From a virus, in IMG/VR virus record IMGVR_UViG_3300027971_000139, positions 1-33,719 of that record: 33,719 nt of DNA. One strand, written 5' to 3'. The notes beneath the pieces were generated by a model. That model saw nothing but the letters and a program-made list of their open reading frames with translations. It did not search any database and was not told the DNA's origin. A program made the translations under genes and the position numbers. Positions 1 to 33,719 of the stretch are shown here, one piece after another. Position 1 is the first letter of the stretch. Every line of letters starts with the position of its first letter.

Positions 1-698
1 ATAAGGGCTAGGGTGCGGCAGGCTTCTTCTACAGCTTGTGAGGCTGTTTTTGCATTCCCGTCATCATGCTTGTACATGACCTTTGCTTGCTCCACAGATT
101 CTGGGGGCATGGGGTTATTTGTCTGCACACGTGCCCAGTACTGAGCCATGTCAGTAATCAGCATCGTTTTGTCTATTTCTTTAATTTCAAAAGGGATGAG
201 GACAAACTCCTGACCGCCAAAAAGGACAGCCAGATAAATCTTTTCCACGCCGTAGACTGCGGCTTCGTGGACAAGTTGAGCGTAGTCAGCAGGAGGTATA
301 TTTCCAGTCTCAGCATCAAACTTGTTACGTACACCAGCGTTATAGTTCTTGCATTCCACGAGGATTGTTTGTCCATTTTCTTGTCCTACAAAATCAAAGT
401 GTGAACGCAGCCAAGGTTCTGTTTTGTGGGTGAGAGAGTCTTCTACCTTGTGCAGCTCTACCTTTAACTTCTCTTGTGCCAGTCTTCCTATCACTGGTTC
501 TAGTACGTGTCCCATCTGTACTGCTTCTATGCCAGACAGGTCGGGTATGTCCATCATGCCCAGTTTGGTGAGGATGACTTCGTTGGCTTTGCCGTTGGCA
601 GCCTTCCTACTATCACCTGACCACCAAGCGGAATTACGTGTTGCGGGGGAGAAGTCGCTCAGGACTTCGCTACCATCTTTGTAAGATGTATCAGACAT
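1..698 (-). CDS. YqaJ-like phage exonuclease (PD-(D/E)XK), 3' end cut by window edge
   Basis: Reading from the ATG at 698, the frame is open to the window edge (232 complete codons), so the C-terminus is missing. The nuclease motifs of the YqaJ/lambda-exonuclease fold appear in order: GHVLEPVI with E67, RSHFDF with D102, LVECKN with E115 and K117, and a following QLVHE helix (Q141, H144). Enzymes of this family digest one strand of linear duplex DNA to expose single strands for a RecT-type annealing partner. Such a partner (RecT) lies at the other edge of the window on the same strand. The start has a clear ribosome site (GGAAAG, then AGTAACC before ATG) and overlaps the upstream gene by 8 bases. 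The two genes are probably transcribed from the promoter at 962-989. The fold call is firm; the exact substrate is inferred. Confidence 0.85.
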   Translation of the reverse strand, partial: MSDTSYKDGSEVLSDFSPATRNSAWWSGDSRKAANGKANEVILTKLGMMDIPDLSGIEAVQMGHVLEPVIGRLAQEKLKVELHKVEDSLTHKTEPWLRSHFDFVGQENGQTILVECKNYNAGVRNKFDAETGNIPPADYAQLVHEAAVYGVEKIYLAVLFGGQEFVLIPFEIKEIDKTMLITDMAQYWARVQTNNPMPPESVEQAKVMYKHDDGNAKTASQAVEEACRTLAL

Positions 699-912
699 GG
701 TTACTTTCCTTTTCAGAGTAGAGAACAGCGGACAGGCCGCAGTCTTTGTTGGAGGGCATACGCATCACGCTGCACCATTCCAGTTGGTCTATGGGGGTTG
801 GTTTCCCGTCTACGGGAGATGTGACAGAGAGAGCCGTGCATTTTGATAAATGCGTCTTCTCTTTTTCTACGCCTACCTGTTGGTAGAACTTACAGTTGAT
901 ACAGAGTTTCAT
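691..912 (-). CDS. Small cysteine-rich protein, unknown function
   Basis: This 73-residue protein lies immediately upstream of the exonuclease and overlaps its start by 8 bases, so the two are probably translationally coupled. It opens with a CxxC pair (KLCINCKFY) and has further cysteines near residues 25, 47 and 58, an arrangement that could bind zinc; this is inference. The ribosome site is GGAAAGG, followed by GTCACCCCT before the ATG, a variant of the start element shared by neighbouring genes. It is the first gene after the strong leftward promoter at 962-989. I recognise no family. Confidence 0.75.
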   Translation of the reverse strand: MKLCINCKFYQQVGVEKEKTHLSKCTALSVTSPVDGKPTPIDQLEWCSVMRMPSNKDCGLSAVLYSEKESNHV

Positions 913-940
913 AGGGGTGACTACCTTTCCGTTTAGTTGA

Positions 941-953
941 GAGCAACATGCTC
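941..953. promoter_or_regulatory. Inverted repeat just downstream of the 962-989 promoter (operator candidate)
   Basis: GAGCA-ACA-TGCTC is a perfect 5-base inverted repeat. It falls at about +2 to +14 of a leftward transcript that would start near 955. That position suits a repressor site, but the repeat is short and the role is inferred. Confidence 0.3.
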
Positions 954-961
954 AATGAATG

Positions 962-989
962 ATTATACAGTTATTAGACGATAGGTCAA
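962..989 (-). promoter_or_regulatory. Strong sigma70-type promoter, leftward
   Basis: On the minus strand, TTGACC and TATAAT are separated by 16 bases, 11 of 12 consensus positions. The -35 box overlaps the stop codon of the gene ending at 986. The promoter therefore sits between two small genes and would drive the Cys-rich protein, the exonuclease and anything beyond the left edge. It is the best match to a host vegetative promoter that I found in the window. Confidence 0.75.
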
Positions 990-1234
990 GAGATGTATTT
1001 ATTTTTTTTCAGTACCTCCTTCTCTACGTTACGCAGGCCTTCTAGTATCAGGTTCTTATAGTTCTGTTGTTGTATAGAGTTAGCTTGTTCTACGTTCCAG
1101 CCATAGGCCGTGAGTAGTTCTGTATCTGTAAGGGTTTGGCAGGGGTGACTATAAGGACTGGGCAGCCCTCTAGCTTTGATTATGTTCTCCCTCTGTATGC
1201 GGTCATACTCATCATCTTCATCTGTGTGAATCAT
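986..1234 (-). CDS. Small acidic/helical protein, unknown function
   Basis: 82 residues. The N-terminus is acidic (HTDEDDEYD), the middle reads TDTELLTAYGWN, and the C-terminus is lysine-rich. The start overlaps the preceding gene's stop as ATGA (1231-1234), and AAGGAGAAG precedes it at good spacing. The sequence looks alpha-helical and soluble. It belongs to the leftward early run, but I recognise no family. It is the last gene before the internal promoter at 962-989. Confidence 0.7.
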   Translation of the reverse strand: MIHTDEDDEYDRIQRENIIKARGLPSPYSHPCQTLTDTELLTAYGWNVEQANSIQQQNYKNLILEGLRNVEKEVLKKNKYIS

Positions 1235-1491
1235 GTGTTCTTCTCCTTGTTGACTATTTGACGCTTACGCCATCCCCCGTGAGGACTAGGGCTTGCGCTA
1301 TCGTTCTGTAGCTGTGGGTTATCCCTTCCTTCTGCTGGGCTAGTATCTTCTGTGCTTCTCTTTTTGTCATGTTGGTATAGCTTGTTGAGTAGCAGGGTAA
1401 CTTCTCGCAGTCGGGCGTATGTAGCGATATGGGGGTTAAGTTTGTAGTCACGGGTAAGTTTCTCTTTCCTAGCTTTAAGTATGTCTCTCAT
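1231..1491 (-). CDS. Small basic protein, unknown function
   Basis: 86 residues. The N-terminal half is helical and basic (RDILKARKEKLTRDY), and the C-terminal half is polar and probably disordered (Ser/Pro/Asn-rich), ending in a Lys/Arg-rich tail. Its ribosome site is AAGGAGAGTAACC directly before ATG, the clearest copy of the start element shared by these genes. It is the first gene downstream of the promoter at 1882-1910, behind a leader of roughly 380 bases that carries the DnaA boxes. It overlaps the next gene by 4 bases. Nucleic-acid binding is possible from its charge only. Confidence 0.7.
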   Translation of the reverse strand: MRDILKARKEKLTRDYKLNPHIATYARLREVTLLLNKLYQHDKKRSTEDTSPAEGRDNPQLQNDSASPSPHGGWRKRQIVNKEKNT

Positions 1492-1510
1492 GGTTACTCT
1501 CCTTGTCTTT

Positions 1511-1655
1511 TCTTGTTAAACCTTTTTTTCTTTCACGCATAGAGTATTCACCCGAAGCGCAGCTTGTGGGTAAGTTATCCACAGTGTTATCCACAGGGAC
1601 AGAAGCTCTCGTTTATCTAGGCTATTTAACGCAAGTGCAGCACTCTTGTTAAACC
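1511..1655. repeat. Direct repeat TCTTGTTAAACC, two copies
   Basis: Exact 12-base copies at 1511-1522 and 1644-1655 flank the DnaA boxes. No open frame explains them. Iterons of an origin are possible, but there are only two copies. Confidence 0.4.
1575..1595. promoter_or_regulatory. Two perfect tandem DnaA boxes
   Basis: TTATCCACA occurs at 1575-1583 and again at 1587-1595, in the same orientation with a 3-base gap (the repeated unit is GTTATCCACAG). This is the classic high-affinity DnaA box of E. coli-type origins. A single chance copy in a window this size is plausible, but two adjacent exact copies in a non-coding gap are unlikely by chance. They could recruit host DnaA to a phage origin, titrate DnaA, or regulate the leader. 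Confidence 0.55.
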
Positions 1656-1800
1656 CGACTTTACTCTGCCCCGAGAGATGCTCACTCAGGAGGCACAAGG
1701 CCAGTTCGCCACGTTTATCTTACTTGGTCGCTTCAACCGCATAAAGGGGCGGGTGATACCCCCGTGTTTTGTAACTGCCAACAAAAAAGCCACTTACTGC

Positions 1801-1835
1801 TGCACTGGTAGCTGTCCCCCGAAGGGGTCAGTGCA
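1801..1835. other. Nested hairpin
   Basis: An outer stem TGCACTG/CAGTGCA (1801-1807 with 1829-1835) encloses an inner CCCC-CGAA-GGGG hairpin (1816-1827). There is no U-run, so it does not look like a terminator. It would lie in the 5' leader of the leftward transcript. Confidence 0.4.
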
Positions 1836-1856
1836 TGAGTAAATGGCCTTAATAAG

Positions 1857-1910
1857 TTGACAGCTACGACAACAGCCCGATTGTATATCGGGCGTATGGG
1901 GGTTTGTCAA
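1857..1910. promoter_or_regulatory. Palindrome with outward-placed TTGACA boxes (face-to-face promoter/operator)
   Basis: TTGACA at 1857-1862 on the plus strand and TTGACA at 1910-1905 on the minus strand flank a perfect 7-base inverted repeat, GCCCGAT-TGTAT-ATCGGGC (1875-1893), at almost equal distances (12 and 11 bases). The palindrome covers the -10 region of both possible promoters. The leftward one is good (TTGACA, 17 bases, TATACA at 1887-1882). The rightward one has only a poor -10 (TTGTAT). Confidence 0.5.
1882..1910 (-). promoter_or_regulatory. Leftward sigma70-type promoter
   Basis: Minus-strand TTGACA, 17-base spacer, TATACA. The -35 box overlaps the stop codon of the 43-residue gene (1907-1909). 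A perfect dyad covers the -10 box, so repressor control is likely. It would transcribe the DnaA-box leader and the genes at 1231-1491 and 986-1234. Confidence 0.55.
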
Positions 1911-2038
1911 GCCCCTGCTATTGATAGGCCTATTAATAAGCCTATACCCCATGCCCCTATCACGTACAGCAGTACGTCAAAGAGGTCAACACAGTTGTCA
2001 TGCGTGTGTAGGCGTGTGGTGTGTTTAATGTCTTTCAT
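1907..2038 (-). CDS. 43-residue single-span membrane protein
   Basis: The ATG at 2038 overlaps the stop of the upstream gene as ATGA, and GGAG stands 6 bases before it. The protein begins polar (MKDIKHTTRLHTHDN) and then becomes one hydrophobic segment with small residues (LLYVIGAWGIGLLIGLSIAG, about residues 23-42), ending right after it. A short soluble N-terminus followed by one C-terminal membrane span fits a small inner-membrane effector, for example a superinfection-exclusion or host-takeover peptide; this is speculation. Its stop lies within the -35 box of the leftward promoter at 1882-1910. Confidence 0.65.
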   Translation of the reverse strand: MKDIKHTTRLHTHDNCVDLFDVLLYVIGAWGIGLLIGLSIAGA

Positions 2039-2217
2039 GTTGTCTCCATTTCTTTAACGTCTTGAATAAACTCTTCTGCGTGAACTACCTTATAGGGTTC
2101 ACTTCCTTCAAACTCTTCGCTGGCAACATCTTCGGCGTGGTCTTCGTCTTCTGCCTCTACTTCAAGGAAATAGACTTGATGCTCTATGCGAACGTATTGC
2201 ACTGTAAATTTTTTCAT
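2035..2217 (-). CDS. Small acidic protein, unknown function
   Basis: 60 residues, strongly acidic in the middle (EVEAEDEDHAEDVASEEFEG). It starts as a beta-rich segment (KKFTVQYVRIEHQVYFLEVEA). The pattern of a short strand, VEA, then an acidic EDHAEDVA helix resembles many small phage proteins loosely like the DpnD/PcfM group, but that similarity is weak. The ribosome site is AAAGGATAGTAACC before ATG, an exact match to the shared start element. It is coupled by ATGA to the small membrane protein downstream. Confidence 0.7.
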   Translation of the reverse strand: MKKFTVQYVRIEHQVYFLEVEAEDEDHAEDVASEEFEGSEPYKVVHAEEFIQDVKEMETT

Positions 2218-2238
2218 GGTTACTATCCTTTAGGTTAT

Positions 2239-2252
2239 GCCCCCGTAGGGGC
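2239..2252. other. GC-rich hairpin between two leftward genes
   Basis: GCCCC-CGTA-GGGGC forms a 5-base stem in the 43-base gap between the genes at 2261-2470 and 2035-2217. No U-run follows on the transcribed strand, so an mRNA processing or attenuation element is more likely than a terminator. Confidence 0.3.
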
Positions 2253-2260
2253 GTGGGGGG

Positions 2261-2470
2261 TTACTGGCAAGTGTAGTCAGGCATGGTTAGCATGACGTGT
2301 GAGTTGGCGGCGTGATAGGCCTCGATATAAACCATTGTGGACATGCCTTCACGGTACTGGGGAAAGTGTCTTATTTCTCCCTTAACCCTTGATTTGCCTA
2401 TGCTGGGGGCTTTGGGCTTTGCAGCTTTTTTGGCCTTCACAATAGCCCCCGTGGTAGTGATTGTGGTCAT
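2261..2470 (-). CDS. Small basic protein, unknown function
   Basis: 69 residues. The N-terminal third is Thr/Ala/Lys-rich (IVKAKKAAKPKAPSIGK) and probably disordered and basic. The rest contains EIRHFPQYREGMSTMVYIEAYHAANSH in two parts and may fold. The start is preceded by AAAGGAGAGTAACC with three extra bases before ATG. The upstream 52-residue gene ends inside this ribosome site. I recognise no family; nucleic-acid binding is only suggested by charge. Confidence 0.65.
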   Translation of the reverse strand: MTTITTTGAIVKAKKAAKPKAPSIGKSRVKGEIRHFPQYREGMSTMVYIEAYHAANSHVMLTMPDYTCQ

Positions 2471-2475
2471 GTTGG

Positions 2476-2634
2476 TTACTCTCCTTTAATGGTTTCAATG
2501 TCAACAGAATAAACGTGGTTAGTTTTGGCAATTTCATAGTAACGACGGAAAATATCCATCTGGCATGTAGTCTCTCCGTATTCCCTGCGTGTGTGCCCGT
2601 ATGTGGCGCAGTTATAAGTTATCCAGTAGCGCAT
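2476..2634 (-). CDS. 52-residue protein, unknown function
   Basis: The frame runs from the ATG at 2634 to a TAA at 2478-2476, with GGAGAGTAATC immediately before the ATG. The protein starts MRYWITYNCATYGHT and is rich in Tyr, Thr and Arg, with two cysteines. Its last codons (GGA GAG TAA) are also the ribosome site of the next gene, so the two are tightly coupled. It lies in an unbroken chain of small genes with matching start elements, which is the main reason to accept it. No family recognised. Confidence 0.6.
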   Translation of the reverse strand: MRYWITYNCATYGHTRREYGETTCQMDIFRRYYEIAKTNHVYSVDIETIKGE

Positions 2635-2636
2635 GA

Positions 2637-2828
2637 TTACTCTCCTATTTCAATGATGTGGCGGGTTTGTGCGTGATAGTTGGCAATCATTTTGTTGGCA
2701 AAGGATTCCGATTCAGTTACAAACTGAAAACCATCTGGCATGGTTACCAGAATAAATGTGTTGTACTCATTCGCATCATGCTTTTCTAAGAATGAGAATA
2801 GACGTTTAGACAATGCAATAAATGACAT
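2637..2828 (-). CDS. Small protein, unknown function
   Basis: I place the start at the ATG at 2828, giving 63 residues, because AAAGGTTTGTAACC directly precedes it. An in-frame start at 2891 would run through the ardC terminator and has no ribosome site. The protein has a helical N-terminus (FIALSKRLFSFLEKHD), a beta-like centre (YNTFILVTMPDGFQFV) and an acidic end. Its stop TAA lies inside the GGAGAG ribosome site of the next gene. No family recognised. Confidence 0.65.
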   Translation of the reverse strand: MSFIALSKRLFSFLEKHDANEYNTFILVTMPDGFQFVTESESFANKMIANYHAQTRHIIEIGE

Positions 2829-2867
2829 GGTTACAAACCTTTCTAAAATAGTGCAACAGCGCACTGC

Positions 2868-2888
2868 AAAACCCACGTTTGTGGGCTT
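2868..2888 (-). terminator. Rho-independent terminator after ardC
   Basis: On the minus strand AAGCCCAC-AAAC-GTGGGTTTT forms an 8-base stem (one G-U pair) with a tetraloop and a short U-run, 13 bases after the ardC stop. A second small hairpin (AGTGC/GCACT, 2850-2865) follows. It probably reduces transcription from ardC into the small genes downstream. Confidence 0.55.
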
Positions 2889-2900
2889 CACGCTGAGCTG

Positions 2901-3758
2901 TCAAGCTGCTATTGCCTCTGCAGTAGCATCTAGCATGTTGATGTAATCAGCTGCTTTCTGAGCAAGTGCAGCAGCTTTAAATACTGCCTTGCTGTCCTCT
3001 CTGAGAGCTTTAAGCCAGTGGCCTATGTAGCCAGCGTGTCTTAACTCTCCCTGAATGCCATAATCAGAGCAGAGGAAAGCTGCCGACATTTCAGCTACTA
3101 ATTCCTCGAAAGCATAGGCAGGGTTTCCAAATCTGCCCTTGTCCAAATCTCTATCTAATCGATTCTTGCTGCCTGTCCAGTGTGCCAGCTCATGGAAAGC
3201 AGTAGCATAATAATTTGCTTCACTGTCAAAAGCTGATTTGTTAGGCAGCTGGATTCTGTCAGCAGAGGGCATGTAGAAAGCAGCATCACCCCCATGAGAG
3301 ATAGCAGCTCCGGTTTTGATGATGCGCTGCTCTGCCAGCTCTACAGCTGTAAACTCTGCCTCTACTGTCTCAGCTGGCACAATGTCAATGCCCTCTACCT
3401 GAGCAGCATTAAAAACAAAGTATGTTTTCAGCACTGCATACTTTTCAATGTCTCCTGTTTGCTTGTCCTGTTTTGTCACTGGAGAATAGAAAACAATCTT
3501 TGTGCCTTTCTCACCTTTCTTGACATTTGCACCAATGCTTTCCCACTGTTTGTATGAAGCCCACACTGGCACTGAGTAGCCACGAATCATTGACGACATG
3601 CCAAGCAGTAGACGATTGATGCCCTGATAAGGTTTTTGAGAGACAAGGTTTTTATCTGCTGAGCTGTCTGCTTTCCAAGGTTTAATCCAAGGTGCAGCGC
3701 CCTGCTCTAGCTGCTCAATAATGCTCTGAGTTATCTCAGTGTAGATTGTTTGTGTCAT
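2901..3758 (-). CDS. ardC: ArdC-type antirestriction protein (ssDNA-binding plus zincin domain)
   Basis: The 285-residue protein has the ArdC layout. The N-terminal domain (about 1-125) matches the ssDNA-binding ArdC_N pattern (W24-IKPW, PYQGINR, KGEKGTKIV, YFVFNAAQ). The C-terminal domain (about 150-285) is a zincin-like metallopeptidase with HELAH (H189, E190, H193) followed by WTGSKNRL and the downstream glutamate helix EELVAEMSAAFL. Family members such as RP4 TraC and pSA ArdC protect incoming single-stranded or duplex DNA from host restriction. It stands first behind the leftward promoter at 3806-3833, a suitable place for a protein needed on entry. The start carries AAAGGTAAGTTACC before ATG. 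A terminator follows the stop. Confidence 0.9.
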   Translation of the reverse strand: MTQTIYTEITQSIIEQLEQGAAPWIKPWKADSSADKNLVSQKPYQGINRLLLGMSSMIRGYSVPVWASYKQWESIGANVKKGEKGTKIVFYSPVTKQDKQTGDIEKYAVLKTYFVFNAAQVEGIDIVPAETVEAEFTAVELAEQRIIKTGAAISHGGDAAFYMPSADRIQLPNKSAFDSEANYYATAFHELAHWTGSKNRLDRDLDKGRFGNPAYAFEELVAEMSAAFLCSDYGIQGELRHAGYIGHWLKALREDSKAVFKAAALAQKAADYINMLDATAEAIAA

Positions 3759-3781
3759 GGTAACTTACCTTTAAAAAGATG

Positions 3782-3798
3782 CTGTCCTGATTAGACAG
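3782..3798. promoter_or_regulatory. Inverted repeat in the ardC leader (operator candidate)
   Basis: CTGTC-7 bases-GACAG lies directly downstream of the expected transcript start (about 3799). It is short. It could be an operator or an mRNA hairpin. Confidence 0.3.
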
Positions 3799-3805
3799 TG
3801 ATTGT

Positions 3806-3833
3806 ATTATAAGACTATAAAGAGACTATGCAA
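3806..3833 (-). promoter_or_regulatory. Leftward promoter of ardC
   Basis: Minus-strand TTGCAT, 16-base spacer, perfect TATAAT, about 48 bases upstream of the ardC start. The -10 box is ideal and the -35 box matches at three positions. This is probably the first leftward early promoter. Confidence 0.6.
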
Positions 3834-3967
3834 CATCTTTTTATCAATTATTTTCTAAGTAGTTACCCTTAGAACTAAAGTAAAGACACACGTATAAGAC
3901 TAGAGTATAGTAACAGTCTATATAGACTAAGACTATCTGTCTTATACATTGACTAGATGATTGACTA
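3812..3967. repeat. AT-rich control region with seven GACTA motifs
   Basis: GACTA occurs at 3813, 3824, 3898, 3925, 3931, 3951 and 3963 on the plus strand; five are AGACTA and two TGACTA. The region also holds a perfect 14-base palindrome AGTCTATATAGACT (3915-3928), an inverted repeat TAAGAC-TATCT-GTCTTA (3928-3944) and, a little beyond, CTTTCTG-T-CAGAAAG (3981-3995). It separates the leftward and rightward gene blocks. It fits a multi-site binding region for a regulator or an origin-like element. Confidence 0.5.
3883..3911 (+). promoter_or_regulatory. Candidate rightward promoter
   Basis: AAGACA, 17-base spacer, TATAGT. Four of six and five of six consensus positions match. It would produce a transcript of about 390 bases that ends at the terminator at 4283-4310, directly before the late genes. 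The call is tentative. Confidence 0.35.
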
Positions 3968-4090
3968 TCTATAGCACTGGCTTTCTGTCAGAAAGAAAGA
4001 GCTGGGGGTTCTCACACTTTTCTCACTGACGAAAAGGAAAAGGGGCACTGGGGTTGAGCTGCTCTGCTTAGTCTTAATACATGCCATTAC

Positions 4091-4300
4091 ATGCTACTGA
4101 CGCAAGTTCAATCGGGACAATGGTCACCCAGCACAAATACACACGCAAGACGCAAGACGGCGGCCATCGAGTTGGGTTTGGATATGCTAAAGGGTGTGCC
4201 CCCAACTCTCCTACCCCCAAAAAAAAATACAGTTTTCTGCTACATTTGGTTGTGGATTGCAGTTGCCATTGCCAATCCTTTTGACCTACCTATTGCGTAG
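4091..4300 (+). CDS. Doubtful 69-residue ORF with a hydrophobic C-terminal half
   Basis: The frame gives a protein whose C-terminal part is hydrophobic (VFCYIWLWIAVAIANPF), like a short membrane span. However, the ATG at 4091 has no ribosome site, and a shorter start at 4184 is only slightly better. The stop lies inside the terminator stem at 4283-4310. A second overlapping frame (ATG 4121) is about equally open. The stretch may instead be a non-coding leader RNA. I report it because 3968-4282 otherwise holds no gene. Confidence 0.25.
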   Translation: MLLTQVQSGQWSPSTNTHARRKTAAIELGLDMLKGVPPTLLPPKKNTVFCYIWLWIAVAIANPFDLPIA

Positions 4301-4310
4301 GTCTTTTTTT
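4283..4310 (+). terminator. Strong rho-independent terminator before the late operon
   Basis: GACCTAC-CTATTGC-GTAGGTC forms a perfect 7-base stem and is followed by seven T residues. It lies 35 bases upstream of the first late gene, and I see no good promoter between the two. Late transcription would therefore have to read through it or use a phage-specific promoter. Confidence 0.8.
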
Positions 4311-4345
4311 GTGTGTAGTATGTGGTTATTGATAGAGGGGTAGAG

Positions 4346-4570
4346 ATGAATATTCAAGAGATAGAGTTAGAGCGTGGTATTGACATGCCTGCTGGCAGGG
4401 TGGTGTATGCCTACCCGTATGAGGAGATGGATGTGGGGGACAGTTTTGTTGTACCCGTGTCTGCTCGGCAGAAGGTGTTGAATGCCAATTACAGGGCTTC
4501 TAAGAGGCTTGGGTTAGGGTTTACGGCAAAGACAGAGGGTGAGTACATCAGAGTGTGGAGAACACGTTAG
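4346..4570 (+). CDS. Small conserved-looking phage protein
   Basis: 74 residues from the ATG at 4346, chosen because AGAGGGG stands just before it; an upstream GTG (4322) lacks a ribosome site. The core YPYEEMDVGDSFVVPV, then a RASKRLGLGFTAK helix and a closing RVWR, follows a pattern I have seen in small proteins of several phages (DUF7303-like), function unknown. It opens the rightward late block. Confidence 0.7.
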   Translation: MNIQEIELERGIDMPAGRVVYAYPYEEMDVGDSFVVPVSARQKVLNANYRASKRLGLGFTAKTEGEYIRVWRTR

Positions 4571-4581
4571 GAGAGGTTTAT

Positions 4582-4791
4582 ATGGACGCTGAAGTGTTGT
4601 GGATGGGTGAGGATGATTTGAGGGCAACTTGTTTGACCTTGTCTGCGCTACTACAGTTGTCGGAGATGAACACGGTGAGAGCTGTTAATGAGGCATTGCA
4701 ATATGGATACAGACAAGGATATGCAGACGCAGTTGTACGAATCTCGTTTACGACTAAAGAAGGAAATGCAGCGGGCCTTGTCCTGCATTAG
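4582..4791 (+). CDS. Small protein, unknown function
   Basis: 69 residues from the ATG at 4582, which has AGGAGAGG 5 bases upstream; an earlier in-frame start at 4555 would overlap the previous gene. The protein is largely helical (DLRATCLTLSALLQLSE, then an AVNEALQYGYRQGYADAVV helix). It overlaps the next gene by 89 bases in another frame. No family recognised. Confidence 0.6.
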   Translation: MDAEVLWMGEDDLRATCLTLSALLQLSEMNTVRAVNEALQYGYRQGYADAVVRISFTTKEGNAAGLVLH

Positions 4792-4918
4792 TCCTAAAGC
4801 GAAGAGGCTGTTGGCACAGGAGTGGGAAGAGAAGTATTCCGCTATTTTTTACAAAGAGTTGTGTAATTGTGCAAAAGGCAGAGATGCTGCAAGAACCATT
4901 GCTGATTGGCAACTATGA
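4703..4918 (+). CDS. Small charged helical protein upstream of terL
   Basis: 71 residues from the ATG at 4703 (GAGG about 9 bases before). The sequence is a charged helix (LYESRLRLKKEMQRALSC) followed by AKRLLAQEWEEKYSAIF. Its stop overlaps the terL start as ATGA, so the two are coupled. The location directly before the large terminase is where a small terminase subunit often lies, but at this size and without a recognisable HTH I cannot make that call. Confidence 0.6.
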   Translation: MDTDKDMQTQLYESRLRLKKEMQRALSCISPKAKRLLAQEWEEKYSAIFYKELCNCAKGRDAARTIADWQL

Positions 4919-6669
4919 ATTTTGATTTAAAGAAGTTTTACAAGTTCTGTAGTGAACTCAAGATTGAGACGAAAGAAGAAGGCCTCAAGAAGATGGGCAA
5001 ACTTCTGGGGACGCAGACGTATGTGATGGAAGAGATTACAAAGGGGCTAGAGAAAGATGTTCACTTCTTCGTCATTCTTAAAGGGCGGCAGCTGGGTATC
5101 ACAACTGTTTCACTTGCCCTTGATTTATATTGGCAGTTCACACACCCGGGTTGGCAAGGAACACTGGTTGCGGATACAGAAGAGAACAGAGATATGTTTA
5201 GGTCAACTCTGGGAATGTACATGGACGGATTACCGAAAGAGTACAAGATTCCTCTGGTGGCACATAACCGTAATCAGATGGTACTTAAAAACAGAAGTCG
5301 CATCTTTTACCAGATTGCAGGAAATAAGTCACGACTGGGGCAGGGAAAAGCCATCACCTATCTTCACGGAACTGAGACTGCGTCTTGGGGTAACGAGGAA
5401 GGCCTAGCCTCTCTGATAGCCTCTCTTGCTGAGAAGAACCCTGAGCGCCTCTACATGTTTGAAAGCACTGCTCAAGGCTTTAACATGTTTCACGACATGT
5501 ACAAGACCGCTAAGAATGCTCGTACCCAACATGCTATCTTTTGTGGATGGTGGCGTAACGAGTACTACACCGTTGACCCTGCCAGCAACATCTACAAGGT
5601 GTACTGGGATGGCAAGCTCACGGGTGAAGAGAAAGAGTGGGTCAAAGACATTAAGAAGCTCTACGGCGTAGAGATTAACTCTCGGCAGATGGCGTGGTGG
5701 AGATGGAAGATGCACGAGGGGATTAAAGACGAGTCACTCATGTATCAAGAGTTCCCGCCCACTGAGGACTATGCCTTCGTAATGACGGGCACTTCTTTCT
5801 TCTCTAACAGCAGATGCACAGAAGCAGCAAAGGCCAGCAAGAAACTTGACCCTGACCACTACCGTTACGTTTTTGGTCAACTCTTTCAAGACACAGAGGT
5901 TATTCGCTCAACTGAACGCTTGGGGACTCTCAAGATTTGGGAAGAGCCTGTCGACACTGCTTACTACGTCATTGGTGCTGACCCTGCCTACGGAAGCTCT
6001 GACTGGGCAGACAGATTCTGTATTCAGGTCTTCCGTGTATACGCAGACGGTATGGAGCAGGTTGCAGAATTTGCAACCAGTGAGATGAACACCTACCAGT
6101 ACGCTTGGGTGATTGCCCACCTTGCTGGCGCTTACAAGAACTCAACACTGAACCTTGAGGTCAATGGCCCGGGTCAGGCAGTCATTAACGAGATACGGAA
6201 TTTAAAACGCATGGCGGTCGCTATGGGCGGCTCTGTGGGGCATGGCCTGCTGGATGTGCTGGGCAGCATGACCAACTACATTTGGCGAAGGAATGACACC
6301 CTTGGTGGCCTGTCTAACTCCATTGGTTACATCACCACCAGTCAGACAAAAGAGAGAATGCTCAACTACATGAAAGACTTTTTTGAGCGTGGCATGATGG
6401 ACATTAAAAGCCTAGACACGCTGGAAGAGATGAAGGGTATCGTTCGGGAAAATGGATTTATTGGCGCACCCGGTAGAAACAAAGATGACCGAGTCATTGC
6501 CTGCGCCCTTGCCACCGTCTGCTGGGCAGAACAAGTCCAGCCAAGACTTATTGCACAAAAACTTACAAAAGAAATTAGTAAGTCTCAAGAAGACTTCACA
6601 CCTGAACAACTCTCTGTTGGCAGAAATGTCAGCGATTATTTGAAAAGGATTGGCATGTATGGCGCTTGA
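4915..6669 (+). CDS. terL: Terminase large subunit
   Basis: 584 residues. The ATPase half has a Walker-A-like KGRQLGITT (K56-T64), a Walker-B region ITYLHGTETASW with E154, and a coupling motif MFESTAQG (181-188). The C-terminal RNase-H-like nuclease shows GADPAYG (D356), LEVNGPG (E415) and KDDRVIA (D525), the expected three acidic positions. The enzyme packages DNA into the prohead by ATP-driven translocation and cuts the concatemer. The ATG at 4915 overlaps the previous stop (ATGA). All catalytic motifs look intact. The portal follows three small genes downstream. Confidence 0.95.
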   Translation: MNFDLKKFYKFCSELKIETKEEGLKKMGKLLGTQTYVMEEITKGLEKDVHFFVILKGRQLGITTVSLALDLYWQFTHPGWQGTLVADTEENRDMFRSTLGMYMDGLPKEYKIPLVAHNRNQMVLKNRSRIFYQIAGNKSRLGQGKAITYLHGTETASWGNEEGLASLIASLAEKNPERLYMFESTAQGFNMFHDMYKTAKNARTQHAIFCGWWRNEYYTVDPASNIYKVYWDGKLTGEEKEWVKDIKKLYGVEINSRQMAWWRWKMHEGIKDESLMYQEFPPTEDYAFVMTGTSFFSNSRCTEAAKASKKLDPDHYRYVFGQLFQDTEVIRSTERLGTLKIWEEPVDTAYYVIGADPAYGSSDWADRFCIQVFRVYADGMEQVAEFATSEMNTYQYAWVIAHLAGAYKNSTLNLEVNGPGQAVINEIRNLKRMAVAMGGSVGHGLLDVLGSMTNYIWRRNDTLGGLSNSIGYITTSQTKERMLNYMKDFFERGMMDIKSLDTLEEMKGIVRENGFIGAPGRNKDDRVIACALATVCWAEQVQPRLIAQKLTKEISKSQEDFTPEQLSVGRNVSDYLKRIGMYGA

Positions 6670-6838
6670 AATCTATGTGTATGCACCCAATGCTGAGAAT
6701 GACAGGCAAAGATTAAAAGAAATGCTCGAAAGCACGGGCTATAAAGTCCTTGATATGCAGCTGCAAGTCTTTGCTGAGAGCCAAGAAACTTACTTTTTAA
6801 TGACGGTGGAACAAAGTGACACCCCTATCCAAGACTGA
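6659..6838 (+). CDS. Small protein, unknown function
   Basis: 59 residues from the ATG at 6659 (AAAGGA 9 bases upstream), overlapping the end of terL by 11 bases. The start ALEIYVYAPNAEN and the NDRQRLKEMLESTGYKV helix suggest a small alpha/beta fold. No family recognised. Conserved position between terL and the HTH gene is the main context. Confidence 0.65.
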   Translation: MALEIYVYAPNAENDRQRLKEMLESTGYKVLDMQLQVFAESQETYFLMTVEQSDTPIQD

Positions 6839-7205
6839 ACTGAAGAAACAAATCAAGAGATTTATATCTGACAAGGACAGAGGCATCTCTCTACCCATGT
6901 TCTGCGAACTCGCTGGCATCAGCAGAGCCACGCTGCTCGATTGTTTTCACTACGAAACAGAACCTTTGTCAGAAACTACCCAGCGCAGGGTTAACAAAGC
7001 CTACATGCAGTGGAAAGCTGGCATGGTCAAGGTGATGAGCAGGCGGGACAGAAGCAGGTTTATTGAGTACAGGAAAAAGGCTAAGCCCCCAATTATTCAC
7101 GGTTTGGGGCTAAAAGTAACCTCAGAAGGCATCAAACTGCGTGTAGGTCTGGTCAACCGACACGATTACAGCGAACAAGACCTAGATGAAGCACTAAGGG
7201 GGTAA
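6816..7205 (+). CDS. HTH-domain protein next to terminase
   Basis: 129 residues from a GTG at 6816, preceded by GGTGGA and overlapping the previous gene by 23 bases. Residues 24-62 look like a helix-turn-helix (ISLPMFCELAGISRATLLD, then the ETTQRRVNKAY helix). The C-terminal half is basic (SRRDRSRFIEYRKKAKPP). It could be a late regulator or the DNA-recognition subunit of the terminase; the position allows both and nothing in the sequence decides. Confidence 0.7.
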   Translation: MTPLSKTELKKQIKRFISDKDRGISLPMFCELAGISRATLLDCFHYETEPLSETTQRRVNKAYMQWKAGMVKVMSRRDRSRFIEYRKKAKPPIIHGLGLKVTSEGIKLRVGLVNRHDYSEQDLDEALRG

Positions 7206-7206
7206 C

Positions 7207-7704
7207 ATGGCAGTCCTAAAAGACTATTATTGCGATACGCACGGCATTTTTGAGGCATGGGAGGCAAAATGCCCCATGAAGAACTGCAAAGGCGAGCTGA
7301 GTGTCGTTTTTCTCAAACCAGTGGGCTTAAAGTCCGATAAAACCAAGAAAACAGACAGAACAGTCAATCAACTGGCTATTGACTACGATATGACCGATAT
7401 TAAGTCCACCAAAGAGGGTGAATATCAAACTGGCTACATGAAACGCAACAACAAGCTCTCTGACAAAGAGTTTGAACAAGCAACAGAGGCCATGAACGCC
7501 CAAAACAAAGAAGCAAGACCCGGTGACGCTGCGATATGGGGCGCTGGCGGAAACATCAGCATGAAATCCGTTATGGGTGGACAATTTAAATCCATTAATG
7601 GAGAATCTGTGGGAATAAACCCCAAAGCCGCAGGTAATTTAGCCGGGCCACGTGCCGCTAGTTACATGCCAGACCCCGATAATTTACAGGTGAGCAAGCC
7701 ATGA
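7207..7704 (+). CDS. Protein with N-terminal zinc-ribbon-like motif
   Basis: 165 residues. The N-terminus YYCDTHGIFEAWEAKCPMKN has Cys/His spaced C9, H12, C22, C27, consistent with a small zinc ribbon. The rest is polar and Gly/Asn/Lys-rich, probably flexible. AAGGGGGTAAC precedes the ATG. It overlaps the portal start by ATGA, so it is probably a structural or assembly factor made with the portal; that role is inferred. Confidence 0.7.
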   Translation: MAVLKDYYCDTHGIFEAWEAKCPMKNCKGELSVVFLKPVGLKSDKTKKTDRTVNQLAIDYDMTDIKSTKEGEYQTGYMKRNNKLSDKEFEQATEAMNAQNKEARPGDAAIWGAGGNISMKSVMGGQFKSINGESVGINPKAAGNLAGPRAASYMPDPDNLQVSKP

Positions 7705-9350
7705 GAATACCTACCGACCCGCAAGACCGTGAAATCTTTTATCTTGACCTGATTCAAAAATGCTTGGTGTCCAGAGAAGAGCGCAAAGTTGACTACAGTT
7801 CTCTGCGGAGTTGGTATCTTTTTGGTAACGGGCCTGATGAAGCGCCAGCTCTGTACAACAAAATCTTTCCTCACATTGACCAGCTAACCTCGTTCCTCTA
7901 CTCAGCGGAGACAACAAGGTTTAGCATTCAAATGGGCGCTGCCGTTAGCGAACAAGAACACGTGAAAGAGCCAACACTTACTCGTGCGCTCAATGACGAG
8001 TGGGTAAATAGCAACGCTGACCAAGTATTTTCTTCTGCAACAACTTGGGCGCTGGTCTACAACTCTTGCTTTGTTAAATTGATTGTCAACAACGGACTTC
8101 ACCCCTACCTTGTTGAGCCTTCCTGCATTGGTGTGCTGCGAGAAGATACGCCCTACACAGACAGACAAGAAGCACTTGTTCAAACTTACTACATCACAAG
8201 GTCTGAACTATACGCACGGCTTTACTCTCACCCCAAGCGAGATGAAATCGTTGCACGTGTAGGCGCTACGCAGCATGAGCGCACGGATATTGCCAACGGC
8301 ATAGAGCGCATTATCATGTCGCAGTCAAACCCTACCATGTACGGTAACGTCAACCTTGACCTTGCTGGAGGCAACCGCTACAAGGCAACCGTTGCTGAAG
8401 ACACTGTAGAGATGACAGAGTTGTGGGTGTGGAACGATGACATACAAGATTATCAAGTTGTCACCAAAGCAGACCCAGATGTCATCATTTATGACAGAGC
8501 TGGTGAATCAGTGTTTGTCAAAGGTGAGCTGCCTTTTGTGCAAATTGCACCTAACCCTTTGTATGACTATTACTGGGGCGGTTCAGAAGTACAGCGCCTT
8601 GTTTACTTGCAGCAACTGCGTAACAAACGCATGGCAGAAATTCTTGACTTACTGTCTAAACAAGTTTCACCACCAACGGCTTTGATTGGTTTTACAGGAA
8701 TCTTGGATGAGAAAAACTTTGCGCTCAACCGTGCAGGCGGCTTGCTTGCAACTGACATGCCTAACGCAAAAGTTGAAAAACTTGCGCCTCAAATTCCTCC
8801 AGATTTATTCCGTGAAATTCAAGAAATAGATTCCATGTTTGAAGAAGCATCTGGCATTGTCTCTGTGCTGCAAGGCAAGGGAGAGTCTGGTGTGCGCTCC
8901 TCTGGTCATGCCTCACAGCTGGCTAGACTTGGTTCATCACGTGCAAAGAAACGTGCGCTTATCATTGAAGACAGCTTGGAGAAGTTGGCGACACTGTATC
9001 TGAAAGCCATGCAGATATACGACAACACGCATTACACAGATACAGAGGGACGCAAGTTTATTGCTGAGCAGTTCACAAAAGATTTTGTTGTAAAAGTGGA
9101 CGCACACTCTAACTCTCCTATTTTCATGGAAGACCTGCGCCAGCTTGCGTTTAACTTGTACAAGTCAGAAGTCATTGACAAAGAATCTTTGCTTGACTTG
9201 CTTGAGCCTCCCATGAAACAATTACTCAAAGACCGTCTGAAAAAGATGGAAGAGAAAAAAGCCAAGCAGCAAGAAGCACAAGCGGCAGCGCAGCAAGCTG
9301 AAAAGCAAGCGCCAGCCAAAGGTAAACCAGACTTAAAACAGGTGGGATGA
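7701..9350 (+). CDS. Portal protein
   Basis: 549 residues, the usual size for podovirus portals. The N-terminal part (RSWYLFGNGPDEAP, NKIFPHIDQLTSFLYSAE) and the central wing/stem region (LPFVQIAPNPLYDYYWGG, VQRLVYLQQLRNKRMAEI) match the portal pattern. The C-terminus is a long Lys/Ala/Gln-rich helix (KKMEEKKAKQQEAQ), typical of the barrel or crown region. Portals form the dodecameric ring at the packaging vertex that docks the terminase and later the tail. It follows terL after three small genes. The order terL, portal, scaffold, capsid is standard. Confidence 0.88.
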   Translation: MRIPTDPQDREIFYLDLIQKCLVSREERKVDYSSLRSWYLFGNGPDEAPALYNKIFPHIDQLTSFLYSAETTRFSIQMGAAVSEQEHVKEPTLTRALNDEWVNSNADQVFSSATTWALVYNSCFVKLIVNNGLHPYLVEPSCIGVLREDTPYTDRQEALVQTYYITRSELYARLYSHPKRDEIVARVGATQHERTDIANGIERIIMSQSNPTMYGNVNLDLAGGNRYKATVAEDTVEMTELWVWNDDIQDYQVVTKADPDVIIYDRAGESVFVKGELPFVQIAPNPLYDYYWGGSEVQRLVYLQQLRNKRMAEILDLLSKQVSPPTALIGFTGILDEKNFALNRAGGLLATDMPNAKVEKLAPQIPPDLFREIQEIDSMFEEASGIVSVLQGKGESGVRSSGHASQLARLGSSRAKKRALIIEDSLEKLATLYLKAMQIYDNTHYTDTEGRKFIAEQFTKDFVVKVDAHSNSPIFMEDLRQLAFNLYKSEVIDKESLLDLLEPPMKQLLKDRLKKMEEKKAKQQEAQAAAQQAEKQAPAKGKPDLKQVG

Positions 9351-9505
9351 TGGCAGAAGCTAAAGCAGTATCACCAAAGAATGACCAGCCTCGGGTCAAC
9401 ACCAAAGAATTATCTCGTGGCGAGCAGTCACCTAGCTTGACATATCGCACTCAAGGTATTAAAAACACGACTGGGCGTAGTCAGCGTGATTATGCTCGCC
9501 GTTAA
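9347..9505 (+). CDS. 52-residue basic protein
   Basis: The frame begins at ATGATG (9347 and 9350), overlapping the portal stop, with GGTGGG just upstream. The protein is polar, with many Lys, Arg, Ser and Thr and no hydrophobic core (NTKELSRGEQSPSLTYRTQG), so it is probably disordered. Another short basic ORF at 28295 begins in the same ATGATG manner after a large virion gene. Function unknown. Confidence 0.55.
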   Translation: MMAEAKAVSPKNDQPRVNTKELSRGEQSPSLTYRTQGIKNTTGRSQRDYARR

Positions 9506-9521
9506 CAACTAAGGAATGAAC

Positions 9522-9560
9522 ATGTACAAATCTAAACGTGGTCGTAAGACCCGCAGGTAA
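9522..9560 (+). CDS. 12-residue Arg/Lys micropeptide, copy 1
   Basis: The frame reads MYKSKRGRKTRR and then TAA. AAGGA stands 7 bases before the ATG. Eight of the 12 residues are Arg or Lys. A second peptide of identical length and similar sequence follows at 9633. A small hairpin (ATTCC/GGAAT, 9560-9578) starts at the stop codon. A role in packing or neutralising DNA in the capsid, or as a regulatory leader peptide, is inference. Confidence 0.5.
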   Translation: MYKSKRGRKTRR

Positions 9561-9673
9561 TTCCCTTTAACAAGGAATCGGGTGTGGCTTCCTTCCCGCC
9601 AAAAGGTCGCCGCCTTCAACATGGAGAAGACTATGCGTAAAGCTCGTAAAGGTCGTAAGAGCCGCAAGTAATT
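9540..9673 (+). repeat. Tandem 23-base repeat covering the ends of both micropeptides
   Basis: The 23-base unit GGTCGTAAGA-[C/G]-CCGCA-[G/A]-GTAATT occurs at 9540-9562 and 9651-9673, identical at 21 of 23 positions. It encodes the shared GRK-x-R-[R/K] end and the stop codon of each peptide. It shows that the two small genes arose by duplication. Confidence 0.75.
9633..9671 (+). CDS. 12-residue Arg/Lys micropeptide, copy 2
   Basis: MRKARKGRKSRK and then TAA. I choose the ATG at 9633 because GGAGA (9624-9628) lies 4 bases before it; an in-frame ATG at 9621 would overlap that site. Nine of the 12 residues are Arg or Lys. It matches copy 1 in length and in the GRKxR motif. A strong hairpin begins at the last base of its stop codon. 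Confidence 0.5.
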   Translation: MRKARKGRKSRK

Positions 9674-9696
9674 AAGCGGGGGTAACCCCGTTTAAT
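9671..9696 (+). other. Stable hairpin with GTAA tetraloop after micropeptide 2
   Basis: ATTAAGCGGGG-GTAA-CCCCGTTTAAT is an 11-base stem (one G-U pair) capped by a GNRA tetraloop. No U-run follows, so it looks more like a stabilising or processing hairpin than a terminator. Confidence 0.55.
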
Positions 9697-9722
9697 TGCG
9701 GTTTGACCGTTAAAAATTCTTT

Positions 9723-9747
9723 GAAGGGCTGAATTAAAATGCCCTTC
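9723..9747 (+). terminator. Hairpin, weak terminator candidate
   Basis: GAAGGGC-11 bases-GCCCTTC is a perfect 7-base stem followed by ACTTGTT. The U-content after it is poor. It lies directly before the promoter at 9753-9781. Confidence 0.35.
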
Positions 9748-9752
9748 ACTTG

Positions 9753-9781
9753 TTGACAAGTTGTTTGTATATGGTTACAAA
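9753..9781 (+). promoter_or_regulatory. Rightward promoter inside the structural block
   Basis: TTGACA, 17-base spacer, TACAAA. A perfect inverted repeat GTTTGTA-TATGGT-TACAAAC (9763-9782) covers the -10 box and may be an operator. It would give the scaffold and capsid genes extra transcription from this point. Confidence 0.5.
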
Positions 9782-9801
9782 CGGCACATAAGGAGTTTTT
9801 C

Positions 9802-10278
9802 ATGGCTGTCCCTGAAGCTAAATTGATGGAGTTAATGCGAGGCCCACGCTCAGGCGGGGGTGGCAATCCTTCCGGTTTATCTATGCCTTCTGCTGATATG
9901 TCTAATCCGACAGCAATGTCAGATTCGGAAACTCCTCCGATGGCTTCGCCAATGTCCACGCCTGAACCCAAAATGGGGTCAAAAGAAGCCGCTATGATTA
10001 ACTTAGGGATGGCTATGGACTTGTTAGAGCAGTCTCTCCCAGCCCTTGGCTCAGAAACAGAAGAAGGACAGAAAGCTCTAAACGCTATTCGTGTCCTTAA
10101 TGGCATTCTTGGTCAACGCAAAAACAAAACAAACGAATTACAGCAGTCTGAAATTTTGCAGATGCTGCAAACCCTTCCTCAAGCTGGTGGCGCATCGCCT
10201 GAGGGCAAAGCTATGTCTCAAGCGCCTATTCCCGGTATGCCACCTATGGGCGGCGCACCACAACCACCCCAAATGTAA
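9802..10278 (+). CDS. Structural-region protein, Pro/Met/Gly-rich (scaffold-like)
   Basis: 158 residues. Low-complexity ends rich in Pro, Gly, Met and Ser (PSGLSMPSADMSNPT; PIPGMPPMGGAPQPPQ) flank one helical core (KEAAMINLGMAMDLLEQSLP). A clear GGAG precedes the ATG. The location between portal and capsid, the disordered ends and the central helix suit an assembly or minor capsid role. No family recognised. Confidence 0.7.
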   Translation: MAVPEAKLMELMRGPRSGGGGNPSGLSMPSADMSNPTAMSDSETPPMASPMSTPEPKMGSKEAAMINLGMAMDLLEQSLPALGSETEEGQKALNAIRVLNGILGQRKNKTNELQQSEILQMLQTLPQAGGASPEGKAMSQAPIPGMPPMGGAPQPPQM

Positions 10279-10287
10279 GGAACTATC

Positions 10288-10470
10288 ATGGACTTGTTCA
10301 AACCCCGTGGTGCTGCAGCGCCCCGCCGTCCTACTGACAACAATCAGCAGCATGGCGTAATCACAAACACTCCCCGTTTTTCTCAACTTGGCGGCTTGTC
10401 TGCTCCTAACAAAGTTGGCAAAACAGGCATGGCTGTTCAAAAGCCCGGTGACGGTAAAAAAGTTATCTAA
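10288..10470 (+). CDS. Small basic protein in capsid region
   Basis: 60 residues with AAGGAACTATC before the ATG. It is polar, Pro/Asn/Lys-rich and without hydrophobic segments (DLFKPRGAAAPRRPTDNN). It sits between two scaffold-like genes. It may be a minor virion or assembly peptide; unknown. Confidence 0.65.
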   Translation: MDLFKPRGAAAPRRPTDNNQQHGVITNTPRFSQLGGLSAPNKVGKTGMAVQKPGDGKKVI

Positions 10471-10491
10471 TACAGATAAGAGGGTAATTAA

Positions 10492-11022
10492 ATGTCTTTA
10501 GAAAACGTATCTTACGAAGCACGTGATGAGCTTGCCGCCTTAGCGCAGCAACTCGCAGATAATCCTGCAACACGTAAAGATTTCCTACGCATGACCAAAA
10601 AGGTCAAGCCTGACCTGCCTATTCCAGAACTGGACATGGAAGACTACACCTACAATGCAGTCAACAAGTCTGAGCAACGAGTGCAAGCACTTGAAGCTAA
10701 GTTGCGTGAACGGGATGCCGTTGAAGAGTTGCAAAAGCGCAGACAATCTTTGATGAAAAAAGGTTTGATTGCTTCAGAAGATGAAGTTAAAGACGTTGAA
10801 AAAATTATGCTGGAGCGTGGTATCACTAATCACGAAACAGCAGCAGAGTTTCACCAGTGGATGAAACAAGCAGCAGTGCCTACTTCTTCAGGATATAACC
10901 CTTCAGCTGTCAAACAATTTGACCTGAACAAATATTGGAAGAATCCGGTCAACGCCGCTCGTGATGAAGCTGCAAGCGCACTCAGGGATTTGCGTAAACC
11001 GCAACGCCCTATTGGGTTGTAA
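10492..11022 (+). CDS. Probable scaffold protein
   Basis: 176 residues, mostly charged alpha-helix. A coiled-coil-like stretch (EQRVQALEAKLRERDAVEEL, then QKRRQSLMKKG) lies in the middle, and a short positively charged C-terminus (LRKPQRPIGL) follows. It stands directly before the major capsid gene, the standard place for a scaffold. Scaffold proteins rarely keep sequence similarity, so the call rests on position and shape. Confidence 0.6.
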   Translation: MSLENVSYEARDELAALAQQLADNPATRKDFLRMTKKVKPDLPIPELDMEDYTYNAVNKSEQRVQALEAKLRERDAVEELQKRRQSLMKKGLIASEDEVKDVEKIMLERGITNHETAAEFHQWMKQAAVPTSSGYNPSAVKQFDLNKYWKNPVNAARDEAASALRDLRKPQRPIGL

Positions 11023-11035
11023 GAGGGTAAATGGT

Positions 11036-11056
11036 GAGAGCGAAAGTTCTCTTTTT
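11036..11056 (+). terminator. GNRA hairpin with U-run before the major capsid gene
   Basis: GAGAGC-GAAA-GTTCTC forms a 6-base stem (one G-U pair), followed by TTTTT. It lies 23 bases before the capsid start. It may act as a partial terminator or as a 5' stabiliser of capsid mRNA. Confidence 0.45.
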
Positions 11057-11078
11057 AATACGTTCGTAAGGAGGCCTT

Positions 11079-12089
11079 ATGGCTATTGGCGGCGGCATCC
11101 TACCAGCTACGGGGTCATCTCAGTTTAATGAACTGACTTACGTAACTCGTAGAGCCTTTATTCCCAAGCTGGTTGTCCAGCTTTATAACTCGACACCTTT
11201 GATGGCGGCATTGATTGCAAACAGTCAACAAGCCAGCGGCGGTGTTTCTTCTGTAACCGTTCCCGTGCAAGGCGCACAGTTTGTGAACGCTCAATGGTCT
11301 GACTACAGCGGCTCGTTCGCTCAGCCTTCAGTCCAGCAAGGTGCTTACAATGCTGAATTCGACCTGAAACTGATGATTTCTCCCGTACCGTTCCTCGGTA
11401 TGGAGGGCGCAGTTCAGCAAGATGCAGCCATTATTCCGTTGATTGAAGCTCGTATGAACGATGCAACCAACGTGATGATGGACGCAATGGCTACTGCCTT
11501 GTACAACAACACAACCAACACTCAGCAGTTCATCGGCTTGCCCGGTGCTATTGATGATGGTACAACCTTGGCGACCTACGGTAACATCAACCGTAGCACC
11601 TACACATGGTGGAAGTCCAAGCAATACGCCGCTGGCGGTGTAAACCCAACTCGTCAAAACATCTTGCAATACATTTCTGGTACTGTGAAAAACGGTGCTG
11701 AAATGCCTTCATTCGGTGTTTGCGGTTTTGGTACATGGACATTGTTGGCTCAAGACTATGTTGGTCAAGAACAATATGTCATCACCCCCGGTTCTGGTTT
11801 TGATTCTGACCCCAATGGCCCTCAAGCTGCATTCCGTGCCTTGATGGTTGCTGGTGTGCCAATTTATCCCGACCCGTACTGCCCAGAAGGTACTGTGTAC
11901 TTCCTGAACACTAACTACTTGTCTCTGTACATCCACGAGCAAGGTTCGTTTGTGTTTACGGGCTTTGAGTCCACACTTCCTAACTGGCAAATTGGTTATG
12001 TTGGTGCAGTTTTGATGATTGCCGAATTGGTAAACGTCAAGCCTAAAGCCATGACCAAGGTGACGGGCTACAACTACCTCTCTCTGTAA
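11079..12089 (+). CDS. Major capsid protein (HK97-fold type)
   Basis: 336 residues. The extended N-terminal arm (FNELTYVTRRAFIPKLVVQL, then YNSTPLMAALIANS) and the later A-domain segments (AAFRALMVAGVPIYPDP, GTVYFLNTNYLSLYIHEQG) follow the HK97-fold major capsid pattern. It is preceded by a strong AAGGAGG ribosome site and lies after a scaffold-like gene, as expected for the most abundant protein of the virion. No separate protease is visible between portal and capsid. It probably assembles on the scaffold without a maturation cleavage; this last point is inference. Confidence 0.85.
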   Translation: MAIGGGILPATGSSQFNELTYVTRRAFIPKLVVQLYNSTPLMAALIANSQQASGGVSSVTVPVQGAQFVNAQWSDYSGSFAQPSVQQGAYNAEFDLKLMISPVPFLGMEGAVQQDAAIIPLIEARMNDATNVMMDAMATALYNNTTNTQQFIGLPGAIDDGTTLATYGNINRSTYTWWKSKQYAAGGVNPTRQNILQYISGTVKNGAEMPSFGVCGFGTWTLLAQDYVGQEQYVITPGSGFDSDPNGPQAAFRALMVAGVPIYPDPYCPEGTVYFLNTNYLSLYIHEQGSFVFTGFESTLPNWQIGYVGAVLMIAELVNVKPKAMTKVTGYNYLSL

Positions 12090-12100
12090 GGAGTTACAGC

Positions 12101-12430
12101 ATGTCATTAAGCGCAAATAAAATCCTACTGGCGAATGCCGCCACGAACACCCCCGGTGCGTACATTCTTACGCAATCGTTGGGTAATGCTACCGCCATCA
12201 TTCCTGCTGGTTTTTATCAGGTGTTGGCTACAGCAAATGTCACTATTGAGATGAATACATCAAACAACATTTCCTCCCCAACATGGGTGGTTTCGTTGGC
12301 TAATAACACTAGCGGTTTGATTATTTCTGACGGTGTGAACTTCCGTGCCAACGTGTTGGCTGGTACACCAACTATTACGTTGTACGCAACCAATGGCGGT
12401 CAAGCTGCCAGCGGTACTTACAACTCTTAA
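12101..12430 (+). CDS. Beta-rich capsid-associated protein candidate
   Basis: 109 residues, Thr/Asn/Ser/Ala-rich with alternating hydrophobic strands (YQVLATANVTIEMNTSN; TPTITLYATNGGQAAS), suggesting a small beta sandwich. AAGGAG precedes the ATG, 11 bases after the capsid stop. Position right behind the capsid gene is typical of a decoration or head-fibre protein. The role is inferred. Confidence 0.6.
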   Translation: MSLSANKILLANAATNTPGAYILTQSLGNATAIIPAGFYQVLATANVTIEMNTSNNISSPTWVVSLANNTSGLIISDGVNFRANVLAGTPTITLYATNGGQAASGTYNS

Positions 12431-12442
12431 TAGGGATACACC

Positions 12443-12856
12443 ATGAATGCGAATCATGTAGGGGCTTTGTACCCTGATAACTTTGGCAGCTTTGCTGTCT
12501 GCGCCCCTAAAGCTCCAATTTTCTTGGGCGCTACAGGTAACGCAGTGGCAACACTTGCTCAAAGTAACAATACGTCATTCATTGTTCGCCGTGTAACCGT
12601 TTGTCAAGCCAGTGGCAGTGTTGCTCTCGCAAACGTGACTATTCTCACCAGCAATGATGGGAATACAAGCAATGCAGTAACTAACGCTGCTGCTCTAACC
12701 ACCATTACAGGTTCTACTAAATTTCAAGACTTGCCTTTGTCCACAACGGCAGCGTCTACAATTTATAGCAACTCTCTGTATGTGTATGTTGGAACAGCAG
12801 CCGCAGCCAACAACTCTGTTGAAATCACGGTTTACGGTGACATTGTAACTTTATGA
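12443..12856 (+). CDS. Beta-rich capsid-associated protein candidate
   Basis: 137 residues, strand-rich (NTSFIVRRVTVCQASGSVAL, YVYVGTAAAANNSVEITVYG). A capsid decoration or structural role is the most likely explanation given the neighbour order. It overlaps the next gene as ATGA. No family recognised. Confidence 0.6.
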   Translation: MNANHVGALYPDNFGSFAVCAPKAPIFLGATGNAVATLAQSNNTSFIVRRVTVCQASGSVALANVTILTSNDGNTSNAVTNAAALTTITGSTKFQDLPLSTTAASTIYSNSLYVYVGTAAAANNSVEITVYGDIVTL

Positions 12857-13194
12857 GTGCAGTAGTTTATGTAACTAATACTGGCGACACCAAACTCAAG
12901 GATGGGTTTGGTGGCGTGTTTTATGACTTTCCTAAAGACGAAACGGTAGAGATACCGCTAGATGCAGCAAAGCATATTTTTGGTTACATGAACCCCAACA
13001 AAGAACCGTATCTTTCCCGATTGGGTTGGATACGGTCTTTTGCAGAGATTGAAAAAGGTTATGAGAAGTTGCAAGAGTTTAAAATCTCTGAACAACCTCC
13101 CGAACGGAATCGCTCGTTACCCTCGGCGGTTGGCGTAGTAGCTCTTCACGTTGAAAAACGTGTTGAGCGAACGGTCACTAAGAGGGCGGCTTAA
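12853..13194 (+). CDS. Small structural-region protein
   Basis: 113 residues. YVTNTGDTKLKDGFGG is followed by a DAAKHIFGY core and a RLGWIRSFAEIEKGYEKLQ helix, with a basic tail (EKRVERTVTKRAA). This general form is common between capsid and head-tail adaptor genes of podoviruses. Function unknown. The ATGA overlap links its translation to the gene before. Confidence 0.65.
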   Translation: MSAVVYVTNTGDTKLKDGFGGVFYDFPKDETVEIPLDAAKHIFGYMNPNKEPYLSRLGWIRSFAEIEKGYEKLQEFKISEQPPERNRSLPSAVGVVALHVEKRVERTVTKRAA

Positions 13195-13206
13195 TATGGA
13201 TGCTAA

Positions 13207-14049
13207 ATGGCAACTCTCTCTTCCTACCTTACGGAAGTGCAGCGACTCTTGCATGATGCAAACGCTGTCTTCTGGTCTACCTCGGAATTAACGGACTACA
13301 TTAACGAAGCCCGTGAACGAGTAGTAAGAGATACTGGCTGCCTACGCACCCTTCAGATTACCAGCACGCCACTCTCCAACACCGGAGTAGTTGCAATTCC
13401 TTGGTCTAATGGCCTGACTGTTACTGCTGGACAATTCATCTTTTCTAACATCTTCATCTACCAAGTCATTACTGGTGGAGTATTGAATTCTGACGCTGCT
13501 CCATATCCGACAGGAACAAGTACATTCCCGCCTTCTACACCGTTTACCAACGGCACGGCTACACTGCAATACTCTAGTAATTGCGAAATCATCAGTCTTG
13601 CTGCTTTGCCTAACGGCATACAAACACTGGATGTTTTGAACGTAACAATTTACTGGGGTAATAGCCGCATTCCGCTGCGCTACTTACCGTGGAGCAATTT
13701 CAATGCTCAGTTGCGTTACTGGCAAAACTACGTGGGCAGACCTATTTGTTTTTCTACATACGGTCAAGGACAGTTGTACCTTGGGCCAGTTCCAGACCAG
13801 TCTTATGCCGTTGAATTAGATACTGTTATTTTGCCGACTGCGCTGAGCTTAAACAGTCCTAACACGGTAGATAGCATTGTTGACCCGTACAGCACACCAG
13901 TTCAGTTCTACGCAGCCTACAAAGCCAAGTATAAAGAGCAGAGCTATGGTGAAGCTGAAATCTACAAGCAAGAATATGCCAAGCATGTACAGGCGGTTCT
14001 GAACTCGACCTATACACGCAGGATTCCTGACCCCTACTCTTCATTCTAA
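13207..14049 (+). CDS. Head-tail adaptor-like protein
   Basis: 280 residues. The N-terminal helices (LTEVQRLLHDANAVFWSTSE, then LTDYINEARERVV) resemble the opening of podovirus adaptor proteins (P22 gp4 / T7 gp11 type and DUF6682-like). The middle is beta-rich, and the C-terminus is helical (QFYAAYKAKYKEQSYGEAE). Such proteins form the ring that joins portal to tail. Position between capsid and tail proteins agrees. The weak GGA ribosome site depends on coupling with the upstream gene. Confidence 0.65.
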   Translation: MATLSSYLTEVQRLLHDANAVFWSTSELTDYINEARERVVRDTGCLRTLQITSTPLSNTGVVAIPWSNGLTVTAGQFIFSNIFIYQVITGGVLNSDAAPYPTGTSTFPPSTPFTNGTATLQYSSNCEIISLAALPNGIQTLDVLNVTIYWGNSRIPLRYLPWSNFNAQLRYWQNYVGRPICFSTYGQGQLYLGPVPDQSYAVELDTVILPTALSLNSPNTVDSIVDPYSTPVQFYAAYKAKYKEQSYGEAEIYKQEYAKHVQAVLNSTYTRRIPDPYSSF

Positions 14050-14051
14050 CT

Positions 14052-16274
14052 ATGGCAGCAGCAGAGCAAAAAAAGTCCTATGCTGTTATCAAGAACTTTG
14101 CTGGCCTAAACACCAAAGCGAACAGAACAGCCATCAAGGAAGAAGAATTTGCATGGATTGAGAACGCCATGCCGATTGGCTTTGGCAACATCAAAATTGT
14201 TCCCGCACAGTCCACCGTCAAAGATTCTGGCAATACTGCTGTTTCTTTTGCAAACACAGTCACTTCGTTTGTTTCCGCTAACATTGGTCTGAGCGACTAC
14301 ATGGTGTCTTTTGAAGACAACGGCAGAGCTGAATACTTCCGCATTGACACAGCTACAAAGGCAAACGTAGCCGTTACTGGCACATTCTCCAACACTGGCG
14401 TGACTGTTGCTCAGTACAAGAACGAGCGAATTATTATTGGCGACCCTAATAAAGGCTTGTCCTCTTGGAATGGCAATAGTGTTGTCTCCATAGGTTCTGT
14501 AGGCATTATTGGTATCACAAACCCCGGCAGTGGTTACGTTTCTGCGCCCAGCGTGACTATCAGTGCCCCCAATGACGCTAACGGTGTGCAGGCAACCGCA
14601 GTTTCTACCATCACAACAGGCGCTGGCGGCCTCTCCGGTATCAACGTTACCGCTGGTGGAGCAGGCTACACCGCCGTTCCGGGTGTCATTATTGGCGCTC
14701 CTAACGTCACGGGCGGCATACAAGCAGAAGCAGCCGCTACCATTTCTGGTGGAGCGGTTGTCGCCGTGACAATCACAAATGCTGGCTCAGGATACACGGC
14801 AACGCCCAGCGTGAGCTTCTCATCTGGTGCGGCAGCTGCCACTGCGGTGGTAAATACAGGAACAGTCAGCACTATCATCCTCACAAATGCGGGTACTGGC
14901 TATACTTCTCAACCCACAGTCACTCTCTCTGCCCCCACAAGCGGCACAACCGCTACTGCCATTGCCAGTATTAACACTTTCAAAACAGGAACAGTGTCAG
15001 CTCTGGTGACAAATGGTGGCGCAGGATATGTCAACGCTGCCAACACGGTGGTGACATTCTCAGGTTCTGGCACAAGTGCGGCAGGCACGGCAATTATCAG
15101 CGGTGGTCAGGTCACGCAAATCATTATGACCAACCCCGGCTCAGGTTATACAAGTAATACGACTGTGACCATCACGGGAGGGGGAGCAACTAATAACGCA
15201 GTTGCCACCGCCATCACAAACTTAGATACCATTGTGGACGTAGCTACGTTTTCAGGCCGTGCTTGGGTTGCGGCAGGGCGTACTATCTACTACAGCGCTG
15301 CAGGCTCGTATAGCGACTTTACAAGCGTTTCTGCGGGGTCTTTTACCCTGACTGATTCCACACTGCACGGCAACATACAAGGTTTACTGTCTGCCAACAA
15401 CTTTCTGTACATCTTTGGCGATGACAGCATCAACGTATTTTCAGACTTGAGGGTGTCAAACACGGGCGCAACCCTGTTTACCAACACCAACGTCAGCGCT
15501 TCTGTAGGTACTAAACGCTTATATGGGGTTTTCCCTTACTTCCGTTCTGTGTTGTTTATGAACGACTACGGTATGTATGCCCTAGTGGGTTCTACCACCA
15601 GCAAGATTTCTGACCAGCTGGATGGCATCTTCCCCTACATAGATTTTTCCCTGCCCATCACGGGCGGTCAGGTGCTGCTCAACAACATTCTCTGCGCTGC
15701 TTTTAATTTCACTTACAACGACCCGACCAACAACAACACGCCTAGACAAATTCAGTGTGTGTTCTTTGAAAAGAAGTGGTTTGTCACAAGTCAAGGTGGT
15801 TTGGATTACGTCACATCTGTTCCTGTAGGCGGTCTTATCTCTCTGTACGGTGTAGACGATAAAGCGCTGTACAAACTCTATGCCAGCGCAACTGCAAACG
15901 TATCCAGCACCATCAGAACGGCTCTTATGCCGCTGGGTGACCCTATTCGCACAAAACAAGCGTTAAAACTAGGCATAGAGGCAACGCTGACAAACACCGC
16001 TACATTGACGGTGACGGTGGACAGTGAGCAGGGTTCTAGCCCAGCTTACACATTGACGAATCAGACGCTCTGGATAAATAATGCAGGGGCAACAATCTCA
16101 TGGATTAACAACAGCTCGCAGGTAATTGCGTGGCTGTATTCGCAGGGATATTTTCTCTACAAGTCAGATGCTCAGCAGTACGGAAAGTATTTAGGATTAA
16201 CCCTAACTTCCAACAATGCTGCTTTTGTTTACAACACGTTCGAGATGGAACACGAATTAAGAGTGAGGTTCTAA
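14052..16274 (+). CDS. Large tail protein (P22 gp10-like) with six GSGY repeats
   Basis: 740 residues. The N-terminus (NFAGLNTKANRTAIKEEEF) and the C-terminal half (FLYIFGDDSINVFSDLRVSN, LFMNDYGMYALVGSTTSKIS) look like a beta-propeller-type tail hub, as in P22 gp10. Residues about 155-375 are different: six tandem repeats of roughly 45 residues, each with a G-[SGT]-GY-[TV] core followed by PxVxxS. This repeated module is probably inserted into the hub and exposed, as similar repeats are common in phage surface proteins. It begins 2 bases after the adaptor stop. The gp10 assignment is moderate. Confidence 0.65.
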   Translation: MAAAEQKKSYAVIKNFAGLNTKANRTAIKEEEFAWIENAMPIGFGNIKIVPAQSTVKDSGNTAVSFANTVTSFVSANIGLSDYMVSFEDNGRAEYFRIDTATKANVAVTGTFSNTGVTVAQYKNERIIIGDPNKGLSSWNGNSVVSIGSVGIIGITNPGSGYVSAPSVTISAPNDANGVQATAVSTITTGAGGLSGINVTAGGAGYTAVPGVIIGAPNVTGGIQAEAAATISGGAVVAVTITNAGSGYTATPSVSFSSGAAAATAVVNTGTVSTIILTNAGTGYTSQPTVTLSAPTSGTTATAIASINTFKTGTVSALVTNGGAGYVNAANTVVTFSGSGTSAAGTAIISGGQVTQIIMTNPGSGYTSNTTVTITGGGATNNAVATAITNLDTIVDVATFSGRAWVAAGRTIYYSAAGSYSDFTSVSAGSFTLTDSTLHGNIQGLLSANNFLYIFGDDSINVFSDLRVSNTGATLFTNTNVSASVGTKRLYGVFPYFRSVLFMNDYGMYALVGSTTSKISDQLDGIFPYIDFSLPITGGQVLLNNILCAAFNFTYNDPTNNNTPRQIQCVFFEKKWFVTSQGGLDYVTSVPVGGLISLYGVDDKALYKLYASATANVSSTIRTALMPLGDPIRTKQALKLGIEATLTNTATLTVTVDSEQGSSPAYTLTNQTLWINNAGATISWINNSSQVIAWLYSQGYFLYKSDAQQYGKYLGLTLTSNNAAFVYNTFEMEHELRVRF

Positions 16275-16275
16275 G

Positions 16276-18126
16276 ATGGCTGTACCGTATACCTTTGGTT
16301 CTGCAACAAGCAGTATTCCCCTGTCCCAACTTGACAGTAACTTTGCCACCGCAATCACGCTGGGCAACACCGCTGTCTACTTGGGGAACACAACCACCAC
16401 GCTGAATGCGCTGACACTGTCAAACGTGACCATCTCCAGTGGTAACGTCACCATCACTTCTGTGACGCTGGCTAACGCTAATATCACAGGCACAACCACG
16501 CTGTCAGGTCTCACAGCTTCTACAGCACTGGCGCTGGACGCAAGCAAGAACATTGTGAGCGTGACAAACACGGGTACAGGCAACAACGTGCTGGCAGCAA
16601 GCCCCTCTTTAACGGGCACAGTCACGATTGCTACGCTGAATCTGACAAACGCACTGGGAACAACTTACGGCGGCACAGGACTCACATCCTTTACTGCTAA
16701 CGGAGTTGTTTACGCATCTTCATCAAGTGCGCTTGCTACAGGTTCTGCGCTTACTTTTAACGGCACAAACTTTGCAACAACAGCTAGTAATTTTGATTTA
16801 AACCCTGCATCAAGTGCTCCTAATATTTCCTTGCGTGAAGGAAATACTTACAGGGCTTACCTAGAAGGAAATAGCTCTGGCTTGGTGTTTGGCATTGGGG
16901 CATCGGCTACAGAACAAATGCGCCTAACCAGCACAGGTCTGGGTATTGGTACAAGTAGTCCAAGTTACAAACTTCAAGTAAACGGCTCATCAACTGGAGA
17001 CTTAGTTCAGTTCACAGATGGCACATACCAATCAATCAGATTTGGCACATCTACAACTGGTTTTTACTACAACAACCCTAATGGTGGCTATCAGGCTTGG
17101 AACATTAGCGGCTCTGAAAAGATGCGCCTCGACTCCTCAGGCAATCTAGGCTTGGGAGTTACTCCCAGTGTTGCTGGTGCTGGTAAAACATTTGAAATTG
17201 GTACAGCCGTAGGAAACCTTATTCGTGCCGCTGGTCAAAACGACATGAATGTGGAAAGCAATACCATTTACAACTCAGGTTTTAAGTATGCAAACAATGG
17301 CTTTGCAAACCGATTTGGTGTTGGTGCGGCAACAGGTCAATTCCAATGGTTCACCGCCCCATCAGGCACAGCAGGAAACGCTGTTACCTTTACTCAGGCA
17401 ATGACTCTGGATGCTAGTGGGAATTTGGGTGTTGGTACTACAAGTATTTCATCAAAGCTATATGTGGCTGGTGGAACAAACGACGGATTGCTTCGTGTTG
17501 GAAATACAAACGCAGTTGGCACTCAGTACATCTCTATCTACGCTAATGGTGCTGAAGCGTATTACAACAGCGTAAACACTCAAAACTCTGTTTACGGAAG
17601 TCACATTTGGAATGCTCAAAATAACGCTGGAACAGTAGAGCGTGCTCGTATAGACTCAAGCGGCAACTTAATAGTAGGGACTACTTCTAGTTCGTTTAAT
17701 GAAAGAATTGCTTCAATAAATAGTTCGTCTTACACTTATGGTTCATATCGTTCAGGCACAGGTTCTGAAGGACATATTATATTTGTCAATGGTAATGGTG
17801 CTGTAGGAAGTATTTTTACAAACGGCTCTGTAACTCTTTTCAACACTACTTCAGATCAACGTTTAAAAGAAAACATCCAAGACGCAGATTCTTCATCTAG
17901 TTTAATTGATGCTTTACAAGTGCGTAAGTTTGATTGGAAAGCAAATGGTTCACATCAGCGTTATGGTTTTGTTGCTCAAGAACTTCTAACTGTTGCCCCT
18001 GAAGCAGTAAATCAGCCTGAAGACACAGAGCAAATGATGGCTGTGGATTACTCTAAACTTGTGCCGATGTTGGTCAAGGAAATTCAATCACTTCGTAAAC
18101 GCCTAGCAGACGCTGGCATCGCTTAA
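16276..18126 (+). CDS. Tail fibre with self-cleaving S74 chaperone domain
   Basis: 616 residues. The N-terminus (VPYTFGSATSSIPLSQLDSN) is a likely tail-anchoring module. The centre is Ser/Thr/Asn/Gly-rich beta structure with several SSGNLGxG-type repeats. The C-terminal part (about 520-616) is a peptidase-S74 intramolecular chaperone: TSDQRLKENI with the Ser526/Lys531 dyad, then YGFVAQELL and KLVPMLVKEIQSLRKRL, a trimeric coiled coil. In this family the chaperone trimerises the fibre and then cuts itself off. The protein probably binds the host receptor. Confidence 0.85.
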   Translation: MAVPYTFGSATSSIPLSQLDSNFATAITLGNTAVYLGNTTTTLNALTLSNVTISSGNVTITSVTLANANITGTTTLSGLTASTALALDASKNIVSVTNTGTGNNVLAASPSLTGTVTIATLNLTNALGTTYGGTGLTSFTANGVVYASSSSALATGSALTFNGTNFATTASNFDLNPASSAPNISLREGNTYRAYLEGNSSGLVFGIGASATEQMRLTSTGLGIGTSSPSYKLQVNGSSTGDLVQFTDGTYQSIRFGTSTTGFYYNNPNGGYQAWNISGSEKMRLDSSGNLGLGVTPSVAGAGKTFEIGTAVGNLIRAAGQNDMNVESNTIYNSGFKYANNGFANRFGVGAATGQFQWFTAPSGTAGNAVTFTQAMTLDASGNLGVGTTSISSKLYVAGGTNDGLLRVGNTNAVGTQYISIYANGAEAYYNSVNTQNSVYGSHIWNAQNNAGTVERARIDSSGNLIVGTTSSSFNERIASINSSSYTYGSYRSGTGSEGHIIFVNGNGAVGSIFTNGSVTLFNTTSDQRLKENIQDADSSSSLIDALQVRKFDWKANGSHQRYGFVAQELLTVAPEAVNQPEDTEQMMAVDYSKLVPMLVKEIQSLRKRLADAGIA

Positions 18127-18135
18127 AGGAAAATT

Positions 18136-18621
18136 ATGACCTTGACACAAGAAGAAGCGCACCGCTTGTTTGAGTACAAGGATGGTGAGTTGTATTGGAA
18201 AAATTGCACTTCTCCCGCTGTAAAAAATGGGTCAAAAGCAGGTCATTCTAATTCTTATGGTTACTGGAGAATAGAAACTAAGTTCGGGAGTCTTGCGGCT
18301 CATCGAGTTGTTTTTTTGATGCACCACGGATATATGCCTAAAGTTGTTGACCACATTGATGGCAACAAACTAAACAACAAAATTGAAAATTTAAGAGCGG
18401 CAACTTACACAGAAAATTCGTATAACTCTTGTATTAGCAAACGAAATACAAGCGGCGCAAAAAACATAAGATGGAGAGAAGACCAACGCAAGTGGAGGGT
18501 TCAACTAACCGTCCAAGGAAAAAACGTGAACATCGGTCAATTTGCAGATTTTGAATTTGCTGAATTAGTAGCGCAAGAAGCAAGAAGTTTATTTCATGGG
18601 CAATTTGCTCGTCATCACTAA
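18136..18621 (+). CDS. HNH homing endonuclease with AP2-like domain
   Basis: 161 residues. The HNH core is AAHRVVFLMHHGYMPKVVDH (H56, H73), followed by IDGNKLNNKIENLR. Residues 107-150 look like an AP2 DNA-binding domain (AKNIRWREDQRKWRVQL, then VNIGQFADFEFAE). Free-standing nucleases of this kind are mobile genes that spread between related phages. It sits between the tail fibre and DUF7936-like genes, has its own AAGGAAA ribosome site and leaves the neighbours intact. The AT-richer sequence compared with flanking fibre genes suggests transfer. Confidence 0.9.
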   Translation: MTLTQEEAHRLFEYKDGELYWKNCTSPAVKNGSKAGHSNSYGYWRIETKFGSLAAHRVVFLMHHGYMPKVVDHIDGNKLNNKIENLRAATYTENSYNSCISKRNTSGAKNIRWREDQRKWRVQLTVQGKNVNIGQFADFEFAELVAQEARSLFHGQFARHH

Positions 18622-18630
18622 AGGAAATTT

Positions 18631-18954
18631 ATGACCACTCAAATAAATTGGATTATTACCGCTCTTGATTGTTATCCTCAGGCAGAGGGGAAGCAGGATG
18701 TGGTATTTAATTGCCACTGGACATGTTCTGGTACAGACGGTACTTACACTGCTTCTGTGTACTCTACTTGCGGTGTTACCTACACTGCTGGCTCACCTTA
18801 CACTGCCTACGCTGACCTGACACAGAACCAAGTGTTAGGCTGGATATGGGCTAATGGTGTTGACCAGAGCGCTACTGAGGCTGCTGTTAATCAGCAACTG
18901 GCACAACAAGTAAACCCTCCAGTGGTGCAGCCTCCCCTTCCTTGGGCGGCATAA
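18631..18954 (+). CDS. DUF7936-like phage protein
   Basis: 107 residues. The opening TTQINWIITALDCYPQAEGK and TYTASVYSTCGVTY core, then ADLTQNQVLGWIWANG, fit a family common near podovirus fibre genes. Its C-terminus is Pro-rich (NPPVVQPPLPWAA). Function unknown; perhaps a minor tail or fibre-associated protein. AAGGAAA precedes the ATG, a start like that of the HNH gene. Confidence 0.7.
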   Translation: MTTQINWIITALDCYPQAEGKQDVVFNCHWTCSGTDGTYTASVYSTCGVTYTAGSPYTAYADLTQNQVLGWIWANGVDQSATEAAVNQQLAQQVNPPVVQPPLPWAA

Positions 18955-18963
18955 GGAGTACAC

Positions 18964-19293
18964 ATGGGAACTCAAGCATTCACACCCACAGGTAACACTG
19001 TCACATTCACGGCAAACACCACCGCTGCCACGCCCGTGCAAGCCGTGTCTACCACGCTGGGCGGCAACCAATACCGTATCCTCAACAGCGGCACTGTCAC
19101 TGTGTTCATGGGTGTTGGTGGCACGAGTGCTGCTGCAACTGCCAACGCTACCGTTGTTGTCTCCACAGGACAGGCAATCCCTCTGCTTGCAGGCACTGAC
19201 GAGATATTGACATTCTCCCCCAATGCCTACTTCACAGGCATTACTTCCTCCAGCACAGCGGTGGTGTTCATCACGCCCGGAGACGGACAATAA
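18964..19293 (+). CDS. Beta-rich structural protein, paralogue of 29082-29423
   Basis: 109 residues, nearly all beta and Thr/Ala-rich. It shares NQ-x-RI-x-N, a VF-x4-G strand and the ending TPG-D-G with the protein encoded at 29082. AAGGAG precedes the ATG. The setting in the fibre block suggests a virion surface or fibre-base protein. Confidence 0.65.
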   Translation: MGTQAFTPTGNTVTFTANTTAATPVQAVSTTLGGNQYRILNSGTVTVFMGVGGTSAAATANATVVVSTGQAIPLLAGTDEILTFSPNAYFTGITSSSTAVVFITPGDGQ

Positions 19294-19296
19294 CGC

Positions 19297-20136
19297 ATGT
19301 TAAAAACCGTCAGTTCCATCACAAATGCGATAGGGGCACTCAACTACAAAGGTACTTGGGATGCAAGCACAAACACGCCTACGCTTGTCTCTAGTGTTGG
19401 AACTAAAGGTGATTACTATGTTGTCTCTGTAGCTGGCAGCACCAACCTCAACGGCACAACGCTGTGGGGTGTGGGTGATATGGCTATCTTTAACGGCTCT
19501 GCTTGGCAAAAAGCAGATGGTGGAGACACTAGCCTAGTCACAAGTCTGACTGTCACCAGTCTGACAGGCTACATGTATGCCAACAACACAAGTTCTGTTA
19601 CCGCTTCCACAACCATTCCAGTTGCAAATGTCACTGGCGCAGTGCCAAACACGGTGTATGTCATTGCTGGCACGAACCTGACAGGTGGTGGCGCTCTCAC
19701 AGGCAATGTCACCATCAACAGCGCTTATAACGGTACTGTTACCAGTGTCACTGCGGGCACGGGTCTTAACGGTGGCACAATTACCACCACTGGCACAATA
19801 TCTCTTGCCAACACTGCTGTCACCGCATCCTCTTACGGCAACGCCAGCACGGTAGCAACCTTCACAGTAGACGCACAAGGCAGATTAACCGCTGCTGGCA
19901 ACACTTCTATTGCCATTGCCAACACTGCCGTGTCAGGTCTGGGCACTATGTCCACGCAGAACAGTAACAACGTGACGATTACAGGCGGCAGTATTAACGT
20001 GCAGACAGTCAACCTGACAAGCACAACAAGCTCGACCGCCACGTTTGCCACATCCAGTTTGCCACTCGTACCCGCAGGTTACATACAAGTAGACCTCAAC
20101 GGTGTGGTGGTAAAAGTACCTTACTACGCTGTATAA
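19297..20136 (+). CDS. Tail-fibre-like protein
   Basis: 279 residues. The N-terminal third has the widespread phage fibre module NYKGTWDASTNTP, GTKGDYYVVSVAG and VGDMAIFNGSAWQK. The rest is repetitive Thr/Asn/Gly beta structure (GTVTSVTAGTGLNGGTITTT) with a short C-terminal domain. There is no S74 chaperone domain. It is probably a secondary fibre or a fibre partner. Confidence 0.7.
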   Translation: MLKTVSSITNAIGALNYKGTWDASTNTPTLVSSVGTKGDYYVVSVAGSTNLNGTTLWGVGDMAIFNGSAWQKADGGDTSLVTSLTVTSLTGYMYANNTSSVTASTTIPVANVTGAVPNTVYVIAGTNLTGGGALTGNVTINSAYNGTVTSVTAGTGLNGGTITTTGTISLANTAVTASSYGNASTVATFTVDAQGRLTAAGNTSIAIANTAVSGLGTMSTQNSNNVTITGGSINVQTVNLTSTTSSTATFATSSLPLVPAGYIQVDLNGVVVKVPYYAV

Positions 20137-20138
20137 CC

Positions 20139-20477
20139 ATGAATATGGAAGCACTCTCTTACGTGAAGTTCGGTGATAAAGACGGACTGGGAGAGTTTTT
20201 GTTTGAAAACGGTGTGCAGCACCAGTTGTTCTACGAGATTCTTGCTGACCAAGGAATACTGATTCCTAAGTATCCGCTGATAGATGCAGACCCAGCTAAC
20301 CTTGATGACTGGCTTTTTGTACACAATCAGGAGCATCAGCGTCTGGCAAGTATTCTTGTTTTGGATAATCCTTTCCAGCTCTTAGATGCAGACTGGAACG
20401 TGGAAGATGATTTTTATGACTGGATTGGTGTGCATCAAACCATTCATCAACAAATAGCGGCAGCATTAAAGGTGTGA
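20139..20477 (+). CDS. Acidic protein between fibre and ejection genes
   Basis: 112 residues, strongly acidic, with many Asp, His and Trp (PLIDADPANLDDWLFVHNQE; DADWNVEDDFYDWIGVHQ). Two similar halves (xDxDxx-DDWLFVHNQEHQ and xDxDW-DDFYDWIGVHQTIHQ) suggest an internal duplication. No family recognised. The gene lies 2 bases after the fibre and 1 base before the next. Confidence 0.65.
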   Translation: MNMEALSYVKFGDKDGLGEFLFENGVQHQLFYEILADQGILIPKYPLIDADPANLDDWLFVHNQEHQRLASILVLDNPFQLLDADWNVEDDFYDWIGVHQTIHQQIAAALKV

Positions 20478-20478
20478 T

Positions 20479-23115
20479 ATGGCAAGAAGTCCTTTTGTAT
20501 TTAACACTTCCGCAGAAGACTCAGGCTCTTTTGATGCTGATTCTGGCACTGACCAACTCACGCCAGCTCAGCAGACACCACCCGCTGTAACACCGCAAAC
20601 ACCTGCGGCTCAGCCCTCTAGTACGCCTGCTTCAAGAGGTGCGCCAGCATTTTCTGGCGAAACTAGAATGGGTAACTATATTGTCAGCCCAGCGCTTGAC
20701 CCTTCTACACTTTCTCCAGAAATTCTTGCTGGAGTAAACAAGCCTCCTCGTGGCGGTTTTGGCTTTGATGTTGGTGATAAAAAATACTACAAAGACCCGC
20801 AAGGGGGTATTCACCTTGCAACATTTTCAGACACATCTCAAGACTTTAAACCTCTTTTTGCCATTGCTGCCGCTTACTTTATACCCGTTATTGGTGCTGA
20901 AATTGCCGCAACTCTGGGAACTTCTGCCGCTGTAGGCACAGCTATTGCCAGCACTGCAGTATCTGTTGCTCAGGGAGTTTCTCTTGAAGACGCTATTAAG
21001 AATGCCGCAACCTCGCTTTTGGTTGGCGGTGTTACTGGCTCTCAAGATGCTAAAGACTTTATCAAGAGCATTAGCTCTGACGCTGCAACACAAAACATTC
21101 TTACCAACGTAACAAATTCAACTTTGAACACCGTTGTTAAGGGTGGCTCAGCAGAAGATATATTGAAGAATGCGGTGTCTGCCGCTGCAGGAACGGCTAT
21201 TGGTCAGGAGACTGGAAGTCCAGCTCTAGGTCAAGGAGCAGGAACATTGCTCGCTACTGGCGACATTACGGCGGCTGCAATAGCCGCATCTAGTGCTATG
21301 GGTTCTGCATCAACAAAGAAACCTGCTGACACAACTGCGACACCAGATACACCCGTTGCAAGTGTTGACGATGATGTGATGAGTCAAATTACAAAGGAAT
21401 TTGAAAGCCCTGCCATTTTGACTGCACGTTCTGATTTGATGGATGCCATCAATAACGCAAATCTGACACCAGAACAGCGTGAGTTTTTGACTTCTGCCAT
21501 GAAAGATGTGCAGCTTGCACAAGCCTTACCAGCCACAATGACAGATGCTGGGGGTGGAACTCCCGGTCGTTTAGGCCTTCCTTTTGCCGCTAATGACCCA
21601 CGTTTTGCGGAAGCTCTGAAAAACAATCCGCAACTTATTCAAAAGTTTAGCGAGTACACCAACACTTACGGCTTTAATACGCCGCAGCTGAATGTTGTTT
21701 ACAAGTCTTTGATTGAGGATGAACTTAGAAAAGACCCAACATATCAGCCGTTATTGGATGAATACAAAAAGGTTACTGGCACAGACTATACGCCACCAGC
21801 TACAGACCTTGGTGAAATTACAGTCACGGGTAAAAGAGAGCCTGAAGTTACGCCAGAGCCAACAAACATTGTTGTTTCTGTTGACAATGTAAACAAAACT
21901 GCCCTTGTTATTGACAACTCAGGCAATATTACATCTACAACAATTCCTCCTAATGTTGAGATTAAGCCTAACGACCCCGTAGTTGTTAACCCAACAACAA
22001 ATACTGTTTCTGCCGTTCCTGCTGTCCAGCCAAAACCAGAGTTTCCTCCACCAGAGTTTACTCCTGAGCCTCCTTTTGTCGCTCCTACTACACCACCTGC
22101 TAACGAGCCACAAATACAGCCGCCTCCTGCGCCAGCGCCTGCACAGCCTTTTGTTGCGCCAACAGCGCCTCCAGCAAATGAGCCAAGCATTACGCCTGCT
22201 CCCGCACCAACACCAACACCAGAACCAACGCCTGCTCCTGCTCCAGCACCTGCTCCCGCTGTAGCACCTGCACCCGCACCTGCCCCAACTCCTGCAGTTG
22301 AGCCTGCTCCAGAACCCGCACCTGCGCCAGCGCCAGAGCCTTACGTCAGGCCTTCTCCTTTTGTTTTTCCAAGTGTAGAGCCTGCTCCCGAACCTGCACC
22401 CGTTGTAACTCCTGTTCCTGCTCCGGCTGTAGAGCCTTCTCCAGTGACAGCGCCAGTAACAGCGCCAGTGACAGAGCCACTGATTTCACCAGCGCCAACG
22501 CCTGCTCCAATTACCGAACCATCAATTACGCCAACACCTTTTACAGAACCTCTTGTTGAGCCTGTAACACGGCCTGTTGTTAGCCCAGCTGTTGCGCCAG
22601 CGCCATCACCGCAGCCATATCCAGATGCTTTTGCTGAGCCTGCTCCTGCACCAGTACCTGAATTTGTACCTTCAAGAGTTCCTGCCTCTACGCTGCCCAG
22701 TGTTTTCAATCCTGTATTGCCAACAATACTTGCGCCCTCAATCACAACACCTTCTACGTCTTACACGCCATCAGAGCCACCGCTTGGAGAAACGCCAGAG
22801 CCTCCAATAGAAGTTACAGAGCCAGTAACTGAGCCATCAGGAGAGCCTGAGCCAACAACAGAGCCTGAGCCTACAACGCCAAAAGAGCCGGAAGTTGCAA
22901 AAGAGCCAGACCCGTTTATTCGGGTTGGCGTGTCTCCAGTTAGGAGAAAAGGCAGAGGGCCAGCTGCGCCAGCTGATTATTCGCAAAGCTCACTCGCACA
23001 AGCCTTGACAGCTTACCGTGGTGCTGGTGAAATTGAGGGTGACCCGTCTGGCAAACCCCGCAAAAATGTGTGGAACGAAGCATCACTGCGTCTTAAAGAT
23101 GCGCTAGGACTTTAA
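20479..23115 (+). CDS. Large virion protein with Gly/Ala membrane-like segment and Pro/Glu/Ala repeats
   Basis: 878 residues. A hydrophobic, small-residue stretch (FAIAAAYFIPVIGAEIAATL, about 125-165) could enter the host membrane. Residues about 514-814 are low complexity, built from PAPAPEP, TPEP and TEP units. A short basic end follows. Together with the next three genes it has the size and place of the internal ejection proteins of podoviruses (T7 gp14/15/16-like by position, not by sequence). The proline block is probably an extended spacer. Confidence 0.6.
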   Translation: MARSPFVFNTSAEDSGSFDADSGTDQLTPAQQTPPAVTPQTPAAQPSSTPASRGAPAFSGETRMGNYIVSPALDPSTLSPEILAGVNKPPRGGFGFDVGDKKYYKDPQGGIHLATFSDTSQDFKPLFAIAAAYFIPVIGAEIAATLGTSAAVGTAIASTAVSVAQGVSLEDAIKNAATSLLVGGVTGSQDAKDFIKSISSDAATQNILTNVTNSTLNTVVKGGSAEDILKNAVSAAAGTAIGQETGSPALGQGAGTLLATGDITAAAIAASSAMGSASTKKPADTTATPDTPVASVDDDVMSQITKEFESPAILTARSDLMDAINNANLTPEQREFLTSAMKDVQLAQALPATMTDAGGGTPGRLGLPFAANDPRFAEALKNNPQLIQKFSEYTNTYGFNTPQLNVVYKSLIEDELRKDPTYQPLLDEYKKVTGTDYTPPATDLGEITVTGKREPEVTPEPTNIVVSVDNVNKTALVIDNSGNITSTTIPPNVEIKPNDPVVVNPTTNTVSAVPAVQPKPEFPPPEFTPEPPFVAPTTPPANEPQIQPPPAPAPAQPFVAPTAPPANEPSITPAPAPTPTPEPTPAPAPAPAPAVAPAPAPAPTPAVEPAPEPAPAPAPEPYVRPSPFVFPSVEPAPEPAPVVTPVPAPAVEPSPVTAPVTAPVTEPLISPAPTPAPITEPSITPTPFTEPLVEPVTRPVVSPAVAPAPSPQPYPDAFAEPAPAPVPEFVPSRVPASTLPSVFNPVLPTILAPSITTPSTSYTPSEPPLGETPEPPIEVTEPVTEPSGEPEPTTEPEPTTPKEPEVAKEPDPFIRVGVSPVRRKGRGPAAPADYSQSSLAQALTAYRGAGEIEGDPSGKPRKNVWNEASLRLKDALGL
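22021..22920 (+). repeat. Degenerate Pro/Ala/Glu-coding repeat block
   Basis: About 900 bases code for irregular PAP, PEP, TEP and PTP units in the 878-residue virion protein. The CCAGCGCCT/CCTGCTCC-type DNA motifs recur, so unequal exchange is likely. Confidence 0.75.
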
Positions 23116-23116
23116 T

Positions 23117-24109
23117 ATGGCAACATCACTAGATTCAATCTCAGGTATCGGTGCTAACGCACGTAAACTTGCTAAGCTGTTGCAGGCAAAAGCCCCAGAA
23201 GGCCACATGCTTGCGTACATCAACCCACGTGAAGCTGCGCTTTTAAAAGCACACGGAGGCTCTGGCAAACCTGAACCTGAGACTGGCATTCCATCTTTTG
23301 AAGACGAAGGTACGCCATTTAATGATTACGAATACGGCCCTGCACCAACAGCAACACCTTATGCCGTGGGCGGGTTTGAACAAGAGCCAATTCCTGAACC
23401 AGTAACATCTGCGCCTGCTTTTGATTACTCTCTTGACCGTATTCAACCTTCGTCATATTCTTCTGGTTCATCTGGAATAGATACGCAGCTGTCAAGTTTC
23501 CCGCAAGCAAGAGAGATTTCTGGATTTGATACATCTAGAGCTGGCGCAGATGCTGAAACCCGCAGGGCTTTGGGTGAAGAAAAAACTGCTGAAGAGAAAT
23601 CTTTAATCAAGCAGGCTTCTGAAAAAACAGGTTTAAAAGAAGATACGCTAGGAAGATTAGGCCTTGCTGGTGTTTTAGGAATACTGGGCGGCAGGTCAGC
23701 AAGAGCTGCATCAAGAGCAGGACAGGCAGGCCGTGCAGAAATACAAGCCTTGGCAACACCTTACCAACAAAAAGGCCAAGAGTTACAAGCACAAGCTCAG
23801 CGTGGTGAACTTACACCGCAGGCTATGCAGTCCTTGCAAGCCGCACAAGCACAAGCCGCACAGGGCGCTGAACGCAGAGGTGGTGTAGGCGCTGCTCAAG
23901 CTCAGATGCAGATAGAGCAGTTGCGCCAGCAGTTGCTACAACAGCAATATGATTACGGCCTCAAGTTGTCGGGTATTGGTGACAACATTGCGCTGGGTGC
24001 TATCAAAACAGGCTTGGAAGCAGACAGGTATGTTCAGGGTATCAACAACTCGTTCTATCAAAACATGGCCTACATTGCTGCTGGCATGACACCCGGAGGA
24101 ACACCGTAA
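23117..24109 (+). CDS. Probable ejection/internal virion protein
   Basis: 330 residues. It starts with MATSLDSISGIGANARKLA and the motif YINPREAALLKAHGGSG, which I have seen at the start of such proteins in podovirus contigs. A Gly/Ala-rich segment (GLAGVLGILGGRSARAASR, about 182-205) and an Ala/Gln-rich coiled coil (QSLQAAQAQAAQGAERRGG) follow. It overlaps the next gene by 1 base (TAATG). Confidence 0.65.
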   Translation: MATSLDSISGIGANARKLAKLLQAKAPEGHMLAYINPREAALLKAHGGSGKPEPETGIPSFEDEGTPFNDYEYGPAPTATPYAVGGFEQEPIPEPVTSAPAFDYSLDRIQPSSYSSGSSGIDTQLSSFPQAREISGFDTSRAGADAETRRALGEEKTAEEKSLIKQASEKTGLKEDTLGRLGLAGVLGILGGRSARAASRAGQAGRAEIQALATPYQQKGQELQAQAQRGELTPQAMQSLQAAQAQAAQGAERRGGVGAAQAQMQIEQLRQQLLQQQYDYGLKLSGIGDNIALGAIKTGLEADRYVQGINNSFYQNMAYIAAGMTPGGTP

Positions 24110-25548
24110 TGGCTGAATTTGATACTGACGAAAATTTAAAGGTAAACGTACCTGATTTTCCTAAGTTGCCAACAAAAGGTCGTTTGGCACTGGAAGAGCG
24201 TTTAAAAATTACTCGCCCTTATCAAGAGGCATTGGCGGGAACTCTACCTAAATTGACTGCTGAAGAAGCAAACATAGAAAAAGGTAAACAACAGCAATCT
24301 GAAATTCTTGCTGGTGGTAAAGAAAAAGCAGTCAAAGACTATGCGGCGGCAGAAAAAGGCGCTAAAGAAACTTATCAGGGCAAATTAGAAGCTGAGCCTT
24401 TACCCGCTTTTATTCCTACCAAAGATTCTGCAAAAGACATTGCTGGGTTGTTTTCTCTGATTAGCGTGATTGGCATGGCGGTTGGTGGTGGCGGCAAGAT
24501 GGCTGCTCAACGTGCTATGGGCGCTATGAATGGCATGTTGGAAGGCTACCGTAAAGGTCGCATGGACTTGTACAAACAACAGCGTAATGAGTTTGACGCT
24601 AACTTTAAAACCATGCTGCAAAAGCATCAAGAGTTTCGTAAAGAAATGGAAGATGCTGTTAAGTTGGCGGCTACAAATAAAGAGGCGGGATTTGCGGCGG
24701 CAGAACTTGCAGCTACAAAAGCAAACAGCCCAGTTGTGCAGGCAATGCTCAGAAAAGGTGAGCTTGTCAGAGCAAGTCAGTTTGTAAAAGATTTGCAGAA
24801 AGCAGATGAAAATGCTTTTGACTTTGTTGCTAAACAAAGAGAAAAAGATATAGACAGAGAAGCTGCAGAGCGCCGTAATCGTGAAGCGATGGCTCAGCGT
24901 GAGCGTTTGGCAAAAGAACAAAATGCTTTGCGTGAGAAGTTGGCAAAAGTTGTTGCCGATGCAAAAGGCAAAGGCGGTACGCTCAAGCCCGGAGCAAAAA
25001 TTACAGAAGGTTATGTTGCTGACACAATCTTACGGGCAGATGTGAACGGGTTAGTTAAAGATTTGCAAAATCCTAAACTGCAAGAGCAAATTACAAAATA
25101 CCGTGCAGAAGCATTCTTGACAGAAGAAGGCAAAGTTTTAAATCAACTTATCTCTGGCGATATTCCGGCAGAGCTGCAACAGTTTTTGACCAAAGTCAGA
25201 GACATTCGCAACAACTATTACTTGAACATATCAGGTAAAGCCGTTACTGGTGGCGAGGCTTTGCGTAACTACGGCACTGTTCCGCAGCCCGGTGACGAGC
25301 CTAGTGTGATGTTAAACAAACTCACAGGCATGTCTGACCGCATTAGCGATTCAATTACTCTCAAGCAACAGTTGTTTGGATTGCCAGAATTAAACTTGCG
25401 TCCGGGCACAAGACCTAATTTGAAGCCCGGCGAAGACTATGCTATTGGCAGCCAGCCCGGTAAATATGAAGTTGGTAAGGTTTACACAGATGCTTCTGGA
25501 AACAAAGCCAAGTATTTAGGTGATGACAACTGGGAGGAGCAAGAATAA
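24109..25548 (+). CDS. Probable ejection/internal virion protein
   Basis: 479 residues. A charged N-terminal region leads to one hydrophobic, Gly-rich stretch (IAGLFSLISVIGMAVGGGGK, about 107-126), then long charged helices (FDANFKTMLQKHQEFRKEM). The overall form, hydrophobic patch plus long helices, fits an internal virion protein that crosses the host envelope on infection. Overlaps of 1 base with both neighbours show a tightly packed operon. Confidence 0.65.
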   Translation: MAEFDTDENLKVNVPDFPKLPTKGRLALEERLKITRPYQEALAGTLPKLTAEEANIEKGKQQQSEILAGGKEKAVKDYAAAEKGAKETYQGKLEAEPLPAFIPTKDSAKDIAGLFSLISVIGMAVGGGGKMAAQRAMGAMNGMLEGYRKGRMDLYKQQRNEFDANFKTMLQKHQEFRKEMEDAVKLAATNKEAGFAAAELAATKANSPVVQAMLRKGELVRASQFVKDLQKADENAFDFVAKQREKDIDREAAERRNREAMAQRERLAKEQNALREKLAKVVADAKGKGGTLKPGAKITEGYVADTILRADVNGLVKDLQNPKLQEQITKYRAEAFLTEEGKVLNQLISGDIPAELQQFLTKVRDIRNNYYLNISGKAVTGGEALRNYGTVPQPGDEPSVMLNKLTGMSDRISDSITLKQQLFGLPELNLRPGTRPNLKPGEDYAIGSQPGKYEVGKVYTDASGNKAKYLGDDNWEEQE

Positions 25549-28298
25549 TGGCTTTTGACCCATCTACTGCTTCAGATGTAACGGTTGAAAAGAAACCCAA
25601 GTTTGACCCATCTTCAATACCAGACATTACGCCTAAACAAGAAAAGAAGTCTGAACCTACGTTATTAGAGCGTGGCAAGGAAGTCGGTAAAGAAACAATA
25701 ACAGGTGGTGTTATGGGAGCTATTGCTCCCGAGCTGCTTACCTATGGTGTTGCGCCAGCAATGATGATGACACCCATGACCGCACCTTTTGCCCCTTTTG
25801 TTGCGGGTACAGGTCAGGCCTTGCGTGGCTCTCGGTTGGCAAGCGCACTATCTGGTGCTATTGGTGGGGCTACAGGCGAAACTGCTGGTCAAGTTGTTGA
25901 GTCCAAATATGGCCCGGGCATGAGTGCAGAAGCAGCAAGGCTTGTTGGCTCTACCGTTGGCCCTATGCCATTTGAATACCTTGGCACAAAAGCAGGTGGG
26001 TTAATTGGCACATTGGCGGGTAAAGTTATACCCGGCATGTCTACTGCCAAAACAGTTGGTCAGCTGCTGCAAGAAGCAGATGTAAAGCCACAAAGTCTGA
26101 CTGCCGACCAGCAAAGATTTATTGAGCAAAAGCTCAAAGATATTCGTGGCGGTCAACCAAGTCTTGAAGCTCAGAAAGAGATTTCAGACATGCTTAAAAA
26201 AGGCGTGTCTAAAATATCTCAAGAGGCAGAGACCAAGGCTTTGCAGTTTGAGCAGGACGCACAGAAGGTTTTGCAAGATGCACAGTCTGCTGGCGCTGGT
26301 ATCACCAAAGAACTTGAGCAAAGAATTAGCCGCTTGCAAGGTCAATTTGAGTCTGCTGCTGACAATGTAAGGAAAGGCGCTCAAGACCAGTCGCAAAAGA
26401 TTTTGTCTCAAGCACAAGAAAAAGCCCAGCGTATTCGTGCCAATGCTGAGCAACAAACTCCGGGTGTTCGTCAGATTGCAGAGACAGATGCTAAAGCTGC
26501 AATAGATGAAGGAAGAAAACAGGCAGACCAGATTATTCAGGCTGCGGAATCTCGCATCAACAAGCTCAAGCAAACCAGAGATAGTTTGCGTACAAGCATT
26601 CCAAAACGTATGGAGGCGGCAAAAGGGCAGGTAGCCGCCGTTGGTCAAGCACAAACACCTACACAAACAGGCAGCTCTATTCGTGATGCTGTCACGCCCA
26701 TCTTTGAAAAACTTAAAGCGACTCGTTCTGAGAACGCTGTTAAAAACAAAGGTGAGGCATTTAGTGCTGCGTTGGCAAAAGAGCAGGCTGGTCAAAAAGT
26801 TAAAGATGCTGCGGCTTTTAAAACAGCAATTAAAGAGATTGACAGTGCCATCACCAACCCTGAGACAAAGTTAACAAATGTTTCTATTGATGAAGTCAAG
26901 AATCAACTGCTCAAGGTTAAGAAGGCCTTAGACCCCGTTACTGTTGACCAACAAACTGGTATTGCTATTGGCAAGCCTATTAGCTTTGAGGGCTTGGAGA
27001 ACCTACGCCGCTTCCTGCGTGACCGTGCGTATGGTTTGCCAGCGGAGGGCTTTGACGCTATTGGTCAGCAGCAAGCGGGTAAGTTGGCAGATGCTGTAGA
27101 GGCAATCCAGCGTGAGTTTTCTCCCGCTATTGGCAAGTTTTTGGAACAATACAAGAAAGATTCTGAGCCACTGAGAGTTTTTAAAACAAAGCTGGGTGAG
27201 GCTGTTGTTGGTAAAGAAGAATTTGACATGGCAAGATTTGCCTCTGACCCTGCAACACTGGGCAGCAAATTCTTTAAATCAGAAACAGGCGTTAAAGACT
27301 TGGTGACGCTGCTGGGTGGTGACGTATCAAAAGCAGAAGGTATTGCCAGAGGGTATGCCGCTGACAGATTGCGTGACGCATCCGCAAAAGATGTTGCAAA
27401 GTTTTTGAGTGACACTAGAGATTGGATTGGTCAATTTCCCGCATTAAAACAACAACTTACATCTGCTGCTGAGCAACTTTCTGCTGCTGAAAAAGTTTCT
27501 GGCAAGCGCTCGACTTTGTCACAAACACTGCGTACAGAAATACAAACATTGCCCATTAAAGCGCAAACAGGCATGACCCGTGTTGAGCAAGATGCCGCAA
27601 GAATTGCAGAAGCGAAACTCAAGGCTGGTGAACGTGATGTTGGCAAAATTACTACTGCTGCTGAGCGTGAAGCTGGCGCTGCGTTAGGTGCTGGTGAAAC
27701 ACAAGCTGAACAAGCGTTAACACAAGCCGAGCGTCAACTAACTCAATCTGGCAAGGCTGTAGAGAAACAAAAAGGCCGTTTAGAGTCAGATGCAGAAAAG
27801 CTCATTCGTGAGAAGATGCAAGCAGCTCAAACAGAATCTGGGCAGTTAACAAAGAGCGCTGAAGCCGTGCGGAAAGAGGCTCAAGATAAAGCCAAAACCA
27901 TTCTTGGCGGCACAACAGATGCTACACGTATCAAAGACATTATTCTCGGTAAAGACGCTCAAGTCTGGAATGAGACGGCAAAAATTGTTCTTGCTACACC
28001 GGGTGGTAAAGAAAAGTTTGCAGAGGCTGTAGGCCAAGTTATTGCAGATGAAGCATCAAAAAGCCTCAAGGGTGCAATTACCAACATGAAATACATTGGT
28101 GACAACTTGACAACTTATGGGTTGATGGACGCAAAAGCTGTTCAGCAATTACAGGTTAAGTTGGAAGAAATTTTTGTAGCGCCAATTAATTTGAGAGAAA
28201 AAACAACATCGGCACAAAGAGCAGTACGTAATGCCATTGTTTCTTATGCTGCACCGGGTGTTGCCCGTGCTGGAGAATCACTACTAGGAGGTCAATGA
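25548..28298 (+). CDS. Largest virion protein, coiled-coil ejection protein candidate
   Basis: 916 residues. Residues about 45-130 are hydrophobic and Gly/Ala/Met-rich (APAMMMTPMTAPFAPFVAG, LASALSGAIGGATGETAGQV). Long Ala/Gln/Glu/Lys coiled coils occupy about 190-360 and 640-790. I see no lysozyme or transglycosylase motif. Its size, place at the end of the virion block and composition match the large internal protein of podoviruses. Confidence 0.65.
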   Translation: MAFDPSTASDVTVEKKPKFDPSSIPDITPKQEKKSEPTLLERGKEVGKETITGGVMGAIAPELLTYGVAPAMMMTPMTAPFAPFVAGTGQALRGSRLASALSGAIGGATGETAGQVVESKYGPGMSAEAARLVGSTVGPMPFEYLGTKAGGLIGTLAGKVIPGMSTAKTVGQLLQEADVKPQSLTADQQRFIEQKLKDIRGGQPSLEAQKEISDMLKKGVSKISQEAETKALQFEQDAQKVLQDAQSAGAGITKELEQRISRLQGQFESAADNVRKGAQDQSQKILSQAQEKAQRIRANAEQQTPGVRQIAETDAKAAIDEGRKQADQIIQAAESRINKLKQTRDSLRTSIPKRMEAAKGQVAAVGQAQTPTQTGSSIRDAVTPIFEKLKATRSENAVKNKGEAFSAALAKEQAGQKVKDAAAFKTAIKEIDSAITNPETKLTNVSIDEVKNQLLKVKKALDPVTVDQQTGIAIGKPISFEGLENLRRFLRDRAYGLPAEGFDAIGQQQAGKLADAVEAIQREFSPAIGKFLEQYKKDSEPLRVFKTKLGEAVVGKEEFDMARFASDPATLGSKFFKSETGVKDLVTLLGGDVSKAEGIARGYAADRLRDASAKDVAKFLSDTRDWIGQFPALKQQLTSAAEQLSAAEKVSGKRSTLSQTLRTEIQTLPIKAQTGMTRVEQDAARIAEAKLKAGERDVGKITTAAEREAGAALGAGETQAEQALTQAERQLTQSGKAVEKQKGRLESDAEKLIREKMQAAQTESGQLTKSAEAVRKEAQDKAKTILGGTTDATRIKDIILGKDAQVWNETAKIVLATPGGKEKFAEAVGQVIADEASKSLKGAITNMKYIGDNLTTYGLMDAKAVQQLQVKLEEIFVAPINLREKTTSAQRAVRNAIVSYAAPGVARAGESLLGGQ

Positions 28299-28435
28299 TG
28301 AACGAAAAGAGAAAAGAAACACCGACAGAGAGAGCAGCCCGTGAAGGTGGCGAGAATGAATTGCGTGGTAGCAGAGATGCCGCCCGTGCTCTGCGCCCTA
28401 AACAAACCCGTCCCCAGCGCAGAGAGAAGCGGTAA
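28295..28435 (+). CDS. 46-residue charged protein
   Basis: The frame starts at ATGATG (28295), overlapping the previous stop, with AGGAGG ideally placed upstream. It is very rich in Arg, Lys and Glu (NEKRKETPTERAAREGG; PRRPKQ-like end) with no hydrophobic residues to speak of. It ends TAATG, overlapping the next start. Function unknown; compare the similarly placed basic ORF at 9347. Confidence 0.6.
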   Translation: MMNEKRKETPTERAAREGGENELRGSRDAARALRPKQTRPQRREKR

Positions 28436-28641
28436 TGGCTAGAAAAGACAAGGGTATCAACCCAGACTTGGAAAAAGCAATCTCTGACTTGCTGAAATCA
28501 ACCATGCTGGATGAAACGGCATCTTTGACAGACAAGACTAAGATTCTTGACCGTGCCCTTAAACTTGAGCAGCTGAAGCTGAAAATGAGTGATGACGAGT
28601 GGGGTTCTGGGTTCGGGTTAGACGATGATGAAGAGAAGTGA
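28435..28641 (+). CDS. Small charged protein, unknown function
   Basis: 68 residues with helices (NPDLEKAISDLLKSTMLDE, then LTDKTKILDRALKLEQLKLK) and a very acidic end (LDDDEEK). Shape and charge suggest a small helical adaptor. It is coupled by a 1-base overlap to the preceding gene. No family recognised. Confidence 0.65.
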   Translation: MARKDKGINPDLEKAISDLLKSTMLDETASLTDKTKILDRALKLEQLKLKMSDDEWGSGFGLDDDEEK

Positions 28642-28676
28642 TAATATGGTTATTCCAACATTAAGGGGGTATAACC

Positions 28677-28898
28677 GTGGAATCAATCCAAATCATTCGT
28701 ATAGCGTTAGGGGTCATCTCAGACCGCTTAATTACCATAGTAGCTCTGCTGAGTTCGTGTGGCCTGACTTGCTACACACTGTGGGCAGGAGGGTGGGAGC
28801 GAGTGGCGACACTAGCAATTTATGTGATATTCGCTTATCTTACGGTAGGCATAAAGGAGAAAAGCAATGCAGTTCATTCCAAAAGTGAAGACAACTAA
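28677..28898 (+). CDS. Small two-span membrane protein
   Basis: 73 residues starting at GTG 28677, chosen because AAGGGGG lies 8 bases upstream; an ATG frame that overlaps it has no ribosome site. Two membrane spans are visible (ITIVALLSSCGLTCYTLW, then RVATLAIYVIFAYLTVGI). Small proteins of this form are common in podoviruses near lysis genes and may take part in lysis. Holin function is unproven. Confidence 0.65.
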   Translation: MESIQIIRIALGVISDRLITIVALLSSCGLTCYTLWAGGWERVATLAIYVIFAYLTVGIKEKSNAVHSKSEDN

Positions 28899-29079
28899 GG
28901 TTGTTGCAGGTATTTCATCTGGCATGTTAGAGGGCAAGCTCTCTAGCCGTGGTGAGTTTGAAGCAGGTAAGTTGCCTTCTGGCGGCTTTAACCCCGTGTG
29001 GAACTTCAAGAACAATGAGCCTAACGACTACTTTACTCGCAAGTTCTCACCGACTTCTGGTGGCAGCAAGAAGAGTTAA
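28867..29079 (+). CDS. Small basic protein, unknown function
   Basis: 70 residues, with AAAGGAG at good distance before the ATG at 28867. It begins QFIPKVKTTKVVAGISSG and ends in a Ser/Gly/Lys tail (TSGGSKKS). No membrane span. It overlaps the preceding gene by 32 bases. Virion association is possible from its neighbours. Confidence 0.6.
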   Translation: MQFIPKVKTTKVVAGISSGMLEGKLSSRGEFEAGKLPSGGFNPVWNFKNNEPNDYFTRKFSPTSGGSKKS

Positions 29080-29081
29080 TC

Positions 29082-29423
29082 ATGGCGAACAACATTGCCT
29101 TTCAAGCGCAAGGTAAGACTACCCGTATTAACGTATCAACCACGGCTAATACGGTATCCATTTTGTCTGACAGTCCTTGTAATCAGGTCAGAATTCACAA
29201 CGGCACTGCAGCTGAAGTGTTTATTCGTTTGGGTACGGGTTCTACAGATGATGCGGTAATCCCTGTAGCGGGAACGCCAGCATACGGAACAATCTTGCAC
29301 AACAACCAGACTGTAGTGTTTACTGCGCCCAAACAATCAACGAATGTAGCTTCGCTGTATGTTTCTGCTATTGTTTCTACGGGTACAGCAATCGTTTATG
29401 TAACACCCGGCGAGGGATTGTGA
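29082..29423 (+). CDS. Beta-rich structural protein, paralogue of 18964-19293
   Basis: 113 residues, nearly all beta. It shares with the 18964 product the NQ-x-RI-x-N motif (NQVRIHN), a VF-x4-G strand and the ending VYVTPGEG. The copy sits 10 kb away, among small genes near lysis. A virion surface role is the simplest inference. Confidence 0.65.
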   Translation: MANNIAFQAQGKTTRINVSTTANTVSILSDSPCNQVRIHNGTAAEVFIRLGTGSTDDAVIPVAGTPAYGTILHNNQTVVFTAPKQSTNVASLYVSAIVSTGTAIVYVTPGEGL

Positions 29424-29429
29424 TGTGTG

Positions 29430-29702
29430 ATGCGGTGGGTAGTATTTGCGCTGCTTGCCATATCTTTGCTTGTATCAGCTAGTAGCGGGTGCGAAACGTA
29501 TGAGTTTTACAAAATAGGTTACACGGTGCATGATACGACTGAGCGTCATGCACAGATGGTTAAATGGTTGGCAAGCGAGGGCAAGCGCTGCAACCAAGAA
29601 CAGTTGATTATTATTTGGAACAACTTGCCTGACTGGGCGGGTGCGGCAGATAGCGCAGAGATACGGCAGAGGGTGATTTCTTTATTCAGCAGAAAGCTGT
29701 GA
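29430..29702 (+). CDS. Small exported or membrane-anchored protein
   Basis: 90 residues from ATG 29430 (a GTG at 29427 would add one). The N-terminus is a signal-like hydrophobic segment (VVFALLAISLLVSASSGC), with a cysteine at its end that could be lipidated, although the -3 residue is not Leu. The rest has a TVHDTTERHAQMVKWL helix and an IIWNNLPDWAGAADSAE motif that I have seen in podovirus small proteins. A periplasmic role in lysis is possible. Confidence 0.65.
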   Translation: MRWVVFALLAISLLVSASSGCETYEFYKIGYTVHDTTERHAQMVKWLASEGKRCNQEQLIIIWNNLPDWAGAADSAEIRQRVISLFSRKL

Positions 29703-29703
29703 A

Positions 29704-29943
29704 ATGATTACCGTCAACAAATGGTATCCGCTTGTGCATCCTACGCCTTACGATGCCAAGTCTATTGCTTTTGAAAAGGCTTGCAAGCGTGTAGAAGAAG
29801 AATACAAAGTTGCGCTTAATTGTCTTAAAGAAGTAAAGAAAACAGAGGAATATGACGTAGAGCTGTACAACAAACGTGCCCGTCAAAACACTGTTGAGCT
29901 TGGCATGGTTGAAGACAGAAGACGCTTTTCAATGTTGGTGTGA
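29704..29943 (+). CDS. Small helical protein, unknown function
   Basis: 79 residues, one long charged helix (AFEKACKRVEEEYKVALNC, then LKEVKKTEEYDVELYNKR). Possible coiled coil. It starts 1 base after the preceding gene and ends 9 bases before the holin-like gene. No family recognised. Confidence 0.6.
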   Translation: MITVNKWYPLVHPTPYDAKSIAFEKACKRVEEEYKVALNCLKEVKKTEEYDVELYNKRARQNTVELGMVEDRRRFSMLV

Positions 29944-29952
29944 GGATGAACG

Positions 29953-30198
29953 ATGAGTACACGGGAAAGATTGACATTCTGGGTAACTTTTATGGTGAGC
30001 ATCACGCTGTGCATCTCAGTGCTGGGGATGGTAGCAGCATTCCTGCTGGGTCTGTGGGCGAAGGAAGTGGACAACGCAGAAATATTCAAAATGCTTTCAC
30101 CCGCTTTTTCTACTCTTATCGGCGGCATGATTGGATTCCTGTCTGGTATCAAACTGAACCAAGGCGAAGAAAAGGAGAATGAAAATGTTAGGACTTGA
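29953..30198 (+). CDS. Small two-span membrane protein, holin-like
   Basis: 81 residues. Two hydrophobic segments (VTFMVSITLCISVLGMVAAF, about 11-30, and LIGGMIGFLSGIKL, about 55-68) are separated by a charged link, and the C-terminus is highly charged. This is the layout of a class II holin. It overlaps the three-span holin gene by 14 bases, and the two could be a holin/antiholin pair. Confidence 0.65.
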   Translation: MSTRERLTFWVTFMVSITLCISVLGMVAAFLLGLWAKEVDNAEIFKMLSPAFSTLIGGMIGFLSGIKLNQGEEKENENVRT

Positions 30199-30592
30199 CG
30201 CACTGCTGAATGTGGGTGGAAAACTCATAGACAAGTTAATCCCCGACCCAGAGGCAAAAGCAAAAGCGCAGCTAGAGCTTCAGAAGATGGCGCAGGACGG
30301 TGAGCTTGCAAAGATGGCTAACGAGACTGAGCTGTACAAGACTGAGCAAAACAACCTGACAGAGCGTGTTAAAGCTGACATGGCATCTGACTCTTGGTTG
30401 TCCAAGAATATTCGCCCACTAACGCTGATATTCCTGTTAATAGCTTACTCAGGCTTTGCCATAGCTTCCATCTTTGAATACGAAACTCGTGGTGCATACG
30501 TAGAGTTGCTAGGACAGTGGGGCATGTTGGTCATGTCCTTTTACTTTGGCGGCAGAACTATGGAAAAGATTGCAGACAGGATTAAGAAATGA
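30185..30592 (+). CDS. Holin, three-span GTA/phage type
   Basis: 135 residues from the ATG at 30185, which is 7 bases after AGGAG; an ATG at 30179 is too close to that site. The amphipathic N-terminus (GGKLIDKLIPDPEAKAKAQ), a charged helical middle and SWLSKNIRPLTLIFLLIAYS fit the 'holin of 3TMs' family, although only two strong C-terminal spans are plain (TLIFLLIAYSGFAIASIF and LGQWGMLVMSFYF). It is followed at once by the endolysin (ATGA overlap). It probably forms the lesions that release the endolysin. Confidence 0.75.
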   Translation: MLGLDALLNVGGKLIDKLIPDPEAKAKAQLELQKMAQDGELAKMANETELYKTEQNNLTERVKADMASDSWLSKNIRPLTLIFLLIAYSGFAIASIFEYETRGAYVELLGQWGMLVMSFYFGGRTMEKIADRIKK

Positions 30593-31017
30593 AGCTCACA
30601 GAACACTTTACGCTTGAAGAATTAACCCATACAGACCATCGTGAATATGATAATACGCCAAATGATGCAGAACTGGAGAACCTTAAAAGACTCGCAGCCT
30701 TCCTTGAGGAAGTCAAACAAGCCTTGGGCGGAAGACCAGTTATGGTTAACTCAGCTTTTCGCAGCAAGCAAGTCAATGACGCAGTCGGTAGCAGGGATAC
30801 TAGCCAGCATCGCATTGGTTGTGCTGTGGACATCAGAATACCTCAACTAACCCCTGACGAAGTTGTGAAGACCATCATGGCTTCTGGCTTAGCTTACGAC
30901 CAGCTTATACGTGAGTTTGACAGGTGGACACATATCAGCATTCCCAACACTGCTGGCGCTGCTCCTCGCAAGCAAGTCCTCATCATTGACAAGCAGGGAA
31001 CAAGAAACTATGCCTAG
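30589..31017 (+). CDS. Endolysin, M15-family peptidase
   Basis: 142 residues. The zinc motif of the M15 (D-Ala-D-Ala carboxypeptidase-like) family is complete: SAFRSKQVN, SQHRIGCAVDI (H74, D81), then DQLIREF (E109) and WTHIS (H115). Enzymes of this kind cut the peptide part of peptidoglycan. No signal peptide is visible, so it needs the holin encoded directly upstream. Confidence 0.88.
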   Translation: MKLTEHFTLEELTHTDHREYDNTPNDAELENLKRLAAFLEEVKQALGGRPVMVNSAFRSKQVNDAVGSRDTSQHRIGCAVDIRIPQLTPDEVVKTIMASGLAYDQLIREFDRWTHISIPNTAGAAPRKQVLIIDKQGTRNYA

Positions 31018-31240
31018 AAAGAAATCTCCTAATCTGTCTGTTGGCAGGGGTGAGAAACTCTCTGTCAAATCTGGTGGTGGCTTGACTGCAAAAGGAAGAG
31101 CCAAGTACAACAAGGCTACAGGCAGCAAGTTAAAAGCCCCTACCAAGTCTGGCCCACGGCATAAGTCTTTCTGTGCCAGAAGTAAGAACTGGAAAGGCGA
31201 GAGAGGGAAAGCCGCCAGAAAGAGATGGGGATGCAGATGA
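31010..31240 (+). CDS. Small basic protein (DUF6321-like)
   Basis: 76 residues from the ATG at 31010, overlapping the endolysin stop by 8 bases. The sequence LSVGRGEKLSVKSGGGLTAK, then GRAKYNKATGS and KSFCARSKNWKG, fits a family I recall from several aquatic phages, with no known role. It is very basic and may bind nucleic acid. Confidence 0.7.
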   Translation: MPRKKSPNLSVGRGEKLSVKSGGGLTAKGRAKYNKATGSKLKAPTKSGPRHKSFCARSKNWKGERGKAARKRWGCR

Positions 31241-31380
31241 AAACACCTAAAGCCAAACGTGGTCTTTACTACAACATCAACAAGCGCAGGAAAGCAGGCC
31301 TGCCAGCAAAAAAGCCCGGGCAGAAGGGGTATCCTACTGCACGAGCTTTCAAGAGAGCTGCAAAGACTGCTAAGCGTTAA
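31237..31380 (+). CDS. 47-residue very basic protein
   Basis: I place the start at the ATG at 31237, which overlaps the previous stop as ATGA; in-frame ATGs at 31225 and 31231 are alternatives. It is Lys/Arg-rich (TPKAKRGLYYNINKRRKAG; TARAFKRAAKTAKR). Its stop and that of the convergent glycosyltransferase share TTAA (31377-31380). Function unknown. Confidence 0.65.
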   Translation: MKTPKAKRGLYYNINKRRKAGLPAKKPGQKGYPTARAFKRAAKTAKR

Positions 31381-32132
31381 GGTGCTGGCAGTAAGCCGCC
31401 TTCAAACAAGTACGTTCCGAAGTGTCCTAAGTTGACCCACGGTGCTGCCCAGATTTTGAAACCGTAGTCACGAGCAATCTTGCAAAACGCATAGTCTTCA
31501 GACAGCAAGCGGTTGGTTTCTTTCTCGATGAACACGGGGAAGTATTCATAGATAGTGTCTGCCTTTAACTCGCCAGAGGTGTCGCCTACATCATTGGTGT
31601 AGCTGTTGACAAAAGGCTTGAGCTTTTCAAACACTTCTCTCTTAATCATCATAAAGCCAGTACCGCCTGCAAACACTTCTACAGGTTGGTCACGAGGCAC
31701 AGTAACTTCTCCCTGATAGTCCACAAGATTCACAACCATGCTGCCAGTAAAGTGCCGCAGCGCTTCTACCGGATAGCCATTCTTCACAGCCATGTCCACA
31801 GTTCTCCAGTTGATTTCCTTCTTAGGATATATGCCGCAGATGATTTCTTTGTCTGCTTCCATCATGCTGATAATGTCGGCAGGGTTAAAGCGAATATCTG
31901 CGTCAATGAACATCAAGTGAGTGCAGGCAGGGTTCTTCATAAAGACATTGACAAGGCCATTACGGGCACGCTGCACAAGGCTTTCGTTGAACATGAAAGA
32001 GAAAGATGCGTCAATCCCTTTATCTTTAAGCAGACCGGGCAGGGGAATGAGAGACTGGCAAAAGAAGCCAGTGGTCATGCCGCCATACATAGGTGTGGTG
32101 ACGAACAGGTGAGGTTTGTTTTGTGTTTCCAT
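31377..32132 (-). CDS. Glycosyltransferase-like protein (GT-A fold)
   Basis: 251 residues. LFVTTPMYGGMTTGF at the N-terminus, a central HLMFIDADIRF with the D77-x-D79 metal/sugar-nucleotide motif, and VFAGGTGFMMIKREVFEKL followed by LSEDYAFCKIARDYGFKIW form the order seen in phage and bacterial family-2-like transferases. Possible roles are modification of virion proteins, of phage DNA or of the host surface; nothing here decides. It is the last gene of the leftward block and runs into the end of the late operon without a visible terminator between. Confidence 0.8.
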   Translation of the reverse strand: METQNKPHLFVTTPMYGGMTTGFFCQSLIPLPGLLKDKGIDASFSFMFNESLVQRARNGLVNVFMKNPACTHLMFIDADIRFNPADIISMMEADKEIICGIYPKKEINWRTVDMAVKNGYPVEALRHFTGSMVVNLVDYQGEVTVPRDQPVEVFAGGTGFMMIKREVFEKLKPFVNSYTNDVGDTSGELKADTIYEYFPVFIEKETNRLLSEDYAFCKIARDYGFKIWAAPWVNLGHFGTYLFEGGLLPAP

Positions 32133-32320
32133 TATTTATCCTTGGTGATGAATGACATGCCATCTTCAAACCCTGCTTGGTAGGCCAGCTGCCAGAGTTC
32201 TTTGAATGTCATGTTGATGAGTTCTACGATATGTTCTCTATCCTCAGAACATACTTCCCCGTCTTGGAGGATTTCCGCCAGCCGTGGACATGAATCTGAA
32301 TGTTTGCTTTTCGTACCCAT
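32132..32320 (-). CDS. Small protein, unknown function
   Basis: 62 residues (CPRLAEILQDGEVCSEDREH, then LINMTFKELWQLAYQAGFED). It is helical with two cysteines. It overlaps the nuclease-like gene by 97 bases and has no strong ribosome site. An internal start at 32212 would remove the overlap but has no ribosome site either. The ordered composition favours a real gene. It overlaps the glycosyltransferase start by 1 base. Confidence 0.5.
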   Translation of the reverse strand: MGTKSKHSDSCPRLAEILQDGEVCSEDREHIVELINMTFKELWQLAYQAGFEDGMSFITKDK

Positions 32321-32547
32321 GAGACAGTTTCACTTTCTTGAATTTTTTTAATACGGGAGGAGACACCAGATGCGGTTACCTGCACAGCCAGTATCTCCTC
32401 ACCCCGTAAACATAAAAGGTCACACCACCCCCAGAGGTCTTTACGCACACGGGCAAAAGGATTCCAGTGTTCAACTATCTCCACCAGATAACCCTGCTCT
32501 CGCAAGTACGCTAGTGACCGCTGAGTGGGTGATGTTTTAGTAGCCAT
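32224..32547 (-). CDS. PD-(D/E)XK nuclease-like / resolvase-like protein with altered motif
   Basis: 107 residues. The helix RSLAYLREQGYLVEIVEHW, the strand-turn KDLWGWCDLLCLRG (D43) and EILAVQVTASG look like the small resolvase or VRR-NUC-type fold found in phage recombination blocks. The usual ExK pair is replaced by Q56-x-T58. It may use another residue, or may be a structure-binding rather than cutting protein. It stands between the SSB-like gene and the small unknown protein. Confidence 0.6.
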   Translation of the reverse strand: MATKTSPTQRSLAYLREQGYLVEIVEHWNPFARVRKDLWGWCDLLCLRGEEILAVQVTASGVSSRIKKIQESETVSWVRKANIQIHVHGWRKSSKTGKYVLRIENIS

Positions 32548-32858
32548 CAGAACGGCACATCGTCATCATTTACTTTGCTCTTGTAAGCAAAGGTTGATTT
32601 CTTTTCGTAGCTGGGCGTGACTTCACGGGGGGTTTCCCGTTGTTTCTTGCTCCAGTTGTCTTCAGACAAAGACAGTAACTCTACGCCCCTGCTCGTGTCT
32701 TTCTTCCAAGCAGCGAGCTTTAACTTCTCTCCTGCTTTGTAGTCCATCTCTAGCACGACAAAACCTTTGAAGTCTGGGGCAGAGGGAGACTTGCGGTTCT
32801 CCTCATGCTCCCAGTACATCACGCCTTTGCCGGGCATCTCTTTGTGTAAGTTACTCAT
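32547..32858 (-). CDS. Small protein with SSB-like acidic tail
   Basis: 103 residues from the ATG at 32858 (AAAGG 7 bases before); a longer frame from 32996 is explained by the overlapping HTH gene. It contains KGVMYWEHEENRKSPSAPDF and a FKGFVVLEMDYKAGEKLKLA strand pair, then a disordered basic stretch, and ends NDDDVPF. The D-D-D-[IV]-P-F end is the protein-binding tail of single-stranded-DNA-binding proteins. With RecT, a nuclease and an exonuclease nearby, an ssDNA-binding role is likely. No complete OB-fold is plain. Confidence 0.6.
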   Translation of the reverse strand: MSNLHKEMPGKGVMYWEHEENRKSPSAPDFKGFVVLEMDYKAGEKLKLAAWKKDTSRGVELLSLSEDNWSKKQRETPREVTPSYEKKSTFAYKSKVNDDDVPF

Positions 32859-33000
32859 CTTTGGCCTTTCGTAAGTGATAACGGGCATACTCTCGCCCAC
32901 CTTCTTTAACCATCTCTGTAAAGATATGGTGTCCCTGCCTACGCAGAAATTCGATATGTGCTGCAAGTCTGAAGCTCCCATAATGTTGTAGAGCATCCAT
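32851..33000 (-). CDS. 49-residue helix-turn-helix protein
   Basis: The frame from ATG 33000 to TAA 32853-32851 codes for DALQHYGSFRLAAHIEFLRR-QGHHIFTEMVKE, which matches the small HTH_39-type pattern (xxLAxxIxxLRxxGHxI). It ends overlapping the SSB-like start by 8 bases (ATGAGTAA). No strong ribosome site is seen, so coupling to RecT is likely. It may be a DNA-binding regulator or a recombination accessory protein. Confidence 0.65.
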   Translation of the reverse strand: MDALQHYGSFRLAAHIEFLRRQGHHIFTEMVKEGGREYARYHLRKAKDE

Positions 33001-33032
33001 AGGAGTCAGTGCCCCTATGTCAGTCAGATGTT

Positions 33033-33719
33033 TCAGAATATTTCCTCGTTGTGTCCCGTGTCTGGATAAACCGGAGGGGACGGTTCTGGCTTTGGGGAGA
33101 GGGATACTCCTGCTTCCACAAGCAAAGACCTAATCTTGATTTTCTGAATGCTGTCAAGACTGCTGAGAACTTCTGCGTTGCACTCTTGCAGAGCAGCGAG
33201 CTTGTCTTTCTTAACATCATCAGACAGTTTGTCAGATTTGTGGATACGGGCGACCAGTCCTACATAGCCTTCTACCCAGAAGTCTTTGGTGTGGTAGGCA
33301 TCGTAGGGTGCGTCATTGCTGGGGATGTAGAGCTTGAATGCACCAGAAGGCTCTTCAATGATTTCTGGTATGTCTACCCTCTCTGCTGTGCCCATATCTT
33401 TTGCTGGTGCAGGCGTAAAGTCCTGTACTTCCTCTGGCGTGTAGACACCCACAACACAGCCGGGGTAGACAGAGCGGATACCCTCACTGGCAACTCTTGC
33501 TCTGAGCATCGCTCGGGGATAGTTTCTCCAGTTGTCTTTGTTTGCAATGCCAATAGCTTTCGCCTTTGCAAGAGTCCAGCTAACTTCAAGAGTTCCTCCC
33601 GCTGGATGGCTAAATACGCCCGTGACCTTCTCATCTGTGTAGTCCTTCCAATTAACGCTGCCACCAGCTTGCTGAAACCTTGCAAGCATGGCATCTGCTT
33701 TAAGAGCAGGTCTGCCCTG
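33033..33719 (-). CDS. recT: RecT-family annealing protein, 5' end cut by window edge
   Basis: The frame is open to the right edge, so the N-terminus is missing; 228 codons are visible. GRPALKADAMLARFQQAGGS, SWTLAKAKAIGIANKDNW and RNYPRAMLRARVASEGIRSV then YPGCVVGVYTPEE follow the RecT pattern. RecT anneals single strands exposed by a partner exonuclease. The YqaJ-like exonuclease at the left edge is the natural partner. The C-terminal part (about 190-218) is Pro/Ser-rich and flexible. Confidence 0.85.
   Translation of the reverse strand, partial: QGRPALKADAMLARFQQAGGSVNWKDYTDEKVTGVFSHPAGGTLEVSWTLAKAKAIGIANKDNWRNYPRAMLRARVASEGIRSVYPGCVVGVYTPEEVQDFTPAPAKDMGTAERVDIPEIIEEPSGAFKLYIPSNDAPYDAYHTKDFWVEGYVGLVARIHKSDKLSDDVKKDKLAALQECNAEVLSSLDSIQKIKIRSLLVEAGVSLSPKPEPSPPVYPDTGHNEEIF

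What the first reader, a model, noticed from the sequence alone, without database searches (positions are those of the whole stretch)
9522..9671. Two tandem 12-residue Arg/Lys micropeptides with their own ribosome sites and 3' hairpins
Two 39-base frames, MYKSKRGRKTRR and MRKARKGRKSRK, follow the portal gene. They have equal length and the same GRKxR core. Each has its own Shine-Dalgarno site and a hairpin starting at its stop codon. The 23-base repeat at 9540-9562 and 9651-9673 differs at only 2 positions, so they arose by duplication, and both copies stayed in frame with good starts. Genes this short are missed by normal annotation. They may be protamine-like DNA-packing peptides, portal or scaffold cofactors, or regulatory leader peptides. 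The sequence is seen; the role is inference.
Basis: partly seen in the sequence, partly recalled or inferred. Interest (0 to 1): 0.75.

Follow-up and report, generated by a model that had tools for sequence, protein, structure and literature searches.

The report
Twelve-residue phage genes with pseudoknot leader
A widespread group of uncultured freshwater phages carries two very small genes, each making a 12- or 13-residue arginine/lysine peptide; one sits behind a previously undescribed folded RNA (a pseudoknot), and all of it is kept by selection although annotation pipelines miss it.

Summary
Both 39-base frames (9522-9560, 9633-9671) exist with Shine-Dalgarno sites. Relatives keep them: 122 of 124 distinct portal-linked loci match the second frame's pattern, the other two carry variants, and 105 keep the first. 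Changes in frame are synonymous-biased (pN/pS 0.2-0.4; about 2 in the other frames) and lengths vary by whole codons. In 118 loci chosen by portal homology alone, 177 such frames lie 60-900 nt after the portal and 5 anywhere else. Pseudoknot and second frame predict each other in reciprocal scans, and both persist beside portals only 45-50% identical, where promoter-like and terminator-like sequences flank them. Selection holds R and K themselves, not just charge; Arg codons are the favoured CGT/CGC. Best reading, inferred: abundant late nucleic-acid-binding peptides acting in head or DNA-packaging morphogenesis, the pseudoknot controlling the second one's translation, perhaps by feedback as in T4 gene 32. 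Peptide and RNA conservation is close to certain; the function is untested.

The parts
7701..9350 (+). portal gene (549 aa), upstream neighbour in nearly all relatives
   Evidence: Pfam SU10_portal 3.3e-9, PHROG 1216 portal
9347..9505 (+). 52-aa frame between portal and ORF1, homologues in L224 and L306
9511..9515 (+). Shine-Dalgarno AAGGA of ORF1
9522..9560 (+). micro-ORF1, MYKSKRGRKTRR; conserved C-terminal [KR]-[GST]-R-K-x-[RC]-R
   Evidence: 105 of 124 distinct loci; pN/pS 0.21-0.37
9560..9578 (+). hairpin beginning at the last base of the ORF1 stop codon, abutting the pseudoknot
   Evidence: sequence; in relatives not tied to the stop above chance
9579..9613 (+). H-type pseudoknot: P1 9579-9582 with 9595-9598, P2 9584-9593 with 9604-9613
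   Evidence: covariation in 120 sequences; model hit at 9577-9621, 45 bits; no Rfam family
9623..9626 (+). Shine-Dalgarno GGAG of ORF2
9633..9671 (+). micro-ORF2, MRKARKGRKSRK
   Evidence: 122 of 124 distinct loci match the pattern, the other two are variants; pattern hits lie after portals; pN/pS 0.34-0.43
9659..9704 (+). stem-loop over the end and stop of ORF2; inner stem 9671-9681 with 9686-9696
   Evidence: fold; hairpin from the stop in 87% of relatives against 27% in shuffles
9723..9747 (+). conserved hairpin (7 bp, 11-nt loop) before the next gene's promoter-like site
   Evidence: sequence in relatives, by eye
9753..9781 (+). promoter-like TTGACA-17-TACAAA before the 158-aa gene
   Evidence: recurs in relatives; below threshold in the consensus scan
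9802..10278 (+). 158-aa gene (g158), downstream boundary of the unit where it could be checked
   Evidence: synteny

Best explanation
Two real micro-genes plus a structured RNA form a conserved unit of this phage lineage, placed between the portal and the next head gene. SHOWN by comparison: selection on both peptides; a covarying H-type pseudoknot 5' of ORF2; tight pairing of pseudoknot and ORF2; in outgroups, promoter-like sequence before the pseudoknot and terminator-like hairpins after the frames. INFERRED: the peptides are made in quantity late in infection and bind nucleic acid through RK pairs spaced by small residues, assisting head or DNA-packaging morphogenesis, as the basic J/VP8 peptides do in Microviridae. 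INFERRED with less confidence: the pseudoknot controls ORF2 translation, and free peptide binding the P2 groove could close a feedback loop, as T4 gp32 does at its 5' pseudoknot operator. The confidence given is for the whole mechanism; for the two genes and the pseudoknot being real and selected it would be above 0.95.
For: Peptide-level selection: pN/pS 0.34-0.43 (ORF2) and 0.21-0.37 (ORF1), about 2 in the other two frames, whole-codon length changes. R and K not exchanged at the core (46/46 R, 46/46 K in ORF1) while synonymous codons vary. Arg codons CGT/CGC as in the capsid gene, and good Shine-Dalgarno sites. Position: just after the portal and on the portal side of the head genes where checked. 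Pseudoknot: P1 96% paired with two-sided changes in 4 of 4 pairs, P2 84% with 5 of 10; 115 double-change cells against 28 in shuffles and 7-37 when slid. Reciprocal linkage: the RNA pattern alone gave 70 new loci, 68 with a basic micropeptide by rule and a 69th (L359) by eye, the last cut by the contig end. One model hit per record in 16 of 19 records. T4 gene 32 operator: 5'-terminal ~28-nt pseudoknot plus a 3' part with the ribosome site (PMC535899).
Against: No expression, virion or binding data; no cultured relative found. Some relatives lack the unit (L202) or the RNA (L197, L306, L326), so it is not essential across the lineage. In the window the pseudoknot is inside an operon, not at an obvious mRNA 5' end. 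The pseudoknot does not cover the ORF2 Shine-Dalgarno site, so how it would control initiation is unclear. Fixed R-versus-K identity argues against mere bulk charge neutralisation. Part of the count rests on scans whose pattern required the peptide or the RNA; the unbiased part is.
Confidence: 0.42

Rival explanations
1. The peptides are RNA-binding regulators, not structural: ORF2 binds its own pseudoknot and sets expression of the portal or head operon.
For: Pseudoknot and ORF2 predict each other; P2 has non-Watson-Crick pairs inside, common in arginine-rich peptide sites (general knowledge); R/K identity fixed.
Against: The 12-14 residues leave little room for an effector domain; L306 and L326 keep two peptides without the RNA; no contact shown.
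Confidence: 0.25
2. The RNA is the main product (a small RNA or cis element) and ORF2 is a minor, coupled passenger.
For: Outgroups L200, L204, L206, L208 and L205 show the order promoter-like, pseudoknot, frame(s), terminator-like hairpin; some RNA core positions are invariant.
Against: Peptides are under purifying selection in frame, and ORF1-ORF2 pairs persist without the RNA in L306 and L326.
Confidence: 0.15
3. Ribosome-stalling leader peptides acting by attenuation on the next genes.
For: Short frames followed by stem-loops.
Against: Favoured Arg codons throughout ORF2; codons vary synonymously while residues stay; in the window a separate promoter-like site precedes the next gene.
Confidence: 0.08
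4. Chance frames in a structured RNA.
For: Part of ORF2 lies in a stem.
Against: In-frame selection and the 177-to-5 enrichment after the portal.
Confidence: 0.01

Closest known systems
T4 gene 32 translational operator (PMC535899)
   Same: H-type pseudoknot 5' of the ribosome site of a (here presumed) nucleic-acid-binding phage protein; in outgroups it lies near the inferred mRNA 5' end
   Different: gp32 is a large cooperative single-strand-binding protein; UUAAA repeats were not looked for here; autoregulation is not shown
J / VP8 DNA-binding peptide of Microviridae (PMC11281519)
   Same: very small Arg/Lys-rich peptide encoded in a phage genome and tied to head assembly
   Different: J/VP8 is about three times longer with a buried C-terminus and serves an ssDNA virus; virion presence not tested here
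Downstream-peptide RNA motif (PMC2864571)
   Same: structured leader upstream of a very short conserved frame with synonymous and whole-codon changes
   Different: different host group (cyanobacteria, marine); no match to it or to any other Rfam family here

Membership tests
Protamine-like / J-like DNA-packing peptide | short and Arg/Lys-rich | tested here: met
   8 of 12 residues basic in each window peptide; relatives were counted at 50% K/R or more
Protamine-like / J-like DNA-packing peptide | present in the virion and binds the genome | not testable with these tools
   no proteomic or binding data
T4 gene 32-type autoregulated leader | pseudoknot 5' of the ribosome site | tested here: met
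   covariation; ends 9 nt before the ORF2 Shine-Dalgarno site in the window
T4 gene 32-type autoregulated leader | product binds the leader and represses its own translation | not testable with these tools
   needs binding and reporter assays
Any Rfam RNA family, including Downstream-peptide and small pseudoknot riboswitches | match to the family model | tested here: not met
   no gathering hit in the window; no credible hit at relaxed threshold in window, L201 or L025 regions
Rare-codon ribosome-stalling leader peptide | runs of rare codons | tested here: not met
   ORF2 Arg codons are CGT/CGC

The most novel reading that the evidence does not exclude
A new RNA-peptide partnership: a 12-residue phage peptide and the pseudoknot that precedes it act together (feedback control or a small ribonucleoprotein in head assembly), among the smallest conserved genes with a dedicated structured leader.
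Probability: 0.3. Interest if true: 0.9.

Novelty: new variant of a known kind. Interest (0 to 1): 0.72.

Why it matters
It shows conserved protein-coding genes of 12 codons, below the length most annotation and tryptic proteomics can see, tied to an RNA motif absent from Rfam, in a phage group common in freshwater metagenomes. It offers a compact system for asking how a peptide this small works and how it is controlled.

Tried and rejected
tRNA/tmRNA (none). Rfam at curated and relaxed thresholds (only weak matches, best E 0.08, all far below the family thresholds). A longer reading through the space between the frames: gap lengths fall in all three residue classes, so it is non-coding. Standard sigma-70 consensus scan gave no hit in 9300-9900. 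ORF1 stop-hairpin as a general rule: not above chance. The library lacks most subscription papers.

Full report
OBSERVATION. The two frames are at 9522-9560 (MYKSKRGRKTRR) and 9633-9671 (MRKARKGRKSRK), with AAGGA at 9511-9515 and GGAG at 9623-9626. The 23-base repeat is 21/23 identical. The window is a 33,719-base virus record. A conserved 52-aa frame (9347-9505) lies between portal and ORF1.

CONSERVATION WITHOUT PEPTIDE BIAS. Portal homology alone fetched 80 loci; nearly every locus with enough downstream DNA holds both frames in the same order. After adding a peptide-pattern scan, 124 distinct downstream regions of at least 450 nt were compared: 122 match the ORF2 pattern, the remaining two (L075, L077) carry longer variants ending GRKARKDRK/GRKARKGRK, and 105 hold ORF1. 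Loci such as L082, L085, L088, L106, L116 and L127 show ORF2 only. As a control, 118 portal-selected loci (1.82 Mb, both strands) hold 177 Shine-Dalgarno-preceded, at least 50% K/R frames of 11-26 aa 60-900 nt after the portal and 5 elsewhere; two of those five (L227, L228) sit just before the next gene and look genuine.

CODING SELECTION. On the portal-selected set, pN/pS is 0.34 (ORF2) and 0.37 (ORF1), 0.43 and 0.21 for nearest neighbours, and about 1.8-2.2 in the two other frames; lengths differ by whole codons. Core R and K are not exchanged in ORF1 though single transitions would allow it, and only one divergent sequence departs in ORF2 at several of its positions. ORF2 Arg codons are CGT/CGC in that set.

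PATTERN SCANS. Hits to two ORF2 patterns (both stopped at 120 rows) lie just after a homologous portal wherever the portal side is held. In the second scan seven loci had no portal match, consistent with contig edges; L306 and L326 have the peptide without the RNA element. These scans required the peptide, so they test context, not residue conservation.

THE PSEUDOKNOT. Between the frames lies a conserved element. On 120 sequences (A2) the H-type pseudoknot scores 87% of cells paired (42-65% when slid), 9 pairs with two-sided changes, 115 double-change cells against 28 in shuffles, covariation 0.233 against 0.090; P1 is 96% paired with all four pairs covarying. Examples by eye: CGGG:CCCG in the window, ACGG:CCGU in L200, AGAG:CUCU in L314. 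A model of P2 finds one copy per record in 16 of 19 records. Rfam has no match. A scan for the RNA alone gave 70 new loci: 68 have a basic micropeptide behind a Shine-Dalgarno-like site and all 64 with the portal side held lie after it; of the other two, L362 is cut by the contig end and L359 has a longer, less basic peptide.

OUTGROUPS. Beside portals 45-50% identical to the window's (L200, L201, L204, L206, L208, L212) pseudoknot and micropeptide persist. There a TTGACA...TAGTGT/TAGAGT-like sequence precedes the pseudoknot in most, and hairpins, some with T runs, follow the frame. L205 has promoter-like sequence, a pseudoknot-like variant, two frames and a terminator-like hairpin. L202 (70%) lacks both, and L197 (65%) lacks the RNA.

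MECHANISM. Shown: selection on peptides and RNA, linkage and position. Inferred: abundance (codons, Shine-Dalgarno sites, promoter-like sequence), nucleic-acid binding (composition), a morphogenetic role (position among head genes), and feedback through the pseudoknot (analogy to T4 gene 32, PMC535899). The J/VP8 comparison rests on PMC11281519, and the leader-plus-short-frame comparison on PMC2864571.

LIMITS. Counts are of loci, not independent events; no tree was built. Host is unknown: the genome-contig hits carry MAG titles from several phyla, and binning of phage contigs is unreliable.

Noticed in passing
window 2901-3758 (-): 285-aa protein with ArdC N-terminal and MPTase-PolyVal domains, an antirestriction-like pairing.
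   Followed up: no
L192 5779-6039 and L193 4740-5038, minus strand: Public records MW202825 and MW202753 annotate antisense 'hypothetical' genes over the micro-ORF region while missing both micro-ORFs.
   Followed up: partly
L201, L204, L206, L208, L212, L214, L217, L218, L225, after the micro-ORF stops: Recurrent hairpins with a CGTCA(G) loop after the micro-ORFs in distant relatives, by eye; covariation not counted.
   Followed up: partly
window 9723-9747: Hairpin with a conserved TGA...AAAAT-like loop just before a TTGACA site ahead of g158 in the window clade.
   Followed up: no
window 30589-31017: 142-aa M15-type peptidase, a likely endolysin.
   Followed up: no
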